From Streptomyces violaceusniger Tu 4113 (GTDB taxonomy: Bacteria > Actinomycetota > Actinomycetes > Streptomycetales > Streptomycetaceae): DNA of 64,000 nucleotides. Numbering within the stretch: the stretch's first letter is position 1; every line of letters begins with the position of its first letter. A model generated the notes under the pieces. That model made no database searches and was not told the origin of the DNA. It worked only from the letters and a program-made list of their open reading frames with translations. Of the stretch, positions 1 to 64,000 are shown piece after piece. Both the position numbers and the translations under genes were made by a program. The DNA lies in assembly GCF_000147815.2 (NCBI RefSeq), contig NC_015957.1:7688001-7752000 (forward strand), given 5' to 3'.

Positions 1-546
1 CGCCCGGGCGGCCGGTTCGAAGCGGAAGTGGCGGGCGTCGATCCCGTTCGGCACCAGATGGATCCGGGGGTTGGGCACGCCCCAGTCGCGCAGCCGGTCG
101 GCGACGGCGGCCGAGACGGCGACGGTGGCCGAGCCCAGCCGCTCGGCGGCGAGATAGCGGGCGCGCAGGGCGGCCGTGAGCGGTCGGCCGTCGATCCGCC
201 GCTCGCCCAGGCTGTGTTCGGTGGCGATGACCGCCCGCACCCCGGCCAGCCGGGCGGCGATCCGGCCGAGCACACACGCCCGGTACAGATGGGTGTGCAC
301 CAGGTCGTAGCCGCCGGACCGGATGATCCGCACCAGCCTGGGCACCGTGGTGAGCTGCCGCTCGCGCCCGGCGCCCAGGGGCACATGGGTGACCGGGATG
401 CCGTCCGCGCGGATGGCGTGCGCGATGGCGCCGGGGCCCGAGAGGGCGATGACGTCACAGCGCACCGGCAAATGGCGCAGCAGCAGCCTCAGTTGCTGTT
501 CGGCTCCTCCGGCCCCGAGGCGGGAGATGATGTGCAGGACTCTCAT
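1..546 (-). CDS. Glycosyltransferase family 4, N-terminal part (cut by window edge)
   Basis: This is the first 182 codons of a GT-B fold glycosyltransferase; the rest lies beyond the left edge. The product begins MRVLHIISRLGAGGAEQQLR, the usual first strand of the N-terminal Rossmann domain with the glycine-rich acceptor loop. Further on it has DLVHTHLYRACVLGR and an ATEHSLGER stretch, both typical of GT4 enzymes that use nucleotide sugars to build surface glycans. It probably acts on the cytoplasmic face of the membrane. It is divergent from the GT2 gene at 824, and the 277-base gap probably holds both promoters. The substrate cannot be inferred. Confidence 0.8.
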   Translation of the reverse strand, partial: MRVLHIISRLGAGGAEQQLRLLLRHLPVRCDVIALSGPGAIAHAIRADGIPVTHVPLGAGRERQLTTVPRLVRIIRSGGYDLVHTHLYRACVLGRIAARLAGVRAVIATEHSLGERRIDGRPLTAALRARYLAAERLGSATVAVSAAVADRLRDWGVPNPRIHLVPNGIDARHFRFEPAARA

Positions 547-823
547 CGGGCGACTGCGCCCCATCCTCCGTATTCCGATGGGCTTCGATCGGTGCCGACC
601 CTGCCAGACGGCGGGATGTAAATCACGTAAGACGCGCACCGCTGGGCCGTCGGAGTGGCCGCCTTACGGGCCGTCAACAAGGGCGCGCCGAATATCCGAT
701 GTGCACCGCCAGCACCCATGGGATTGTTACCTTCTCATCTCGCGCGATGACCTGAATAATATGACCCGAATGGGTCATCGCGGCGCGCCATTCGGTTCGA
801 GCCAGCCCCGCGGGAGTGCCCAG

Positions 824-2749
824 ATGTCTGCACCGACCCCCGTCAGAGATTCCCCCCGGAAAGCCACCGCACACGCCGTATCCGCCGGGATGCCGCCCGC
901 GCGTACCGCGTCGGATTCCCGCGTCCCGCACCACCGTTCCGCCTCGGTGTACGAGTACAAGCGGTACAGCGAGCTGGCGGGCCCGCTGACCAACGTCCCC
1001 ACGGACCGCCCCTACCGGGTGCGCTGCCGGAGCCTGCTGGCGCAGGAGCCGCACCGGATCCGTGCCGCGCTGCTGCTCTGCGCGGCGCCGGTGTGCTCGG
1101 CGCTGCTGCTGCTGTGGCTGCTGCACCCCGATCACTGGCTGAATCGCGCCTACGCCCCGTGGTGGCAGCGGGCGGCGGACCTCGCGATGCTGGTCTCGAT
1201 CGCGCTGATCGAGGGCTTTCGCCTGTTCACGGTCGTCTCCAACGCCCATGCGACGCTGGTGGCGCGGGATCCGGTGCCGGTGGTGGCCGAGCCGGGGACG
1301 CGGGTGGCGTTCCTGACCAGCTTCGTGCCCGGCAAGGAGCCGATCGCGATGGTCCGGGCCACGCTGGAGGGGGCGGTGCGGATCCGGCACACCGGGCCGC
1401 TGGACGTATGGCTGCTGGACGAGGGGGACGACGAGGAGGTCAAGGCGCTGTGCGCACGGCTGGGCGTACGGCACTTCTCCCGTAAGGGCATCGAGAAGTG
1501 GAATCAGCCGAAGGGCACTTTCCGGGCGAGGACCAAGCACGGGAATTACAACGCCTGGCTGGACGCCCATGGCGACGCATACGAATTCATGGCGTGTGTG
1601 GATACCGACCATGTGCCGCTGCCCAACTTCCTGGAGCGCATGCTGGGTTACTTCCGGGATCCGGATATCGCCTTTGTTGTCGGCCCGCAGGTCTACGGGA
1701 ATTACGACACCCCGGTCACCAAGGCCGCCGAAAGCCAGCAGTTCCTTTTCCACGCACTGATCCAGCGGGCGGGAAACGCCTATGGCGGCCCGATGTTCGT
1801 GGGCACCAACAACGCGGTGCGGATCAGCGCGCTGCGCTCGATCGGCGGGCTGTACGACTCGATCACCGAGGACATGGCCACCGGCTTCGAGCTGCACCGC
1901 CACCGCAACCCCGCCACGCGCAAGAAGTGGCGCTCGGTCTACACCCCCGATGTGCTCGCGGTCGGCGAGGGGCCGAGCACCTGGACGGACTTCTTCACCC
2001 AGCAGATGCGGTGGAGCCGCGGCACCTACGAGACCGTGCTCAAGCAGTTCTGGAAGGGCCCGTTCACCCTGTCGCCGGGCAAGCTGCTCAACTACTCGCT
2101 GATGATCGCGTACTACCCGATGACCGCGCTCAACTGGATCCTCTCCGCGCTGTCGTGTGCGCTGTTCCTGGTGCTGGGCGCGGCCGGGATCCACATCCCC
2201 GCCGAGATGTGGATGATGCTCTACAGCGACGCGGCGATGCTGCAGATCGGGCTGTACGTCTGGAACCGGCGGCACAACGTCTCCCCGCATGAGCCGGAGG
2301 GCTCCGGCGGGCTGGCCGGGATGCTGCTCTCGGCGCTGTCCGCCCCGATCTACGCCAAGTCGCTGTGCGACGCGGCGCTGCGCCGCACCAGCCGGTTCGT
2401 GGTCACGCCCAAGGGCGACTCGTCCAGCCCGGACCGGCTCTCCACGTTCCGTATCCATCTGCTGTGGGCGGGGGTGTTCGGCTCCTCTCTGGTCTCCTCG
2501 TTCTTCCTGGGGCACGCCCATCCGGTGATGCGGACCTGGGCGGTGCTCGCCCTCGCGCTGTGTCTGGCGCCGGTGGCGATCTGGTCGGTGGGGCTGCTGC
2601 GCCGCGGCCGGAAGCGCCCGGCGCGCGGAACGGTGCCGACGGCGCGCGACGCTGCCAGCCCCTGTGCGGTCCCGAAGGCGAAGAACAAGAAGAGCAAGAG
2701 CAAGAGCAAGAACGAGGACAAGGAAACGGCGCCGGTCTGCGCGCTGTGA
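824..2749 (+). CDS. Cellulose-synthase-like family 2 glycosyltransferase, membrane protein
   Basis: This 641-residue protein is a processive-type GT2. Two membrane spans come first (about residues 85-140). The cytoplasmic catalytic domain carries the synthase signatures: a DTD motif near residue 260, TED near 348 and QQMRW at 393-397. Several C-terminal spans follow. Together these match cellulose, hyaluronan and chitin synthase-like enzymes, which polymerise and extrude beta-linked glycans. The tail ends in a lysine/serine run (KSKSKSKNEDKE). I chose ATG 824 because GGGAG lies 7 bases upstream; in-frame ATGs at 761 and 770 have no such site. A GH6 lipoprotein gene converges on it with a 31-base gap, the usual partner of a cellulose-like synthase. 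No copper radical oxidase (GlxA-type) gene is present, unlike the cslA-glxA locus known in Streptomyces. The polymer made is unknown. Confidence 0.85.
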   Translation: MSAPTPVRDSPRKATAHAVSAGMPPARTASDSRVPHHRSASVYEYKRYSELAGPLTNVPTDRPYRVRCRSLLAQEPHRIRAALLLCAAPVCSALLLLWLLHPDHWLNRAYAPWWQRAADLAMLVSIALIEGFRLFTVVSNAHATLVARDPVPVVAEPGTRVAFLTSFVPGKEPIAMVRATLEGAVRIRHTGPLDVWLLDEGDDEEVKALCARLGVRHFSRKGIEKWNQPKGTFRARTKHGNYNAWLDAHGDAYEFMACVDTDHVPLPNFLERMLGYFRDPDIAFVVGPQVYGNYDTPVTKAAESQQFLFHALIQRAGNAYGGPMFVGTNNAVRISALRSIGGLYDSITEDMATGFELHRHRNPATRKKWRSVYTPDVLAVGEGPSTWTDFFTQQMRWSRGTYETVLKQFWKGPFTLSPGKLLNYSLMIAYYPMTALNWILSALSCALFLVLGAAGIHIPAEMWMMLYSDAAMLQIGLYVWNRRHNVSPHEPEGSGGLAGMLLSALSAPIYAKSLCDAALRRTSRFVVTPKGDSSSPDRLSTFRIHLLWAGVFGSSLVSSFFLGHAHPVMRTWAVLALALCLAPVAIWSVGLLRRGRKRPARGTVPTARDAASPCAVPKAKNKKSKSKSKNEDKETAPVCAL

Positions 2750-2780
2750 CCGGCGGCTGTACGGCAGGACGGCTGGGCGG

Positions 2781-3812
2781 CTAGTGGCGGCGGGGGGCGT
2801 TGCGGGCCAGGCCGAGCGCGTACTCGGTCCACCAGTGGCCCGCCGGAGGGCCGCCGTTGCAGGTTCCGTCCGACTCTCCGGGCCGTTTGATCCACAGATA
2901 GGCGTCCACGAGGGAGTCCCCGGTGCTGGTGCTGGGCCGCTTGCCCAGCGCCCGCCCCGGCGGGTTGCACCAGGAGTCCCGGGCCCGGATACCGTGCCGG
3001 GCCGCGCCGCGGAGCCGCAGCGGGCCGTTGCCGTTCCGGCTGGTGTCGATGACGAAGTGGGTGCCGTCGAGGGCGGCGGAGAGCCGGTGGCCGTACGCCT
3101 TGGTGCGCCGGGTCGGCTGGAAGTTGGAGACGTTCAGCGCGAAGCCGTCCGCCTGCTCGATGCCACCCTCGCGCAGCGACCGCACCAGCCGGTAGGGATT
3201 CTTGATCCAGCCCGGGTTCCCGGCGTCCACGTACACCCGCACATGGGGCAGGGCGGCGAACATGGCGACCGCGTCGCGGAGCATCGCCAGCCGGGCGGTG
3301 CGCTGCCTGGCCGGTACGCAGCCGTCGACGAGCTGGGCCACCGCGTCGGGTTCCAGGACGACGATCGCCTTGCGGTCGCCGATGCCCAGGGTGATCTGCT
3401 CGATCCAACGCCGGTACGCATGGGCGCTCCGCGCTCCGCCCGCCGAGTACCGCCCGCAGTCGCGGTACGGGATGTGATAGGCGACCAGGACCGGGGTGGA
3501 CCCGGTCCGCGCCGCGGATTCGGTGATGAAGCGGACCCGTTCCCGGGGCGGCGCGGGGCCGAGCCACTCCGCGACCGGCTGCTGAGCGATCTGCCGGATG
3601 AGTGCGGCGTCGCGGTTCTTTCCCTCGTCCTGCCGCTCACGGACCTGCCGGGCGGCCGGGCTGTCCGGGTTCACCCAGAGTCCGCCCCGCCGCAGCGGGG
3701 CGTCGAACATGCGGCAGCCGCTCAGCGGAAGCATCGCCACGGCACATAGGGCGGCATGCGCCGCAAGCCGCATAACGGTCTTTGTTGCACCTTTCTCGCG
3801 CATGCGACGCAT
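2781..3812 (-). CDS. Glycoside hydrolase family 6 (endoglucanase-like) lipoprotein
   Basis: The product is a GH6 beta-1,4-glucanase-like enzyme. Recognisable blocks are VLVAYHIPYRDCG, AIVVLEPDAVAQL (the LEPD block that holds catalytic aspartates), VYVDAGNPGW, FALNVSNFQ, FVIDTSRNGNG and a C-terminal AYLWIKRPGESDGTC. The N-terminus has basic residues, a hydrophobic stretch and a lipobox (LPLSGC), so the enzyme is predicted to be tethered outside the membrane. Start codons at 3815, 3812 and 3803 are all possible and none has a good ribosome site; 3812 is a compromise. It converges on the synthase-like gene at 824, which suggests trimming or release of that polymer. A perfect 17-base palindrome overlaps the start and an 8-unit repeat lies just upstream. 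Confidence 0.85.
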   Translation of the reverse strand: MRRMREKGATKTVMRLAAHAALCAVAMLPLSGCRMFDAPLRRGGLWVNPDSPAARQVRERQDEGKNRDAALIRQIAQQPVAEWLGPAPPRERVRFITESAARTGSTPVLVAYHIPYRDCGRYSAGGARSAHAYRRWIEQITLGIGDRKAIVVLEPDAVAQLVDGCVPARQRTARLAMLRDAVAMFAALPHVRVYVDAGNPGWIKNPYRLVRSLREGGIEQADGFALNVSNFQPTRRTKAYGHRLSAALDGTHFVIDTSRNGNGPLRLRGAARHGIRARDSWCNPPGRALGKRPSTSTGDSLVDAYLWIKRPGESDGTCNGGPPAGHWWTEYALGLARNAPRRH

Positions 3813-3813
3813 C

Positions 3814-3830
3814 ATGACACCGGGTGTCAT
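3814..3830. promoter_or_regulatory. 17-base perfect palindrome at the GH6 start
   Basis: The arms ATGACACC and GGTGTCAT flank a single G. The palindrome sits at the candidate start codons of the GH6 gene, where a repressor would block transcription or translation. No second copy was noticed in the window. Operator function is inferred from symmetry and position only. Confidence 0.35.
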
Positions 3831-3831
3831 G

Positions 3832-4068
3832 GGTTCAGCGGACGTGGCGCTCGTGGCCACTGGTTCAGCGGATGCGGCGCGTGGCTATTGGTCCAGCGGT
3901 ACGCGGCGCTCGTGGTCGCTGGTTCAGCGGATCCGGCGCGTGGCTATTGGTCCAGCGGTACGCGGCGCTCGTGGCCACTGGTTCAGCGGACGCGGCGCTC
4001 GTGGTCGCTGGTGCGGCGGACGTGGGAGCGTCGCCACTGGTTCAGCGGACGTGGCGCTCGTGGTCTCC
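3832..4068. repeat. Eight imperfect 28-31 base tandem repeats derived from the cytochrome b gene 3' end
   Basis: Units begin with GGTTCAGCGG or a close variant at 3832, 3862, 3890, 3921, 3949, 3980, 4010 and 4039, with alternating 28-31 base spacing. Read on the minus strand, the last unit (4039-4068) contains the final codons (DHERHVR) and the TGA of the cytochrome b gene. The other seven are diverged copies of that gene end. The array fills the space between the cytochrome gene and the GH6 gene, so it also forms the GH6 upstream region. Confidence 0.9.
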
Positions 4069-4779
4069 GATGTCGCGCCCCGCGTCCCGGTGGCCGTCCG
4101 CGGCGTCCTCGTCCGGCCGCCACAGCGGATGCTGACGGGCCGCCCACGCCCGCTCGACCCTGCCCGTGCGCATCCCGCGCCGGGCCTCCGGATCGGCGAA
4201 CGCCTTGCCGATATGGCCGATCAGGACGAGGCCGATGGCCAGCGCCAGCCAGTCGTGGACGAAGGTGGCGCTGGTACGCCACACCAGCGGGGCCAGACCG
4301 GTGAACCACATCAGCAGCCCGGTGCCCGCCATCACCATCACCGCGCCCGCGATATACCCCGCGTACAGCTTCTGCCCGGCGTTGAACTTCCCCGCCGGGC
4401 GCTCCTGTCGCCGGCGGTCGCGGCGCAGCGCCGCGCGCAGCCAGCGGCGGTCGTGCGGGCCGAAGCGGTTGAGCCGGGTGAGATCGGCGCGGAAGGCGCG
4501 GGAGGCGAGCCCGAGCAGGGCCGGGAGGGGCGTCAGGATGCCGCTCCACTCATGGACGGTGACGACGAGGGCGCGCCGGCCGACGAGTTCGGCGAGCTGG
4601 GGCAGATAGAGGCAGCCCGCGCTGAACACGCACACGCCCAGCAGGAGGGCGGTGGTGCGGTGGATCCAGCGCTCGGCGAGGCTGAACCGGCGCACCCGCG
4701 ACCGGTCCTGGTCGTGGTCCTGGTCCCGGCCCCCGGCTCGCGAAGACGCGGTCATCGTCCGCTCGGAGGGTGGGGTCAT
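4042..4779 (-). CDS. Cytochrome b/b6-type membrane protein, partner of the molybdenum oxidoreductase
   Basis: This protein of about 245 residues has four hydrophobic segments: a WIHRTTALLLGVCVFSAGCL span, an HEWSGI span, an AGYIAGAVMVMAGTGLLMWF span and an HDWLALAIGLVLIGHIGKAF span. The histidines are positioned as in cytochrome b561 and formate-dehydrogenase gamma subunits, which bind two b-type haems and pass electrons between quinones and a periplasmic-side enzyme. The gene starts right after the molybdenum oxidoreductase stop at 4784, so the two form an operon resembling a catalytic plus membrane-anchor pair such as MsrPQ. The exact start is uncertain: ATGs at 4800, 4779 and 4755 lie in a 21-base tandem duplication. 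The last codons are shared with the downstream repeat array. Confidence 0.8.
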   Translation of the reverse strand: MTPPSERTMTASSRAGGRDQDHDQDRSRVRRFSLAERWIHRTTALLLGVCVFSAGCLYLPQLAELVGRRALVVTVHEWSGILTPLPALLGLASRAFRADLTRLNRFGPHDRRWLRAALRRDRRRQERPAGKFNAGQKLYAGYIAGAVMVMAGTGLLMWFTGLAPLVWRTSATFVHDWLALAIGLVLIGHIGKAFADPEARRGMRTGRVERAWAARQHPLWRPDEDAADGHRDAGRDIGDHERHVR

Positions 4780-4800
4780 CCGCTCAGGCGGTGGGGTCAT
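4759..4800. repeat. 21-base tandem duplication across a stop/start junction
   Basis: Positions 4759-4779 and 4780-4800 match at 18 of 21 bases. On the minus strand each unit begins ATGACCCCACC and ends GAGCGG. The second plus-strand unit contains the TGA of the molybdenum oxidoreductase (4784-4786). The duplication offers alternative start codons for the cytochrome gene. Confidence 0.8.
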
Positions 4801-5518
4801 CGTCGCGTCCGTTCGATTTACCGACCCAGGCGTCGACGTCATAGCCCCGGTCCTCCCAATAGCCGGGCCGCACCTCGTCGGTGACGGTGATACCGGAGAG
4901 CCATTTCGCCGACTTGTAGAAGTACATGGGCGCCACATACAGCCGCACCGGACCGCCATGGGAGTGTTCCAGCGGCTTGTCCCGCAGCTTCAGCGCGACC
5001 AGGACGTCGGCGCGCCGCGCCTGGTCGAGGGTCAGGCTCTCGCTGTACGCGCCGTCGAAGCAGGTGAAGCGGACGGCCTTGGCCCGCGGACCCACCCCGG
5101 CGGCGTCGAGCAGCGTCGACAGCCGCACCCCCTCGAACGGGGTCCCGGGCACCCGCCAGCCGGTGACGCACTGGACATCGCGGACGAGGCGGGTCTGCGG
5201 GAGCGCGCGCAGATCGGCGAGGCGGTACTCGGCGGGCTTGTCGACGAGTCCGTCCACGGTGAGGCGGTAGTTGCCCGCGTCCTTGTGGGGCACGGAGGAG
5301 GTGACGGAGTAGTAGCGGAATCCCCCGCCGTTGGGGAGGAGTCCGGTCACCCCCGTCGGGTCCTTGTCGGCCACCGCGCCCAGGGCGGTCTCCAGGCGGC
5401 CCTGCAGCCAGGGGGCCGCGGCCATCGCGCCGGCGCCGAGGCCGAGCATGCCGAGGACGAGGCGCCGGCCGACGGGGGCGCCGTGGCCGTCGGATCCGGC
5501 ACCGGTGTTGGGGTCCAT
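4784..5518 (-). CDS. Molybdopterin-dependent oxidoreductase, sulfite-oxidase/YedY-like, with Tat-type signal
   Basis: The 244-residue product has the single-domain fold of YedY/MsrP and the sulfite oxidase core. The cysteine expected to bind molybdenum is in DVQCVTGW (Cys117). Other family blocks are FEGVRLSTLL, VRFTCFDGAYSESL, HGGPVRLYVAPMYFYKSAKW and a C-terminal GYWEDRGYD. The N-terminus has twin arginines (18-19) followed by a hydrophobic stretch, which fits Tat export of a cofactor-loaded enzyme. The adjacent cytochrome b gene would supply electrons from quinones. Known relatives reduce methionine sulfoxide or oxidise sulfite; the substrate here is not determinable. ATG 5518 is the natural start. 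Confidence 0.87.
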   Translation of the reverse strand: MDPNTGAGSDGHGAPVGRRLVLGMLGLGAGAMAAAPWLQGRLETALGAVADKDPTGVTGLLPNGGGFRYYSVTSSVPHKDAGNYRLTVDGLVDKPAEYRLADLRALPQTRLVRDVQCVTGWRVPGTPFEGVRLSTLLDAAGVGPRAKAVRFTCFDGAYSESLTLDQARRADVLVALKLRDKPLEHSHGGPVRLYVAPMYFYKSAKWLSGITVTDEVRPGYWEDRGYDVDAWVGKSNGRDDDPTA

Positions 5519-5659
5519 GGGTCGATAAGAGCACCGGGCGGGGGTGGCGCGCCATATCCGCCCGGGATTCGTCAGACTTCGGTAAGACTCCGGGTCCGGT
5601 GGCCGTGCGGGGTCTACGGCAAGCGCCGGGTCTACGGCACGTGCCGGTGTGCCCCGGGC

Positions 5660-7315
5660 CTACCCCACCGCCTTGGCCGCCGCGCGGCCCGCCGTACGGC
5701 CCGAGAAGAGGCAGCCGCCCAGGAAGGTGCCCTCCAGGGAGCGGTAGCCGTGCACTCCCCCGCCGCCGAAGCCCGCCGCCTCCCCGGCCGCGTAGACGCC
5801 GGGCAGCGGTTCGCCGCCCTCGGTCAGGACGCGGGAGGAGAGGTCCGTCTCGAGGCCGCCGAGTGTCTTACGGGTCAGGATGTTCAGGCGCACGGCGATC
5901 AGCGGACCCGCCTTGGGGTCGAGGATGCGGTGCGGGGCGGCGGTGCGGATCAGCCGGTCGGCCACATACTTGCGGGTGCCGCGCAGGGCGGTGACCTGGA
6001 GGTCCTTGGTGTAGGGGTTGGCGATCTCGCGGTCCCGGGCGACGATCTCCCGCCGCAGCCCCTCCTCGTCGATGAGCGGCTCCTTGGTGAGCTCGTTCAT
6101 CCGCCGGACCAGCGCCGTCAACGACCGCTCCACGATGAAGTCCGCGCCGTGGTCCATGAACGCCTGGACCGGGCCCGGGGCACCGGCCCGGCCGCGGCCG
6201 ATCACATCGCGGACGCTCTTGCCGGTGAGGTCCGGGTTCTGCTCGGAGCCGGAGAGCGCGAACTCCTTCTCGATGATCTTCCGGGTGAGGACGAACCAGG
6301 TGTAGTCGTAGCCGGTCCGCATGATGTGCTCGAGCGTGCCGAGGGTGTCGAAGCCGGGGAACAGCGGCACCGGCAACCGCTTGCCGCGCGCGTCGAACCA
6401 CAGAGAGGACGGGCCGGGCAGGATGCGGATGCCGTGCCGGGGCCAGATGGGGTTCCAGTTCTCGATGCCCTCGGTGTAGTGCCACATCCGGTCGCGGTTG
6501 ATGATGCGGCCGCCAGTCGCCTCGGCGATGCCGAGCATATGGCCGTCGACATGGGCCGGGACCCCGGAGATCATCCGCTCGGGCGGGGAGCCCAGCCGCT
6601 CCGGCCAGTTGGCGCGCACCAGATCGTGGTTGCCGCCGATCCCCCCGGAGGTGATGATCACGGCTTGGGCGCGCAGTTCGAAGGCCCCGGCGACCTCGCG
6701 GCCGCTGGGGGAGCCGCGCTCGGCGTCGCTGGGCTCCAGGATGTCGCCGGTGACGGTGTCGACCGTGCCCGCGCTGCGGGCCAGCCCCGTCACCCGGTGC
6801 CGGAAGCGCAGCTCGACCAGGCCGCGGGCGGCCGCCGCCCGCACCCGCCGCTCGAAGGGGGCCACGACACCGGGGCCGGTGCCCCAGGTGATGTGGAAGC
6901 GGGGTACGGAGTTGCCGTGCCCGGTCGCGTCGTAGCCGCCGCGCTCGGCCCAGCCGACGAGCGGGAACAGCCGCAACCCCTGGGCGTGCAGCCAGGACCG
7001 CTTCTCGCCCGCCGCGAAGTCCACGTACGCCTCGGCCCAGCGGCGCGGCCAGTGGTCCTCCTCGCGGTCGAACCCGGCCGTGCCCAGCCAGTCCTGCCAG
7101 GCGAGTTCATGGCTGTCGCGGATGCGCAGGCGGCGCTGCTCGGGTGAGTCGACGAGGAAGAGGCCGCCGAAGGACCAGTGGGCCTGGCCGCCGAGCGACT
7201 GCTCGGGCTCCTGGTCGAGCAGGATCACCTTACGGCCGGCGTCGGCCAGTTCGGCGGTGGCGGCGAGGCCCGCGAGCCCCGCGCCGACCACGATCACGTC
7301 CGCGTCGTACGCCAT
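5660..7315 (-). CDS. FAD-binding dehydrogenase (succinate dehydrogenase/ketosteroid dehydrogenase-like flavoprotein)
   Basis: The 551-residue protein opens with the dinucleotide-binding motif VIVVGAGLAGLAATAELADAG and an acidic strand end LLDQE, so it binds FAD. It ends with the second FAD segment (LPGVYAAGEAAGFGGGGVHGYRSLEGTFLGGCLFSGRTAG). This arrangement is that of the FAD-dependent dehydrogenases related to fumarate reductase flavoproteins and 3-ketosteroid dehydrogenases (COG3573-like). No partner subunit is adjacent. ATG 7315 was chosen because the conserved N-terminus starts there; the open frame upstream of it has no family character. A 221-base gap separates it from the divergent gene at 7537. 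Confidence 0.85.
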   Translation of the reverse strand: MAYDADVIVVGAGLAGLAATAELADAGRKVILLDQEPEQSLGGQAHWSFGGLFLVDSPEQRRLRIRDSHELAWQDWLGTAGFDREEDHWPRRWAEAYVDFAAGEKRSWLHAQGLRLFPLVGWAERGGYDATGHGNSVPRFHITWGTGPGVVAPFERRVRAAAARGLVELRFRHRVTGLARSAGTVDTVTGDILEPSDAERGSPSGREVAGAFELRAQAVIITSGGIGGNHDLVRANWPERLGSPPERMISGVPAHVDGHMLGIAEATGGRIINRDRMWHYTEGIENWNPIWPRHGIRILPGPSSLWFDARGKRLPVPLFPGFDTLGTLEHIMRTGYDYTWFVLTRKIIEKEFALSGSEQNPDLTGKSVRDVIGRGRAGAPGPVQAFMDHGADFIVERSLTALVRRMNELTKEPLIDEEGLRREIVARDREIANPYTKDLQVTALRGTRKYVADRLIRTAAPHRILDPKAGPLIAVRLNILTRKTLGGLETDLSSRVLTEGGEPLPGVYAAGEAAGFGGGGVHGYRSLEGTFLGGCLFSGRTAGRAAAKAVG

Positions 7316-7536
7316 GGTGTGGTGTCCGTTCTCGTGAGCCCGCCGACGCCCGCCGACGGCGTCATGACCGCGATCCTGCCTACCGCCCAGTACGGCGTCA
7401 ACCCGGGGTATGGGAGCGGTTTCCGGCCGCTTCCCGACCGCCAACTCCCCCCGCGAAACCTGGACGTAGAACAAAAGGTCACAATCGTTCACCGAGATTG
7501 GACACGGTTTAGGCCGACCGTGCATCATCATCGACC

Positions 7537-8325
7537 ATGGCTGACCGCTCCGTTGAGCATTCAGGGCCGACGCCCGAGGTGGAACGTCGCGTGGTGAACC
7601 CGACGCTCGTCACCCCCGGCCCGCAGCCCCTCCAATCCGGACCACCCGCGGACGAGGCACAGGTGCTCCGCGGCGAGGTGATCGGGCCCCGGCATGCCCG
7701 CCGCCGCCCCGTGGACAACCGCCGTAAGGCCGCCGCCGGAGCGATTCTGCTGTCGGCCACCGGCGCCGCCACCGCCCTCTTCATGTTCATGGGCAAGGAC
7801 GCCCGTGAGGCGACGGCCGCCTCCGGACACGACACCTCGACGGCCGTCCCGGACGAGCCGGAGAGCCATACCGTCCCGTACGCCGAGGCGGCGGTGGGCG
7901 ACACCCCGCTGCGCGGTGCGCGCGCCGAGAAGCCCAAACCCCAGCCGCCCGCCGCCCAGCCCGTGGCCCAGGCCCCGGCGGCCGACCCCACACCGGACAG
8001 GCCCCGGACCCCGTCGTCCGGCAAGGGCCGCTCCACGCCGTCCTGGCCGGACTGGTCGTCCCGCGGGCCGGGAGAGTACGACGACTGGCAGGACGCGGTG
8101 GAGGCGTTCGACCGCTTGGCCGAGCAGCAGCAGGAGCGGCAGCGCGGCGAGAACGGCGGCTCCGGGCCGTACACACCGGGGCAGGGGCAGGGCCAGGGCG
8201 GCGGTTACGGGGACGGCTATGGGGGCGGATACGGCAACGGCGGCGGCTATGGCGGCGGAAACGGCTACGGCGGCGGCCATGGGGGCGACTACGGCGGCGG
8301 ATACGGCGGTGGCCACCGGCGCTGA
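7537..8325 (+). CDS. Single-pass membrane protein with Gly/Tyr-rich repeat tail, function unknown
   Basis: I do not recognise a family. The 262 residues have a hydrophilic N-terminal part of about 67 residues ending in basic RRRPVDNRRK, then one hydrophobic segment (AAAGAILLSATGAATALFMFMG). A Pro/Ala-rich spacer follows, with an EYDDWQDAVEAFDRLAEQQQERQRG helix. The final 45 residues or so are almost pure Gly-Tyr with GGGYG and GYGGG units. The topology suggests an inside-anchored protein with an extracytoplasmic low-complexity tail. Such tails are often self-associating, but that is inference. It is divergent from the FAD dehydrogenase, and the Nudix gene follows 29 bases after its stop. Confidence 0.75.
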   Translation: MADRSVEHSGPTPEVERRVVNPTLVTPGPQPLQSGPPADEAQVLRGEVIGPRHARRRPVDNRRKAAAGAILLSATGAATALFMFMGKDAREATAASGHDTSTAVPDEPESHTVPYAEAAVGDTPLRGARAEKPKPQPPAAQPVAQAPAADPTPDRPRTPSSGKGRSTPSWPDWSSRGPGEYDDWQDAVEAFDRLAEQQQERQRGENGGSGPYTPGQGQGQGGGYGDGYGGGYGNGGGYGGGNGYGGGHGGDYGGGYGGGHRR

Positions 8326-8354
8326 CCGCGCCCGTGATCTGCTTGTATGGCGGT

Positions 8355-8891
8355 ATGCCTGATCAGGAACCGCTTTCCGCCAACGAACTACTCGACATCG
8401 TGGACGAGCGGGACCGCGTGATGGGCCAGGCCCGACGCGGTGACGCCATGGCCCACCGGCTCCGGCACCGCTGCGTCTTCATCCTGGCCCGGGACGCCCA
8501 GGGCCGCGTCTTCGTCCATCGCCGCACCGCCGAGAAGCTGGTCTTCCCCTCGCTGTACGACATGTTCGTCGGCGGGGTCGTCGGCGCGGGCGAGGGCTAT
8601 GACGAGGCGGCGCTGCGCGAGGCGGAGGAGGAGCTGGGGGTGCGGGGGCTGCCCGCGCCCGTACCGCTCTTCTCGTTCCTCTACGAGACACCCGAGCACA
8701 CCTGGTGGAGCCGGGTCTACGAGGTGCGCTGCGAGCTGCCGGTCGATCCACAGGCCGAGGAGGTCGCCTGGCACGCCTTTCTCACCGAGGAGGAGCTGAC
8801 CCGGCGGCTGCCCGAGTGGGAGTGGGTGCCGGACGGGCGGGAGGCGTACCGGCGGCTGATGGAGTGGCGCCGTGAGAGGGTCGAAGCATGA
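8355..8891 (+). CDS. Nudix hydrolase
   Basis: The 178-residue protein has a complete Nudix box: GAGEGYDEAALREAEEELGV fits GX5EX7REUXEEXGU, the helix that binds the metal for hydrolysis of nucleoside diphosphate derivatives. The N-terminal DIVDERDRVMGQARRGD and VFIHRR-type strands resemble the isopentenyl-diphosphate-isomerase branch and related housecleaning enzymes. I prefer ATG 8355 (MPDQEPLS) over ATG 8334. Neither has a clear ribosome site, so a leaderless or coupled start is possible. Its stop overlaps the next start (ATGA at 8888), so it is translated together with the DUF202 protein. Substrate unknown. Confidence 0.88.
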   Translation: MPDQEPLSANELLDIVDERDRVMGQARRGDAMAHRLRHRCVFILARDAQGRVFVHRRTAEKLVFPSLYDMFVGGVVGAGEGYDEAALREAEEELGVRGLPAPVPLFSFLYETPEHTWWSRVYEVRCELPVDPQAEEVAWHAFLTEEELTRRLPEWEWVPDGREAYRRLMEWRRERVEA

Positions 8892-9364
8892 CCGAATCCT
8901 CCGGGTCCGGGCCTTCGGAGCCTCCGCAGCCATCGGAGCCCGCGCAGCCCGCCGAGCCGCGTGGCGGCGGTCTCGCCTCGGCGGCGGCGGACGTACGGCT
9001 GTGGTTCGCGCCCGAGCGGCTACGGGAGGAGGGCGGCACCCCCGACTACCGCTTCTCACTCGCCAACGAACGGACCTTCCTCGCCTGGCTGCGCACCGCG
9101 ATGGCGCTGGTGGGCGGCGGATTCGCGGTCGACCAGTTCCTCCCGGAGACGGCCCGGCCGCTGCGGCTCGCGCTGGCGCTCATCCTGCTGGCGGGCGGCG
9201 CGCTGTGCGCCCTGCGGGCCATCAGCCACTGGGTGCGCTGCGAGCGGGCCATGCGGCGGGGCGAGGACCTGCCGATGTCCCGCTTCCCGGTGGTGCTGGG
9301 GCTCGCGGTCGGCGTGGTCGCGCTGCTGATGGTGATCCTGGCCGCCTTCGGGTGGGGCGGGTGA
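8888..9364 (+). CDS. DUF202 (YidH-like) membrane protein
   Basis: This 158-residue protein carries the DUF202 core: FSLANERTFLAWLRTAMALVGGGFAV with the conserved RTxLAWxRT-type helix, followed by two further membrane spans (LRLALALILLAGGALCALRAI and FPVVLGLAVGVVALLMVILAAF). The N-terminal 25 residues are Pro/Ser/Glu-rich and probably flexible. It overlaps the Nudix gene by 4 bases and is followed after 18 bases by a second DUF202 gene. Adjacent DUF202 pairs are common in actinobacteria and may form a heteromeric membrane complex. No biochemical role is established for the family. Confidence 0.85.
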   Translation: MTESSGSGPSEPPQPSEPAQPAEPRGGGLASAAADVRLWFAPERLREEGGTPDYRFSLANERTFLAWLRTAMALVGGGFAVDQFLPETARPLRLALALILLAGGALCALRAISHWVRCERAMRRGEDLPMSRFPVVLGLAVGVVALLMVILAAFGWGG

Positions 9365-9382
9365 CCCGGGAGGTGTGAGGCG

Positions 9383-9721
9383 ATGCCGGACGGGAAAGGG
9401 ACGCACGGATCACGAACGCGGGACCGGGACCCCGGGCTCCAGCCGGAGCGGACGCGGCTGGCCTGGCGGCGTACGACGCTGGCCTGCGCGGTGGCCGCCT
9501 CGCTCGCGGGCCGGCAGACCCTGCACAGCGGTATCGACCCGGCCTCGCTCGTGGTCCTGGCCCTGGTGGTGGTGGCCTGGCTGGCCTTCCTGGCACTGGC
9601 CCACCGCCGCATCAGGGCCATGCGCATGCCACGTCCGCCCGCCCTGTCCCCGCGGGCGGCCGTGGCAGCGGTGGCCTGCACCTTCGCCCTGGCCGTCCTG
9701 GGAGCGGCGATGCTGCGCTGA
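9383..9721 (+). CDS. DUF202 membrane protein, second copy
   Basis: The 112-residue protein has the short form of DUF202: LQPERTRLAWRRTTLACAVAASL (matching the ERTxLAWxRT signature) plus two more hydrophobic spans, the last ending at the C-terminus (AVAAVACTFALAVLGAAMLR). It follows the first DUF202 gene on the same strand with an 18-base gap and a GGGAGG site about 7 bases before ATG 9383. The pair is likely co-expressed with the Nudix gene. Function unknown. Confidence 0.83.
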   Translation: MPDGKGTHGSRTRDRDPGLQPERTRLAWRRTTLACAVAASLAGRQTLHSGIDPASLVVLALVVVAWLAFLALAHRRIRAMRMPRPPALSPRAAVAAVACTFALAVLGAAMLR

Positions 9722-9821
9722 GACCACCCGAGGGTCGGCCCTCGCCATCGCCGCGCCGGCCGCGGGGGTAGGCGGCAGCCGGCCGGGGCGGGGCCGAGTG
9801 CGGGCCCGGGGCGCCTGCGGC

Positions 9822-10161
9822 GGCGAAGTTCCCCACCCCGCCCCTTCCCGAAGCAAGGGGCTCCGCCCCTTGACCCCTCCGGGGCTCCGCCCCTTGACCC
9901 CGTAGAGCCACGCCCCGCACGCCACGTAGCCCCAGGCGAGGCCGCACCCCGCGCTCACGGTGCCGCCCGGGGCGGGGACCGAGCCCAAAAGGAGGCCGGG
10001 CCGTGCCCCCGCCGACGTCCGAGCACCCAACCGGGGTTCGGGGGACTGGGCCCAGCAGGGTCCGAGAGGCACAGCCCAGCGCGGTCCAAGCGGCGCAGCC
10101 CAGCAGGGTCCGAGGGGCGCAGTTCCTTGTTTCGGGAAGGGGCGGGGTGGGGAACTTCGCC
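9822..10161. repeat. 37-base inverted repeat pair (arms 9822-9858 and 10125-10161)
   Basis: The left arm begins GGCGAAGTTCCCCACCCC and the right arm is its reverse complement with a single difference (GAAGC versus GAAAC). The arms are 266 bases apart and face each other. A related element, starting CGGGAAGGGGCGGGG, recurs near 36025. This looks like a Streptomyces intergenic repeat family present here in both orientations. Confidence 0.85.
10051..10122. repeat. Three tandem 24-base repeats
   Basis: Units starting CCCAGCAGGGTCCGAG lie at 10051, 10075 and 10099, each 24 bases, with a few differences. They sit inside the inverted repeat pair. The length is a multiple of three, but no real gene covers them. 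Confidence 0.85.
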
Positions 10162-10230
10162 CGCCCGGTCTGCACCCGACCGAAGGCCCCCGCCGACCGG
10201 GGCGCTCCCAGAAGATCGCTCAGGCCAGGG

Positions 10231-11157
10231 TCAGTCCACCGCGATGGCGATCTTGCCCCTGGTATGGCCCTCCATGCTGAGACGCTGGGCGTCCGCCGTC
10301 TTCGGAAGGGGGAAGACCGCGGAGACCTCGACGCCGAGGGCGCCGCGCTCTGCGAGGTCGGTGAGGTCCTGAAGGTCGTCGGGGTCGGGGCGGACGAAGA
10401 CGTAGCGGCCACCGAGGCCGAGGACGGCGGGGTCGGCGATGGAGGCCAGGCGGCCGTCGGGGGCGAGGAGTTCGGCGGAGACGGTGAGCGCGTCGCCGCC
10501 GACCAGGTCGAGCACGGCGTCCACCCCGTTCGGGGCGAGGGCGCGGACCCGCTCGGCGAGGCCCTCGCCGTACGTGGTCGGCTCCGCGCCGAGCGCGCGC
10601 AGATACTCGTGGTTGCGCTCGCTCGCGGTGCCGATCACGCGGGCCCCCATGTGCCGGGCCAGCTGGACCGCCATCGAGCCGACCCCGCCCGCCGCCGCGT
10701 GGACCAGGACGGTGTCGCCCTCGCCGACCCGCAGCGCCCGCACCAGCGACTGGTAGGCCGTCAGGCCCGCCAGCGGGATGCCCGCGGCCTGCGTGAAGGA
10801 GAGGTTCCGCGGTTTGCGGGCGAGGGTGCGGATGGGCGCGGCCACGTACTCGGCGCAGGTGCCCCGGGAGAGGAAGTCCTCCCGTACGTATCCGATCACC
10901 TCGTCACCGGGCCGGAACTCCGTCACCGCGGGGCCGGGCCGCTCCACGACCCCGGAGACGTCCCAGCCGGGGATGACCGGAAAGACCGCGTCCAGGATCG
11001 GTTCGAGGTATCCGGCCTGCGCCTTCCAGTCGACGGGGTTCACGCTGGCGGCCCTGACCCTGATCAGGACGGAGTCGGGGCCGACCTTCGGCTCCGGCCG
11101 CTCCCCGTACTCCAGGATCTCGGGGCCGCCGTAGCGGCGGTAGGTGATGGCCTTCAT
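10231..11157 (-). CDS. NADP-dependent quinone-reductase-like oxidoreductase (MDR family)
   Basis: The 308-residue enzyme is a medium-chain reductase without zinc-ligand cysteines. It has the N-terminal GroES-like domain (MKAITYRRYGGPEILEYGERP, VIPGWDVSGVVE, FRPGDEVIGY). The nucleotide-binding domain includes the quinone-reductase signature AAAGGVGSMAVQLARHMGARVIGTAS. It would reduce quinones or enals with NADPH. A GAGGAGC site precedes ATG 11157. It lies downstream of the F420/NADP-type reductase on the same strand, with 187 bases of repeat-containing sequence between, so co-transcription is possible but not certain. Confidence 0.87.
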   Translation of the reverse strand: MKAITYRRYGGPEILEYGERPEPKVGPDSVLIRVRAASVNPVDWKAQAGYLEPILDAVFPVIPGWDVSGVVERPGPAVTEFRPGDEVIGYVREDFLSRGTCAEYVAAPIRTLARKPRNLSFTQAAGIPLAGLTAYQSLVRALRVGEGDTVLVHAAAGGVGSMAVQLARHMGARVIGTASERNHEYLRALGAEPTTYGEGLAERVRALAPNGVDAVLDLVGGDALTVSAELLAPDGRLASIADPAVLGLGGRYVFVRPDPDDLQDLTDLAERGALGVEVSAVFPLPKTADAQRLSMEGHTRGKIAIAVD

Positions 11158-11176
11158 GGTGGTGCTCCTCGCGGCT

Positions 11177-11252
11177 CACGCGTTCTCGTGGTTCTCACGT
11201 TCTCGTGGTTCTCGTTCTCGTGGTTCTCACGTTCTCGTGGTTCTCGCGGCTC
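11177..11252. repeat. 15-17 base tandem repeat between two reductase genes
   Basis: Four copies of CGTTCTCGTGGTTCT occur with 15-17 base spacing, followed by degenerate copies. The array begins about 20 bases upstream of the MDR reductase start, so it lies in or next to that gene's leader region. Confidence 0.85.
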
Positions 11253-11344
11253 TCGCGTTCTCCTTGCCCCGCTCCTCCCCATCGACGCTCCTGCTCCCCC
11301 ACCCTCGGCGCAAATCCGCAACCGCCCCGGCCGCCACCCCGGCG

Positions 11345-11998
11345 CTACGCCGGGCTCTGCGCCGCCAGCGGCGGCAGCGCGGCTCGTGGCTCCACCCCGC
11401 CGAACCAGAAGCCGAGCAGAAACGCGACGGTGGACTCCAGCAGGCGGGCCCGCTCCAGGCCCCCGGCGTCCAGCGGTACGCAGCCCATATCGCGGACCAG
11501 CGTGCGTACGGCCTCCAGGGCCTCCTCGTCGTCCCCGCACAGCGGAACCGCCAGCGGCCCGTCGGCGAAGACCGGCGGGGTCATCCGCCACACCGCGTCC
11601 GAGCAGTGGCAGAACGCCTTCACGACCCGCGCCCCGACGGCCCGCGCGGCGATCCGCTCGGCCATGCCCGGCCCGCCGTCGGTGGCGAGGGTGAAGCGCC
11701 CGGGGACGACCGCGTTGGTGCAGTCGATCAGCGCCCGGCCGCTCAGCGTGGCCTCGGCCGCGCCCGCCGCCTCCAGGGCCGCCTCGACGCCGTCGTACGC
11801 CACCGCCAGCAGCGTCACATCGCCGAATCCGGCGGCCTCGCGCAGACTCCCCGCCCGCGCTCCGTGGCCGATCCGGGTGGCCAGCGCCGCCGCCTTCGGC
11901 CGCGAGCGGCCGCCGATGAACAGCTCATGCCCCGCCCGCGCCCACTGGGCCCCCAGCGCGTCCGCCATCGTGCCCGTGCCCAGCACTGCGATCCGCAT
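11345..11998 (-). CDS. F420/NADP-dependent reductase-like protein (NADP-binding Rossmann)
   Basis: The 217-residue protein begins MRIAVLGTGTMADALGAQWARAGHELFIGGR, the NAD(P)-binding start of the F420-dependent NADP reductase/6-phosphogluconate dehydrogenase-like group. ALIDCTNAVV and a later VVKAFCHC block follow as in that family. Partners in this group reduce or oxidise NADP with F420 or small substrates. The ribosome site GAGGAGGAGG lies just before ATG 11998. It is divergent from the HxlR regulator at 12117, with a 28-base perfect palindrome between them, so HxlR probably controls it. Confidence 0.82.
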   Translation of the reverse strand: MRIAVLGTGTMADALGAQWARAGHELFIGGRSRPKAAALATRIGHGARAGSLREAAGFGDVTLLAVAYDGVEAALEAAGAAEATLSGRALIDCTNAVVPGRFTLATDGGPGMAERIAARAVGARVVKAFCHCSDAVWRMTPPVFADGPLAVPLCGDDEEALEAVRTLVRDMGCVPLDAGGLERARLLESTVAFLLGFWFGGVEPRAALPPLAAQSPA

Positions 11999-12049
11999 CG
12001 CGGCCTCCTCCTCGTTCTCGCCTGCCGATGGGGAAGGACACTAGGAAGT

Positions 12050-12077
12050 CCGTCGCACACCGCGCGGTGTGCGACGG
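12050..12077. promoter_or_regulatory. 28-base perfect palindrome between reductase and HxlR genes
   Basis: The arms CCGTCGCACACCGC and GCGGTGTGCGACGG are exact reverse complements with no spacer. The site is 51 bases upstream of the reductase start and 39 bases upstream of the HxlR start, a natural operator position for a divergently transcribed regulator. Binding by HxlR is inferred. Confidence 0.6.
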
Positions 12078-12116
12078 ATGCGCTAGGACGGCGGTCAGCA
12101 GGTCAGGAGGTCATCA

Positions 12117-12521
12117 GTGAGTGAACCGGCGACGACATCGCGGCCCCTCGCCCCGGAGGGATTCATCGCCGACTGCCGGGCGCGGCTGGGCTTCGATCTG
12201 CTGGCCCGCACCTGGACCGCCGTCGTGATCTTCGGGCTGCGGGAGGGGCCGCGCCGCCCCGGCGAACTGCGCGAGGCGATCGGCGGCATCAGCCCGAAAG
12301 TGCTCAACGACACTCTGCGCCGCCTGGAGGACGACGGGCTGGTGGAGCGGCGCCGGTACGCGGCGGCGCCGCCCCGGGTCGAGTACGCGCTGACCCCGCT
12401 CGGGGAGACCCTGCTGGGGCCGGTCGAGGCGCTCGGTGCCTGGTCGGTGGAGTACGGGGACGCGGTGGTCGAGGCTCAGGAACGGGCCGAGGAGCGGGCC
12501 GAGCGGGGGCGGGATCGGTAG
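12117..12521 (+). CDS. HxlR-family transcriptional regulator
   Basis: The 134-residue protein is a winged helix regulator of the HxlR/MarR-like type. It has a conserved early cysteine (FIADCRARLGFDLLARTWT), the helix GPRRPGELREAIGGISPKVLNDTLRRLEDDGLVERRRY and a wing ending in YALTPLGETLL. HxlR proteins often sense electrophiles or aldehydes through the cysteine and control neighbouring oxidoreductases, which fits the divergent reductase gene here. GTG 12117 follows an AGGAGG site with 6-base spacing. The 28-base palindrome upstream is its likely operator. Confidence 0.88.
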   Translation: MSEPATTSRPLAPEGFIADCRARLGFDLLARTWTAVVIFGLREGPRRPGELREAIGGISPKVLNDTLRRLEDDGLVERRRYAAAPPRVEYALTPLGETLLGPVEALGAWSVEYGDAVVEAQERAEERAERGRDR

Positions 12522-12578
12522 TTCCAAGCCCTCCGGGCCGCGGCCCGATGTGCCCGGCAACGGACACCCACTGGACTA

Positions 12579-12598
12579 CATACCGACTGGTCGGCATC
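12579..12598. promoter_or_regulatory. TetR-type operator CATACCGACTGGT before the kinase/acyl-CoA dehydrogenase operon
   Basis: The sequence CATACCGACTGGTCGGCATC is an imperfect palindrome (ATACCGACT against GGTCGGCAT). The core CATACCGACTGGT recurs at 18264 (minus orientation) and at 32775. It lies about 90 bases upstream of ATG 12685. The likely ligand is the TetR protein encoded at 15095, because that operon carries the same site. Confidence 0.65.
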
Positions 12599-12684
12599 AT
12601 AATGCGGAACAGTTCGCCCGCTCCCCCGACCGAGCGGCTGTGAGCAGTACCAAGAAGGACCGAGGAAACCCAGGAAGAGGTTCG

Positions 12685-13707
12685 ATGAACGCAGGCAATC
12701 CCCCAGGGCTCGACCTCGATCGGCTCCGCGCCCACCTCGACCGCGAACGCGCGGGACTGGTGCGCGGGCCGTTGAGCGCCGAGCTGATCGAAGGCGGCCG
12801 TTCGAATCTCACCTACACCGTCACCGACGGCACCTCCCGCTTTGTCGTCCGCCGGCCGCCGCTGGGCCATGTGCTCGCCACCGCCCACGACATGGCGCGG
12901 GAACACCGGGTGATCAGCGCCCTGCACCCGACGGCCGTGCCGGTGCCGGAGCCGGTGCTGCTGTGCGAGGACGAGTCGGTGGTCGGATCGCCCTTCTACG
13001 TCATGGAGTTCGTCGAGGGCACCCCGTACCGCACCGCCGAGCAACTCGCCGGCATCGGCCCGGAGCGCACCCGGGAGGTCGTCCTCTCCCTCGTCGACAC
13101 GCTCGTGGCGCTGCACTCCGTGGACCCGGCCGAGGTCGGGCTCGGCGACTTCGGGCGCCCGGAGGGGTTTCTGGAGCGGCAGCTTCGGCGCTGGGGCAAG
13201 CAACTGGCGGCCTCGCGCAACCGCGAGCTCTCCGGGATCGACGAGCTGCACACCCGGCTCGCCAAAGCGCTGCCGGCCTCCCCCGTGCCCACGGTCGTCC
13301 ACGGCGACTACCGCCTGGACAACGTCCTGGTGGACGCCGACGACCGGATCACGGCGATCCTCGACTGGGAGATGTCCACGCTCGGCGATCCGCTGACCGA
13401 CCTCGGGCTGATCGTGATGTACAGCGGTCATCCGAATCTCGCCGACTCCCCCATCTCCTCCACCCAGGGCGCCCCCGGCCACCCCGCCACGGACGAGCTG
13501 ATCCAGCGCTATGCCGAGGGTTCCGGGCGTGATGTGAGCGGCGTGTCCTGGTACACCGCCTTCGCCTACTTCAAGCTCGCGGTGATCCTCGAGGGCATCC
13601 ACTACCGCTACACCCTCGGCCAGACCGTCGGCGCGGGCTTCGACCGCATCGGCGACATCGTCCCCGCCTTCATCGACCACGGTCTCACCACCCTCGAGGA
13701 GAGCTGA
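12685..13707 (+). CDS. Aminoglycoside-phosphotransferase-fold kinase (ACAD10/11 or LvaA-type)
   Basis: The 340-residue protein is an APH-fold phosphotransferase: LIEGGRSNLTYTV nucleotide loop, FVVRRPP lysine-equivalent strand, the catalytic loop VVHGDYRLDNVLV and the metal-binding AILDWEMSTLGDPLTDLG. This subgroup is the one that neighbours acyl-CoA dehydrogenases. In vertebrate ACAD10/11 the two domains are fused and phosphorylate and dehydrate 4-hydroxyacyl-CoA; in Pseudomonas LvaA does the same for levulinate. Here an acyl-CoA dehydrogenase gene starts 7 bases after the stop, so the two probably act together. ATG 12685 follows AGGAAGAGG. An antibiotic-resistance role is unlikely in this context. 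Confidence 0.85.
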   Translation: MNAGNPPGLDLDRLRAHLDRERAGLVRGPLSAELIEGGRSNLTYTVTDGTSRFVVRRPPLGHVLATAHDMAREHRVISALHPTAVPVPEPVLLCEDESVVGSPFYVMEFVEGTPYRTAEQLAGIGPERTREVVLSLVDTLVALHSVDPAEVGLGDFGRPEGFLERQLRRWGKQLAASRNRELSGIDELHTRLAKALPASPVPTVVHGDYRLDNVLVDADDRITAILDWEMSTLGDPLTDLGLIVMYSGHPNLADSPISSTQGAPGHPATDELIQRYAEGSGRDVSGVSWYTAFAYFKLAVILEGIHYRYTLGQTVGAGFDRIGDIVPAFIDHGLTTLEES

Positions 13708-13714
13708 TCCCGTC

Positions 13715-14929
13715 ATGGACTTCGCATTCGACGCCCGGACCGAAGAACTGCGCGCCAAGCTGCTCGCCTTCATGGACGAGCATGTCCGTCCGGCGGAGGC
13801 GGTCGCGGAGGAGCAGCGCGCGGCCCTGGACTCCCCGTGGCTGACCCCGGCGGTCGTCGGGGAGCTCAAGGCCGAGGCCCGCCGGCAGGGGCTGTGGAAC
13901 CTCTTCCTGCCCGACGAGGAGTACGGCGCGGGGCTGACCAATCTGCAGTACGCCCCGCTCGCGGAGATCACCGGCCACAGCCCCCAGCTTGCCCCCACGG
14001 CCCTGAACTGCGCCGCCCCCGACACCGGCAACATGGAGGTGCTCGCCCAGTTCGGCGACGAGCGGCAGCGCAAGCAGTGGCTGGAGCCGCTGCTCGCGGG
14101 GGAGATCCGGTCGGCCTTCGCGATGACCGAGCCGGAGGTCGCCTCGTCCGACGCGACCAATATCGAGACCCGGATCGAGCGCGACGGCGACGACTACGTC
14201 ATCACCGGGCGCAAGTGGTACATCTCCGGGGCGATGAACCCCGACTGCAAGATCTTCATCGTGATGGGCAAGACCGACCCGGAGGGCGCCGATGTGCGCC
14301 GTCAGCAGTCGATGGTGCTGGTGCCGCGCGACACCCCGGGCGTCGAGGTGCGGCGGGCGATGCGGGTGTACGGCTACGAGGACCACTACCACGGTGGCCA
14401 CGCCGAGGTGGTCTTCGACCGGGCGCGGGTGCCGGTGAGCAACCTCATCGGCGAGGAGGGCGGCGGTTTCGCCATCGCCCAGGCCCGTCTCGGCCCCGGC
14501 CGGATCCACCACTGCATGCGGCTGATCGGCATGGCCGAGCGCGGTATCGAGCTGATGTGCCGGCGGGCGGTGGACCGTACGGCCTTCGGCAAGGCGCTCG
14601 CCCAGCAGGGCCAGGTCCATGAGTGGATCGCGGACGCGCGGGTGGCGGTCGAGCAGCTTCGGCTGCTGGTGCTGAAGACGGCCTGGCTGATGGACACGGT
14701 GGGCAACCGCGAGGCGCATACCGAGATCCAGGCCATCAAGATCGCGACCCCCCGTACGGTGGTTCAGATTTTGGACCGGGCGGTGCAGTTGCATGGCGCG
14801 GGCGGGGTGAGCCAGGACTTCCCGCTGGCCGAGCTGTGGGCGGCAGCCCGCACGCTGCAGTTGGCTGACGGGCCGGACGAGGTGCATCAGCGGTCGCTGG
14901 CGCGGCGTGAGTTGAAGCGGTACGTGTAG
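13715..14929 (+). CDS. Acyl-CoA dehydrogenase
   Basis: The 404-residue flavoprotein is a full-length acyl-CoA dehydrogenase. It has the N-terminal helical domain, the AFAMTEPEVASSDATNIETRI substrate/FAD block, KWYISGAMNPDCKIFIVMGKT, the GRIHHCMRLIGMAERGIELMCRRAVDRTAFG C-terminal domain and the QLHGAGGVSQDFPLAELWAAARTLQLADGPDEVH end. It follows the APH-type kinase with only 7 bases between, after GAGGAG within the kinase's last codons. This close pairing mirrors the fused ACAD10/11 and the lva pathway, where the dehydrogenase-like partner completes dephosphorylation of 4-phosphoacyl-CoA to the enoyl-CoA. Plain beta-oxidation is the alternative. Confidence 0.9.
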   Translation: MDFAFDARTEELRAKLLAFMDEHVRPAEAVAEEQRAALDSPWLTPAVVGELKAEARRQGLWNLFLPDEEYGAGLTNLQYAPLAEITGHSPQLAPTALNCAAPDTGNMEVLAQFGDERQRKQWLEPLLAGEIRSAFAMTEPEVASSDATNIETRIERDGDDYVITGRKWYISGAMNPDCKIFIVMGKTDPEGADVRRQQSMVLVPRDTPGVEVRRAMRVYGYEDHYHGGHAEVVFDRARVPVSNLIGEEGGGFAIAQARLGPGRIHHCMRLIGMAERGIELMCRRAVDRTAFGKALAQQGQVHEWIADARVAVEQLRLLVLKTAWLMDTVGNREAHTEIQAIKIATPRTVVQILDRAVQLHGAGGVSQDFPLAELWAAARTLQLADGPDEVHQRSLARRELKRYV

Positions 14930-14945
14930 CTGAAGCGGTGCGGGT

Positions 14946-14981
14946 GGGGCGCGGGCGGGGTTTGGTCCCCACCCGCGCCCC
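14946..14981. terminator. Strong hairpin after the acyl-CoA dehydrogenase gene
   Basis: A 15-base stem (GGGGCGCGGGCGGGG against CCCCACCCGCGCCCC, one mismatch) closes a six-base loop. It lies 17 bases after the stop codon and faces the convergent TetR gene, so it can act for both. Smaller hairpins follow at 14993-15009 and around 15058-15072. Confidence 0.7.
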
Positions 14982-15094
14982 TTCCCGTGCCGCATCCGAT
15001 ATGCGGCTCCGCCGCGTGGGAGGGCTCCGCCCCCGGGCCCCCGGTCCTCAAGCTCCCCCAGCTACCGCTGGGAGGTGCCCCCTGGACGGGCTGG

Positions 15095-15688
15095 TTATGG
15101 CCGCAGCGCGCGCAGCAGCAGGTCGGCCAGGTGGTCGGCGACCTCCTGGGGGCCCAGCGGGCCGCCGGGCCGGTACCAGGTGCCCAGGTGGTGGACGGAG
15201 CCGAAGTGGTAGTCCACCACCAGATCGGCCGGGGTCCGGGAGCTGAAGACCCCGGTCCGCTGCCCCTCCTCGATCAGCGCGCGGAACCGCTCGTGGTAGC
15301 GGCGCCGCTCGGCGCGCACCTGCTTGTGCTTCTCCGGGCTGAGTTGGTGCATCGACCGGAAGAAGATCGTGGCGTCGTCGAGGTTCTCGATGGTGGTCAC
15401 CACGACATCGGCCGCCGCGTCCCGCAGCCGCCGCTCCACCGGTGCGTCGGCGTCCGCGAAGGCGTCCAGGCGCTCCTGCTGGAGCCGGAGCACCCGGCCG
15501 TAGATCTCATGGAGCAGATCGTCCTTGGAGCCGAAGTAGTGGTAGAGCGCACCCTTGGTGACGCCCGCCGCCTCGACGATCTCCTGTACGGACGTCCGGT
15601 CGTATCCGCGCTCCGCGAACAGGCGGGTGGCAGCCGCCAGCAGCCGCTGTGGCACCGGCTGTCCGTCACCGTCCGTCGTTTTGGCCAT
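15095..15688 (-). CDS. TetR-family regulator of the acyl catabolism locus
   Basis: The protein of about 197 residues has a classical TetR helix-turn-helix (RLLAAATRLFAERGYDRTSVQEIVEAAGVTKGALYHYFGSKDDLLHEIY) and a ligand domain with the FFRSMHQLSPEKH segment. It is the last gene of an SDR, acyl-CoA ligase, TetR operon. That operon has a CATACCGACTGGT operator, and the same core precedes the APH/acyl-CoA dehydrogenase operon and a molybdopterin oxidoreductase. I infer that this protein represses all three and is released by an acyl-CoA. ATG 15688 is preferred to 15697. Confidence 0.88.
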   Translation of the reverse strand: MAKTTDGDGQPVPQRLLAAATRLFAERGYDRTSVQEIVEAAGVTKGALYHYFGSKDDLLHEIYGRVLRLQQERLDAFADADAPVERRLRDAAADVVVTTIENLDDATIFFRSMHQLSPEKHKQVRAERRRYHERFRALIEEGQRTGVFSSRTPADLVVDYHFGSVHHLGTWYRPGGPLGPQEVADHLADLLLRALRP

Positions 15689-15718
15689 GGTCGCCACCCG
15701 TTCTCTTCCTCTTCTCTT

Positions 15719-17362
15719 TCATCCTCGCAGTTCCCGCCGGAGGATCTTGCCACTGGTCGTCTTGGGCAACTCGGGCAGGATCTCCACCTCGCGCGGGTAC
15801 TTGTACGCGGCGAGGCGCTCCGCACAGTACGCGGACAGCTCGTCCGGTGTGGCCTCGGCCTCCGGTCGGAGGCTCACATACGCCTTGACCGTCTCGCCGC
15901 GGTACGCGTCGGGTTTGCCGACGACGGCCGCCTCCCGCACGGCGGGGTGAGTGTAGAGCACGTCCTCGACCTCGCGCGGCCACACCTTGAACCCCGAGGC
16001 GTTGATCATGTCCTTCTTGCGGTCGACCACGTACAGCCAGCCGCCCTCGTCCATGAAGCCGATGTCGCCGGTGCGCAGTTCCCCGTCCGGGAGGGTGGTC
16101 GCGGTGGCCTCCGGGCGCCGCCAGTAGCCGGGCACCACCATCGGGCCGCGGACGACGATCTCGCCCTGCTCGCCGAACGGCACGTCCTGCCCGGCCTCGT
16201 CCACGATGCGTACGACCGTGTCGGCGCCGGGGACGCCGACGGCGAGGGTGCCGGAGACCGGGTCGATGGGGGCGCGGACGCCGGGTGGGACGCTGGCGCA
16301 GGGCGCGGTGCACTCGGTGAGCCCGTAGCCGTTGTGCAGATACGGGCCGAGGGCCGATTGGAACCGCTCGACCAGCGCGGGCGGCAGCGGGGCGCCGCCG
16401 GAGGAGATGATCCGGAAGGACGAGAAGTGGTCGCGGCCGGCCTGGGGGTGGGCCATCAGCGCCATGAAGGCGGTGGAGGGGCCCACGGTGTAGGCGGGGC
16501 GGTGCTCGGCGAAGGCGTCGAGGACGACGCCGGTCTCGAAGCGGTAGGCCAGGGCCAGGGTGCCCGCTCCGGACACGCACGCGCAGAGCTGGCAGACCAT
16601 GCCGGTGATGTGGAACAGCGGGGCCAGCGCGAAGAGCGTCGAGCCTTCGGGCAGCTCGTGGAGGAGGTGCTGCCGGTCGGCGTTGTAGGAGATGTTGCCG
16701 TGGGTGTTGGTGGCCCCCTTGGGGGTGCCGCTGGTCCCGGAGGTGTAGCTGATCAGCGCGATGTCCTCGGCGCGCGGTGCGGGGACGGACGGCGGGCGGG
16801 CTCCGGCGCGGGCGGCCGTAAGGAGGTCCTCGGTGTCCTCGGGGACCGGGAGGGGCTCCTCGCGCAGCACCCGCGCGTCGTCGCGGGTCTGGAGCTCACG
16901 GGCGTCGGCGGTGAACGCGATGCGCACCGGGGACGCGGCGGCCGTCTCGCGTACGTAGTCCTCCCAGGCGTGGCGGGAGCAGACCAGGGCGCTCACCTCG
17001 GCGTCGCCGAGGATGTGCGCGAGCTCGGCGCCCTTGTACATGGGGTTGACCGGGACGACCGTACCGCCCGCCTTCCACGCCGCCAGCAGCGCGATCACGA
17101 AGTGCGGGGTGTTCTGGAGCATGATCGCCATCCGGTCGCCGGGCCCGAAGCCACGTTCGGCGAGATGGCCGGCTATGCCGTCGGAGAGCTCGTCGACCTC
17201 CCGGTAGGTCAGCCGTCCGTCGAAGTAGGCGAGCGCCGGATGGCCGGGGGCGGTGCGCACGGCGTCCCGGAACGCGTGCAGCGGACTGGGCCGCGGGGTG
17301 ATCGTCCGGCGCTGTGCCTCGGTGAGCTGGGCGAGCCATGGCTGGTCCTGGTACGTGGTCAT
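15719..17362 (-). CDS. AMP-dependent acyl-CoA synthetase
   Basis: The 547-residue enzyme has all ANL-family motifs: the AMP-binding P-loop SYTSGTSGTPKGATNTH, the adenine motif NGYGLTECTAP, the ELRTGDIGF hinge-region aspartate and the catalytic lysine block PKTTSGKILRREL. It would activate a carboxylic acid to its CoA ester in the cytoplasm. Flanking SDR, TetR, acyl-CoA dehydrogenase and kinase genes place it at the entry of an acid degradation pathway, equivalent to LvaE if the pathway is levulinate-like. It lies 69 bases after the SDR gene and 30 bases before TetR on the same strand. Confidence 0.92.
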   Translation of the reverse strand: MTTYQDQPWLAQLTEAQRRTITPRPSPLHAFRDAVRTAPGHPALAYFDGRLTYREVDELSDGIAGHLAERGFGPGDRMAIMLQNTPHFVIALLAAWKAGGTVVPVNPMYKGAELAHILGDAEVSALVCSRHAWEDYVRETAAASPVRIAFTADARELQTRDDARVLREEPLPVPEDTEDLLTAARAGARPPSVPAPRAEDIALISYTSGTSGTPKGATNTHGNISYNADRQHLLHELPEGSTLFALAPLFHITGMVCQLCACVSGAGTLALAYRFETGVVLDAFAEHRPAYTVGPSTAFMALMAHPQAGRDHFSSFRIISSGGAPLPPALVERFQSALGPYLHNGYGLTECTAPCASVPPGVRAPIDPVSGTLAVGVPGADTVVRIVDEAGQDVPFGEQGEIVVRGPMVVPGYWRRPEATATTLPDGELRTGDIGFMDEGGWLYVVDRKKDMINASGFKVWPREVEDVLYTHPAVREAAVVGKPDAYRGETVKAYVSLRPEAEATPDELSAYCAERLAAYKYPREVEILPELPKTTSGKILRRELRG

Positions 17363-17431
17363 GGGTGCGGCCCTGTCTGGACGGGGGTGAGGGTGGTGGT
17401 GCGGAGAGTACGGGAGCGGCGACCCGCGGGG

Positions 17432-18214
17432 TCAGCCCGAGGTCCCGGATGCCGCCTCGAGATCCTCGAGCTTGCGCTGCAGCTTGTTGATGCCGCCCAG
17501 CCAGCGGTCGGTGTCGCCGGCGCGGGCCGCGTAGTGGCGGGCCACCTCGGGGTGCGGAAGGATCAGGAAGCGCTCCTCCTCGATGCCCGCGAGGACGGCG
17601 TCGGCGACCTGCTCGGGCTCGATCGCGGTGGGCGCCAGCACCAGGTCCCCGGCGGCCCCGGTGGCGGTCAGCATGTCGGTGCGCACCCCCTGCGGGCAGA
17701 CGGCGTGGACGCCGATGCCGCGGTGGCGGTAGGTGCCCGAGAGCCATTCGGCGAAGGCGAGCGCGGCGTGCTTGGAGACGGCGTACGGCGCCGAGCCGAT
17801 CATGGTGAGTATCCCGGCGGCGGAGACGGTGGCGACGAAGCGGCCGCTGCCGCGCTCCAGCCACTCGGGCAGCAGCTCCCGGGCGGCCCGCACATGGGCC
17901 ATCACATTGACGTCCCAGGACTGCTGCCACAGCTCCTCGTCGGCCTCGGGGCCGCCGTCGTGGCCGACGCCCGCGTTGGCGCAGAAGATGTCGATGGTGC
18001 CGCCGAGCGCTTCACGGGCCGCGGGCACGATGCCGGAGGCGTCGCCGGGCACTGCGGTCGCGCCGATCTCCTCGGCGACGGCGGCGGCCTTGGCGGCGTC
18101 GAGGTCGTTGACCACGACCCGGGCGCCCTCGGCGGCGAAGCGCCGGGCGAGGGCGGCGCCGATGCCACCTCCCGCCCCGGTGACCACAACACGCGCCCCA
18201 CGCACGGTACCCAC
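17432..18214 (-). CDS. Short-chain dehydrogenase/reductase
   Basis: The 260-residue SDR shows the NAD(P) motif TGAGGGIG, the CANAGVGH strand (NAG motif) and the catalytic YAVSK, with a C-terminal extension that includes a predicted helix (INKLQRKLEDLEAAS). It is the first gene of the operon with the acyl-CoA ligase and TetR. In a levulinate-type route it would reduce the 4-oxoacyl-CoA to 4-hydroxyacyl-CoA; a 3-hydroxyacyl-CoA dehydrogenase role is the alternative. GTG 18214 follows GAGGAG with about 9-base spacing. The shared operator lies 50 bases upstream. Confidence 0.88.
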   Translation of the reverse strand: MGTVRGARVVVTGAGGGIGAALARRFAAEGARVVVNDLDAAKAAAVAEEIGATAVPGDASGIVPAAREALGGTIDIFCANAGVGHDGGPEADEELWQQSWDVNVMAHVRAARELLPEWLERGSGRFVATVSAAGILTMIGSAPYAVSKHAALAFAEWLSGTYRHRGIGVHAVCPQGVRTDMLTATGAAGDLVLAPTAIEPEQVADAVLAGIEEERFLILPHPEVARHYAARAGDTDRWLGGINKLQRKLEDLEAASGTSG

Positions 18215-18263
18215 GATTCGCAGCTCCTCGGATCGACTCGGATCGGCTCCTGCCCGCAGCGCA

Positions 18264-18283
18264 GACTAACCAGTCGGTATGTA
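18264..18283 (-). promoter_or_regulatory. TetR-type operator upstream of the SDR/acyl-CoA ligase/TetR operon
   Basis: On the minus strand the site reads CATACCGACTGGTTAGTC, sharing the 13-base core CATACCGACTGGT with sites at 12579 and 32775. It is 50 bases upstream of the SDR start, suitable for repression. Confidence 0.65.
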
Positions 18284-18327
18284 CAAACGGAAGAGGCACA
18301 CCGGCCTCCCGGCGCACGGCCGGCGGG

Positions 18328-19368
18328 TTACCGGCCGGGGCGCTTCCTGCGCATCACCCCGCGCCAGCGGGCGTTCTCCCCGGCGAGCGCGTCCCACAGC
18401 ACATTGAGCGGATGGCCGGCGTCCTGCGCTGCGCGCTCCCCGGCCCGTACGAACACTCCGATCAGCACTTCCAGCTCCGGTCCCGCACCGTCGGTCAGCT
18501 CCAGGGTGCGCAGCCCGGCACCGGCGCGGATCCGTCCGCCGGCCACCGCGTCGCCGATGCCCTCGGTGACGAGCACACAGCCGCGCAGCACCCCCGAGGA
18601 GAGCAGCTCCAGCCCGTACTGCACGGTGTCGATCTCGGCCGCGATATGCAGCTCCTGGCGGTAGCGGGCGCCGAACCAGCCACGCAGAAAGCCGGGTATG
18701 AGCCCGTCGGCCGAGACGGCGAGCGGCAGCCGGGGCAGCTCGCTCACCGGGACCGAGGGCCCGGGCAGCTCCTCGGCGTCGAGGTTGGTGACCAGGGACA
18801 GCCCGCTGCGCCGCCACTCCATCACCTCGAAGCCGTCGAGCCGGCTGTCGTGGCCCGCCGTGGTGAGGACGCTGCCGCATACCAGGTCGAGTTGTTTGGC
18901 CTCGAGCCGCTCCAGCAGATCCCGGGTGCGCACATGCTCGACCTTGAGCTCGACACCCCGCCGGTCGAATTCCCCGGTGACCAACTCCACGGCATTCAGC
19001 AGAAAGCCGAGGGTGTAACGGGTGGAGCCGACACAGAGCCGGCTGCCGAGTCGGCGGCGGCTGTCGTGCAGCCCCTCCAGCCACTCCTCCAGGGTGCCGC
19101 GTGCGAGTCCGGCGAGGGACTCCCCGGTGGCGGTGAAGAGCACATTCTGACTGCGTCCCCGTTTGACCACCAGCGGCTCTCCGCACAGGGCGCCGAAGTT
19201 CCGGTTCAGGGTGTCCAGTTGTTTCTGCACACTGGACTGCTCCCGCCCCAGCAGCCGGGCGGCGCCCAGTGCGGTGCCCGCCTCATGGACCGCGAGCAAC
19301 GTTCTGAGCTGGTCCATCGTGGTGTCCAGCAGCGCCGTCGGGTACTGCCATCGATCCTTTAAGGGCAT
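18328..19368 (-). CDS. LysR-type transcriptional regulator with a TTA codon at position 3
   Basis: The 346-residue protein has a LysR-like winged helix near its N-terminus (MDQLRTLLAVHEAGTALGAARLLGREQSSVQKQLDTLNRNFG), then a periplasmic-binding-type effector domain (LGSRLCVGSTRYTLGFLLNAV, LDLVCGSVLTT). It is longer than the usual 300 residues. ATG 19368 follows GGAAGG. Its third codon is TTA (19360-19362), the codon read by the bldA tRNA, so expression is probably tied to development. It has no close divergent partner of obvious function; the alpha/beta hydrolase at 19669 is divergent and is the natural target. Confidence 0.82.
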   Translation of the reverse strand: MPLKDRWQYPTALLDTTMDQLRTLLAVHEAGTALGAARLLGREQSSVQKQLDTLNRNFGALCGEPLVVKRGRSQNVLFTATGESLAGLARGTLEEWLEGLHDSRRRLGSRLCVGSTRYTLGFLLNAVELVTGEFDRRGVELKVEHVRTRDLLERLEAKQLDLVCGSVLTTAGHDSRLDGFEVMEWRRSGLSLVTNLDAEELPGPSVPVSELPRLPLAVSADGLIPGFLRGWFGARYRQELHIAAEIDTVQYGLELLSSGVLRGCVLVTEGIGDAVAGGRIRAGAGLRTLELTDGAGPELEVLIGVFVRAGERAAQDAGHPLNVLWDALAGENARWRGVMRRKRPGR

Positions 19369-19668
19369 TCCGGCCTTCCGCTCGAAGAGTATTCGGCACC
19401 CCAATGACGTTTCCGTTCGCAGCATAGTGCAGCGCCTTCCGGGTGAACTGATCCCGAGAACAGCGGGGATATTCTTCCGATGGATATTCGGGAATTCCCT
19501 ATCTCCGGATGGCCGCGGAGTCCGGCATTCCAGGTTCCGGTCGCGTCATTGCGGGTAAGTCGAACGGCTGGCCGATTGTCCGACGGCAACCGTATGCGTG
19601 TCGTATGGTCAGCGGACGGGGCAGTTGGGACGATGCACGCACATCGGGCCATCCAAGGGGGAGCAGCG

Positions 19669-21021
19669 ATGACGGGGATGAGCGTACGGCCGTACTGGGA
19701 GCTGAGATTCGACGCCTACGGGGACGTCGACCTCCGGCAGCGGGACCGGCTGCTGGAACAGGCCGCCCGGCAGGACCTCACGGATCTGGTGGTGTTCGCG
19801 CACGGCTGGAACAACACCCGGACCATGGCCACGCGGCTCTACGACCGCTTCTTCGCGCCCTTTCCGGAGCTGCTCGGCGAGGCGGGCCCGGCGCGGCTCG
19901 GCTATGTGGGGGTGGTGTGGCCGTCGATGCGGTTCGCGGACGAGTCGCTCGCGGGCTCGACCCCGGAGCCGGCGCCCGGCGCGCCACCGGGCCCCGACGC
20001 GGACATCCGGCGCCCGGGGCTCGACGCGGAGACCCACCGGGCGCTGGACACGGTCTTCCCGGGGCGGCGGCAGATCGTGGCGCGCCTGGCCGAGCTGCTG
20101 GCCGAGCGGCCCGAACGGCTCGCGGCGCTGGACGAGTTCGGGGTGCTGGTGCGCGGGCTGGTCCGGGTCCACGGGGAGTCCGGCACGGCCGGGGACCCGG
20201 CGGCCGCGGACGAAGACGAGGACGAGGACGAGGACGACGACGGCGTACCGGCGATGTTCGGGGCGGACGTGCCGGAGGTCTGTGAGCGGTTCGCGGCCGC
20301 GCTCACCGAGGCGCGCGGGAAGACCGACGCGGAGGACCGCGCCTTTCCCGACAGCGGGCTCGGCGGCCTCTGGGACGGGGCGCACGAGCTGCTCCGCCAG
20401 GGGACGTACTACGTGATGAAGCGGCGGGCCGGCGCGGTCGGGCGCGAGGGCCTCGGACCGGTGCTGGGCGCCCTCGCGGCCGTCCGGCCCGCCCCGCGGC
20501 TCCATCTGGTGGGCCACAGCTTCGGCGGCCGGCTGGTGTCGTACGCGCTGACCGGGCTGCCGGAGGGCGCCACGGTGGCGTCGGTGACGCTGCTCCAGGG
20601 GGCGTTCTCGCACTACGCGTTCGCCGAGCGGCTGCCGCACGCCACCGGCCGCGGCGGCGCCCTGCACTCCGCCGCCCACCGGGTCCGCGGCCCCGTGGTG
20701 TCCTGCCATTCGCACCATGACACCGCGCTCGGGCTGCTGTATCCGGTGGCGTCGCGGGTGTCCGGGGACGATGCCTCGCTGCTGCCGGGCGACACCCGCT
20801 GGGGGGCGATCGGGTACGACGGCGTCCGGGCCGTGGAGGGGTGCCCGCGCCTGGACCTGGCCGAGGCGCTGGAGGGCCCGTTCCCGGCGGAGGGCTGTGT
20901 GAGCGTCGATGTCTCGGAGGTCGTACGGCACGGTGTGCCGCCGGTCGGGGCGCACAGCGACATCTGCCATGCGGAGCTGGCCCGGGTGGTGCTGCGCGCG
21001 GGCCGCATCGGGGACGTGTAG
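19669..21021 (+). CDS. Alpha/beta hydrolase with acidic insertion
   Basis: The 450-residue protein has an oxyanion-type VVFAHGWNNTR motif and the nucleophile elbow VGHSFGG with Ser284, as in serine esterases and lipases. Between them is a run of alternating aspartate and glutamate near residue 185, an unusual flexible insert. A late GAHSDICH could supply the histidine. No signal peptide is present, so it is cytoplasmic. ATG 19669 has GGGGGAG upstream; the longer frame beginning at 19480 lacks family character. It is divergent from the LysR-type gene and ends in a strong shared terminator. Confidence 0.8.
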   Translation: MTGMSVRPYWELRFDAYGDVDLRQRDRLLEQAARQDLTDLVVFAHGWNNTRTMATRLYDRFFAPFPELLGEAGPARLGYVGVVWPSMRFADESLAGSTPEPAPGAPPGPDADIRRPGLDAETHRALDTVFPGRRQIVARLAELLAERPERLAALDEFGVLVRGLVRVHGESGTAGDPAAADEDEDEDEDDDGVPAMFGADVPEVCERFAAALTEARGKTDAEDRAFPDSGLGGLWDGAHELLRQGTYYVMKRRAGAVGREGLGPVLGALAAVRPAPRLHLVGHSFGGRLVSYALTGLPEGATVASVTLLQGAFSHYAFAERLPHATGRGGALHSAAHRVRGPVVSCHSHHDTALGLLYPVASRVSGDDASLLPGDTRWGAIGYDGVRAVEGCPRLDLAEALEGPFPAEGCVSVDVSEVVRHGVPPVGAHSDICHAELARVVLRAGRIGDV

Positions 21022-21027
21022 CAGGGC

Positions 21028-21056
21028 GCGGGGCCTCGCCGGATGCGAGGCCCCGC
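21028..21056. terminator. Perfect 12-base-pair bidirectional terminator hairpin
   Basis: GCGGGGCCTCGC pairs exactly with GCGAGGCCCCGC around the loop CGGAT. It lies 7 bases after the hydrolase stop and 11 bases before the stop of the convergent penicillin acylase gene. Confidence 0.85.
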
Positions 21057-21066
21057 CCCGGTGGCC

Positions 21067-23907
21067 TCAGCGGTGGGCCGGGAACTCCACCACCTGCTGG
21101 AAGGTCGGCCGGTTCTGCCAGCTCATCTTGTCGTGGGTCAGCCCGCCGACCACCCGGTGGATGATGGCGTCGGCGCACCACTGGTCGCCCGCGGAGCAGT
21201 TGTCGTCCCCCGGGTAGACCTGGGCGGCGGTCTTGCCCACGGCCGTCTTCAGGCTGGTCAGCAGGGCGTCACGGCAGGCGCTGAGCCGGCCGCCGCCGCA
21301 GTACGGGCGGGCCAGCGGCCCCTTGACGTCCTCGCCGAGGACCGTGCGCAGATCCTTGTCGGCATAGGACCACCAGCCGTACTGGAACGAGGACCCGGCG
21401 TGCGAGCCGGTGGGGCCGTGTCCGGCCGAGGGCGCTTCGTCGACCGCGAGATTGGCCCGCAGGGCGTCGTAGAGGCCGTCGCCCAGTCCGGATTTGAATT
21501 CGGCCTCGACCAGCAGCGGCCACCAGGCGTCCATGATCCGTACCGCGTCGGCGTGCCCGTAGGTGTGCGAGCCGGCGCTGGTCTCATGGCGCTGTGAGCC
21601 CGCCGACTGCCAGGAGTCCAACTGCTGTGCGGCCGTGGCCAACTGGGGGTCGTCGATGGGCTTGGAGCGCAGCACCTTCAGCAGCTCCGGCAGCACGTCC
21701 TCGCCGCGCAGATCGGTGAGGGCGGCCTCGGCCATGGCGCGGGTGAGCGCGGAGCGGGTGACACCGCCCTTGCGGACCAGGGCGCGCACCCGGTCGTCGA
21801 GGAGGTTGCCGCGGTGCACCGAGCCGTTGCCGAAACCGGCCACGCTGTAGTCCTTGGCCAGCTTGTTGTTCCAGCTGATGTAGTAGTCCTGGTCGATGGA
21901 CTGGGGGTGTTCGGCGGGCGGTGTGGCGGCGGCGGTGTTGTCCTTGGGATCGAAGTCCCGCCACTCATAGGCGGCTTCACCCTTCACCGGCAGCGAGGGG
22001 TCGACGTCCGCGGCGCGCACCGGGTTGAGCCCGCTGTTGTAGTAGCCGGTCTGCCGGGAGTCGGCGTAGAACCAGTTGAAGGTGTAGTTGATGTTCTGCG
22101 CCGCGCTCTGGAAGGACTTGGCGTCCTTCACATAGTCCGGGTCGTTGAGCATCTGGAAGCCGACGATGGAGTCGGCCTCGTGACGGTAGGTGGAGCGCAG
22201 CATGGTGTAGGCCACCGGTTTGCCGTCGACGGTCGCGCGGTGGGTCACCAGCCCGTACTTGGTGCGGTAGACCTGCATGCGGTACGAGCCCGCGGCGGTG
22301 GAGTCGGCGAGGGTGGGCTTCCAGGCGTTGCGCCGCTCCAGCTTGTCCATCGGCACGCAGTCGCCGTGGTAGCGGTAGTACGTGGAGTCCTTGGACGGGG
22401 TGGAGCCGTCCGGGGAGCACAGCTCGACCGCGTAGGTGTCGGTGATGTCCTGGCCGGAGGTGGTGGCGCTCCAGGCGTAGTCCTGGCCCCGGCCGAGCTG
22501 GATGTACATCCCGACCCCCGCGAAGGAGGCGCCGCGGGCGCTGATCCCCGGGCCCTGGATCTCCTGGAGCATCAGGAGCTGCGGGGCGAAGTAGCCGGTC
22601 TGCGGGCCGAAGACGGCCACCGGGTGGCCGCTCGCGGTGTACTTGCCGGAGACCACGAGCGCGTTGGACATGCCCTTCTTGCGGCTGAACAGATCGCGGG
22701 GCAGCACCCCGTCGTCGTAGATGCCGCGCAGTGGCTCCAGCGCTGCCTTCGGGGCCTTGACCTTGGTGCGGGCCGTGGCACCGGACTTGGTGGCGCCGCC
22801 CTCGCGGTCGTAGACGAGCTGTTCGGGGGTGACCGACCCGGCGTCGGGCAGCGCGCCGCCCTTGGGCGTGGCGGGCTTTCCGGCGTACGGGAAGCTGCCG
22901 TCGCGTACGGTCAGCGCCGCCTCCGGGTCGTTGCGCTCGCGGAAGGACTCCCACACCTTCGCGCCCTCGGTCAGGCCGTACTTCTGCTGGGCGGCGAGCA
23001 GCGAGAGCGCGCCCTCCACCTCGCCGCCCCCGCCGCTGCCGAAGAGTGCGCCGACCACGGAGGCGAGGGCGATCAGGTCGGTGAGCTTGAACGGCTGGAT
23101 CTCACCGGCGTTGGTGATCGCGTCGATATGGCCGGTGAGCACGTACTCACCGGGGAAGTAGCGGCCGTCCTTGGCCTTCTTGGCGTAGGCGTTGATGCCG
23201 TCGATGTACGCCTGGGCGTCGGCCAGCGCCTGGCGGCCGCGCTCGCCGCCGTGGGCGAGGATGTAGTCCACCTGCGCCTGGTAGTCGGCCTCGGTGTACG
23301 GCGCCTGGCGGAAGAAGTCCTGTTCCAGGCCCTGGTTGGCGGGGGCGCCGCCGGCGAAGGAGGTCAGCTCGCCGCGGCCCACGTGGCGGAAGAGGTCCAT
23401 CAGCCACAGCCGGTCCTGGGCGGCGGCGTATCCGGCGCCGTACTCGGTGCCCTCGCGGGTGGTGCCCTGGATGTGCGGGACACCGGTCTTCTTGTCGCGG
23501 GTGATCGTGACGTCGGCGCGCGGCTTGGTCACGGAGGCCACCTGGTCGGCGGGGACTCCGAAGGAGGAGTCGTTGAAGAAGTTCGTCAGCTTGTCGTCGG
23601 TGAGGGTGGGGTAGCCGCTCGCCAGGTCGCCGTACGGGCCGAGCTGGTCGGCGCTGTGCTCGGGGTGGGTGCCCAGCACCCGGTTGGCGAGGATGTCGGC
23701 GAGGGTGGCGTTGCCGGTCGCGCCCGGCGGGAGGATGTCGGAGCACTGGCCCCGGCAGTAGTCGGTGGCCGCCGCGGCCGGCTCGGCCCTGGCCGGCTGG
23801 GGCGCCGGGGCCGCGAGGGCGATGCCGAGGCCCAGCGCGGCGGCCGCGGCGAGCACGGTATGGGTGAACTTGCGGGTCCTGGTGGGCCTGGGGGTTCGTC
23901 GTCGCAT
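21067..23907 (-). CDS. Secreted penicillin-acylase-family Ntn hydrolase
   Basis: The 946-residue protein starts with a basic region and a signal peptide (KFTHTVLAAAAALGLGIALAAPAPQPARA). The alpha-chain part has VTITRDKKTGVPHIQGTTREGTEYGAGYAAAQDRLWLMDLFR. The expected new N-terminus of the beta chain is Ser414 in KKGMSNALVVSG, the nucleophile of the Ntn fold, followed by HPVAVFGPQTGYFAPQ. Relatives deacylate penicillins, cyclic lipopeptides or acyl-homoserine lactones. It would mature by autoproteolysis outside the cell. The gene stands alone between a terminator and a divergent hypothetical gene; the substrate is unknown. Confidence 0.9.
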   Translation of the reverse strand: MRRRTPRPTRTRKFTHTVLAAAAALGLGIALAAPAPQPARAEPAAAATDYCRGQCSDILPPGATGNATLADILANRVLGTHPEHSADQLGPYGDLASGYPTLTDDKLTNFFNDSSFGVPADQVASVTKPRADVTITRDKKTGVPHIQGTTREGTEYGAGYAAAQDRLWLMDLFRHVGRGELTSFAGGAPANQGLEQDFFRQAPYTEADYQAQVDYILAHGGERGRQALADAQAYIDGINAYAKKAKDGRYFPGEYVLTGHIDAITNAGEIQPFKLTDLIALASVVGALFGSGGGGEVEGALSLLAAQQKYGLTEGAKVWESFRERNDPEAALTVRDGSFPYAGKPATPKGGALPDAGSVTPEQLVYDREGGATKSGATARTKVKAPKAALEPLRGIYDDGVLPRDLFSRKKGMSNALVVSGKYTASGHPVAVFGPQTGYFAPQLLMLQEIQGPGISARGASFAGVGMYIQLGRGQDYAWSATTSGQDITDTYAVELCSPDGSTPSKDSTYYRYHGDCVPMDKLERRNAWKPTLADSTAAGSYRMQVYRTKYGLVTHRATVDGKPVAYTMLRSTYRHEADSIVGFQMLNDPDYVKDAKSFQSAAQNINYTFNWFYADSRQTGYYNSGLNPVRAADVDPSLPVKGEAAYEWRDFDPKDNTAAATPPAEHPQSIDQDYYISWNNKLAKDYSVAGFGNGSVHRGNLLDDRVRALVRKGGVTRSALTRAMAEAALTDLRGEDVLPELLKVLRSKPIDDPQLATAAQQLDSWQSAGSQRHETSAGSHTYGHADAVRIMDAWWPLLVEAEFKSGLGDGLYDALRANLAVDEAPSAGHGPTGSHAGSSFQYGWWSYADKDLRTVLGEDVKGPLARPYCGGGRLSACRDALLTSLKTAVGKTAAQVYPGDDNCSAGDQWCADAIIHRVVGGLTHDKMSWQNRPTFQQVVEFPAHR

Positions 23908-24013
23908 GTGCGCTCCTCCCGATTGCCGTCGCGACGGAGGTTACCGGCGGTATTACCAGCCCGGAAGATGAGCGGACGTCAACTTCGTGGCGCGAGAGGC
24001 CCAATGAGGCCCA

Positions 24014-24730
24014 ATGAGGACTGCCGGAGAAAGTCCGGGGAATTCGATGGATCCGGATCGCACTGCGTTACGTCCATTCGACAACGAGTCGGGTCCGCAC
24101 TCGCGGAGGTGGTATGAAGTGGCCGGTTTCAGAGCACTGGCACGAGAAGTTCGCAATCCACGCAGACACATCACTGCTCGGCGCACATCGCTGCGCAAAT
24201 GCCTTGAACGGTTCGCGCCGTACGGGCACCGGGCGACCTGGCACCATCTGTGCACCAGCTCCGGGATCCCCCCGGAGGACCGCAGGCCGGACCCCCTACG
24301 ACTGCTCACCGCTTTGGAAGAGCTCGAGGAGGCCCGCACGCTGTGGCTCGCGTACGAGGCGGACTTCGCCGCCCGGCGCAGGCAGGAGAAACTTCTCGGC
24401 ATCCGGCAGCCGAGCACCGTCGACGACTGGCATCTGAACACCTGGGGCGGATGCGACATCATTCCCTGCGAGAGCCCCTCGGCCCATCCCGGCGACCGCC
24501 TCGCGGACGTGCTGCGACGGCTGATCGCGGCGATGGAGTCGGGACCGGGGTCGGCCTGCCCCGTATGCGCACGACGGGGCCTGGTCTGGCGCGAGGACCT
24601 GGACCGCTATCCATCGGCCGGGCCGGTCTGCGCGGACTGCGGCATCGTGGTGCCGCTGCCGCTGCTGACCACCGAGGCCCTGGCGGCGTCCCGGGGCACG
24701 GTCCGGCTGGGCCGTTACGCCACCGTATGA
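24014..24730 (+). CDS. Hypothetical zinc-ribbon protein with a TTA codon
   Basis: I do not recognise a family. The 238-residue product has a basic central part and a helical segment (LLTALEELEEARTLWLAYEADFAARRRQEKLLG). A C-terminal zinc ribbon follows, formed by CPVC and CADC pairs (ACPVCARRGLVW, VCADCGIVVPL), which suggests nucleic acid or protein binding. The start is uncertain: ATG 24014 or ATG 24047 (MDPDRTAL). Either way a TTA codon at 24068-24070 falls early in the gene, so translation probably depends on the bldA tRNA. It is divergent from the penicillin acylase gene. Confidence 0.7.
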   Translation: MRTAGESPGNSMDPDRTALRPFDNESGPHSRRWYEVAGFRALAREVRNPRRHITARRTSLRKCLERFAPYGHRATWHHLCTSSGIPPEDRRPDPLRLLTALEELEEARTLWLAYEADFAARRRQEKLLGIRQPSTVDDWHLNTWGGCDIIPCESPSAHPGDRLADVLRRLIAAMESGPGSACPVCARRGLVWREDLDRYPSAGPVCADCGIVVPLPLLTTEALAASRGTVRLGRYATV

Positions 24731-24927
24731 CGCGCCACCGTACGGCACCCGGCCGCCCCTGGCCGGGAGCGCGCTCGCCGGAGCCCCCGCACCGGGTGGC
24801 CGGCGAGCGCGCGGGAAGCCCATGACGAGGACCGGCGAACGCTGACGTCCGCCGGTGGCCGCGTCGGCGCGGAGCCCGCGTGCGGGGGCGCGGCGCGCGT
24901 TGACAGGATCCGGGTCGGCCAACCATG

Positions 24928-24943
24928 CTGAGCAGTCGCTTAG
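24928..24943. promoter_or_regulatory. TetR-type operator upstream of maoC-like gene
   Basis: CTGAGCAGTCGCTTAG is an imperfect palindrome 24 bases before ATG 24968. It resembles TGAGCAAGCGCTTAG at 26141, upstream of the neighbouring TetR gene. The two sites flank the maoC-tetR convergent pair, which suggests one regulator for both. Confidence 0.6.
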
Positions 24944-24967
24944 TGAGTGGTTGCCCGGGAGGCACGC

Positions 24968-25429
24968 ATGGCAGAGCCCAGGATCTTCACCTCGCCCGAT
25001 GACCTGCGATCCGCGGTCGGCGAGGAACTCGGCCCCAGTGACTGGCTGGAGATCGACCAGAAGCGCATCGATCTGTTCGCCGACGCGACCGGCGACCACC
25101 AGTGGATCCATGTGGACCCGGAGAAGGCCGCCGCCGGTCCGTTCGGCACCACGATCGCGCACGGCTATCTGACGCTGTCCCTGCTGCCGTCGTTCACCCC
25201 GCAGCTCCTGCGGGTCGAGGGCGTGCGGATGGGCATCAACTACGGCGTGAACAAGGTCCGTTTCCCCTCCCCCGTCCCGGTCGGCTCCCGGCTGCGCGCC
25301 ACCGGCCGGATCGTGGAGGTGACCGAGGTCAAGGACGGGCTGCAGATGACGCTCGCGGTCACCCTCGAGCGGGAGGGCGGGACCAAGCCGGCGTGCGTGG
25401 CGGAGTGCGTCGTCCGCTACTACGCCTGA
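24968..25429 (+). CDS. MaoC-family enoyl-CoA hydratase-like protein
   Basis: The 153-residue hot-dog-fold protein contains the R-hydratase motif IDLFADATGDHQWIHVDPEKAAAGPFGTTIAHGYLTLSLLP with the catalytic aspartate and histidine. MaoC proteins hydrate enoyl-CoA or act as acyl dehydratases in fatty acid or polyketide metabolism. The start ATG 24968 has a strong GGGAGG site 6 bases upstream; the in-frame GTG at 24947 is less likely. A TetR operator-like site lies just upstream. It is convergent with the TetR gene at 25474 with a 44-base gap. Confidence 0.9.
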   Translation: MAEPRIFTSPDDLRSAVGEELGPSDWLEIDQKRIDLFADATGDHQWIHVDPEKAAAGPFGTTIAHGYLTLSLLPSFTPQLLRVEGVRMGINYGVNKVRFPSPVPVGSRLRATGRIVEVTEVKDGLQMTLAVTLEREGGTKPACVAECVVRYYA

Positions 25430-25473
25430 CGGCGGCCGTCGCTCCTACGGCAGTCCTGACCGGCCCGTCGTCC

Positions 25474-26127
25474 TCACGACCGCCGGTCCTGACCGCCGTC
25501 GGCCCCCACCATGCGCAGCACCAGACCCGCGTAGAGGTCGCCGACCTCGTCGGGGGTGCTGCGCCCGCGGGCGTTGAACCAGCGGGCGACGTCGATGCAC
25601 AGGGACAGCACCGCGACCGTGGCGCCGCGGACGTCCGGGACGTCGAAGGCACCCGCCTTCACCCCGTCCTCGATGATCGAACGCACCGCCCCGTCCGTGG
25701 CCTTGCGGACGGCGATGACCTCGGCGTGGTGCTCCTCGGCCAGCGCGCCGAGCTCGTACTGCACCACCCGCGCGGTCATATGGTGCTCGGCGTGCCAGCG
25801 GACGAAGGCGCGGACCGCGCGGGCCAGCCGCTCGGCGGGCGTGCCCGCGCTGTCCCGCGCCCGCTCCACAATCTCCAGTGCCCGCTCATGGCCGACCTTG
25901 CTGATCTGGTAGAGCAGCTCTTCCTTGGTCTTGTAGTGGATGTAGAGGGCGGCCGGGCTCATTCCGGCGCGGCTCGCGATGTCCCGGGTGGTGGTGGCGT
26001 GGTAGCCGCGCTCCGCGAAGGCGTGCACGGCGGCGCTCACCAGCCGCCGGGCGGCGTCGGGGGTGATGTCGCCCCAGGGCTCGATCTCGCCCCCGCTGTT
26101 CTTCGGCTCCGCGTCCATGGCGGACAC
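25474..26127 (-). CDS. TetR-family regulator paired with MaoC
   Basis: The 217-residue protein has an N-terminal helix-turn-helix (RRLVSAAVHAFAERGYHATTTRDIASRAGMSPAALYIHYKTKEELLYQI) and a ligand-binding domain that includes VRWHAEHHMTARVVQYEL. The start may be GTG 26127 or ATG 26118. It converges with the MaoC gene, and matching TGAGCA...GCTTAG operators precede both genes. It therefore probably represses itself and the hydratase, with an acyl-CoA as inducer, as for other fatty-acid TetR regulators. Confidence 0.87.
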   Translation of the reverse strand: MSAMDAEPKNSGGEIEPWGDITPDAARRLVSAAVHAFAERGYHATTTRDIASRAGMSPAALYIHYKTKEELLYQISKVGHERALEIVERARDSAGTPAERLARAVRAFVRWHAEHHMTARVVQYELGALAEEHHAEVIAVRKATDGAVRSIIEDGVKAGAFDVPDVRGATVAVLSLCIDVARWFNARGRSTPDEVGDLYAGLVLRMVGADGGQDRRS

Positions 26128-26140
26128 CCTACACGGAGAG

Positions 26141-26155
26141 TGAGCAAGCGCTTAG
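26141..26155 (-). promoter_or_regulatory. TetR autoregulatory operator
   Basis: TGAGCAAGCGCTTAG lies 14 bases upstream of the TetR start (26127). It is a near-palindrome matching the site before maoC (24928). Confidence 0.6.
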
Positions 26156-26252
26156 GCCCGTCCGGCGGATCTTCGCGCCGGTGACGCCGGCGGCTGCCGA
26201 CGGCGACCGGGCCCCGACCGCGGCAGCGGACCCGCCTCATGCCCTCGCGGCT

Positions 26253-27035
26253 TCACAGCGGTTCGGCGTCCGTCGCCGCGTACTCCGCGCGCAGGACGTC
26301 CAGGACGGGATGGCCGGGGTCGAACTCCACCCCGTCGATCGACCGGATCGCCCGCACCCCCACCCCCGCGTTGAGGGCGAAGGCCGTCTCCAGCTCGCCG
26401 AACCGGTCACGGTCGATCGGCTCGGTGTGCTGCGGTCCGGCGTGGCCGCGGCGGAGCAGTTCCCGGGTGACGCCGGGCAGGCATACGGCCTGCGGCCACA
26501 GCAGGCGACGGCCGTCGAAGAACCCCACGTTCCAGGTCGCGCCCTCGGACACCGCGCCCCGCTCGTCCGTCAGCAGCACATCGTCATAGCCGTCGAGCTG
26601 GGCGAGGCGGCGCAGCCGCAACAGCCCGAACAGCCCGACGTGTTTGACTTCCGGCAGGTCGCGGCGGTGCGGTGCGGTGCGCACGCTCAGCGGCGGCAGC
26701 GAGGGGGCGGCGGCCGGCCGGGTGGTGACCAGGATCCGCGGCTCGGCCTCGGCCCCGGGCCTCTCCAGCCCGAGGTCGGGGTCGTACACGGTCACCCGGA
26801 CCGTGAGCGGCCCGGTGGTGTCCGCGACGGCCCGCCGCGCCAGTTCGCGGATCCGGTCCCGGTCCGGTGCGGTGCCGAAGAGCACCCCGCTGTCCCGTAC
26901 CAGCCGGTCCAGATGGAGGGACAGCCCCCGTACCCGCCCGTCCTCCACCCGCATGGTGGTGAAGTGGCCGTAGTTGGTCATGGCCAGCGCCGTCAGCTCG
27001 CGGATTCCCGCCGGTTGCCCGTCCAGCTCAGTCAT
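26253..27035 (-). CDS. Aminotransferase class IV (aminodeoxychorismate lyase-like)
   Basis: The 260-residue PLP enzyme has the class IV features: MTNYGHFTTMRVEDGRVRGLSLHLDRL at the front, the Schiff-base lysine in LPEVKHVGLF, and the cofactor-binding segments DDVLLTDERGAVSEGATWNVGFF and CLPGVTRELL. The family includes aminodeoxychorismate lyase, branched-chain aminotransferase and D-amino acid transaminase. The NVGFF pattern and short length fit the first best. It is divergent from the DUF402 gene (58-base gap). The 125 bases downstream, towards TetR, hold the TetR operator. Confidence 0.87.
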   Translation of the reverse strand: MTELDGQPAGIRELTALAMTNYGHFTTMRVEDGRVRGLSLHLDRLVRDSGVLFGTAPDRDRIRELARRAVADTTGPLTVRVTVYDPDLGLERPGAEAEPRILVTTRPAAAPSLPPLSVRTAPHRRDLPEVKHVGLFGLLRLRRLAQLDGYDDVLLTDERGAVSEGATWNVGFFDGRRLLWPQAVCLPGVTRELLRRGHAGPQHTEPIDRDRFGELETAFALNAGVGVRAIRSIDGVEFDPGHPVLDVLRAEYAATDAEPL

Positions 27036-27093
27036 GGGGCCAGTCTTTCAGCCGGGCCGTCACGCCCCTCCCGCCACCGCTTAGGATCGGCTC

Positions 27094-27609
27094 ATGGCCG
27101 ATCTCGTATCCGTGAACTACACCAAGTACGACGGCACTTTGCACTGGAACCTGCGGATGCGCAGGCTGGGCGAGGACGACCACGGCGTCTGGCTGGGGCT
27201 GCCCGGCGGGACGGTCACACGCAAGGGATACGGCCCGATGGTGCCGGTCGCCTGCGCGCATGTGATCCTCCTGCCGCGCGAGGCGTGGTGGACCGCGACG
27301 TTCAACGCCCCGCCCCGGGACACCGAGATCTACTGCGATATCGCCACGCCGCCGCGGTGGGTCTCCTCCCACGAGGTCACGATGGTGGACCTGGACCTCG
27401 ATGTCATCCGCAAGCGGGACGGCAGGACCCTGCTGGACGACGAGGACGAGTTCGCCGAGCACCAGGTGCGGTACGGCTATCCGGCGGATGTCATCGCGGA
27501 GGCCGAGGCGGCGGGGCGGTGGCTGATGGACGCGGTCGACGGGCGCGCCGAGCCGTTCGGGGACGCCTGCGAGCGGTGGCTGGGCATGGTCGACGGCGAG
27601 CGGCCCTGA
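27094..27609 (+). CDS. DUF402 domain protein
   Basis: The 171-residue protein matches the DUF402 family: YDGTLHWNLRMRRLGEDDHGVWLGLPGG, ILLPREAWWTATFNAP, DTEIYCDIATPPRW, VTMVDLDLDVIRKRDG and LLDDEDEFAEHQVRYGYP. The acidic residues of the YCDI and DLDLDV strands form the metal site in structurally known members such as nucleoside-diphosphatase-like and FomD proteins. A phosphatase activity is likely but unproved here. The start ATG 27094 has only a weak site. It is convergent with the MFS gene at 27638, with a 28-base gap. Confidence 0.85.
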   Translation: MADLVSVNYTKYDGTLHWNLRMRRLGEDDHGVWLGLPGGTVTRKGYGPMVPVACAHVILLPREAWWTATFNAPPRDTEIYCDIATPPRWVSSHEVTMVDLDLDVIRKRDGRTLLDDEDEFAEHQVRYGYPADVIAEAEAAGRWLMDAVDGRAEPFGDACERWLGMVDGERP

Positions 27610-27637
27610 GGCGGCTCACCGACATCCCGCCGCCGTC

Positions 27638-28921
27638 TCACCGGGGTGGGTGCCCCGGGCCCCGCGAGGCCGAAGTGCCTTCCGTGCGCCGCTCCCCGGG
27701 CGCGGGCCGGGTCTCACCGGGCTCCGCGGCCGGGCGCCCGCGCAGCGGCCGGACGGCTATGCCCGCCGATATCAGCAGCAGCCCGCCCAGCATGACGAAG
27801 GGCGCGGCCGTGCCCGCGAGCCCCGCGAGCACACCGGCGGAGGCGGGCGCGGCGACCTGGCCTAGCCGGTTGCCGGTCAGCCGCAGCGCGAGGGCCGTGC
27901 TGCGCGCCCCCTCCGGGGCGGCCTGGACGACGGTCGTCATCGACAGCGGCTGGCCGACGCCGAGGCAGAAGCCGAGCCCGGCCAGCAGCACTCCGAGCGC
28001 CCAGGCGGGCACCGGCAGGGCGATGCCCGCGCACAGCAGCGCGGCGCCCAGACAGCTCACGGCCATCAGCACGGTGCGGCCCATCAGGCGGATCATCGGG
28101 GTCATGGCGAGCCGGCAGGCCACGGTGGCGGCGGCGCGCAGGCTGAGCAGCAGCCCGACGACCGCGGGCGAGATACCGCGCTGTTCGCCGACGACCGGCA
28201 GATAGGCGGTGAGGATGTCGGTGGCGGAGAGCACGGCGAGGCTGATGAACATGCCGGAGGCGACTCCGCGGGTGGTCAGGATGGACCGTACGGACACCTT
28301 CCGGGCGGGGGCCTCCTTGGCGGGCGTGGCCGCCGTACCGGCCGGGCGGCGCTCGATGCGCCACAGCGAGGTGAAGGAGAACGCGGCGAGGGCGGCGGCG
28401 ACGAACAGCGCGACGGCGCTGGTGCGGGCCATCGCCCCGTCGTGTCCGGAGACCACCAGACCGGCCGCGATGGGCCCGATGAGCTGGCCGAGCGAGGCGC
28501 CGATGGTGAAGTGGCCGAAGTTGCGGTCCTGTTCGTCGGGGGCGCTCTGGCGGGCCACGATGGACTGGGCGCCGATGACGAACGACAGATGGCCGAGCCC
28601 CATCACCCCGCTCCACGCGGCCATCGCGGGCAGCGATCCGGCCGTACCGCTGAACGCGCAACCGGTGGCGATGAGGGCGACCCCGATGGGCAGCAGCGGG
28701 GCGCACCGCCCGTGGTCGGTGCGCCGCCCCAGCGGTACGGCGGCGAACAGCGGCAGCAGGGCGTAGATGCCGGCGATCACACCGACCGCGCGGGCGTCGG
28801 CACCGAGCGCGAGGGCCCGGTAGGAGACGGCGGGCCGCGCCATGCTCACCGCCCCCTGGGTGAACGAGAAGGCGATGACCAGGCGCAGCAACCAGCCCCT
28901 ACCGGGCTCTGAACTCTTCAC
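27638..28921 (-). CDS. MFS transporter
   Basis: The 427-residue protein has twelve hydrophobic segments and the MFS loop motif between helices 2 and 3 (VPLGRRTDHGR). The N-terminus is FSFTQGAVSMARPAVSYRALALGADARAVG, like the actinobacterial drug-efflux/sugar-efflux MFS proteins. Its GTG start (28921) lies 3 bases after the stop of the CitMHS-family transporter (28925), so it is translated from the same messenger. The substrate is unknown. The C-terminus is Pro/Arg/Glu-rich and probably disordered. Confidence 0.88.
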   Translation of the reverse strand: MKSSEPGRGWLLRLVIAFSFTQGAVSMARPAVSYRALALGADARAVGVIAGIYALLPLFAAVPLGRRTDHGRCAPLLPIGVALIATGCAFSGTAGSLPAMAAWSGVMGLGHLSFVIGAQSIVARQSAPDEQDRNFGHFTIGASLGQLIGPIAAGLVVSGHDGAMARTSAVALFVAAALAAFSFTSLWRIERRPAGTAATPAKEAPARKVSVRSILTTRGVASGMFISLAVLSATDILTAYLPVVGEQRGISPAVVGLLLSLRAAATVACRLAMTPMIRLMGRTVLMAVSCLGAALLCAGIALPVPAWALGVLLAGLGFCLGVGQPLSMTTVVQAAPEGARSTALALRLTGNRLGQVAAPASAGVLAGLAGTAAPFVMLGGLLLISAGIAVRPLRGRPAAEPGETRPAPGERRTEGTSASRGPGHPPR

Positions 28922-28924
28922 GGA

Positions 28925-30370
28925 TCAGATGATGCCGAAGAGAACACCGGCGGCGAGCACCACCAGGGAGGTGAGCACCGCCCATTTCACGGTGAACCGG
29001 GTATGGTCGCCGAATTCGACCTTGGCCATGCCGACGAGCACGTAGACCGCGGGGACCAGCGGGCTCGACATGTGCAGGGCCTGTCCGACGAGCGAGGCGC
29101 GGGCTATCTCCAGCGTGGAGACCCCGTGCGCGGCCCCGGCCTCGGCGAGGATCGGCACGATGCCGAAGTAGAAGCCGTCGTTGGACATGAAGTAGGTGAG
29201 CGGGATGGACAGCACACCGGTGACGATGCCCATCTGCGGGCCCATGCCCTCGGGGACTCCGTCGACCAGCCAGCGGGCCATGTGCTCGACCATGCCGGTG
29301 CCGGTGAGGACGCCGGTGAAGACGGCCGCGGCGAAGACCATTCCGGAGACGTTGACGACGTTCTCGGCGTGTGCCGCGACCCGGGCCTTCTGGTCGTTCA
29401 TCTGCGGGAAGTTGACGGTGAGCGCGACGGCCGCGGCGAGCAGGAAGAGGACCGGGATCGGCATGGTCTCCGTCACCATCAGGGCGAGCAGCGCGATGGT
29501 GAGGGCCGCGTTGAACCAGTAGAGCTTGGGGCGCAGGGTGGCGCGGTTCGGGTCGAGGCCCTTGAACTCGTCGTCGTCCGCGTCGGAGGCGTCCGAGGTG
29601 CCGGAGCCGTTCGGGGACTGGGCCTGCGCGTCGGTGCCGGAGCCCGCGCCGCCGCCGGTCGGCGCGGCCTTGCCGCCCTTGGCCCCCTTGCCGCCGGAGC
29701 CCGCGCCGACCAGCACCTGCTCGGGGTCGCCCGCGGTGACCTCGTCCAGCGTCAGCACGCCGAGGCGCTTGCGCTCCCGCAGACCGAGGCCGTAGGAGAG
29801 GGCGATCACGAAGAGCAGACCGGCCGCGAGGGCCGGGATCATCGGCACGAAGATGTCGCTGGCGTCGACCTTGAGCGCGGCGGCGGCGCGGGCGGTGGGG
29901 CCGCCCCAGGGCAGCGTGTTCATCACGCCGTTGGCCATGGCCGCGACACCGGTCATCACCACCACGCTCATCTTCAGCCGCCGGTAGAGCGGCACCATCG
30001 CCGACACGGTGATCATGAAGGTGGTGGAGCCGTCGCCGTCGAGCGAGACGATCGCCGCGAGGATCGCGGTGCCGACCACCACCCGCATCGGGTCCGCCTT
30101 GCAGAACCGCAGGATCATCCGGACGATCGGGTCGAAGAGGCCGACGTCGATCATCACCCCGAAGTAGATGATGGCGAACATCAGCATGGCGGCCGTGGGT
30201 GCCAGCTCGCCGACGCCCTTGAGGACGTAGTCCCCGAGGTGGGCCCCCTTCCCGACAAGCACACAGAACAGCGCGGGGATGAGCACCAGGGCGCCCATCG
30301 GGGACATCTTCTTCATCATGATCAGGACAAGGAATGTCGCGATCATGACGAAGCCGAGGATGGTCAGCAT
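28925..30370 (-). CDS. CitMHS-family metal-citrate transporter
   Basis: The 481-residue membrane protein has the CitMHS pattern: an N-terminal span pair, IYFGVMIDVGLFDPIVRMILRFCKADPMRVVVGTAIL, the conserved DGDGSTTFMI, NTLPWGGPTARAA, and a second half with YFMSNDGFYFGIVPIL and SPLVPAVYVLVG. A cytoplasmic loop near residues 225-270 carries a low-complexity Gly/Ser insert. Members import divalent-metal citrate with protons (CitM and the Streptomyces Ca/Fe citrate carrier). GAGG precedes ATG 30370. The MFS gene follows 3 bases after the stop. Metal specificity cannot be told from sequence. Confidence 0.9.
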   Translation of the reverse strand: MLTILGFVMIATFLVLIMMKKMSPMGALVLIPALFCVLVGKGAHLGDYVLKGVGELAPTAAMLMFAIIYFGVMIDVGLFDPIVRMILRFCKADPMRVVVGTAILAAIVSLDGDGSTTFMITVSAMVPLYRRLKMSVVVMTGVAAMANGVMNTLPWGGPTARAAAALKVDASDIFVPMIPALAAGLLFVIALSYGLGLRERKRLGVLTLDEVTAGDPEQVLVGAGSGGKGAKGGKAAPTGGGAGSGTDAQAQSPNGSGTSDASDADDDEFKGLDPNRATLRPKLYWFNAALTIALLALMVTETMPIPVLFLLAAAVALTVNFPQMNDQKARVAAHAENVVNVSGMVFAAAVFTGVLTGTGMVEHMARWLVDGVPEGMGPQMGIVTGVLSIPLTYFMSNDGFYFGIVPILAEAGAAHGVSTLEIARASLVGQALHMSSPLVPAVYVLVGMAKVEFGDHTRFTVKWAVLTSLVVLAAGVLFGII

Positions 30371-30492
30371 AGTTTCGCTACCTCACGTTCGCCTTTGAAC
30401 TCCCCCAGTTTTGGCGGTCGAGGTGACGTTAGGTGCGGCAACTTTCCGTTAACAAGGTCTTGACGCGCGAGCAATAAGCGCAAAACCCCAGG

Positions 30493-32721
30493 TCAGTGCT
30501 GTAGCGAGGGGGAAACGTGCACCGGGTGGCCATTGAGCACCGCCGTACCCGAGAGCGGATCCAGCCGTGAGCCGTCGAAGAGCTGGTTGACATTGACCCC
30601 GGGGCTGGCCCCGGCCACGGACAGCCGGACGCCGGTACGGGCGTGGCCCCAGCCGTGCGGCAGGCTCACCACTCCGGCCCGTACCGTGTCCGTCACCTCG
30701 ACCGGCACCTCCAGCTCCCCGCCGTCGCCCTTGACCCGCGCCAGTCCGCCGTCGGCCAGGCCCAGCCGGGCGGCGTCCTCGGGGTGCATCTGGAGCGTGC
30801 AGCGGTTGGTGCCGCCCATCAGCGCCGGGACGTTGTGCATCCAACTGTTGTTGGAACGCAGATGGCGGCGGCCGACCAGGAGCAGCCCCGAGGGGCGGTC
30901 GGCCGACGACCGGCGCAGCCGCTCCACATCGGCGGCCAGCGGCTCCGGGCACAGCTCCACCGTGCCGCTGCGGGTCTTCAGCAGCCCGGGGACGCGCGGG
31001 CGCAGCGGCCCCAGGTCGATGCCGTGCGGATGGGCGAGCAGCTTCTCCAGGCTCAGCCCGTCGGGTTCGGCGCCGAACCCGTCGCCGTACGGGCCCAGCC
31101 GCAGCATCATGTCCAGCCGCCGCTCCGGGCCGTCCACCCCGGTCAGCCGCGCGGCCAGCTCGGCGGGCTCGCGTCCGTACACCGGGGACGCCGGGTCGGC
31201 GACCTCCTTGCCGAGCGTCCCCTCGATCGCCATCGCGTCCACCGCCGCCGGATCGGCGCCGGCGTGCCCGCTCACGCACAGCACCAGCCGCGCCAGGATG
31301 GCGCTCTCGCTCAGCCGGTCCGCCTCCAGCGGGATCACCGGGCGGGTGTAGCGGACCTGGTTGCGCACGGACAGGCTGTTGAAGGCGTAGTCGAAGTGGG
31401 GGCTGCGGCTGGGCGGGGGCGGGGGCAGCAGGACGTGGGCGTGGCGCGAGGTCTCGTTGAGGTACGGATCGACGCTGACCATGAAGTCGAGCCCGGCCAG
31501 CGCCCGGTCGAGGCGGTCGCCGTCCGGTGCGGAGAGCACGGGGTTGGCCGCGAGCGCCAGCACCGCCCGTATCCGCCCCTCGCCCGGGGTCTCGATCTCC
31601 TCGGCGAGCGCGACGGTCGGCAGTTCGCCCTTGGCCTCGGGGTATCCGCTGACCCGGCTGTGCCAGCGGCCGAGCGCGAACCCCTTCCCGGGCCGCGCCG
31701 GGCGCTCCCGCCGGCCCGTGGCGGCGAGCGGGAACATCATGCCGCCGGGCCGGTCGAGCTGTCCGATGAGCACGTTGACCACATCGACCAGCCAGCTCGT
31801 GAGGGTGCCGAACTCGACGGTGGTGGAGCCGATCCGCCCGTACACCACGCCCCTGGGCGCGGCGGCCAGCTCACGGGCGAGCGTGCGGATCTCCTCGGCG
31901 GGCACCTCGCACGCCTCGGCCACCGCCTCCGGCGGGAAGTCCGCGGCCAGCCGCCGCACCTCCGCCACCCCGCTGACGTGCTCGGCGAGCGGGCCCGGTG
32001 CCACCAGGTCCTCGGCGAACAGCACCTGCACCATGGCGAAGAGCAGCAGGGCGTCGGTGCCGGGCCGGATCGCCACATGGCGGTCGGCCAGCTTGGCGGT
32101 CCGGGTGCGCCGGGGGTCGACCACCACCAGCCGCCCGCCGCGCCGCCGCAGCGCCCGCAGCCGCCCGGGGAAGTCGGGGGCGGTGCACAGACTGCCGTTC
32201 GAGTCCAGCGGGTTGGCGCCGAGCATCAGCAGATGGTCCGTACGGTCCAGATCGGGCACCGGAATGGCGTTGGCGTCGCCGTACAGCAGCCCGCTGGAGA
32301 CATGCTTGGGCATCTGGTCGAGGGTGCTGGCGCTGAAGACGTTACGGCTGCGCAGCGCGCCGAGCAGCAACTGCGGATAGAGCCCTCCGGCCACGGTGTG
32401 CACATTGGGGTTGCCGAGCACCACCCCCACGGCCTGCGGTCCGTGCTCGCCCAGCAGCGGGGCCAGCCCCTCCCGCACGGCGGCGAACGCCTCGTCCCAA
32501 CTGGCCTCCTCGAGGCGCCCGGCGCGGCGCACCAGGGGGCGCCGCAGCCGGTCGGGGTCGGCGTCGAGCTCGCCGATCGCGGCGCCCTTGGGGCAGATGA
32601 AGCCACGGCTGAAGACGTCCTCACGATCACCGCGCGCCCCGGTCACCCTCCCCTCGTCGATGGTGAGGGTCAGCCCGCAGGTGGCCTCGCAGAGCGGGCA
32701 GATACGCAGGGCAGTGCTCAT
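30493..32721 (-). CDS. Molybdopterin oxidoreductase with N-terminal Fe-S motif
   Basis: The 742-residue protein belongs to the DMSO reductase/formate dehydrogenase family. The N-terminus holds a 4Fe-4S ligand set Cys8, Cys11, Cys15 and Cys43 (ICPLCEATC and FICPKG). Then come LMLGANPLDSNGSLC, VVVDPRRTRTAKLADRHVAIRPGTDALLL and a C-terminal cofactor-binding domain (NNSWMHNVPALMGGTNRCTLQMHPEDAARLGL). No redox partner gene is adjacent and there is no Tat signal, so it is cytoplasmic. ATG 32721 follows GGGAGAG. A CATACCGACTGGT operator lies 54 bases upstream, linking it to the acyl catabolism locus at 12.6-18.3 kb. The substrate is unknown. Confidence 0.9.
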   Translation of the reverse strand: MSTALRICPLCEATCGLTLTIDEGRVTGARGDREDVFSRGFICPKGAAIGELDADPDRLRRPLVRRAGRLEEASWDEAFAAVREGLAPLLGEHGPQAVGVVLGNPNVHTVAGGLYPQLLLGALRSRNVFSASTLDQMPKHVSSGLLYGDANAIPVPDLDRTDHLLMLGANPLDSNGSLCTAPDFPGRLRALRRRGGRLVVVDPRRTRTAKLADRHVAIRPGTDALLLFAMVQVLFAEDLVAPGPLAEHVSGVAEVRRLAADFPPEAVAEACEVPAEEIRTLARELAAAPRGVVYGRIGSTTVEFGTLTSWLVDVVNVLIGQLDRPGGMMFPLAATGRRERPARPGKGFALGRWHSRVSGYPEAKGELPTVALAEEIETPGEGRIRAVLALAANPVLSAPDGDRLDRALAGLDFMVSVDPYLNETSRHAHVLLPPPPPSRSPHFDYAFNSLSVRNQVRYTRPVIPLEADRLSESAILARLVLCVSGHAGADPAAVDAMAIEGTLGKEVADPASPVYGREPAELAARLTGVDGPERRLDMMLRLGPYGDGFGAEPDGLSLEKLLAHPHGIDLGPLRPRVPGLLKTRSGTVELCPEPLAADVERLRRSSADRPSGLLLVGRRHLRSNNSWMHNVPALMGGTNRCTLQMHPEDAARLGLADGGLARVKGDGGELEVPVEVTDTVRAGVVSLPHGWGHARTGVRLSVAGASPGVNVNQLFDGSRLDPLSGTAVLNGHPVHVSPSLQH

Positions 32722-32774
32722 CGGTCTCTCCCAGGGACGGCGGCGAGGCCGCGATGACGCGCCGGACCCGGTCA

Positions 32775-32794
32775 CCATACCGACTGGTAGGCAT
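32775..32794 (-). promoter_or_regulatory. TetR-type operator before the molybdopterin oxidoreductase
   Basis: CATACCGACTGGTAGGCATG shares the 13-base core of the sites at 12579 and 18264. It lies between the TetR gene at 32873 and the oxidoreductase start at 32721, both on the minus strand. Confidence 0.65.
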
Positions 32795-32872
32795 GTCGGG
32801 GAGGTGTCGACGGGAAGTACCGAGGAGGGGCGGGAAATGCCGATGGGCGGGAAGTCCCGATGAAGCCCCGGC

Positions 32873-33565
32873 TCAGTCCAGGACCCGGGCCAGATAGGCG
32901 CGCAGCAGCTCCTTCGTCTCCGCCACGATCGCCGGATCGCCCTCCGGGTCCACCCGGAACGCCAGCCGCAGCAGCGCGTCCGCCGTCTCGACCGCGACCA
33001 GGAAGGACACCCGCAGCCGCTCCTCGGCCGCCTCGTCCCCGCCGTTGTCACCGACCCCGCCGGGGGCGCCGCTCGCGAGCCGGTCGGTGAGCAGCATCCG
33101 CAGCCGGTCGGCGACCAGATGGTTGGGCTGCCGCGGCTGCGCGGTGGCCGGGACCGGATTCCCGAACTCGACGAGCGCGAACCCGGGCGCCCCGCGCTTC
33201 ATCGCCAGATACTCGTCGACGACGACGTCCATCGCCTCCCGCCAGCCGCCACCCCCGTCCGGCCCGGCGTCCGACCCGGGCTCCGACGCGGCCAGCCGCC
33301 GGGCGATCCGCGCCGCGTACTCGTCCAGATTGCGGTGGGCCAGCGCCTCGGCCATCGCCCGCTTGTTGGAGAAGAAGCGGTAGACCGAGCCGATGGGGAC
33401 ATTGGCGCGCTCGGCGACGGCCCGGGTGCTCAGCTCTTCGTAGCTGATCTCGTCGAGCAGCTCGGCACACGCGTCGAGAATCCGGCCGAGGCGCTCGGCG
33501 CTGCGGCGTTGGACCGGCTGGCGGCGGAGGGGCGATATGGGCACGCCCCTATCCTGCCCGATCAT
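32873..33565 (-). CDS. TetR-family regulator divergent from hmgA
   Basis: The 230-residue protein has a TetR helix-turn-helix (RLGRILDACAELLDEISYEELSTRAVAERANVPIGSVYRFFSNKRAMAEAL) and a ligand domain with FALVEFGNPVPATAQPRQPNHLVADRLRML. The start is ATG 33565 (MIGQDRG); a GTG at 33544 is an alternative. The hmgA gene begins 74 bases away in the opposite direction, with a 26-base inverted repeat between them. It is therefore probably a repressor of hmgA and itself. Extra in-frame sequence upstream of 33565 runs into hmgA and is not coding here. Confidence 0.85.
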   Translation of the reverse strand: MIGQDRGVPISPLRRQPVQRRSAERLGRILDACAELLDEISYEELSTRAVAERANVPIGSVYRFFSNKRAMAEALAHRNLDEYAARIARRLAASEPGSDAGPDGGGGWREAMDVVVDEYLAMKRGAPGFALVEFGNPVPATAQPRQPNHLVADRLRMLLTDRLASGAPGGVGDNGGDEAAEERLRVSFLVAVETADALLRLAFRVDPEGDPAIVAETKELLRAYLARVLD

Positions 33566-33594
33566 TGACGCACCCGGGTTTCGATTCCTATCGT
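33565..33594 (+). promoter_or_regulatory. Candidate hmgA promoter
   Basis: TTGACG (33565-33570) and TATCGT (33589-33594) are 18 bases apart, near the consensus for the main sigma factor. The -10 element lies inside the inverted repeat 33583-33608, so a bound repressor would block it. Confidence 0.5.
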
Positions 33595-33608
33595 CTGACA
33601 TAGGAATC
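33583..33608. promoter_or_regulatory. 26-base inverted repeat between tetR and hmgA
   Basis: Perfect 9-base arms GATTCCTAT and ATAGGAATC enclose an 8-base spacer. The repeat is 18 bases upstream of the TetR start and 32 bases upstream of the hmgA start. Operator function is inferred from symmetry and overlap with the promoter. Confidence 0.65.
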
Positions 33609-33639
33609 AGGCGGTGCGGCGGAGCGGTGGGAGCGCGCG

Positions 33640-34989
33640 ATGGGCGATGGCACGGGCATCGAGCAGGGGATCGAGCAGGCGCGGAAGACGGCCGAAGGGC
33701 TGGAGTACGCCTCCGGCTTCGGCAACGAACACAGCAGCGAGGCCGTGCCCGGCGCACTGCCCATCGGCCGCAACTCCCCCCAGCGCGCCCCTCTCGGGCT
33801 CTACGCGGAGCAGCTCAGCGGCACCGCGTTCACCGAGCCGCGCGCCACCAACCGGCGCTCCTGGCTGTACCGCATCCGGCCGTCCGCCGCGCATCCGCCG
33901 TTCACCCGGATCGCGGGCGGCGCGCTGCGCGGCGCGCCCTTCACCGAGGCCGTGCCCGACCCCAACCGGCTGCGCTGGGATCCGCTGCCGGAGCCGCCGG
34001 AGGGCACCGACTTCCTCAGCGGGCTGTGGACGCTGGGCGGCAACGGCGACGCCACCCAGCGCGCGGGAATGGCCATCCACCTCTACGCCGCCAACGCGCC
34101 CATGACCGACCGGGTGTTCGGCGACGCGGACGGCGAGCTGCTGATCGTCCCCGAGCGGGGCGGGCTGCTGCTGCGCACCGAGTTCGGCCTGCTGCGCGCC
34201 GAGCCGGGGCATGTCGCGCTGATCCCGCGCGGGGTGCGGTTCCGGGTGGAGCCGCTGGAGCCGTCCGTGCGCGGCTATGTGTGCGAGAACTACGGCCGCC
34301 CCTTCACGCTGCCCGACCTCGGCCCGATCGGCGCCAACGGGCTGGCGAACCCCCGCGACTTCCTCGCCCCGGTCGCCGCGTACGAGGACGTGGAGCGCCC
34401 GGTGGAGGTGGTCAACAAGTTCTGCGGCAACCTGTGGGCCGCCACGTACGACCACTCGCCGCTGGACGTGGTCGCCTGGCACGGCAACCATGTGCCGTAC
34501 GTGTACGACCTGCGCCGGTTCAATGTGCTCGGCACCATCAGCTACGACCACCCGGACCCCTCCATCTTCACGGTGCTCACCTCGCCCTCCGACACCCCCG
34601 GGCTCGCGGGCGTGGACTTCGTGGTCTTCGCCCCGCGCTGGCTGGTCGGGGAGGACACCTTCCGGCCGCCGTACTTCCACCGCAATGTGATGAGCGAGTA
34701 CATGGGGCTGATCGAGGGCGCGTACGACGCGAAGACCGGCGGCGCGGGGGGCTTCGTACCGGGCGGTGGCTCGCTGCACAACATGATGTCCGCGCACGGC
34801 CCGGACCATGAGACCTTCGAACGGGCGAGCGCGGCCGAGCTGGCGCCGCACCGGCTGGACGACGGGCTGGCCTTCATGTTCGAGACCCGCTGGCCGGTCA
34901 CGGCCACCCGGCAGGCGCTGGAGGCGGACCATCTCCAGGGGCGCTATGACGACGTATGGCAGGGTCTGGAACGCCATTTCCGCCCCTGA
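33640..34989 (+). CDS. hmgA: Homogentisate 1,2-dioxygenase
   Basis: The 449-residue protein matches homogentisate dioxygenase throughout. It has [45 protein letters not shown] at the N-terminus and the jelly-roll [10 protein letters not shown] strands. The iron site is formed by HRNVMSE (His and Glu ligands) and [12 protein letters not shown] (His ligands). The enzyme opens the homogentisate ring to maleylacetoacetate in tyrosine and phenylalanine breakdown. It is alone here without maiA, fahA or hpd nearby. ATG 33640 has GGGAG upstream. The divergent TetR gene and inverted repeat indicate inducible control. Confidence 0.95.
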
Positions 34990-35091
34990 CCGCCGCCGTT
35001 GACGCGGTTGGACATCGCCGTTCAACGGCGTCGCAGGCCGCCGTCGACCGCCACCGTGCGGCCGCTGCCGTGACTCGTGACCGGAGACCGC

Positions 35092-35841
35092 GTGACCACC
35101 TTCGCCCCCGACTCCCTCGCCCTCAACCGCAAATTGCCGCTCTGGTACCAGGTCTCGCAGTCGCTGCGGGCCTCGATACTCGGGCGGGCCCCGCACGATC
35201 CGCTCCGGCTGCCGACCGAGGACCGGCTCGCCGAGCACTACGGGGTCAGCGTGCTCACCATGCGGCAGGCGCTCAAGGAGCTGGAGACGGAGGGGCTCAT
35301 CAGCCGCCACCGCCGCCGCGGCACCTTCATCGAGCCGAGCGCGCGGCGCGCCGCGCCGGTGCGGCTGCTGGGGTCGGTGGACGCGATCGTGGCCCAGCAG
35401 TCGGGTGAGCGGACGACGGTGCTGGAGCACGGCCCGGCGCCGGTGCCGGCGGAGCTCGCCGAGTACTTCCCCGGCCTGGACGAGACGACCGCCTACCGCC
35501 GACTGCGCCGCGACGGCCACAGCGGCGAGCCCACCAACTGGGCGGAGAACCTCGTCCACCCCGAGCTGGCCGACCGCATCGACCTCGCGGACCTCGCCCG
35601 GTGGCCGATGACGAAGGTGCTGCGGGACGCGGTGGGGGTGCGGATCAGCCGGATCACGGACACGGTGGAGGCCCGCCTCGCCGACCCCGAGACCTCCCGC
35701 CTGCTGCAGGTCCCGCTGCTCAGCCCGATCCTGCACTACACGGGCGTGACCTACGACGAGAGCGGCCGCGTGGTGGACGTGGCCCGCATCCACTACCGGG
35801 GCGACCGCTTCTCCTTCTCGGTCACGGTCGAGGCGGACTAG
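35092..35841 (+). CDS. GntR-family regulator with UTRA domain
   Basis: The 249-residue protein has the GntR winged helix (PLWYQVSQSLRASILGRAPHDPLRLPTEDRLAEHYGVSVLTMRQALKELETEGLISRHRRRGTFI). A UTRA effector domain follows (EYFPGLDETTAYRRLRR, PILHYTGVTYDESGRVVDVARIHYRGDRFSFSV), placing it in the HutC subfamily. I chose GTG 35092 because GGAG lies 5 bases upstream; GTG 35077 is in frame but less well placed. It follows hmgA by 102 bases on the same strand, so it may be co-transcribed and could sense an aromatic or amino-acid catabolite. Targets unknown. Confidence 0.87.
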   Translation: MTTFAPDSLALNRKLPLWYQVSQSLRASILGRAPHDPLRLPTEDRLAEHYGVSVLTMRQALKELETEGLISRHRRRGTFIEPSARRAAPVRLLGSVDAIVAQQSGERTTVLEHGPAPVPAELAEYFPGLDETTAYRRLRRDGHSGEPTNWAENLVHPELADRIDLADLARWPMTKVLRDAVGVRISRITDTVEARLADPETSRLLQVPLLSPILHYTGVTYDESGRVVDVARIHYRGDRFSFSVTVEAD

Positions 35842-35853
35842 ACGCCTCCGAAT

Positions 35854-36055
35854 CCAGCCCCTCCGGCCTTCCAGCCCCTCCGGCGTTTGAGGAGCGGAGC
35901 CCACTCCAGCCCCTCCGGCGTTTCAGGAGCGGGGTCCGGGGCGCAGCCCACTCCAGCCCCTCCGGCGTTTGAGGAGCGGGGTCCGGGGCGGAGCCCCGGC
36001 GGGGGCCGGGGCCGGGCCCCGGTTGCGGGAAGGGGCGGGGAGGGGAAAAATCCGC
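35854..36055. repeat. Streptomyces intergenic repeat cluster
   Basis: This fills most of the 331-base gap between the GntR gene and the next gene. CCAGCCCCTCCGG starts copies at 35854, 35871, 35906 and 35953; the last two are full 47-base units in direct tandem. A GC-rich hairpin block and a CGGGAAGGGGCGGGG element related to the one near 9840 and 10140 follow. No gene is seen. These elements are common between Streptomyces genes and may act in termination. Confidence 0.85.
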
Positions 36056-36172
36056 CGGACACCTCCGCCGGGCCGCACGCTCCCACGTGCCGTGCCCACG
36101 CACGCCCCGCCCGCGCGCAGACGCGCCATCGCGGCGGGCGGCCCCCTGAAGCACCGGGCCAGGATCGATAGC

Positions 36173-37381
36173 ATGCCGAGCGTGGGAGAACGTGAGGCGC
36201 CGCTGCTGCGGGATCTGATGCCGTGGGCCGTACGGCCACTGCGGCTCGGCCGGGCCTGGGTCATGGCGCCGGACGCCGCCCCGCTCCAGGCGCGCTGGGA
36301 GCGGCTGACGGGGGCCGGGGACGAGGCCGGGCGGGCCGCGCTGTTCCGGCCGACCCGCGCCCGTACGCTGCACAGCTCCGTACCGCAGTTGCCCGGCCAG
36401 CCCACCTCCACCGCCCGGCTGGCACGCGAGGACGGGCCGTGTCCCGAGCCGGTGCGGATCGCGCACGGGCCCTTCGACCAGCTCTGGCTGATACCTGATC
36501 ACCGACTGCTCGACGCCGCCCGCCCCGAGCTGTGGCGGGTGGCGGACGACCGGCAGATCCATGTCATCGAGGCCGCCGGACCGGACCCGGACCCGGTGCT
36601 CGGCTTCTCCGCGCTGCTGCCGGACGGCCACTCCCCCGCGGGCCGCCCCGGCCGTATCCGTCCGCTCTACCGCCGCCCCGGCGGGCAGGAGCCCAATCTC
36701 GCGCCGGGGCTGCTGGACCACCTCGCCACGCGGCTCGGCCGCCCGGTGGCCGCCGAGGATTTCCTCGGCTGGACCGCCGCCACGGCGCGCGGCGCCCCAT
36801 GCGCCGTACCCCTGACCGCCGACCCCGAGCTGTGGGAGTCGGGCGTGGAGCTGGGCCGCCGTGCGCTCTGGCTCCATACGCGCGGGGCGCACAGTGGCGA
36901 ACGCCCGCGCATGCCAGGGGGCCAGCGCCCCTACGTTCGTGCCGCGCTTCCGTCGAGCGGACTGCCGGACTCCCTGGACTACGACCCGGACGAGGAGGCC
37001 CTGCTGCTGGGCGAGGGCCGTATCTCGCCGGTGCCACGGGCGGCATGGGAGTTCCAGGCGGGCGGGGTGCGGGTACTGGAGACGTGGTTCGAGCAGCGCA
37101 CCGCCGCGCGGGAGCCGGGCACGCTGGAGGCGATCGGCCCGGCGGGCTGGCCGCCCGCGTGGACCTCGGAGCTGCTGGAGCTGATCACCGTGCTGGCGCT
37201 GCTCGCCGAGCTGCGCCCGGAGCTGCGGGCCCTCGCCGACCGGCTGGCGGACGGCACGCTGATCGACGCGGCGGAGCTGCGGGAGGCGGGGGTACTGCCG
37301 GTGCCCGGAGCGGCCCGGCGCCCGGCGTCCGTACTGGACCACCATGAGGAGGGCCCGGAGGGGCAGTTCGCCCTCCTCTGA
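36173..37381 (+). CDS. Type ISP restriction-modification-like specificity domain protein
   Basis: The 402-residue protein resembles a group of Streptomyces proteins annotated as the C-terminal part of type ISP restriction/modification enzymes. Typical blocks are RDLMPWAVRPLRLGRAWVMAPD, ALFRPTRARTLHSSVPQLPGQP, GPFDQLWLIPDHRLLDAARPELWRV, LLPDGHSPAGRPGRIRPLYRRPG and LEAIGPAGWPPAWTSELLELITVL. No helicase, nuclease or methyltransferase motif (no FxGxG or NPPY) is present, and none is encoded nearby. It therefore looks like a free-standing domain with another role. ATG 36173 is the best start, with AGGA upstream. The match is from memory of the family. Confidence 0.7.
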   Translation: MPSVGEREAPLLRDLMPWAVRPLRLGRAWVMAPDAAPLQARWERLTGAGDEAGRAALFRPTRARTLHSSVPQLPGQPTSTARLAREDGPCPEPVRIAHGPFDQLWLIPDHRLLDAARPELWRVADDRQIHVIEAAGPDPDPVLGFSALLPDGHSPAGRPGRIRPLYRRPGGQEPNLAPGLLDHLATRLGRPVAAEDFLGWTAATARGAPCAVPLTADPELWESGVELGRRALWLHTRGAHSGERPRMPGGQRPYVRAALPSSGLPDSLDYDPDEEALLLGEGRISPVPRAAWEFQAGGVRVLETWFEQRTAAREPGTLEAIGPAGWPPAWTSELLELITVLALLAELRPELRALADRLADGTLIDAAELREAGVLPVPGAARRPASVLDHHEEGPEGQFALL

Positions 37382-37472
37382 GCCCGCCTGCCAGAGCTAG
37401 GGTCTGGCTGCTCCGGGCCTGCTTTCTCCGGGCCCGCCCGCTCTCGGGCCACCTCTCCCGCTACATACGGAA

Positions 37473-37496
37473 GGCGCGCCCGTCTCCGGACGCGCC
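37473..37496. terminator. Bidirectional terminator hairpin
   Basis: GGCGCG and CGCGCC enclose CCG and CGG around a TCTC loop, with one mismatch. The hairpin lies between the 36173 gene and the convergent small gene at 37658. The rest of the 276-base gap shows nothing else. Confidence 0.65.
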
Positions 37497-37657
37497 TCCC
37501 ACTGTCCATGACCGTACGGCCGGCCGGACCTCTCGTCGGCATCCCACAGCGACAGCGGCGTGGGGTGGACCACAGCACGGACTCACCGGCTGGAGCGAAC
37601 CGGTTGACCCCGTGCCTGCCCGGGATGGCGAACGAAGACGCCTACGGGCCGGCCGGG

Positions 37658-37921
37658 TCAGCCGTGGTTGCCGAACAACGTGCGGCGCAACCGGCGCAGC
37701 GGCGCGAACAGCGACACCCGCGCACCCCGGCTGTTCTTCGCGCGCGTGCGGTCGCGTGCGGTCAGCTCCTGCATCAGCACCGTCGCACCCTCCGCTTCCC
37801 GCTGGGGGACGGCAGGGCCGCCCATCACCGCGAGATGGCGCTCGAGCCGCGCGCTGGACGCACCGCTTCCGCAATTGATCGCAGGCACTCGTGGCCTGCT
37901 CCGTACCGTTATCTGCTCCAT
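37658..37921 (-). CDS. Small basic protein of unknown function
   Basis: I do not recognise a family. The 87-residue protein is rich in Arg and ends RGARVSLFAPLRRLRRTLFGNHG, a strongly basic tail that could bind nucleic acid or membrane. The gene is real rather than a shadow: ATG 37921 has a GGGGAG site with about 7-base spacing, and coding bias is normal on this strand while the other frames lack it. It has a central GGPAVPQREAEGATVLMQELTARDR segment and two cysteine-poor halves (one Cys). It is divergent from the DUF4331 gene, with 222 bases between. Confidence 0.65.
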   Translation of the reverse strand: MEQITVRSRPRVPAINCGSGASSARLERHLAVMGGPAVPQREAEGATVLMQELTARDRTRAKNSRGARVSLFAPLRRLRRTLFGNHG

Positions 37922-38143
37922 GACACTCCCCACCCGTACGAGGGCACCCGCCCCGGGCAGAGTAACCCTACCTCCCCGAGCCGTCACCCACGCATCCCAT
38001 GTTCCGGATTCACCACCGAGTCAAGGGTGTTGACGATACCTATCACGCGCAAACAAATTCCCGGGCCGACCAATCCATCCGTTCGCCAGGCCCGAATAGC
38101 CGCTTGAAGGACTGCTCCGACAAGCGTGCGAAGGACCAACAGG

Positions 38144-39658
38144 ATGACCGCAATCACCAAGAGCTTGGCCGCGCTGGTCAGCTGTGCACTGGCCGCCGGC
38201 GGGCTCACGGCCGCCGGTGTGGCCGTACTGCAGCCCGGGACGGCGCAGGCTTCGAGCCACCGCGAGGCGCCGCTGATCTCCGGTCAGCCGGAGTACGACG
38301 CCACGGACGTCTACGCGTTCGTCAGCCCGGACAAGCCGGACACGACCACCATGGTCGTCAACGCGCTGCCGTTCCAGGACCCGGCGGGCGGGCCCAACTT
38401 CTACAAGTTCGCCCATGACGCCCGCTACGACCTGCATGTCGACAACAATGGCGACGGCCAGGGCGATCTGCTGTTCCGGTGGACCTTCAAGGACCACGTC
38501 AAGAACGGCGACACGTTCCTCTACAACACCGGCCCGGTCAACTCGCTCGAGGACGCGACCCTCAACTTCACCCAGACCTACGACCTCGAAGTCATCAAGC
38601 TGAAGCATCAGAAGGCCGTCGCCCGCGCCAAGCTCGGCAGCGATCTGCCGGTCGCCCCGTCGAACGTCGGCAAGGCGTCCATGCCCGACTACCAGAAGCT
38701 CCGCGACCAGGCGGTGCGGAAGATCGGCTACAGCGGGGGCTCGACCGCCTTCGCCGGTCAGTCCGACGACCCGTTCTTCGCCGATCTGCGCGTCTTCGAC
38801 CTGCTGTACGGCGGCGACATGTCCGAGGTCGGCAACGACACCCTCAAGGGCTACAACGTCCAGTCGATGTCCCTTCAGGTGCCGACATCGGCGCTGACCG
38901 AGTCCAAGGACCAGCCGGTGATCGGCGTATGGGCCACCACCCACCGCCAGACGTCCGACGGCGACTGGACGCAGGTCTCCCGGCTCGGCAGCCCGCTGGT
39001 CAACGAGGTGGTCATCCCGCGCAAGGACAAGGACAAGTTCAACGCCTCCGCGCCGTGGGACGACGGGCAGTTCCTGAAGTTCGTCCAGGAACCCGAACTC
39101 CCCAAGCTGGTCGAGCAGATCTACAAGATCAAGGCGCCGGACACCCCGCGTGACGACCTGGTGCAGGCGTTCCTCACCGGTGTGCCCAAGCTCAACCAGC
39201 CGCCGAACGTCCGCCCGGCCGAGGAGCTCCGGCTCAACACCTCCATCCCGCCCACGGGCAGCCCCAAGCGGCTGGGTGTCCTGGACGGTGACAACGCGGG
39301 CTTCCCCAACGGCCGCAGGCTCTCCGACGACGTCCTGGACATCGCGCTGCAGGCCATGGAGGGCGAGCTGCTCGGCAAGAAGAACGACCTGGGCGACGCG
39401 GTGGACGAGAACGACCAGAAGTTCGGCGGCTCCTTCCCGTATCTGGCGCTGCCCAGCTCCGGTTCGGACGCCAAGGCCGTCCAGAAGAGCGCCGGGCAGT
39501 CGCTGCTGAACGGCGGTTCGGGCATCGGCTCCTCCTCCGACGACAACATGGTGCTGGCCGGGTCCGCGGCGGCCGGTGGCGGGGCCGTGCTGCTGCTGGG
39601 CCTCGGATTCCTCTGGATGCGGTCGCGCCGGCGGGCTCCCCGCATGCGCCGGCACTGA
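38144..39658 (+). CDS. DUF4331 surface protein
   Basis: The 504-residue protein is a DUF4331 member. After a signal peptide (LAALVSCALAAGGLTAAGVAVLQPGTAQA) the mature chain starts with the family's SSHREAPLI. It then has ATDVYAFVSPDKPD, RWTFKDH, a central RVFDLLYGGDM stretch, and LRLNTSIPPTGSPKRLGVLDGDNAGFPNGRRLSDDVLDIALQAMEGELL. The C-terminus has a membrane span (NMVLAGSAAAGGGAVLLLGLGFLWM) and a basic end, so it is anchored outside. GAAGGA lies 8 bases before ATG 38144. TPR and NicO-type permease genes follow. The family role is unknown; the operon suggests metal handling. Confidence 0.9.
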   Translation: MTAITKSLAALVSCALAAGGLTAAGVAVLQPGTAQASSHREAPLISGQPEYDATDVYAFVSPDKPDTTTMVVNALPFQDPAGGPNFYKFAHDARYDLHVDNNGDGQGDLLFRWTFKDHVKNGDTFLYNTGPVNSLEDATLNFTQTYDLEVIKLKHQKAVARAKLGSDLPVAPSNVGKASMPDYQKLRDQAVRKIGYSGGSTAFAGQSDDPFFADLRVFDLLYGGDMSEVGNDTLKGYNVQSMSLQVPTSALTESKDQPVIGVWATTHRQTSDGDWTQVSRLGSPLVNEVVIPRKDKDKFNASAPWDDGQFLKFVQEPELPKLVEQIYKIKAPDTPRDDLVQAFLTGVPKLNQPPNVRPAEELRLNTSIPPTGSPKRLGVLDGDNAGFPNGRRLSDDVLDIALQAMEGELLGKKNDLGDAVDENDQKFGGSFPYLALPSSGSDAKAVQKSAGQSLLNGGSGIGSSSDDNMVLAGSAAAGGGAVLLLGLGFLWMRSRRRAPRMRRH

Positions 39659-39857
39659 ACCACCGGCGCGCACTGAACCACGGGCGCCCTCGGGCCCGTA
39701 TCACCGGGCGCGGCCCCGCCGACACCCGCGCGGCGGCCGCGCCCACGCCCGCCCCCTTCCTCTCGGCCTCCGTTGGCCCCTCACCCTCCGTTCGCCCGTC
39801 CCTTCCATCCGCCCGTCCCACCGCGGGTTCGTGCTCATGCGAAAGGCAGCTCTCACC

Positions 39858-41228
39858 ATGGCTCTTCGGCCATTCCTTCCCCATACGGCCCGGACCGCGG
39901 CCGTGGTGTTCGCGCTCGCGGCCGGGCTGACCGCCACTTCGGTCGTGATCGGCGCCTCGGACGGGTCGGGCGGGTCGGGCGGGTCCGGCGGCGGCCAGGA
40001 CGCCGCCCGCGGGGTGCGCCCGGCCGCCGCGCGCTACGAGCAGCTCAGCGGCGACGGCCTGGCCCGGCAGATCGGCGCCATGCAGACCCATCTGCGCGGC
40101 GAGCCGAAGGACGCGGAGAGCTGGGCCGGGCTCGGCTCGGCCTATGTCGAACAGGCCAGGACCAGCGGCGACCCCACCCGCTATCCGCAGGCGGAGAAGG
40201 CGTTCGCCCGGTCCCTGTCCCTCCAGCCGCGCGACAACGACGTGGCGCTCGCCGGGCGCGCCTCGCTCGCCGCCGCCCGCCATGACTTCCGGGGCGCGCT
40301 GCGCGACGCCGACCAGGCCCTGAAGGTGAACTCCTACAGCCAGGGGGCGCTGGCCGTCCGGGTGGACGCCCTCGTCGAGCTGGGCCGCTACCAGGACGCG
40401 TACAAGGCCGCCAAGAAGGCCGACTCGCTGCGCCCCGGCATCCCCGTCTTCACCCGCCTCGGCTACGTCCTCGAGCTGCGCGGCGACCCGGCCGGGGCGC
40501 GCCGGGTGCTGCTGCGCGCGCAGGACTCCGCGACCTCGCCCAGCGATATCGCCTACGTCTCGGCGGCGCTCGGCCAACTCGCCTGGAACCAGGGCGAGTA
40601 CGACACCGCGCGGCGCGCCTACTCCACCGCGCTGCGCGCCGTGCCCGGCTATCTCCCGGCGCTGGAGGGCCGCGGCCGCACCTCGGTCGCGGACGGCCGC
40701 CAGAAGGCGGGGATCCGCGATCTGGAGGCGGTCGTACGGCGCTATCCGCTGCCCGCGGAGCTCGCGGCGCTGGGCGAGGCGTACGAGGCGCGGGGCGACC
40801 GCTCCCTGGCGCGCCGGCAGTACTCGGTGGTCGGCACCTGGATCACGCTCGCACGGGCCAACGGTGTGGCGACCGACCTGGACAGCGCGCTGGTGGCGGC
40901 CGACCACGGCGAGGTGAAGGAGGCGCTGGAGGCGGCCCGCGCCGAGTGGGACCGGCGGCGGACCGTGCACACCGCCGACGCGCTGGCCTGGGCCCTGCAC
41001 CGCAACGGCGAGGACGAGAAGGCCCGGGAGTACGCCGAGCGCGCCGCGGGGCCCGGCTTCCGCAACGCGGCGTTCCTCTACCACCGGGGCGTCATCGAGA
41101 AGTCCCTCGGCGACGACAAGGCGGCGCGCCGCCACCTGAAGGCAGCGCTCGACCTCAACCCGGGCTTCTCCCCGACCGGCGCGCGGGCGGCGAAGGCGGC
41201 GCTGAAGGCGCTGGGGGGTGCCCGATGA
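39858..41228 (+). CDS. Tetratricopeptide repeat protein
   Basis: The 456-residue protein has an N-terminal signal/anchor (TARTAAVVFALAAGLTATSVVIGAS) followed by a Gly/Ser spacer and then many TPR units (ESWAGLGSAYVEQAR, YPQAEKAFARSLSLQPRD, HDFRGALRDADQALKVNSYSQ, GRYQDAYKAAKKADSL, NQGEYDTARRAYSTALRAVPG). The scaffold is expected outside the membrane. Its stop overlaps the NicO-type permease start (ATGA at 41225), so the two are coupled; the DUF4331 gene lies 199 bases upstream. ATG 39837 is an in-frame alternative start. The TPR probably bridges the DUF4331 protein and the permease. Confidence 0.87.
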   Translation: MALRPFLPHTARTAAVVFALAAGLTATSVVIGASDGSGGSGGSGGGQDAARGVRPAAARYEQLSGDGLARQIGAMQTHLRGEPKDAESWAGLGSAYVEQARTSGDPTRYPQAEKAFARSLSLQPRDNDVALAGRASLAAARHDFRGALRDADQALKVNSYSQGALAVRVDALVELGRYQDAYKAAKKADSLRPGIPVFTRLGYVLELRGDPAGARRVLLRAQDSATSPSDIAYVSAALGQLAWNQGEYDTARRAYSTALRAVPGYLPALEGRGRTSVADGRQKAGIRDLEAVVRRYPLPAELAALGEAYEARGDRSLARRQYSVVGTWITLARANGVATDLDSALVAADHGEVKEALEAARAEWDRRRTVHTADALAWALHRNGEDEKAREYAERAAGPGFRNAAFLYHRGVIEKSLGDDKAARRHLKAALDLNPGFSPTGARAAKAALKALGGAR

Positions 41229-42883
41229 CCTTTCCGCACCCCGCCCCGTCCCGAGCCGGGGACCGGCCCCCGGCCCCCGGCGAAACCCGGAGCACGCCCC
41301 CGAAGCGGCGCACCCGTTGGCGGCTGACGGCGGCCGGTGTGCTGATGGCGGCCGTCGCGCTGGTGGTACTCCCCACCGGCAGCGCCGAGGCGCACCCGCT
41401 CGGCAACTTCACCGTCAACCGTTACGACGGGCTGGTGGTCACCCCCGGGACGCTGCGGGTCGACCATGTCGAGGACCTCGCCGAGATCCCCTCCGCGCAG
41501 GCGAAGCCGGAGATCGACCGTGACGGCGACGACACGCTGTCCGGGCGGGAGTTGGGCGCATGGGCGGCGCGGCGGTGCGCGAGCGCGGCGGAGGGGGCGC
41601 GGCTGACCGTCGACGGGCGCCGGGTGCCCGTACGCGACGGGCGCGCCCAGGCGCGCCGGCGCCCCGGCCAGGCCGGGCTGCCGACGCTGCGGGTGGAGTG
41701 CGGGCTGACGGCCGCCCTGGGGCACGCCGAACGGGCGAAGGTCGCGTATCGCCCACAGGACATCGGTACGGGCCCCGGCTGGCGGGAGGTGACGGCCCAG
41801 GGCGACCGTATGACGCTCACCGACGCCGACGCCCCCAAGACCTCGGCCTCCCACCGGCTCACCCGCTATCCGGCGGGGCAGCTCTCCTCGCCGCCCGATC
41901 AGCGGTCGGCCGCGCTGCGCGTCACAGCGGGCGGCCCCGCGCTCGCCGCCACGGTGGAGTCCGGCCGGGACGACGCGATCGGCTCGTCGGTGCTGCCGCG
42001 CGGTGCGGACCGCTGGACGCAGGCGCTCACCTCCATGGTGGCGCGCCATGACATCACCCTCGGCTTCGCCCTTACGGCCTTCGCCACCGCCGTACTGCTG
42101 GGCGCGATGCACGCCCTGGCCCCCGGCCACGGCAAGACGATGATGGCGGCGGCGGCCGCGGCGGGCGGGCGCAGCGCGCTGCGCGATGTGCTGGCGCTGG
42201 GCGCGTCGGTGACGGTCACGCACACCTTGGGGGTGTTCGCGCTGGGGCTGCTGGTCACGGCGGGTTCGGCGGCGGCCCCGTCGGTGATCTCATGGCTGGG
42301 CATCGCGAGCGGCGTACTGGTGGCGGTGGCCGGGGCGGGGCTGCTGCGCAAGGCGCTGCGCCGCCACCGGCAGGCGCGCGCCCAGCACCACGGCCACGAT
42401 CACGGTCATGACCACGCGCACGGCCATGCACACGGCGATGCACACGACCACGACCACGACCACGCACACGGTCACGCGCATACGCACGCGCATGACCACG
42501 GCGACGGTCACACCCACACCCATGAGGTGCGGCCCACTCTGCGCGGCACGCTGCTGCTCGGCTTCGCCGGGGGCATGGTGCCCAGCCCCTCCGCCGTCAT
42601 CGTGCTCGTCGGCGCGGCCGCGCTGGGCCAGGCGTGGTTCGGCTTCGTCCTGGTGGTGGCGTACGGGATCGGGCTGGCGCTGACGCTCACGCTGGCCGGG
42701 TTCGCCGCGGTGCGCCTGGGCGTGCGGGCCACGGAGCGGCTGGCGGCCCGTAAGGCGTCGGGGGGCCGGATCGACCGGCTGCTGGGGGCGGTGCGCCGCG
42801 CCTCGCCCGTCGGAACCGCCGCCGTGGTGCTCGCGCTGGGGTGTGGACTGGTGCTGAGGGGGGCGGCGACCACGCTCGGCTGA
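41225..42883 (+). CDS. NicO/RcnA-like nickel-cobalt permease with His-rich loop
   Basis: The 552-residue protein starts with a signal peptide and an external domain opening AHPLGNFTVNRYDGL, as in actinobacterial members. Its membrane part has the motif HALAPGHGKTM (HAxxPGHGK) and a second GFAGGMVPSPSAVIVLVGA, the transport signature of NiCoT/RcnA-type permeases. Between spans is a loop of about 50 residues made almost only of His, Asp, Gly and Ala (HGHDHGHDHAHGHAHG...), likely a metal-binding sensor or chelator. It is coupled to the TPR gene. It moves Ni or Co; direction (uptake or efflux) is not decided by sequence. Confidence 0.9.
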   Translation: MTFPHPAPSRAGDRPPAPGETRSTPPKRRTRWRLTAAGVLMAAVALVVLPTGSAEAHPLGNFTVNRYDGLVVTPGTLRVDHVEDLAEIPSAQAKPEIDRDGDDTLSGRELGAWAARRCASAAEGARLTVDGRRVPVRDGRAQARRRPGQAGLPTLRVECGLTAALGHAERAKVAYRPQDIGTGPGWREVTAQGDRMTLTDADAPKTSASHRLTRYPAGQLSSPPDQRSAALRVTAGGPALAATVESGRDDAIGSSVLPRGADRWTQALTSMVARHDITLGFALTAFATAVLLGAMHALAPGHGKTMMAAAAAAGGRSALRDVLALGASVTVTHTLGVFALGLLVTAGSAAAPSVISWLGIASGVLVAVAGAGLLRKALRRHRQARAQHHGHDHGHDHAHGHAHGDAHDHDHDHAHGHAHTHAHDHGDGHTHTHEVRPTLRGTLLLGFAGGMVPSPSAVIVLVGAAALGQAWFGFVLVVAYGIGLALTLTLAGFAAVRLGVRATERLAARKASGGRIDRLLGAVRRASPVGTAAVVLALGCGLVLRGAATTLG

Positions 42884-42922
42884 GGTGGACCCGGCCCGAG
42901 CCGCCCGGTGACCACAGCGTGC

Positions 42923-42951
42923 GAGGAGGCCCCGACGTCCGGGGCCTCCTC
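42923..42951. terminator. Perfect 12-base-pair terminator hairpin
   Basis: GAGGAGGCCCCG pairs exactly with CGGGGCCTCCTC around ACGTC, followed by TTCT. It lies between the permease stop and the convergent GDSL esterase stop, so it serves both. Confidence 0.88.
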
Positions 42952-42976
42952 TTCTGCGGGTGGTGGCGGGCGACGG

Positions 42977-43783
42977 TCAGGCGGCCGAGCTGAAGACCGG
43001 GAGGTAGCCACCGGACTGGCCGGCGGGGGTGGGGTGGTAGGACTCGTCGATGGGGAAGGTGACGCTGTTCAGCCAGGCGTCGCCGGAGCAGATCTCATGT
43101 CCGGTGAAGGTCGTGGTGACGTCGCCGAAGCTGAAGCCGTGGTCGGCGGCGCGCTTGGCGGTGACGGAGTTGAGCAGATCGGCACCGCTGTTGATCGCGG
43201 CGCGCTCGGTCTCGCTGAGCCCCACGATGCAGGAGCCGCTCAGCTTGTAGAACCGCGGGTAGCCGAGGACGACGACATGCGCGGAGGGGGCCTTGGCGCT
43301 GATGGCGTTGTAGACCTGGTCCAGCTTGCCGGGCAGGGTGTTCTGGACGAACGTCTTGGCGCTGTTGACCGCGTTGATGCAGGTGGACTCGGACTGCAGA
43401 GCGCAGGTGGTCATGATGTCGGCGAAGCCGGCGTCGTTGCCGCCGATGGAGATGGAGACGAGACCGGTGCCGGAGCCCAGCGGGCCGAGCTGGTTGTTCA
43501 GCACATCGCCGGTCTTGGCGCCGGAGCAGGCGGCGAAGTTGAAGCTCGAGGGGGCGTGCGCGGCGGCCCAGAGCGCGGGGTACGCCTTGCTGCTGCGCTT
43601 ACAACTGCCGCTGGAGCTGTCGTAGCTGCCCGAGCCGAGGCCGGATGAGTAGGAGTCGCCCAGCGCCACATAGGCGGGGCCCGCGCTGTTCTCGGTGGCA
43701 TGGGCTGCGCCGGCCCCGGTGAGGGCGAGGACGGCACCGACGACGAACGCACCCATCGTCGCCGTGAGTCTGGACAGTTTCAT
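42977..43783 (-). CDS. Secreted SGNH/GDSL lipase-esterase
   Basis: The 268-residue protein has a signal peptide (TATMGAFVVGAVLALTGAGAAHA) and the SGNH blocks: YVALGDSYSSG (nucleophile Ser44), the AACSGA glycine, SISIGGNDAGF with Asn, and the late DESYHPTPAGQSG with Asp and His. Six cysteines in the mature part suggest disulfides as in the Streptomyces extracellular lipase/phospholipase group. It hydrolyses short acyl esters or phospholipids. GGGAG lies 6 bases before ATG 43783. A terminator is shared with the permease gene, and about 400 bases of upstream region with no gene precede it. Confidence 0.93.
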   Translation of the reverse strand: MKLSRLTATMGAFVVGAVLALTGAGAAHATENSAGPAYVALGDSYSSGLGSGSYDSSSGSCKRSSKAYPALWAAAHAPSSFNFAACSGAKTGDVLNNQLGPLGSGTGLVSISIGGNDAGFADIMTTCALQSESTCINAVNSAKTFVQNTLPGKLDQVYNAISAKAPSAHVVVLGYPRFYKLSGSCIVGLSETERAAINSGADLLNSVTAKRAADHGFSFGDVTTTFTGHEICSGDAWLNSVTFPIDESYHPTPAGQSGGYLPVFSSAA

Positions 43784-44188
43784 TCGATCTCCCTAGCAGG
43801 ATCACTGCTGTGCCGATATGAGGCGCGATGGCCCGAAAAAATGGCAATCGCGTTCGAAACCGTCAGTCACGCCGCCGGGGATGGATTTCAGCGGTGTGAC
43901 ATGGATATGTCATCCCGCAGAAACGGCCGATCTATGCGGGTAGTTGGCAAAAATCTTTCGATACGCGGCCGATACGTCCATAGGTCGGACGGAATACGGA
44001 TGAGTCACCACGCCCCCGCCCGAACTCTCCCGGCGTACGACCGGCGCACAGGGCGCGACCAGCCCTGATGGGCGCTCAACCCCTGCGCCCGCCATGGACC
44101 GTTCGCACACTTTCTCCGTCTTGACGGCATCCGTCGGCTGCGCGACATTGAAGCCCGGCATCCGGCGCTTCGGGGGGCAAAGACGCCA
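43784..44188. other. 405-base intergenic region with divergent promoters, no gene
   Basis: The region is less GC-rich than its surroundings. It lies between the divergent GDSL esterase and the small membrane protein gene. A short inverted repeat TGACATGGATATGTCA occurs near 43907-43922. GGGGGG lies before ATG 44189. No open frame has coding bias. Confidence 0.5.
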
Positions 44189-44584
44189 ATGCACACCATC
44201 ACTGACAAGAGACCGCCGGACGGGGATTCACTGCCGGTGATCGCGGGCGCCGCGGTCGGCATCGCGGCCATCGGCGCGGCACTCGCGCTGGCCGACGTCC
44301 ACTCACCGCTGCGGGCGCCGTTCACGCTGTTCTTCCTGCTCGCCGCGCCCGCGCTGGCCATCGGCAGCGCACTGCGCGGGCTGGACGCGCTGATCCGCCC
44401 GGTGCTGGCGGTGGCGGGCGCACTCGCGCTGGATCTGCTGGTGGCGCAGGCGATGCTCGCGCTGCGGCTGTGGTCGGCGCGCGGCGGGGTGGCGGCGGTC
44501 GGGGTCCTGAGTCTGCTGATCCTGGTGCCGGCGCTGCTCACCCGCCTCACGCGGCGACAACGTATGACCCAGAGTCAGGAATAG
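44189..44584 (+). CDS. Small membrane protein at the head of the polysaccharide locus
   Basis: I do not recognise a family. The 131-residue protein has four hydrophobic segments (VIAGAAVGIAAIGAALALA, FTLFFLLAAPALAIGSAL, PVLAVAGALALDLLVAQAMLAL, VAAVGVLSLLILVPAL) with a basic C-terminus. It precedes the acyltransferase-like gene by 4 bases on the same strand, so the two are in one operon. A supporting role in the polysaccharide locus is inferred from location. Confidence 0.7.
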   Translation: MHTITDKRPPDGDSLPVIAGAAVGIAAIGAALALADVHSPLRAPFTLFFLLAAPALAIGSALRGLDALIRPVLAVAGALALDLLVAQAMLALRLWSARGGVAAVGVLSLLILVPALLTRLTRRQRMTQSQE

Positions 44585-44588
44585 ATAC

Positions 44589-45692
44589 GTGGAGATCGGT
44601 GTGTACCGCCCGGGGGAGCTGACCGCGGCCGACCGGGCGGTGTGGACGGCCATGCAGTCACAGGCGCATCTGCTGGGCGCGCCGGAGCTGGCGAACCCCT
44701 TTCTGTCATCCGAGTTCACGCTGGCCGTCGGCCACTGCAGACGCGGGGTGCGGATCGCGGTGGTCCGCGAGGAGGGGGAACCGGTGGCCTTCTTCCCCTT
44801 TCAGCGGACCCGGCTCGGGGTGGGGCGGGCGATCGGTCTCGGCCTCTCGGACGCCCAGGGCCTGGTGCACCGGCCCGGGTTCCAGTGGGACGCCCGGGAG
44901 CTGCTGCGCGCATGCTCCCTGGCCGTCTGGGAGTTCGACCATCTGGTGGAGGGGCAGAAGCCGTTCGCGGTGGGGGCCCGTGGTTCCTTCCCCTCCCCCG
45001 TGATCGATGTGGAGCGGGGCTATGAGGCGTATCTGGCCCGGCTGCGCGACCGGTCGCCGAGGTTCACCCGCACCACGCTGGCCAAGGAGCGCAAGCTGGG
45101 CCGGGACGTGGGCGAGGTGCGCTATGTGCACGACGAGCGCGATCCGGCCGTGCTGCGCACCCTGATCGGCTGGAAGTCCGCGCAGTACCGCAGGACCGGG
45201 CGCAGCGACCGGTTCGCCCGGCCGTGGATCATCCGGCTGGTGGAGCAGCTCTTCCACACCCGCGGCGCCTCCTGCCAGGGGCTGCTGTCGGTGCTGTACG
45301 CGGGCGGCCGGCCGGTCGCCGCGCACTTCGGGCTGTGCTCGGAGCGGGTGCTCGCCTGCTGGTTTCCGGCCTACGACCCGGCATTTGCCAAATACTCGCC
45401 CGGACTTGTGCTGCATCTGCGCATGGCGGAAGGGGCCGCCGCGCAGGGTGTGGACTATCTCGATCTCGGGCGCGGTGAGAAGGAATACAAGGACTCCCTG
45501 AAAACACGCGATCTCAGCGTGTCGGAGGGGTGGGTGACGCGCCGCCATCCGGTGGCGCTCGGTCACCGGGCACGGCGCGCCCCGGTGCGCGCACTGCGCA
45601 ATACCGTGGTTTCCCGGCCGGAGTTCTTCGGGCCGGCCGACCGGGTACTCAAAGGTATGGGCAGCCTTCGGAAAAGGAACCCACAAGGCTGA
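44589..45692 (+). CDS. GNAT/FemAB-like acyltransferase (CelD/BcsL type)
   Basis: The 367-residue protein has the double GNAT fold of FemAB/CelD-like enzymes: a PFLSSEFTLAVG start, VAFFPFQRTRLGVGRAIG, a central YLARLRDRSPRFTRTTLAKERKL, and the C-terminal acetyltransferase segments QGLLSVLYAGGRPVAAHFGLCSERVLACWFPAYDPAFAKYSPGLVLHLRMAEGAAAQG and YLDLGRGEKEYKDSLK. Such proteins occur in cellulose and exopolysaccharide clusters, where they may acylate the polymer or lipid carrier. GTG 44589 starts 4 bases after the previous stop; AGGA lies 12 bases upstream. The acyl donor and acceptor are unknown. Confidence 0.85.
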   Translation: MEIGVYRPGELTAADRAVWTAMQSQAHLLGAPELANPFLSSEFTLAVGHCRRGVRIAVVREEGEPVAFFPFQRTRLGVGRAIGLGLSDAQGLVHRPGFQWDARELLRACSLAVWEFDHLVEGQKPFAVGARGSFPSPVIDVERGYEAYLARLRDRSPRFTRTTLAKERKLGRDVGEVRYVHDERDPAVLRTLIGWKSAQYRRTGRSDRFARPWIIRLVEQLFHTRGASCQGLLSVLYAGGRPVAAHFGLCSERVLACWFPAYDPAFAKYSPGLVLHLRMAEGAAAQGVDYLDLGRGEKEYKDSLKTRDLSVSEGWVTRRHPVALGHRARRAPVRALRNTVVSRPEFFGPADRVLKGMGSLRKRNPQG

Positions 45693-46059
45693 CGAACAAA
45701 ATTACCAAGGGGGGTGTAGCCGCAACCGGCTTGCCATACGGTTTGCGACGTCAATACCGTCGTACTTTCACCCGTGTCGGGACCATCATCACAGGCGGCT
45801 CCAGGGGAGGGGCTTCATAGCGTCGCGATGGTTCTCGGGGCGGGAAACGCGGTAGGGGGGTGCCGCGTCCGGCTGTCCTGATCCTTTTGGGATGCGCCGT
45901 GCACGCGGGCCGCGAGGCCAGTAACACCAGCCAGCTTGCCTTGCCTTGGCCGGCAGTCCATGCCGTCATGCGCGGGTGAGAACCCCCCTTTCGAACCGGA
46001 TACATCAAAGGACCGTCCGTGGGGCGGACGGTCCACCGGACGAGAGGGAAAACAGACTC
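45693..46059. other. 367-base gap with candidate promoter and leader hairpin, no gene
   Basis: A candidate promoter is TTGCCA (45731) with TACCGT (45755), 18 bases apart. The leader before ATG 46060 holds a perfect 10-base hairpin (46010-46034). No open frame with coding bias is seen, so the glycosyltransferase genes downstream probably form a separate transcript from the acyltransferase-like gene. Confidence 0.45.
46010..46034. promoter_or_regulatory. Leader hairpin upstream of the GT2 operon
   Basis: GGACCGTCCG pairs exactly with CGGACGGTCC around TGGGG. The stem ends 25 bases before ATG 46060 and 7 bases before the GAGAGGGA ribosome site. It could be a terminator/attenuator, an mRNA-stability element or an operator. 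No run of T follows. Confidence 0.5.
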
Positions 46060-46872
46060 ATGAGCTCCTTTGTGCGCCCGGCCGCGCCGGAAATCGATCC
46101 GGCGGCCCGTACACATCCGTACCGCCCGGTGTCCTCTCATCTCGCGATTGCGCCACCGGTGAGCGTCGTGATTCCGGCGATGAACGAGGCCGAGAATCTT
46201 CCGTACGTTTTCAAAACGCTTCCCGACTGGATCCATGAAGTGGTCCTGGTCGACGGCAATTCCACCGACGACACGGTCCGGGTGGCCCGGGAACTGTGGC
46301 CCGAGGTGAAAGTCGTATCGCAGTCCGGCAAGGGCAAGGGGGATGCGCTCAGCGCCGGATTCGCCGCCTGCACCGGCGACATCGTGGTGATGATCGACGC
46401 TGATGGGTCCGCCGATGGATCGGAGATCGTCAGCTATGTGTCGGCGCTGGTCTCGGGCGCGGATTTCGCCAAGGGTTCGCGCTTCGCCAACGGCGGCGGC
46501 ACGGACGACATGACGACGATCCGCAGGCTCGGCAATCGCGCGCTCACCTCGATCGTCAACCGCAAGTTCGGCGCCCGCTACACCGATCTCTGCTACGGCT
46601 ACAACGCCTTCTGGCGCCACTGCCTCGACGAGATCGCGCTGGACTGCGCCGGGTTCGAGGTGGAGACGCTGATGAACATCCGGGTGGTCAAGGCCGGGCT
46701 GCGGGTCCAGGAGATCCCCAGCCATGAGTACGAGCGCATCCACGGCGCCAGCAATCTGCGGGCCGTCCGCGACGGGCTGCGGGTGCTGAAGGTGATCCTG
46801 CGCGAGCGCGGCGCCCGGCGCCCGCGCCGCCCCGCGGTGGCGCCCGCGGCGGTCCGGGGGGAGGCGTCTTGA
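46060..46872 (+). CDS. Family 2 glycosyltransferase (dolichyl-phosphate mannosyltransferase-like)
   Basis: The 270-residue enzyme is a soluble GT2: VSVVIPAMNEAENLPYVFKTL, a VVLVDGNSTDDTV nucleotide-binding turn, GKGKGDALSAGF, and the metal-binding DADGSADGSEI. KGSRFANGG and a late GFEVETLMNIRV with NLRAVRDG follow. This pattern is that of polyprenyl-phosphate hexosyltransferases and related initiating enzymes. ATG 46060 follows GAGAGGGA. Its stop overlaps the TTG start of the next glycosyltransferase (TTGA), so both are made together. It may provide a lipid-linked sugar to the GT-C module encoded at 49415. Confidence 0.87.
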   Translation: MSSFVRPAAPEIDPAARTHPYRPVSSHLAIAPPVSVVIPAMNEAENLPYVFKTLPDWIHEVVLVDGNSTDDTVRVARELWPEVKVVSQSGKGKGDALSAGFAACTGDIVVMIDADGSADGSEIVSYVSALVSGADFAKGSRFANGGGTDDMTTIRRLGNRALTSIVNRKFGARYTDLCYGYNAFWRHCLDEIALDCAGFEVETLMNIRVVKAGLRVQEIPSHEYERIHGASNLRAVRDGLRVLKVILRERGARRPRRPAVAPAAVRGEAS

Positions 46873-48174
46873 CGGTTCGCCCGGCTCCGGGGCCGCCGGT
46901 GCGGATCTCCGTGGTGATCTGCGTCTACACCGAGGACCGCTGGGGCGACATCCTCGCCGCGGTGGACTCGGTGCGGGCCCAGTCGCTGCCCGCCCACGAG
47001 ACGCTCCTGGTGGTGGACCACAACGCCGGCCTGCTGCGGCGGCTGACGGACCACTACACGGACCACCACGGGGACGGCGGGGCGCGCCCGGATCCCGAAA
47101 CGGCGGCGGATACGGGTCAGGGGGTGCGGGTGCTCGCCAACGCGGGCCCCCGCGGCCTGTCCGCCGGCCGTAACACCGGGATCGCTGCCTCGCACGGCGA
47201 GGTGATCGCCTTCCTCGACGACGACGCGGTCGCCGAACGGGACTGGCTGCACCACTTCGCCGCCGCGTACACCGATCCGCGGGTCATGGCGGTCGGCGGG
47301 CGCACCGTCCCGGTGTGGGCGTCGCGCCGCCGTCCGGTCTGGTTCCCCGAGGAGTTCGACTGGGTGGTGGGCTGCACCTACCTCGGGCTGCCGCCGGGGC
47401 GGGTGCGGGTGCGCAACGTCCTGGGCGGGAACGCCTCGTTCCGCAGGGAGGCGTTCGACGCCGCCGGGGGCTTCGCGAGCGGTATCGGCCGGGACGGCGA
47501 CAAACGGCCGCTGGGCTGTGAGGAGACCGAGCTGTGCATCCGGCTGGCCCGCGCCCGGCCGGACGCGCTGCTGCTGATCGACGACCGCGCGGTGATCCAC
47601 CACAAGGTGCCCGCCGCCCGGGAGCGGTTCGCCTACTTCCGGTCGCGGGCGTACGCCGAGGGCCTCTCCAAGGCCCTGGTGACGCGCAGCGTGGGCGCCC
47701 AGGCGGGCCTTTCGACCGAGCGCCGCTACACCACCCGGGTACTGCCCGCGGGCATCGCCCGCGGGCTGCGGGACGCGCTGCTCGGCCGGGCGGGCGGCGC
47801 CGGGCGGGCGGGCGGCGCCGGGCGGGCGGGCGGCGCCGGGCGGGCGGGCGGCGCCGGGCGGGCGGGCGCGATCGTGGCGGGCGTCGCGGCGGCGGCGAGG
47901 CGGCTATGCGGTGGGCACCGCCCGCGCCCGCCGCGGCGGCCCCCGCTTCAGCATCGCCACCCTCCCGGAACGCCCGCCCCTGCCGGGCGGGCAGCCGGAC
48001 GACGGCCGCGCGGCGGGGCTGGGTCGCGAGGCGGAACCGGGCCGCGGGGCGGGGCACGAGGCGCGACGGGACCGCGAGGCAGGGCAGGACGGCGGGACGG
48101 GACGGGACCGCGAGGCGGGACTGGGCCCCGAGGCCGGACAGGGCCCCGAGGCCGGACGGGAGGGGGCGGCATGA
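46869..48174 (+). CDS. Family 2 glycosyltransferase with apparent frameshift near its C-terminus
   Basis: The TTG start overlaps the previous stop. The first 300 residues or so are a GT2 domain: ISVVICVYTEDRWGDILAAVDSVRAQ, GLSAGRNTGIAASHGEVIAFLDDDAVAERDW, a VLGGNASFRREAF segment and CEETELCIRLARARP. An 18-base in-frame repeat (GRAGGA units) follows. After about 47895 normal codon usage moves one frame forward, giving GYAVGTARARRGGPRFSIATLPERP and a stop at 48172-48174 that overlaps the deacetylase start (ATGA). The total length of 1306 bases is one more than a multiple of three. As read, the frame instead runs straight into the deacetylase. So either one base is extra here (error or mutation) or the frame is bypassed. 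Confidence 0.82.
47784..47867 (+). repeat. 18-base in-frame tandem repeat in the GT2 gene
   Basis: Four full units and one partial unit of GGGCGGGCGGGCGGCGCC encode repeating GRAGGA. The array lies between the GT2 catalytic domain and the apparent frameshift site. Confidence 0.9.
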
Positions 48175-49418
48175 GCGGCGCGAACCCAGGCCCGGCGCCG
48201 ATCGACAACTCCGGCCCGGTGCCGAACGCAAACCCCGGCCCGGTGCCGAACGCAAACCCCGACCCGATACCGAACGCACACCCCGACCCGATGCCGAGCG
48301 ACAACTCCGACCCGGTACCGAACGCACACCCCGACCCGATGCCGAACGGCAACCCCGACCCGATACCGAACGCACACCCCGGCCCGATGCCGAACGGCAA
48401 CCCCGACCCGGTACCGAACGCACACCCCGACCCGGTACCGAACGCACACCCCGACCCGGTACCGAACGCACACCCCGACCCGATGCCGAACGGCAACCCC
48501 GACCCGGTACCGAACGCACACCCCGACCCGATGCCGAGCGACAACTCCGACCCGATGCGGAACGCACACCCCGGCCCGGTGCCGACCGCAAACCGCGGCC
48601 CGGTGCCGACCGCAAACCGCGGCCGCGGCTCCGTGCCGATCCTGATGTATCACGCCGTGGCCAACGCCCCCGCGCGGGCCACCCGTGGGCTGTCCGTCAC
48701 GCCGGGCGCGTTCGCCGAGCAGATGGCTCTGCTCGGCGAGCGCGGCTTCACCCCGGTCAGTTGCGCACGGCTGGCCGACGCCTGGCGCGGCGGCACCGCG
48801 CTGCCGCCCAGCCCCGTGGTGGTCACCTTCGACGACGGCTACGAGGGCGTGCACCGTCACGCCCTCCCCGTCCTCGCCCACCACGGCTTCGAGGCCACGC
48901 TCTTCGCGGCCACGGGCTGGCTGCGCGGCCCGCTCCAGGCGGCCGGCGCCCTGGACCTGATGCTCGACTGGGGCCAGGTGCGCGAGTTGGCCGGCGCGGG
49001 GGTGGAGATCGGCGCGCACAGCCACACCCACCCCCAACTGGATCAGCTCTCCGATGCCCGGCTGTGGTTCGAGGTGGCCCACTGCCGGGATCTGCTCACC
49101 GCCGAACTCGGCCGTCCACCCGTGTCGTTCGCCTATCCCTACGGCTACTCCAGCCGCCGGGTGCGCCGGGTGGTGCGCTCGGCCGGGTTCGGGGTGTCCC
49201 TCGCGGTGGGCAACGCACTGGCGGCGCGCGGCCAGGGCCCGTACGCACTGCGCCGGGTCACGGTGCGGCGCACCACCCGGATCGAGGAGTTCGAGCGGCT
49301 GGTGTCCGGGCGGGCGATCGGCCGCGGCTTCGCCGGGGACCGGGCCCTCACCAAGGGATACGCCATGGTCCGCAGATCCCGTCAGCTCTCACGACAGGTA
49401 CTACGGAAGGTGACGTGA
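48171..49418 (+). CDS. Polysaccharide deacetylase (NodB domain) with octapeptide repeat N-terminus
   Basis: The 415-residue product has a C-terminal NodB domain: VPILMYHAVAN, TFDDGYEG (metal aspartates at 221-222), GAHSHTHPQLDQL (metal histidines at 283 and 287) and SFAYPYGYSSRRVRRVVRSAG. It would remove acetyl groups from hexosamine residues of a glycan. Before it come 18 tandem octapeptides (NPDPVPNAH-like), a Pro/Asn-rich flexible arm. No signal peptide is present if ATG 48171 is the start. In the uncorrected frame it is fused to the preceding GT2. Its stop overlaps the GTG of the flippase fusion (GTGA). Confidence 0.87.
   Translation: MSGANPGPAPIDNSGPVPNANPGPVPNANPDPIPNAHPDPMPSDNSDPVPNAHPDPMPNGNPDPIPNAHPGPMPNGNPDPVPNAHPDPVPNAHPDPVPNAHPDPMPNGNPDPVPNAHPDPMPSDNSDPMRNAHPGPVPTANRGPVPTANRGRGSVPILMYHAVANAPARATRGLSVTPGAFAEQMALLGERGFTPVSCARLADAWRGGTALPPSPVVVTFDDGYEGVHRHALPVLAHHGFEATLFAATGWLRGPLQAAGALDLMLDWGQVRELAGAGVEIGAHSHTHPQLDQLSDARLWFEVAHCRDLLTAELGRPPVSFAYPYGYSSRRVRRVVRSAGFGVSLAVGNALAARGQGPYALRRVTVRRTTRIEEFERLVSGRAIGRGFAGDRALTKGYAMVRRSRQLSRQVLRKVT
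48183..48614 (+). repeat. Eighteen 24-base tandem repeats coding octapeptides
   Basis: The units encode NPDPVPNA, HPDPMPNG, NSDPVPNA and variants. Third-position changes between units show that they diverged under codon-level constraint, while recent identical copies (around 48418-48489) show ongoing expansion. The array length should vary between strains. Confidence 0.93.
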
Positions 49419-52400
49419 GCCCGTTGTCCGACACGACCACCCGGGCTAAGGAGCGGACGGCCGCCGCCGAGCGGCCGTCCGACGGCCGGAGCGGCGAGGG
49501 CGGCATGCTCTTCCGCAACGCCTACGCGCTGATGCTCAACACGGGCATCTCCGCGGTCCTCGGCCTCGGCTTCTGGCTGGCCGCCGCCCGCTACTACGCG
49601 GAGGACGCGGTCGGCCAGGGCTCGGCGGCCATCGCCGCGATGAAGCTCCTCGCGGGGCTCACCGCGGTCACCCTGACGGGCGCGCTGGCCCGTTTCATCC
49701 CGGTCGCCGGGCGGGCCACGGGGCGGCTGGTGTTCAGCACCTACGCGGCCAGTTCGGTGGTCGTGGCGCTGGCCGCGGTGGTCTTCCTGCTCACGCTCAA
49801 CGCCTGGGGGCCGTCGTACCGCTTTCTGCACGGCCCCCTCCACGGCCTCGGCTTCATCGTCGCGGTCGTGGGCTGGTCGCTGCTGACCCTGCAGGACGGG
49901 GTGCTGACCGGGCTGCGCAGCGCGTTCTGGGTGCCGGTGGGCAATACGGTGTTCTCAGCGGCCAAGCTGGTGCTGCTCATCGCGTTCGCCGCGGCGATCC
50001 CGACCGCCGGGGTGTTCGTGTCCTGGGTCGCCTCGATCGCGGTGTCCGTACTGCCGCTGGGCTGGCTGGTGTTCCGCCGCCTCGTGCCCCGGCACATCAC
50101 GGCGACGGAGGGGAGGCCGCGGCCGGCGGGCTATCGGGAGATGGGCCGCTTCCTCGCCGGGGACTACACCGGGTCGCTGTTCTCGCTCGTGGTGGTCTAC
50201 GCCGTGCCGGTGATCGTCGCCTCGCAGGTCAGCGCGGCCGACAACGCGTACTTCTACATCACGACCACCATCGGCGGCACCACGAATCTGCTGGCCATCA
50301 ACATGGGCTCCTCGCTGACCGTCGAGGGCTCGCACGATCCGGCCCGGCTCGCCGAGAACTGCCGGTCGGCCCTGCGGCGGATGGCCCGCATCATGATCCC
50401 GGTCTGTCTCTTCCTCTTCGTCTTCGCCCCCCAGATCCTCGGGGTCTTCGGCGACGGCTACGCGGATGCGGCCGCACCGCTGCTGCGCTGGTTCGCGGTG
50501 GGCGCGGCACTGCGGGTGGTCATCGAGGTGTACTTCGCGGTGCTGCGGGCGCAGAGCCGCACCTCGGGGCTGGCGGTGTTGCAGGGGCTGTTGTGTGTGC
50601 TGGTGCTGGGGCTGACGTTGCTGCTGCTGCCACGGATGGGGTTGACGGGGGCGGGGGTCGCGGAGATCTCCAGCCTGTCGGTGATCGCGTGGATCGCGGC
50701 GGTGCGGCTGCGCCGGGTGCTCAAGGGGCACGGTGGGGCTGCCGCCCCGGAGCCGGAGTCCGCTTCCCCGTCCTCGCCGCCGCTGCCCCTGCCGGAGCAC
50801 CGCACCGCACCCGACGGCGATCTCGCGGACCTCGCGGTCTACGGCGACCGCCGCCGCGAGTACGCGGGCCACTACGGCACCCGCTGGGCGCTGCGCGCCG
50901 CCCTCGACACGGACACGCTGGCGCTCGGTGTCCGCATGCACTTCCCCGCCACGGATCCGCTACGCGACGACGCCCAGAAACGCCGCTGGGACAAGCGCTA
51001 CGGAACATCGGCCCCGGAAACGCCACCCCCGGCCGGGGCCACCGAAACGGCCTCCGCCGGGACCACCCACCCGGCGCCGGGTGACGCCCACTCGGGCAGG
51101 GACGGCCGGTGGCCGGTGCTGAGCGCCGGGCTCCCGGGGCCGGCTGATGGCGCCTCGGGCGCGGGACCGGTCGCGGATCCGGGCGGCCAGGACGGGGGCC
51201 CGGGTCGCGGGCTCCCGGCGGCGGCCCCGGCCGACGGCGCGGGTCCCGGGCACGTTCGGCCCGACGCGGGCGGCACGGACCACCCGACCGGCGAACCCCG
51301 CGTGGCACGGAACGGCTCGGCCCCCGGCCCCCTCGCCCCGGCCGACGGCCCGGACGACGACGCGGGACCCGCCGGAGTTTCCCGAGGGGAGGCGGACGGC
51401 GGGCCGCGTATCCGGGCCGCCGGCACGGCCGTTGATACGGCCGCCGGTACGGCCGCTCCCAAGGACCGGTGGCCGGTGTTGAAGCCCGGGCCCCTGGGGG
51501 CGGCTGTTCCGAAGCGCGGGCAGCCCGGTGCGGACCGCGACCCGGCCGAGCGCTCCGAGGCCGCGCGGCGGTGGCCGGTCATTGCCCCGCCGCACGGCGG
51601 GCCGACCGACCAGGGCGCCAACACGTCGCAGGCACGGAGTGGGGCGGGTGGGTTGCGATCGGGGCGCGTGCCCTTGGAACAGACCGCGACCGAACCGGGG
51701 ACGAACCGAGCCTCGAAGCAGAGCCCGACCGAACGGGGAGCGGACCCGGCCTCGGAGCGGATGGCGACCGGGCCAGGGGCGGACCCGGCCCCACCGTCCG
51801 CCTCCGACGCCACCGACGCCGCCCAATCGGCACAGCGACAGGGCCTGGCCGCCGCCGATCCCGCAGAACAGCAACAGGGCCAAGGGGCCGCAGGGCTCGC
51901 GGACCAGCCGGCCCAAGCGGGCCCGGCAGGGCCCACCGGGCCGCGGGCTGGCCGAAAAGGCGCAGCGGCCCTGTGGGGGGTCGCGGCCGGCGGGCTTGCC
52001 CTCTACTGGGTGCCGCTGCTGCGCATGCGGGACGCCGATCTCGACCGTATGGGCGGGCTCGGGCTCGTCTCGGTCCTCCCCCGGGCCACCCTCCTCGGTG
52101 CCGCGCTGCTCATCGCCGCCTTCGCCGGTGCGCTCCGGCTCGCGCGGCCCCGGCGCGCCCTGCTGACCGTCGTACTCCTCGCGACCGTCGTCTCGCTGCA
52201 CGCCGTGCCCGCCGTGCTGGAGGCGCAGCCGCGGTTCCCGACCGCGTGGCAGCACCTGGGGTTCCTGGACTACATCGGCCGGACCGGTCACGCCGTGCCC
52301 GATCTCGACGCGCGCTGGAGCTGGCCCGGTTTCTTCGCGGGGGCGGCGTTCCTGGCCCAGGCAGCCGGGGTGCACGATCTCTCCGAGGTGCTGCGCTGGT

Positions 52401-53938
52401 GGCCCACGCTCCTCCAGTTGCTCTGTCTCGCCCCGCTGATGGTGCTGTTGCGCGCTCTGCGGGCGAGCTGGCGGGCGAAGTGGACGGCGGTGTGGCTGTT
52501 CGCGCTCTGCGGCTGGGTGGGCCAGGACTACTTCTCGCCGCAGGGGTTCACCTATCTCCTCTACCTCGTCTTCGTCGCCGTCCTTCTGGTGTGGTTCCGC
52601 GAGCCCCGGGTGCTGCCCGGCAAGCGGCGGCCGGGTGAGGCGGAGGTGACGGCGGCCACGCCCGCTCAGCGCACGGCGCTGCTGGGCCTCCTGATCGCGC
52701 TCTTCGCGGCGTCCGTGGCGGCCCATCAGCTCACCCCGTTCGTGATGCTCGGCGTGGTCAGCGCGCTGGTGCTGCTGCGCCGGTCGAATCTGCACGGGCT
52801 GCCTCTGCTGTGCGGGGTGATGGTGGCCGTATGGGTGGGGTTCCTGGCGGAGCCGTACTGGTCGGGCCACTGGGACGAGCTGTTCGGCGGGGTCGGCGGG
52901 GTGGGCGGCAATGTGTCCTCGTCCGTCTCGGGCCGGATCGAGGGCGGCAGCAGCGTGCACCAGTTGGTGCTCTACGTCCGGGTGGCGCTGGCGGGCGGGG
53001 TGCTGGCGCTGGCCTGCTGGGGGGTGCTGCGGCGGCGCGCCGCCGGGTTCACCGAGCGGTCGCTGCTGGTGCTGACCTTCGTGCCGTTCCTGGGCTTCGG
53101 CATGCAGAGCTACGGCGGTGAGATGGCGCTGCGCGTCTTCATGTTCGCGCTGCCGGGCGCCTGTGTGCTCGGCGCGCTGGCGGTCTTCCCCCGGGTGGGC
53201 GCGGACCGCGCGGGGCTGGGCCCGGTGGCCGCGCTGCTGGCCGGGCTGACCCTGATGGCCGGGTTCCTGGTGGCGCGCTGGGGCAATGAGACGTTCGAGA
53301 GGGTGCGGCCGGGCGAGGTGGCGGCGATGGAGTACGTCTACGCCCATGACCAGCCGACCGTACGGGTGCTGTGGATGAGCAACGACCCCATCAACAACGT
53401 CACCCCCGCGATGCCATGGGGCGCCCGCGACATGGAGCGGGTCCTCTACGAGCCCACACCGGCCCCGCGCGATCCGGTGCTGGTCGACAGCCTGGTCACG
53501 GGGCTGCGCGAGGCCGGGCCGCACTCCTGTCTGATGGTGGGCCGCGGCCAGTCCGTCTATCTCACCCTCGACTCCGGCTATGACGAGCACTGGCAGGAGC
53601 GGCTGCGGCGCTCCCTGGACCAGCGCCCCGAGCTGCGCCGGGTGTTCGCCAACGACGACGCGGCGCTGTACGAACTGAGGCGGCAGCCGGGCGGGGCGGT
53701 CGCGGAGCCCGCGCCGGGGCCGTCCGGTCCGCCGGTCACCTGGACGCCCTGGTCGGTGGTGGGGGCGCTGGCGGCGGTGGCGCTGATGCTGCTGCTGGCG
53801 GCGCGCGAGGTGGTGCGGGTGGCGGTGCGGCCGAGCGTACGGCGGCTGCACTGGCTGCAGGGCTCGTTCTGGTTCGCGTTGCCGCTGCTGGTCGTGGTGG
53901 TGGCCGCGCTGGTGCAGCGCTTTGTGACGATGGCGTAG
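49415..53938 (+). CDS. Polysaccharide flippase fused to a GT-C membrane glycosyltransferase
   Basis: The 1507-residue protein has three parts. Residues about 30-440 form a twelve-span Wzx/MVF-type flippase (MLFRNAYALMLNTGISAVLGLGFWLAAARYYAEDAVGQGSAAIAAMK; the RWFAVGAALRVVIEVYFAVLR helix). Residues about 445-847 are an Ala/Gly/Pro linker with three RWPV motifs (at 565, 685 and 719). Residues about 848-1507 are about a dozen spans with an external domain (WQHLGFLDYIGRTGHAVPDLDARWSWPGFF, WMSNDPINNVTPAMPWGARDMERVLYEP), like GT-C enzymes that transfer sugar from a polyprenyl phosphate. GTG 49415 overlaps the deacetylase stop. It would flip and extend lipid-linked glycans. No internal stop or composition break was seen. 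Confidence 0.83.
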   Translation: MSPLSDTTTRAKERTAAAERPSDGRSGEGGMLFRNAYALMLNTGISAVLGLGFWLAAARYYAEDAVGQGSAAIAAMKLLAGLTAVTLTGALARFIPVAGRATGRLVFSTYAASSVVVALAAVVFLLTLNAWGPSYRFLHGPLHGLGFIVAVVGWSLLTLQDGVLTGLRSAFWVPVGNTVFSAAKLVLLIAFAAAIPTAGVFVSWVASIAVSVLPLGWLVFRRLVPRHITATEGRPRPAGYREMGRFLAGDYTGSLFSLVVVYAVPVIVASQVSAADNAYFYITTTIGGTTNLLAINMGSSLTVEGSHDPARLAENCRSALRRMARIMIPVCLFLFVFAPQILGVFGDGYADAAAPLLRWFAVGAALRVVIEVYFAVLRAQSRTSGLAVLQGLLCVLVLGLTLLLLPRMGLTGAGVAEISSLSVIAWIAAVRLRRVLKGHGGAAAPEPESASPSSPPLPLPEHRTAPDGDLADLAVYGDRRREYAGHYGTRWALRAALDTDTLALGVRMHFPATDPLRDDAQKRRWDKRYGTSAPETPPPAGATETASAGTTHPAPGDAHSGRDGRWPVLSAGLPGPADGASGAGPVADPGGQDGGPGRGLPAAAPADGAGPGHVRPDAGGTDHPTGEPRVARNGSAPGPLAPADGPDDDAGPAGVSRGEADGGPRIRAAGTAVDTAAGTAAPKDRWPVLKPGPLGAAVPKRGQPGADRDPAERSEAARRWPVIAPPHGGPTDQGANTSQARSGAGGLRSGRVPLEQTATEPGTNRASKQSPTERGADPASERMATGPGADPAPPSASDATDAAQSAQRQGLAAADPAEQQQGQGAAGLADQPAQAGPAGPTGPRAGRKGAAALWGVAAGGLALYWVPLLRMRDADLDRMGGLGLVSVLPRATLLGAALLIAAFAGALRLARPRRALLTVVLLATVVSLHAVPAVLEAQPRFPTAWQHLGFLDYIGRTGHAVPDLDARWSWPGFFAGAAFLAQAAGVHDLSEVLRWWPTLLQLLCLAPLMVLLRALRASWRAKWTAVWLFALCGWVGQDYFSPQGFTYLLYLVFVAVLLVWFREPRVLPGKRRPGEAEVTAATPAQRTALLGLLIALFAASVAAHQLTPFVMLGVVSALVLLRRSNLHGLPLLCGVMVAVWVGFLAEPYWSGHWDELFGGVGGVGGNVSSSVSGRIEGGSSVHQLVLYVRVALAGGVLALACWGVLRRRAAGFTERSLLVLTFVPFLGFGMQSYGGEMALRVFMFALPGACVLGALAVFPRVGADRAGLGPVAALLAGLTLMAGFLVARWGNETFERVRPGEVAAMEYVYAHDQPTVRVLWMSNDPINNVTPAMPWGARDMERVLYEPTPAPRDPVLVDSLVTGLREAGPHSCLMVGRGQSVYLTLDSGYDEHWQERLRRSLDQRPELRRVFANDDAALYELRRQPGGAVAEPAPGPSGPPVTWTPWSVVGALAAVALMLLLAAREVVRVAVRPSVRRLHWLQGSFWFALPLLVVVVAALVQRFVTMA

Positions 53939-53946
53939 CGAGCACC

Positions 53947-53993
53947 ATGCCGGACGAGGGCATGGCCACCGTGGCCACGCCCTCGTCCGGCAT
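53947..53993. terminator. Large bidirectional terminator with 15-base stem
   Basis: ATGCCGGACGAGGGC pairs exactly with GCCCTCGTCCGGCAT. The 17-base loop holds an inner stem (GGCCAC/GTGGCC). It lies between the convergent flippase fusion and GH39-like genes. Confidence 0.88.
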
Positions 53994-53997
53994 CAGC

Positions 53998-55398
53998 TCA
54001 CCGCTTGAGCCAGCGCACCTCGTATCCGTCCATCCCGAACGACCGGCCGTCGACCTTCGCCTTGATCGGCCGGTCGAGGGTGTTGACGACCAGCACCGCG
54101 TCGTCGTCGGCGAGCACCTGGACGTTGGGCCGGTCGTCGGCGGCGATGTCCACGGAGCGGAAGGCGGTGCCGGGCGGGAACTCCCGGGCGAACCGGCCGA
54201 GCAGCTTCATCATGGGCAGCGCACGGCCGCCGTCGTCCAGTTCGGTGGGGCGCCACAGACAGCCGGGGCACCGCTTGCCCGTGGTCTCCGGGTTCCAGTA
54301 GAAGGCCGTGGCGGTGCCGCCCTCGGCCAGCCGGATCATCGCGGTGGCCTGGACGGCGGTGCGGCGGCCCTCGCTCCAGCCCGCGCGGTCATCACGCCCG
54401 TCGGCCGGTTCGACGTACCACTCGGCCCACCACACCGGCAGCCCGGTGGTCCGGCGCAGCCAGCGGGTGACGTCCCGGAACTTCCGGGTGGCCCCGAAAG
54501 CGTCCGGGATGAGCCGGTCGCCCTCGCGGGTGTAGCTGGAGCCGTCGACGACGACGAAGTCCGCGCCCGCCTTGTGCTTGTCCCAGTACGTGATCGCGTC
54601 GACGGACCGCTGGTCGAGGGTGCCCCAGGGGCCGCTCACCGCGGCGGAGCCGTCGGCCTCGCCCGGGGCGTCGCTGTCGGCGACCACATACGGGCCGCCG
54701 ACCTGGTTGTCGGGGTTCTGCTTCTTCAGCTCCCGGTGGACGAGGTTGTAGAGCCGGGTGTAGCCCTCGTAGTTCCAGCGCTTCTTGCCGTCGTCGTAGA
54801 AGCCCTTGAACTCGTTCCACACGATGAAGTGGCGCACCTGCGGATAGCGCCGGGCGATCTTTCCCGCGAGCGCGGCGAAGTCCTTGTAGTGCTCGGGGGT
54901 GGGCGCGGTCTCCAGGGACTCCTGCGACCAGTCCGTACGTCCCGGCTCGCCGCCCTTCATCCAGTCGGGCGCACAGCACAGGGTGAGCACGGGCGCGGTG
55001 CCGGTCTTGCGCATCAGGGCGATGCGGCGGTCGAGATCCGCGAAGTCGTAGTGGCCCGGGGACGGCTCGGGGTTGCCCGCGCCCCAGCCCATGATGTGCT
55101 GGCTCTGCGGCATCGGCCGGCCGGACAGCAGGGCGCTCGCGGCTTTACGGCCGCTTTCCGTGCCCTGGTCGGCGCTGTACTGGGTATGGGTGAATCCCCA
55201 GCCCAGACCCCCGGCGCCGGACTTCCCGCGCGTCGGCTCCGATCCCTGCCGCCCCTCGCCCGCGCCGGGCCCGCCGGAGCAGGTGGCCGCCAGCAGTGCC
55301 AGCGTGACCATGCCGACACCGAGCAGCGCGCCGGTCCGCCCGCGCCTCTTTTGCCATAACCTGGCCAACCCGCCCCGTTCCCTTCCCTGACGCCCCAC
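53998..55398 (-). CDS. Secreted or lipid-anchored GH39-like glycosidase with TTA codon
   Basis: The protein of about 466 residues is a TIM-barrel glycosidase of the GH39/clan A type: HIMGWGAGNPEPSPGHYDFADLDRRI, HFIVWNEFKGF (acid/base Glu after Asn) and LPVWWAEWYVE (nucleophile Glu), then a small beta domain (VLVVNTLDRPIKAKVDGRSFGMDGYEVRW). The N-terminus is basic with a hydrophobic stretch ending LLAATC, possibly a poor lipobox. The start is uncertain: GTG 55398, TTG 55368 or ATG 55311. From either upstream start a TTA codon (55357-55359) is included, implying bldA control. A TACTCT box 9 bases upstream of GTG 55398 would fit a leaderless start. It may cut the polymer made by the convergent operon. 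Confidence 0.78.
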   Translation of the reverse strand: MGRQGRERGGLARLWQKRRGRTGALLGVGMVTLALLAATCSGGPGAGEGRQGSEPTRGKSGAGGLGWGFTHTQYSADQGTESGRKAASALLSGRPMPQSQHIMGWGAGNPEPSPGHYDFADLDRRIALMRKTGTAPVLTLCCAPDWMKGGEPGRTDWSQESLETAPTPEHYKDFAALAGKIARRYPQVRHFIVWNEFKGFYDDGKKRWNYEGYTRLYNLVHRELKKQNPDNQVGGPYVVADSDAPGEADGSAAVSGPWGTLDQRSVDAITYWDKHKAGADFVVVDGSSYTREGDRLIPDAFGATRKFRDVTRWLRRTTGLPVWWAEWYVEPADGRDDRAGWSEGRRTAVQATAMIRLAEGGTATAFYWNPETTGKRCPGCLWRPTELDDGGRALPMMKLLGRFAREFPPGTAFRSVDIAADDRPNVQVLADDDAVLVVNTLDRPIKAKVDGRSFGMDGYEVRWLKR

Positions 55399-55558
55399 AA
55401 CGGGTAAGAGTATCCGTGAACGCCCCCATTCCAGTGGGGTTCCGTGGAACAGCTCGGTAAACGGCCACAAACCTTGGTGCGCCCTCGCCCCCGGTCCTGG
55501 ATCATGGGGCCGGGTGCGCTGACCGACGCACCGGCCCCCCGTTCTCAGGAGGCAGACC

Positions 55559-56660
<1,102 letters not shown>

Positions 56661-56671
<11 letters not shown>

Positions 56672-56800
56672 ACCGGCCCCCGGGGGCCGCCGCCTCTGGG
56701 ACGGCCGCCGGGGGCCTGTGAGCCAACGGGCCTCCGGGGGCGTGTGAGCCAACCGGCCGCGCCTGTGAGCCAACCGGCCGCCGGGGCCTGTGCGAGCCCA
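56661..56800. repeat. Stop-codon-containing repeats after the AAA ATPase gene
   Basis: CTGTGAACCGGCC at the gene end (containing the TGA at 56669) is followed by CTGTGAGCCAACGGGCC (56716), GTGTGAGCCAACCGGCC (56742) and CTGTGAGCCAACCGGCC (56763), plus a degenerate copy at 56788. A perfect 14-base palindrome GGCCCCCGGGGGCC sits at 56675-56688 and may be a terminator. Confidence 0.8.
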
Positions 56801-56826
56801 GGACCCGGGCCCCGTTGAGGCCCGGC

Positions 56827-57603
56827 TCAGGCGTACAGCTCCCGCAGCCGGACCGACAGGCAGGTCACACAGCCCTCCATCTTCTCGAACTCGCTGATGT
56901 CCACCGGCACCGGCTCATAGCCGAGCGCGGCGACCAGCTCGGCGCTGCGCGGCGCGCTCTGAGCCATCAGCAGTTTGCCGCCGCCGAGCAGCACCACATG
57001 GGCGCCGGACTCCTCGGGGACGGGGAGGAAGCGGTCAAACGCGTCCGGGTCGTCGACCAGCGGCGGATAGCCGATGACGGTGCCGTCCGGCAGCGCGGTG
57101 ACCGCCGACTTGAGGTGGAGCACCTTGCTGACCGGGACGGCCACCACCCGCGCGCCCAGCGGCTCCAGCGCGGCGCGAAGCTGGCGGATGCCGTCGCCGT
57201 TGGTGCGTCCGCCGCGTCCCACGTAAACGGTGTCGCCGATCTTCAGGACGTCGCCGCCCTCCAGCGTGCCCGGCTCGCGGATCCGGTTCAGCGAGCAGCC
57301 GAGCCCGGTCACGGCCTCCTCCGTGGTCACCGTCTCGGGCCTGCGGGACTCGGCTCCGGGGCGGGCGATCACCGCGACGTTCCGGTGGACGACCATGGTG
57401 TCCTCGACGAACACCCCGTCCGGGCAGTCGTCCAGCGGCGGCAGCTCCACCGTCTCCCAGCCGTGCGCGCGCAGCGCCACGACATAGACCTCCCACTGCC
57501 GCAGCGCCAGCGCGGCGTCGACCGGTGTGCGGTCGATATGGGTGACGAGCCCGTCGGCGAGGCGGGGGCTGGGGCGTCGGACGAGGGCTTTACGGCTGGC
57601 CAT
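56827..57603 (-). CDS. ddaH: Dimethylarginine dimethylaminohydrolase
   Basis: The 258-residue protein belongs to the DDAH/amidinotransferase fold: LVRRPSPRLADGLVTHIDR, PDGVFVEDTMVVHRNVAVIARPGAESRRPE, GTLEGGDVLKIGDTVYVGRGGRTNGDGIRQL and LHLKSAVTAL (catalytic His). The C-terminal nucleophile cysteine is in EGCVTCLSVRL. It hydrolyses N-omega-methylated arginines to citrulline and methylamines. It is the second gene after a GntR regulator (48-base gap, same strand), which probably controls it. No other arginine catabolic genes are nearby. Confidence 0.92.
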   Translation of the reverse strand: MASRKALVRRPSPRLADGLVTHIDRTPVDAALALRQWEVYVVALRAHGWETVELPPLDDCPDGVFVEDTMVVHRNVAVIARPGAESRRPETVTTEEAVTGLGCSLNRIREPGTLEGGDVLKIGDTVYVGRGGRTNGDGIRQLRAALEPLGARVVAVPVSKVLHLKSAVTALPDGTVIGYPPLVDDPDAFDRFLPVPEESGAHVVLLGGGKLLMAQSAPRSAELVAALGYEPVPVDISEFEKMEGCVTCLSVRLRELYA

Positions 57604-57651
57604 GGGGACAGCATGGCAGGCGGAGTCACCGGCGCAGTGAGCGGTGGAGGT

Positions 57652-58032
57652 TCAGGCGGGGTCTCCGTAGGCGGCCCGCAGGGCGTCCTCGACGGCGGCG
57701 AGCGCGGCCGCACGGTCCAGACCTAGGCGGCGCGCCCGCTGGACATAGGTCTGGGCGGCCTCGGCAGCCTGGCGCCGGGCCGCATCGCCCGCCGCCGCGA
57801 TGAAGGTGCCGTGGCGGCCACGGGTCTCGATCACACCGTCCGCCTCCAGGGCCCGGTACGCCTTGGCGACGGTGTTCGCCGCCAGCCCCAGCTCCTCGGC
57901 GAAGCCGCGTACGGTGGGCAGTTTGTAGCCCACGGGAAGCGCGCCGGAGCGGGCCAGCTCGGCGATCTGTGCGCGGAGCTGCTCGAAGGGGGCGGTCGCC
58001 GCGTCCTGGTCGACGGTGATCTGCAAGGCCAC
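57652..58032 (-). CDS. Short GntR-family regulator (YtrA type)
   Basis: The 126-residue protein has a GntR winged helix (PFEQLRAQIAELARSGALPVGYKLPTVRGFAEELGLAANTVAKAYRALEADGVIETRGRHGTFI) and only a short helical C-terminal part. This is the YtrA subfamily layout with no large effector domain. GTG 58032 has AGGAG upstream; an ATG at 58074 is in frame but worse placed. It lies directly before ddaH in one transcription unit, so it probably regulates that operon. Confidence 0.87.
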   Translation of the reverse strand: MALQITVDQDAATAPFEQLRAQIAELARSGALPVGYKLPTVRGFAEELGLAANTVAKAYRALEADGVIETRGRHGTFIAAAGDAARRQAAEAAQTYVQRARRLGLDRAAALAAVEDALRAAYGDPA

Positions 58033-58107
58033 GTGGGGCTCCTGGGGCGTGGGTGGGGTGGTGTGTGGCCCCATTGTGTGCCAGGGCGGGCGCCGCCCGG
58101 CCGATGG

Positions 58108-58698
58108 TCAGTGCGGTCGGCGCAGTCCCGCGATGAGGAGCTCGACCAGGTGACGTGTGTTGTAGCGGGGGTCGGCGCCGGCGCCCGCGCAGAGGCTGCC
58201 GACGCCGCGCATGAGCTCGTAGGCCTCCTGCCCGGTGCGGATCTCGCCCGCGGCGGCCGCGGCGTCGAGGAGCTGGGTGCATACGGGCAGGAGCCGGTCG
58301 AGGAAGTAGGAGTGCAGGGGGTCGAAGCACGGGTCGTCGGACTGCAGCACGGCCGCGAGCCCGTGCTTGGTGACCAGGAAGTCGACGAAGAGATCGATCC
58401 AGCGCCCCAGGGCGGCGTGCGGAGTCTCGCTGGTCGCCTGCAGGGTGGGACCGGCCTCGGCGAGTGCCTCGACCTGGTGCCGGTAGACGGCGACGATGAG
58501 ATCCGCCCGCGTCGGGAAGTGGCGGTAGATCGTGGCCGTGCCGACCCCGGCCTTGGCCGCGATATCGCGTATCGGCGCTTCCACGCCCGAGGTGACGAAG
58601 ACCGCGGCGGCCGCTTCGAGCAGGGCCTGCTCGTTGCGCCGCGCGTCCGCCCGCTTGGGCCGGGCCTCGCGCCCCGCGTCTCGATCGTTGTCGTTCAC
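58108..58698 (-). CDS. TetR-family regulator
   Basis: The 196-residue protein has a TetR DNA-binding domain (EQALLEAAAAVFVTSGVEAPIRDIAAKAGVGTATIYRHFPTRADLIVAVY) and a C-terminal domain of the SbtR type (LQSDDPCFDPLHSYFLDRLLPVCTQLLDAAAAAGEI). ATG 58698 is preceded by a palindrome with ACGGGAC/GTCCCGT arms, likely its autoregulatory operator. It lies between the methyltransferase-Nudix gene and the GntR gene, all on one strand. No other copy of the operator was noticed, so targets are unknown. Confidence 0.88.
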   Translation of the reverse strand: MNDNDRDAGREARPKRADARRNEQALLEAAAAVFVTSGVEAPIRDIAAKAGVGTATIYRHFPTRADLIVAVYRHQVEALAEAGPTLQATSETPHAALGRWIDLFVDFLVTKHGLAAVLQSDDPCFDPLHSYFLDRLLPVCTQLLDAAAAAGEIRTGQEAYELMRGVGSLCAGAGADPRYNTRHLVELLIAGLRRPH

Positions 58699-58730
58699 CG
58701 CACCCTTCCCTTCGCCGCCGAGTCTAACTA

Positions 58731-58749
58731 AACGGGACAGCGTCCCGTA
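58731..58749 (-). promoter_or_regulatory. TetR autoregulatory operator with 7-base arms
   Basis: ACGGGAC (58732-58738) and GTCCCGT (58742-58748) are perfect reverse complements with AGC between. The site lies 33 bases upstream of the TetR start and overlaps its likely promoter. Confidence 0.65.
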
Positions 58750-58760
58750 ACCTCTGATCG

Positions 58761-59879
58761 TCAGAGCGGGGTCAGCCGGTCGGGGCCCTCCGGGGCATAC
58801 GCGATCGGGTCGTCCGGCTCATGCCGGTGGAGGGCGAAGCGGTGGCCCGCGCGGTACGCCTCGAGGCCGGCGCGGCAGTACGCCACCATGTCGTCCGGCA
58901 GCGCGTCCAGCGGGAACCAGCCGAGCTCGGAGCACTTCTCCGGCTCCCGATTGACGGGCTCGTTGACGGGCTCGAGCCCGCCCTCCTGTCCTACCTCCGC
59001 CTCGAAGAACCACCCCGTACGGGCCGCCCCTGTGGGCGCCTTGTGCTGCAGCACGAGGACCGCCCGCACCTCGTCCGGGCCCAGGGTGAGGCCGATCTCC
59101 TCGGCCGTCTCGCGGAGCATCGCGGCGCGGACGTCCTCGCCGTCCTCGACATGCCCGGACGGGGCGTGCAGCAGCCCATCCGCATAGCCGGTGTTGGCAC
59201 GGCGGGCGAGCAGAACCTCGTCCCCGCGGCGCAGGATCAGATGGACGTCCACGATCTCGGTATGGCGCCGGGCCGGTGCGAGGTCGGCCACCAGGGCATA
59301 CCGCTCGTCGTGCACGGCCCGCCCCCACAGCGCCGCGTCCGGCGCGAGCTGCTCGACCGACAGCCGTTCCGTCAGCGGCCCCACCAGCGCGGACAGCTCG
59401 GCGGCGGGCAGCCCGACGGGGTCGGACTCGCCCCACCGCCCCTCGATCAGCACCAGCCGCCCACCCGGCCGCAGCAGCCGGACCCAACGGCGCAGCACCG
59501 ACTGCCGGTCCGGCAGCGTCCACAGCAGATGCCGGACCAGCACGACATCGAAGCTCCCCTCCCCCAAGGGCGGCTCCGCCGCGTCCCCGACGAGCACGGT
59601 GGCCCCCGTCCCGCCCAGCTTCGCCCGCGCCAGCTCAACCATCCGCGGCGAGCGGTCGACCCCCGTCACCCGATGCCCCCGCTCGGCCGCGAGCAGCGCG
59701 AGACTCCCCGTGCCACACCCGAGATCGAGCACATCCCCGGCCCGCTCCGGCAGCCACCCCCACAGCCGCGCGGCCCACGCCTCCCGCACGACCGGATCGC
59801 GCAGCCCATGATCCGGTTCGTCGTCGAAGTCCGCGGCGGCGGCGTCCCAGTAAGCGGTGGTCGAGGTATCGGCGCACAT
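58761..59879 (-). CDS. Fusion of SAM-dependent methyltransferase and Nudix hydrolase
   Basis: The 372-residue protein has two domains. Residues about 1-205 are a class I methyltransferase (VLDLGCGTGSLALLAAERGHRVTGVDRS, ATVLVGDAAEPPLGEGSFDVVLVRHLLW, RLLRPGGRLVLIEG). Residues about 210-350 are a Nudix hydrolase with a complete box (GHVEDGEDVRAAMLRETAEEIGL). No stop or composition break separates them, and the same fusion is seen in other Streptomyces annotations. The two activities on one chain suggest a nucleotide-linked or modified-nucleobase substrate, but that is inference. ATG 59879 has a weak site. Confidence 0.88.
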   Translation of the reverse strand: MCADTSTTAYWDAAAADFDDEPDHGLRDPVVREAWAARLWGWLPERAGDVLDLGCGTGSLALLAAERGHRVTGVDRSPRMVELARAKLGGTGATVLVGDAAEPPLGEGSFDVVLVRHLLWTLPDRQSVLRRWVRLLRPGGRLVLIEGRWGESDPVGLPAAELSALVGPLTERLSVEQLAPDAALWGRAVHDERYALVADLAPARRHTEIVDVHLILRRGDEVLLARRANTGYADGLLHAPSGHVEDGEDVRAAMLRETAEEIGLTLGPDEVRAVLVLQHKAPTGAARTGWFFEAEVGQEGGLEPVNEPVNREPEKCSELGWFPLDALPDDMVAYCRAGLEAYRAGHRFALHRHEPDDPIAYAPEGPDRLTPL

Positions 59880-59945
59880 GCCGCGATGGTCGCACCCCCC
59901 ACTGACAACGTCCCGAAGCCGCCTAGGCCAACGTCACCGTGGGGC

Positions 59946-60692
59946 TCAGGGGCTCTGCCGCAGTACGAGGGTGACGAAGCCGAGGGTGCCGCGGTAGCCG
60001 TGCAGCCAGCCTGCGCGGTGTTCGGCGGCGGCCTTGTGCGTGTCCAGGGCGTCGGGTTCGTCGCGGTGGTCCAGGGCCCAGCGGGACAGTGAACCGGTCC
60101 AGGACCACTCGTAGTCGTCCCACTCCCCCGCCGTGCTGACGTGGCCGTAGACGGGTGTCCAGCCGTCGGCGGTGACGCGGTCCACGGTGGTGGCGAGGTC
60201 GGCGTAGTCGTCCCAGGTGGCGCCCAGGGCCGAGAGGGCGGCGGCGTCGGGTTCGCGCTCCCAGAAGCCGTCGCCCACGAGGACATGGCCGCCCGGGGCG
60301 AGGAGTTCACGCGCCGCCGCGAGGGTGGGCAGCAGCCCGCCGAAGGCGTGCGCGGCGCCGACGCTCAGCACCAGGTGGAAGCGGTGCGCCGAGGCGAAGA
60401 CCGAGGCGTCCATCTCGTGGAGGACCAGCCGGTCCGCGACTCCGGCTTCCTCCGCGCCCTCGCGTGCCTGTTCCAGGGCCGCGGTGTGGATGTCCACCCC
60501 CTCGGCGTGCATCCACGGATAGCGGACCAGGAGCCGCCGCAGCCAGGCGCCGCCTCCGCAGCCGAGGTCGAGGGCGCGGTCGGCCTCGTCCGCCACCGCC
60601 CGGTCGAGCAGTCGGGCCACCGACTCGTCGGCCAGCGGGGCGGCGATCGGGTGGTCGGCGTGCGCGAGCTGGGATCTGCGTTGACGGTCCAT
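59946..60692 (-). CDS. SAM-dependent methyltransferase
   Basis: The 248-residue protein is a class I methyltransferase: ALDLGCGGGAWLRRLLVRYPWMHAEGVDIHTAAL (SAM-binding loop), DRLVLHEMDASVFASAHRFHLVLSVGAAHAFGG and LLAPGGHVLVGDGFWEREP. The AEWDDYEWSW-type C-terminal part resembles small-molecule methyltransferases. ATG 60692 was chosen because the longer open frame upstream (to 61205) lacks family character. It is upstream of the methyltransferase-Nudix gene on the same strand (66-base gap) and divergent from the MFS gene at 60994. The substrate is unknown. Confidence 0.85.
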   Translation of the reverse strand: MDRQRRSQLAHADHPIAAPLADESVARLLDRAVADEADRALDLGCGGGAWLRRLLVRYPWMHAEGVDIHTAALEQAREGAEEAGVADRLVLHEMDASVFASAHRFHLVLSVGAAHAFGGLLPTLAAARELLAPGGHVLVGDGFWEREPDAAALSALGATWDDYADLATTVDRVTADGWTPVYGHVSTAGEWDDYEWSWTGSLSRWALDHRDEPDALDTHKAAAEHRAGWLHGYRGTLGFVTLVLRQSP

Positions 60693-60993
60693 CCGCTCAG
60701 CGTGCCAAGGTCCGCCCTCCACCGCAGCTTCCTTATCGGTGAACGGCTCGGTTCGCCCCCCGGCCCCGGGGTGGTTGATCCGCGCGACCCGCCCCTCCTG
60801 AGCTCCGGCCGAGCGCAACGACCCGAGTCGCTCTGTGGTGCGTAGGCACCAGGACAGGTGAGTGGCTGGTCCGGGTGCACCAGGGGAAGACGGCGGCGGG
60901 GGACGATGCCCGGCGGGGCGCCGGAAGGAAGGGTGGGAATGCGCGTGAATCCCGCGCATTCCCCCCTGCCTTACGGTGTCTGGAAGGACGTCC
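60693..60993. other. 301-base divergent intergenic region with leader hairpin, no gene
   Basis: It separates the methyltransferase and MFS genes and must hold both promoters. A short GGTGC/GCACC inverted repeat lies near 60837-60850 and a perfect 11-base hairpin at 60935-60963. No open frame with coding bias is seen. Confidence 0.5.
60935..60963. promoter_or_regulatory. Perfect 11-base hairpin in the MFS leader
   Basis: GGGAATGCGCG pairs exactly with CGCGCATTCCC around a seven-base loop. It ends 30 bases before ATG 60994 and 18 bases before the GAAGGA site. It could be an attenuator or the operator of a local regulator for the efflux/monooxygenase pair. Confidence 0.5.
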
Positions 60994-62418
60994 ATGTCCC
61001 TAGCTGTAGCTTCCCCGGTCCGTATCGGGAGGCTGTCGATCGGTGCCCTCGGCATCTTGGCGCTCGCCCTCGGCACTCTGCAGTCAGTGGTGGAGCCCGC
61101 GCTCCCGCAGTTGCAACGTGAGCTGGGGGTCGGCCCTTCCGAAGGGGCACTGATCGGCAACACCCTGCTCATCACCGGCGCGGTCATCACACCCGTCGCA
61201 GGCAAACTCGGCGACCGCTACGGCGGAAAGCGGGTGCTGGTCTGGCTGATGGCCGTGGTCTCGGCCGGTGGTCTGTTGGCCGGCGTGGCGCCGAACCTGC
61301 CGGTGTTGCTGCTCGGTCAGATATTGCAGGGCGTCATGGTGGGCGCGCTGCCCCTCTCCTTCATCCTGGTGCGCAAAAACCTCCCCGCACGAGCGTCACA
61401 GGTGGCGATCGGGGTGGTCATGGCGCTGTTCACGGGCGGCGGCATGGTGGGAACGCTGATCGCCGGGCCGCTCTCGGAAAAGCTGTCCTGGCATTGGATG
61501 TTCGCGCTGCCGACGATCGCGATCATCGCGACGACGTTGGTCCTGACGCGGCTGATGCCGCATGATCCGCCGATCGCATCGGACGACAGGATCGACTGGC
61601 CGGGTGTGGTTCTGCTGAGCGGCGCGTTGCTCGCGTTCATGATCGGGCTCGTGCGGGTGACGGGCGACGGTCTGCCGCCCCTCGCGGTCGTTGCCCTCAC
61701 CCTTCTCGTGGCCGCCCTCGCGACCGCATGGGTCGTCGTCGAGCGCCGGGCGGCCTCGCCGATGGTCGATCTGCGCATGCTGGCCAAGCCCGCGATGTGG
61801 CATTCGTGCCTGCTCACCTTGGTTGTCACCACCAGCTTCGGGATGGTGGCCTTTCTGCTGCCGCAGATGTTCGCGATATCGGCCGACGGGTACGGCTTCG
61901 GGCTCAGCACCACCGACATCGGACTGTTCCTGCTGCCGGGCGCCATCGCCGGGGCGGTAAGCGATTCGGTCGGCGGGGTCGTGGCGGGGCGTTTCGGTCT
62001 GCGTGCCGTGCTCGTCGGGGGTGCCGTCGTCACGGCGGCCACGACGATCGCCCTGGCGTCGCTGCACACCGCCGCCTGGCAGCTCGTCCTCGCGAAGGCG
62101 CTGACCGCTATCGCGGCGGGCGTTGCCGGCACGGCGTTGCTCACCCGCGCCGCCGCCGCCGTCGACACCGGGGACACCGGCATCGCCACCAGCCTGCTCG
62201 TGGTGACCCGCGTGATCGGCGTCGCCCTGGGCTCTCAGGTCGGCGGCGCGATCCTCGACTCCGGGGCCGACTCGAAGACGGGCCTGCCGACCGAATCGGC
62301 CTTCGTCACAGGTTTCGTCACCGCCGGTCTCGTCGCCGCGTTGTCGCTGCTCATTGTCCGCATCACGAAGATCCGCAGCACGAAAATCCGTAGCACGAAG
62401 AATGGAGCCCAGGCATGA
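60994..62418 (+). CDS. MFS drug-efflux transporter (DHA2-like)
   Basis: The 474-residue protein has about 14 spans and the efflux loop motif GKLGDRYGGKRVLV after the second helix, plus VVEPALPQLQRELG in the first external loop. FILVRKNLPARASQVAIGVVMALFTGGGMVGTLIAGPL is the motif C-like antiporter helix. DHA2 proteins export drugs with proton entry. ATG 60994 follows GAAGGA with 6-base spacing. The C-terminus has a 5-residue repeat (TKIRSTKIRSTK). The stop overlaps the flavin monooxygenase start (ATGA at 62415), so the two work together. Confidence 0.9.
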   Translation: MSLAVASPVRIGRLSIGALGILALALGTLQSVVEPALPQLQRELGVGPSEGALIGNTLLITGAVITPVAGKLGDRYGGKRVLVWLMAVVSAGGLLAGVAPNLPVLLLGQILQGVMVGALPLSFILVRKNLPARASQVAIGVVMALFTGGGMVGTLIAGPLSEKLSWHWMFALPTIAIIATTLVLTRLMPHDPPIASDDRIDWPGVVLLSGALLAFMIGLVRVTGDGLPPLAVVALTLLVAALATAWVVVERRAASPMVDLRMLAKPAMWHSCLLTLVVTTSFGMVAFLLPQMFAISADGYGFGLSTTDIGLFLLPGAIAGAVSDSVGGVVAGRFGLRAVLVGGAVVTAATTIALASLHTAAWQLVLAKALTAIAAGVAGTALLTRAAAAVDTGDTGIATSLLVVTRVIGVALGSQVGGAILDSGADSKTGLPTESAFVTGFVTAGLVAALSLLIVRITKIRSTKIRSTKNGAQA

Positions 62419-63638
62419 CATCTACCGGTCTGTCGATGGACGTGCGTACCACCGCGAAGCGCACCGTTCTGATCTCCGGAGCCAGTATCTCGGGGCCCGC
62501 GCTGGCGTACTGGCTGCACCGGTCCGGATGCGCGGTCACCGTGGTGGAGAAGGCAGGCGCACTGCGCGCCGGTGGTTACCCGATCGACATCCGCGGTACC
62601 GCGACAGAGGTGGTCCGGCGGATGGGGATACTGCCGCGACTGCGGGACGCGCACATCGACTCGCGCCGCTGCATCTTCCTCGACGCCGATGGCAGCGAAG
62701 TGGCGTCGCTCAACCCGAGCGCCGTTGCCGGCGGTGTCGAGGGACAGGACCTCGAAGTGCGTCGTGGGGATCTGGCGGCGAGCCTGTACGCGCTGGTCCG
62801 CGACGATGTGGAATTCCTGTTCGGCGACTCCATCGACACCCTCGACCAGTCCGGACAAGGGGTCGACGTCACGTTCCACAGTGGCCAACGGCGCACGTTC
62901 GACCTGGTGGTGGGCGCCGACGGGATGCATTCACACACCCGGGAGTCCCTGTTCGGCCCCGAGGAACAGTTCCACCGCTACCTCGGCTACTGCTTCGCCA
63001 TCTTCACCATGCCGAACACCTTCGGGCTCTCCCGCGAGGTCGTCATGTGGAACACCCCGGGGAAGGCCGCGGCCCTCTACGCCGTCGGGGACAACGACGA
63101 GGTGCACGCCTTCCTGAACTTTCACCAGCCGGAACCGCCGCTCGATGCCCTCCGGAACCCCGACGCCCAGCGGGACCTGGTGGCCACGGTCTTCGCGGGG
63201 GCGGGGTGGGAGGTCCCTGGCATGGTCAACGCCCTGCGCGACGCGGATGACCTGTTCTTCGACACGGCCGGTCAGATCCGCATGCCCCACTGGTCCAGCG
63301 GCCGCGTCGCGCTCGTCGGCGACGCCGCGTACGCACCCTCCTTCCTCACCGGACAAGGCTCGAGCCTCGCGCTGGTCGGTGCCTACATGCTGGCCAACGC
63401 CCTGGCCACGCACCGGGATCACACCGCGGCGTTCGCCGCCTACGAACGCGACGTCCGCGAGTTCGTCGCCGTGAATCAGGCACTGGTCGACACCGGTGGG
63501 GCCACGCTCTTCCCCACCACCGCGCAGGCGCTGGAGCAGCGCAACACCAGGCTGCGGGGCCTCGTCACCCTGCCCTCCGCGCCGGCCCGACCGGCCCACT
63601 CGGCCCTTACGCTGCCCGCGTTCGCCACGATGCCGTGA
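62415..63638 (+). CDS. FAD-dependent monooxygenase (class A, TetX-like)
   Basis: The 407-residue flavoprotein has VLISGASISGPALAYWLHRSGCAVTVVEKA (FAD motif), the LEVRRGDLAASL arginine block, FDLVVGADGMHSHTRESLFGP (DG motif) and GRVALVGDAAYAPSFLTGQGSSLALVGAYMLANAL (GD motif). It is a class A monooxygenase related to TetX and to polyketide and rifampicin monooxygenases. Its start overlaps the efflux gene stop, so the pair may inactivate and export an antibiotic or hydroxylate a secondary metabolite. The nearest partner regulator is not in this strand arrangement. Confidence 0.9.
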   Translation: MTSTGLSMDVRTTAKRTVLISGASISGPALAYWLHRSGCAVTVVEKAGALRAGGYPIDIRGTATEVVRRMGILPRLRDAHIDSRRCIFLDADGSEVASLNPSAVAGGVEGQDLEVRRGDLAASLYALVRDDVEFLFGDSIDTLDQSGQGVDVTFHSGQRRTFDLVVGADGMHSHTRESLFGPEEQFHRYLGYCFAIFTMPNTFGLSREVVMWNTPGKAAALYAVGDNDEVHAFLNFHQPEPPLDALRNPDAQRDLVATVFAGAGWEVPGMVNALRDADDLFFDTAGQIRMPHWSSGRVALVGDAAYAPSFLTGQGSSLALVGAYMLANALATHRDHTAAFAAYERDVREFVAVNQALVDTGGATLFPTTAQALEQRNTRLRGLVTLPSAPARPAHSALTLPAFATMP

Positions 63639-63645
63639 CCTCGGA

Positions 63646-64000
63646 CTACGACAGGGGGTCGGCCCCGCCGCCGTCGGGGGCGGCGTGGGCCAGGCCCGTC
63701 CGGTAGGCGATGACGACGAGTTGGGCCCGGTCGCGGGCCTCCAGCTTCGTCATGGCGCGCTGCACATGGGCGCGGACGGTGAAGGGGCTGAGGAACATCT
63801 GCTCGGCGATCTCCTGGTTGGAGAGGCCGGTCGCGACCAGGGCCACCATCTCGCGTTCGCGCGGGGTGAGCACGGAGAGCCGTTCGGCGTGGCGCGGCGG
63901 GGCGTCGGCCGGTGTGGCCAGGAAACGGGCGACCAGGGAGCGGGTCGCGGCGGGGGACAGCAGCGTGTCGCCGTCGGCGATCGTCCGCACGGCGGCCAGC
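63646..64000 (-). CDS. LuxR/NarL-type response regulator, C-terminal part (cut by window edge)
   Basis: This is the C-terminal end of a regulator that continues beyond the right edge. The visible 118 residues have the end of a receiver-type domain (RTIADGDTLLSPAATRSLVARF) and a complete LuxR helix-turn-helix (LSVLTPREREMVALVATGLSNQEIAEQMFLSPFTVRAHVQRAMTKLEARDRAQLVVIAYRTGL). The layout is that of a NarL-family response regulator; its histidine kinase would lie outside the window. It converges on the monooxygenase gene with only 7 bases between stops. Confidence 0.88.
   Translation of the reverse strand, partial: LAAVRTIADGDTLLSPAATRSLVARFLATPADAPPRHAERLSVLTPREREMVALVATGLSNQEIAEQMFLSPFTVRAHVQRAMTKLEARDRAQLVVIAYRTGLAHAAPDGGGADPLS

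Follow-up and report, generated by a model that had tools for sequence, protein, structure and literature searches.

The window, a 64,000-nucleotide stretch of the Streptomyces violaceusniger Tu 4113 chromosome, contains two convergent operons (Table 1). One encodes an APH-type kinase and an acyl-CoA dehydrogenase (ACAD); the other encodes an SDR, an acyl-CoA ligase and a TetR regulator, and the gene calls agree with the arrangement described in an earlier note on this DNA. The kinase and the ACAD are separate adjacent genes with a gap of 7 bases and do not form a single-chain fusion. An Asp after the second strand of the SDR suggests NAD(H) as its cofactor. Of 295 Streptomyces genomes, 284 gave a kinase match at E ≤ 1e-40 (weak in 5 cases), and a subset of 20 loci, chosen mainly for contiguity, was compared with the window. 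The ligase was not found beside TetR in two of the 20 (L050 and L051). Genes for HxlR and LysR were rejected as cluster members, each lying near the core in just 4 of these 20 relatives.

Table 1. Operators and genes in the window
Feature	Position	Strand	Remarks
Operator A, ATACCGACTGGTCGGCAT	12580..12597	+	87 bp before kinase start
APH-type kinase, predicted 4-hydroxyacyl-CoA kinase (ACAD10/11-LvaA type)	12685..13707	+	R72-E73, R165, D208, N213
ACAD11/LvaC-type ACAD, predicted to eliminate phosphate from 4-phosphoacyl-CoA	13715..14929	+	R258, H266-C267-M268-R269, D385
TetR regulator (TetR_C_24)	15095..15697	-	Last gene of SDR operon
AMP-forming (AMP-binding) acyl-CoA ligase, predicted activation step	15719..17362	-	
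SDR (SDR1), predicted 4-oxo/4-hydroxyacyl-CoA oxidoreductase	17432..18214	-	
Operator B, ATACCGACTGGTTAGTCT (- strand)	18263..18280	-	48 bp before SDR start
MaoC-like hydratase, tentative	24947..25429	+	58-67% identity to MaoC inside kinase operons of other actinobacteria
Second TetR, tentative	25474..26127	-	56% identity to TetR beside SDR2/thiolase genes elsewhere
Molybdopterin oxidoreductase (MOP), 742 aa	30496..32721	-	Asp135 at position of relatives' Mo-ligand Cys/Sec
Operator C, ATACCGACTGGTAGGCAT	32777..32794	+	55 bp before MOP start, on strand opposite MOP

Among PDB entries, the ACAD matched ACAD11 with 455 bits (218 of 395 aligned positions identical), the next ACADs scoring 146 bits. 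The kinase matched 9o56 (251 bits), 3dxp (189 bits) and the ACAD11 kinase (179 bits), compared with ≤29 bits for antibiotic kinases, and its scores against antibiotic-kinase family models were far below cut-off. We then used residues described for ACAD11 (PMC12440821), namely D220 and N225 (catalytic), R176 (CoA contact) and R86 of the mouse kinase, and R626, the HCMR motif and the catalytic Asp D753 of the ACAD. Copies above chosen score limits in 119 loci gave 114 kinases and 92 ACADs. The equivalents of D220, N225 and R176 (D208, N213 and R165 in the window) are invariant in 114/114 kinases, and those of R626, HCMR and D753 (R258, H266-R269 and D385) in 92/92 ACADs. By residue number, the published R86, beside the canonical alpha-C Glu, corresponds to a Phe of the PDB chain. 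All 114 kinases have an Arg-Glu pair adjoining that position (R72-E73 in the window). The earlier note had stated that a kinase lacking the residues shared by LvaA and ACAD11 would speak against its reading; the mapped residues are kept throughout, with one contact unmapped. Scores and mappable diagnostic residues thus support the assignment of the kinase and the ACAD to the ACAD10/11-LvaA/LvaC type.

The 13-mer CATACCGACTGGT occurs in three exact copies in the whole 11,138,313-base genome, at window positions 12579 (+), 18269 (-) and 32776 (+), compared with one occurrence of a reversed control pattern. The first two are the operator core already reported before both operons. The third, absent from the earlier note, belongs to a conserved promoter of the MOP gene. 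When up to 3 mismatches were allowed, the 64-kb window gave 15 matches against a chance mean of 11.7, which is no excess, and therefore only exact and near-exact sites were counted. As an 18-bp near-palindrome, operators A and B are present in 20/20 of the other Streptomyces loci. The pattern ATACCGACYRGTHRG gave 344 matches in 121 Streptomyces genomes, compared with 21 for the reversed control. Of the 111 genomes in which the kinase match was strong, 109 had at least two matches, as did 2 of the 10 that lacked a strong kinase match (Fisher p 2e-9, a nominal value because the genomes are related).

The operator also tracks the regulator. A strong site was present in 31 of the 38 loci with TetR, as compared with 11 of 61 loci without; in 24 of these 38 it lay close upstream of TetR, and 7 of the 38 had none. 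A shared conserved operator thus stands at each target promoter and follows TetR, as expected of one TetR regulon. Since TetR is the last gene of the SDR operon, it is probably autoregulated. Among 148 genomes of the class, TetR was found in 26 and the kinase in 82, under different E limits.

An MDR-ACD2-ACD3 operon was rejected as a fourth member of the regulon, as at least 13 of 16 positions matched in only 3 of 30 Streptomyces loci, including that of this genome. The site in S. violaceusniger matches at 15 of 16 scored positions and begins 71 bp upstream, and membership here is tentative; 26 of the 30 loci carry CAAGCGACCGCTTAGTAT, which looks like the site of another regulator. Of the further weak sites in this genome, five were inspected; they lie in or beside apparently unrelated genes and were dropped. 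One of these lies inside a PKS-like frame, where the site is repeated. Other Streptomyces genomes also have extra single sites, some recurring near similar genes and others appearing chance-like, and these sites were left out of the case for the regulon.

These data bear on whether the genes are simply ordinary ones, that is, an antibiotic-type phosphotransferase and a standard beta-oxidation ACAD, with an operator of general fatty-acid control. Pfam labels, the generic annotation in public records and the occurrence of operator-like sites elsewhere in some Streptomyces genomes would agree with this explanation. It is nevertheless highly improbable in view of the low scores of the kinase against antibiotic-kinase models, the HCMR motif and catalytic-position Asp of the ACAD, and the restriction of the exact core to three promoters in this genome.

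The MOP gene was present in 85 of the 121 Streptomyces genomes and missing in 36. In 30/30 MOP loci examined the operator is in the same place, matching at 13-16 of 16 positions compared with ≤12 in control stretches. This conservation extends to a genome (G088) in which MOP and the kinase are ∼284 kb apart, and on a plasmid of Deinococcus sp. QL22 the MOP gene adjoins the kinase cluster, coming after it. The conserved site and the Deinococcus neighborhood argue against the view that MOP has no part in 4-hydroxy-acid metabolism and that its site is incidental. That view draws on the incomplete distribution of MOP in Streptomyces and its absence from the flanks of all 80 named actinobacterial kinase loci, on 17 plasmid records with MOP, of which two were examined and one showed kinase adjacency, and on the site consensus, one position of which was relaxed once an initial scan had been made. 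We regard it as quite unlikely. To our knowledge, no molybdopterin-enzyme step is known for any 4-hydroxy-acid pathway, and among the matches listed from the open-licence literature we found no description of one.

Gene neighborhoods in relatives provide further partners. Within the flanks of the 80 named actinobacterial loci, and at the score limits applied, an ACAD of this type was found in 60, SDR1 in 37, TetR in 22 and a ligase in 3. SDR2, which is common elsewhere, has no close copy in the window cluster (best match in the genome, 54%). The SDR shares one operon with the kinase and the ACAD in many other actinobacteria, and relatives' operons add a thiolase, further SDRs and a MaoC hydratase. 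One operon (L194) reads thiolase-SDR-SDR-kinase-ACAD-ligase, and a Tsukamurella run is longer still. The earlier proposal of an actinobacterial version of the lva/ACAD11 system therefore holds for the type of the kinase and the ACAD and for the placing of the SDR and ligase under a common operator, while it was incomplete in that MOP is a third target and relatives carry these additional genes. The link to the ligase is borne out by the conserved operator system in Streptomyces and is weak elsewhere (3/80). The MaoC-like gene in the window showed no operator; a homologue also lies at the edge of 3 of the 20 Streptomyces loci. In 24 of the 80 named loci the kinase run includes a gene for a HAD protein whose DxD motif is degenerate, and in 18 of them the order is HAD-kinase-ACAD. 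The motif is D-x-G, with one Asp missing, in 25/25 scored sequences. A search of the S. violaceusniger genome at E 1e-10 returned no HAD homologue, an empty result that is uninformative on its own.

From the genes, the mapped residues, the three conserved sites and the operon partners in relatives, we consider it likely that this is a TetR-repressed regulon channelling 4-oxo and 4-hydroxy carboxylic acids, or opened gamma-lactones, to beta-oxidation. The ligase would form the CoA thioester, and the SDR would interconvert 4-oxoacyl-CoA and 4-hydroxyacyl-CoA. The kinase would place a phosphate on the 4-hydroxyl. In the ACAD, R258 and HCMR would lie close to this phosphate, which the enzyme would expel by means of FAD and the catalytic Asp385 to give 2-enoyl-CoA. 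The final steps would require a hydratase, a 3-hydroxyacyl-CoA dehydrogenase and a thiolase, presumably encoded elsewhere in this genome. TetR, the putative binder of the ATACCGACYRGTCGGYAT-like sites at the kinase-ACAD, SDR-ligase-TetR and MOP promoters, would probably leave them in response to one of the pathway's CoA esters.

The substrate could be narrower. In a strict levulinate pathway, levulinate (4-oxopentanoate) would be the natural substrate and the SDR a functional LvaD; taken as a set, the four enzymes encoded by the two operons fit the reactions listed for lva in PMC6692424, and the SDR is co-operonic with the kinase and ACAD in relatives. However, the near-universal presence of the kinase in Streptomyces hints at a commoner substrate. 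Acyl-CoA dehydrogenase pairs in 19-20 of the 80 named loci, together with a phosphotriesterase-type gene at the kinase loci of Tsukamurella and one Nocardioides, suggest longer acids or lactones, and the top family models for the ligase are long-chain ones, all those shown scoring below cut-off. We regard a strict levulinate pathway as unlikely. Somewhat less doubtful is a role in stereochemical repair, in which SDRs would convert S-4-hydroxyacyl-CoA via the 4-oxo compound to the R form for an R-preferring kinase, so that both enantiomers would be degraded. The ACAD10 kinase is described as preferring the R form (PMC11342911), and many relatives have two different SDRs together before the kinase (10 SDR2-SDR-KIN-ACAD runs among the 80 named loci, plus longer ones). 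In contrast, the window cluster has just one SDR, and the other SDR of the relatives might act as a 3-hydroxyacyl-CoA dehydrogenase.

The breakdown of 4-hydroxy acids via 4-phosphoacyl-CoA was assigned to mammalian genes in 2024 and 2025 (PMC11342911, PMC12440821). That chemistry is already known; the regulon, the MOP link and the HAD gene look new, and no description of the actinobacterial version or of this regulon was found among the open-licence literature matches listed. One paper reports that levulinate was detected among the products of an Amycolatopsis. With the gene set in nearly all Streptomyces searched and the operator defined, the substrate, inducer and control would become testable in a tractable laboratory bacterium. 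Because the HAD gene stands alone, the function of the ACAD10 HAD domain could be studied on individual proteins. The presence of MOP among the targets hints at a redox step that has not been described, and a metabolic role might be assigned to many genes whose present label is phosphotransferase or aminoglycoside phosphotransferase.

TetR regulators that govern several lipid-catabolic operons through one palindrome are familiar from the actinobacterial KstR and KstR2 regulons. The present regulon shares this design, with a different palindrome and different targets, and its TetR scores 27 bits against the KstR model (cut-off 280). The lvaABCDE genes of Pseudomonas putida likewise place a ligase, an SDR, an APH kinase and an ACAD in one co-regulated set (PMC6692424, PMC12440821), a likeness drawn from published descriptions and ACAD11 residues. 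Unlike P. putida, the window has two convergent operons, an extra MOP, and a TetR in the SDR operon instead of an LvaR-type (sigma-54) regulator. No LvaB-like gene was recognised beside the kinase and ACAD at this locus, and no LvaF/LvaG transport proteins were recognised among seven proteins scanned around the core; the account of the P. citronellolis lva cluster in PMC6692424 likewise reports no lvaB. The clusters of P. citronellolis LA18 (PMC6692424), Azospirillum and Deinococcus also combine kinase, ACAD and SDR; in them, unlike in the window, a gene for a histidine phosphatase is a neighbor of the kinase gene.

Mammalian ACAD10 and ACAD11 combine a kinase of the same type with an ACAD carrying the mapped catalytic and phosphate-side residues, and the two reactions are predicted to be the same. 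The Streptomyces cluster differs in its separate genes, its TetR-type regulator, its links to ligase, SDR and Mo-enzyme, and the absence of HAD. The HAD domain of ACAD10 is described as lacking one DxD Asp and as restraining the kinase (PMC12440821, PMC11342911). We tentatively suggest, as a combined proposal somewhat short of probable, that actinobacterial HAD-kinase-ACAD is an unfused ACAD10 whose HAD protein is a pseudo-phosphatase subunit restraining the kinase, and that the Streptomyces/Deinococcus route includes a MOP, with Asp at the metal-ligand position, whose substrate is an intermediate that is either 4-oxygenated or unsaturated. The likeness to ACAD10 is drawn from its published description: its domain order equals the HAD-kinase-ACAD gene order of the actinobacterial relatives.

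Exact copies of the 13-mer CATACCGACTGGT lie at 12579, 18269 and 32776, and these are all the copies in the 11.1 Mb genome containing the window; the reversed control has one copy in the genome. The first two copies confirm that the kinase-ACAD (acyl-CoA dehydrogenase) and SDR-ligase-TetR operons have an operator core in common, as the earlier note claimed, while the third, before a molybdopterin oxidoreductase (MOP) gene, was absent from that note. Genes around the core were called from ORFs and domain scans.

Genes at the candidate regulon (window coordinates)
Feature	Position	Strand	Remarks
HxlR	12117-12521	+	ORF + domain scan
APH-type kinase	12685-13707	+	ORF + domain scan
ACAD	13715-14929	+	ORF + domain scan
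TetR	15095-15697	-	ORF + domain scan; convergent to kinase-ACAD
AMP-binding ligase	15719-17362	-	ORF + domain scan; convergent to kinase-ACAD
SDR	17432-18214	-	ORF + domain scan; convergent to kinase-ACAD
LysR	18328-19425	-	ORF + domain scan
CitMHS-type citrate symporter	28925-30370	-	downstream of MOP
MOP, 742 aa	30496-32721	-	third CATACCGACTGGT copy 55 bp before gene

About 20 kb around the kinase was taken from 20 Streptomyces genomes, chosen for contiguity, with the closest included, among the 284 of 295 with a kinase match at E ≤ 1e-40. All 20 loci carried a site of the ATACCGACYRGTCGG type upstream of the kinase and one of the TTAGTCT type upstream of the SDR. TetR was 84-98% identical across them, a ligase beside TetR was not found in two (L050, L051), and HxlR and LysR were each present in four. 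Counted genome-wide rather than only at the cluster, the pattern ATACCGACYRGTHRG gave 344 matches summed over 121 genomes, compared with 21 for its reversed control. By hand tally, of the 111 genomes whose kinase match was strong (E below 1e-130), 109 contained the pattern at least twice, versus 2 of the 10 lacking such a kinase match (Fisher p 2e-9, nominal because the genomes are related).

A MOP match was present in 85 of 121 Streptomyces genomes. The promoters of the 30 best-matching MOP loci were scanned with a consensus loosened by one position after a first scan. Every locus had a site starting 59-117 bp upstream with a score of 13-16 of 16, and in 29 the score was at least 14, compared with at most 12 in control stretches of the same loci. 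The kinase-MOP distance is 17 kb in the window genome and roughly 23-38 kb in nine others compared; in a further genome (G088) MOP lies ~284 kb from the kinase and the upstream site is kept. The protein falls in the formate dehydrogenase/thiosulfate reductase superfamily, far under the cut-off of every model shown. In alignments its Asp135 matches a Cys or Sec of solved relatives, the residue that is their Mo ligand; all 32 copies scored have Asp there, two of these copies coming from Deinococcus.

The regulator was analyzed in 99 loci, mostly from other genera, comprising 19 of one set of 20 loci and the best 80 of at least 577 kinase relatives. TetR (≥120 bits) was present in 38. A site scoring at least 16 of 18 was found in 31 of these 38 versus 11 of the 61 without TetR (p 4e-10, nominal; part of the loci were chosen via TetR); the remaining 7 of the 38 had no strong site. 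In 24 of the 38, a site of at least 15 of 18 lay within ~450 bp upstream of TetR. Overall, 71 sites of at least 16 of 18 occurred in 1,834,626 bp, whereas control loci totalling 172,000 bp contained one. We infer that the window TetR binds the operator site. Of 148 genomes of the class, 82 have the kinase (E ≤ 1e-60) and 26 have TetR (E ≤ 1e-30), which leaves many kinase clusters to other regulators.

The best solved relative of the ACAD is ACAD11 (455 bits, with 218 identities over 395 aligned positions); apart from the ACAD11 entries and 4hr3, no ACAD exceeds 146 bits. The kinase matches 9o56 (251 bits), 3dxp (189) and the ACAD11 kinase (179; 106 of 296 positions identical in compared blocks), with antibiotic kinases at 29 or less. 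Passages of PMC12440821 give R86, R176, D220 and N225 as mouse ACAD11 kinase residues, and R626, the HCMR motif (H634-R637) and catalytic D753 in its ACAD domain. Copies above score limits in 119 loci comprised 114 kinases and 92 ACADs. The earlier note would have been refuted by a kinase without residues shared by LvaA and ACAD11, but the window kinase keeps those of ACAD11 that map: R165, D208 and N213 are invariant in all 114, as is an Arg-Glu pair at 72-73, R86 being unmapped by number. In the ACAD, R258, H266-C267-M268-R269 and D385 are invariant in all 92. By these residues and scores, the window enzymes would be of the ACAD10/11-LvaA/LvaC type, which, as described in parts of PMC12440821 and PMC11342911, phosphorylates a 4-hydroxyacyl-CoA and then eliminates phosphate in an FAD-dependent step to yield 2-enoyl-CoA. 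Closer bacterial kinases were already remarked in a passage of PMC11342911.

A second kinase-ACAD pair of the window genome (L295, G000:C3:3494000-3513000, at 9777-11998) is 53% and 36% identical; by eye, its ACAD likewise shows the HCMR motif and has Asp as the catalytic residue. Another pair, on a linear plasmid of Streptomyces cathayae (L337), is flanked by IS3 transposase genes, with F420-related genes beyond it.

One relative (L194) has TetR and an operator at the head of a series thiolase-SDR2-SDR1-kinase-ACAD-ligase; SDR1 is the window type. Its kinase was the query for the best 80 of at least 577 actinobacterial relatives, where runs were defined as same-strand genes with gaps under 250 bp. 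Among these 80, ACAD was found in 60, SDR2 in 46, SDR1 in 37, HAD in 24, SDR3 and TetR in 22 each, MaoC in 19, thiolase in 7, ligase (two query types) in 3 and MOP in none. Runs read HAD-kinase-ACAD in 11, SDR2-SDR1-kinase-ACAD in 10 and SDR3-MaoC-kinase-ACAD in 4, plus longer ones; the kinase stood by itself in 11 and kinase-ACAD by itself in 4. ACAD, SDR1, SDR2, SDR3, MaoC, HAD, thiolase, TetR and ligase were all absent from 60 control loci, two of which had the kinase and six MOP, since the control set included loci of these kinds. Thirty controls had been chosen for ACD2, so the set gives no baseline for ACD2 and ACD3.

The HAD gene, in the kinase run in those 24 of the best 80, stood directly before the kinase in 19 and in the order HAD-kinase-ACAD in 18. 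The one protein scanned matched TIGR02247 best among NCBIfam models, at 93 bits, under the curated 125. In 25 of 25 bacterial HADs scored (the 24 and one from Tsukamurella) D-Y/W-G-G stands in place of the DxD motif. According to portions of two papers, the ACAD10 HAD domain retains just one of the two Asp residues of DxD, shows almost no phosphatase activity and holds the kinase back (PMC11342911), and is without homology to any lva protein (PMC12440821). The bacterial HAD may be the equivalent of this domain.

A Tsukamurella plasmid carries, in one direction, thiolase-SDR-SDR-quinone-oxidoreductase-HAD-FabG-MaoC-kinase-ACAD-ACAD-ACAD-phosphotriesterase-ligase, and the window SDR is closest to its second SDR (55%). 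Lactonases occur among phosphotriesterase-like proteins, and lactone opening would fit this gene. Among 101 further loci two have a homologue, in one case directly after ACAD, and the window has none. Of 17 plasmid records that contain MOP, two, both from Deinococcus, were compared. In Deinococcus sp. QL22, whose MOP is 46.5% identical to that of the window, SDR-MaoC-Appr-1-p-thioesterase-ACAD-SDR-kinase-histidine phosphatase run in one direction, with MOP next in the same direction and a ligase convergent; in D. actinosclerus MOP lies ~12 kb from the kinase cluster on the opposite strand. In Azospirillum and Deinococcus plasmids (L332, L338, L339) a histidine-phosphatase gene directly follows the kinase, possibly in place of LvaB or HAD.

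Operator-like sites also occur elsewhere. The MDR-ACD2-ACD3 operon (L297 3529-6936; L302-L331) is conserved in Streptomyces, and CAAGCGACCGCTTAGTAT, apparently another operator, precedes it in 26 of 30 loci; the window genome has GTACCGACTGGTTAGTAT. In L063, L075, L086, L089 and L098 a site precedes a luciferase-like oxidoreductase gene adjoining an FbiC-like one (recognised in L098 by inspecting the translation by eye, elsewhere by similarity). By eye, one lies between alkenal-reductase-like and symporter-like genes in L058, L070, L074 and L096, an arrangement reminiscent of enal detoxification, and one before an alpha-hydroxy-acid-oxidase-like gene in L088, L092 and L095.

A TetR-controlled 4-oxo/4-hydroxy-acid regulon is the best reading and, in our judgment, a probable one; our confidence is slightly reduced because ligases are rare near the kinase outside Streptomyces. 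Levulinate is a possible substrate, not singled out among the candidates. No actinobacterial account of the pathway was found in the open-licence literature; lvaABCD homologues are noted in Alpha-, Beta- and Gammaproteobacteria in a passage of PMC6692424, citing Rand 2017. The earlier note had taken the locus for an actinobacterial version of the Pseudomonas lva pathway lacking a visible small LvaB-type partner. No LvaB-like gene was recognised at the locus, and the enzyme type the note proposed is supported by residues and scores. The regulator of the lva operon is of another type than the window's TetR. Judged by the description of that operon, we class the locus as a variant rather than as an lva operon.
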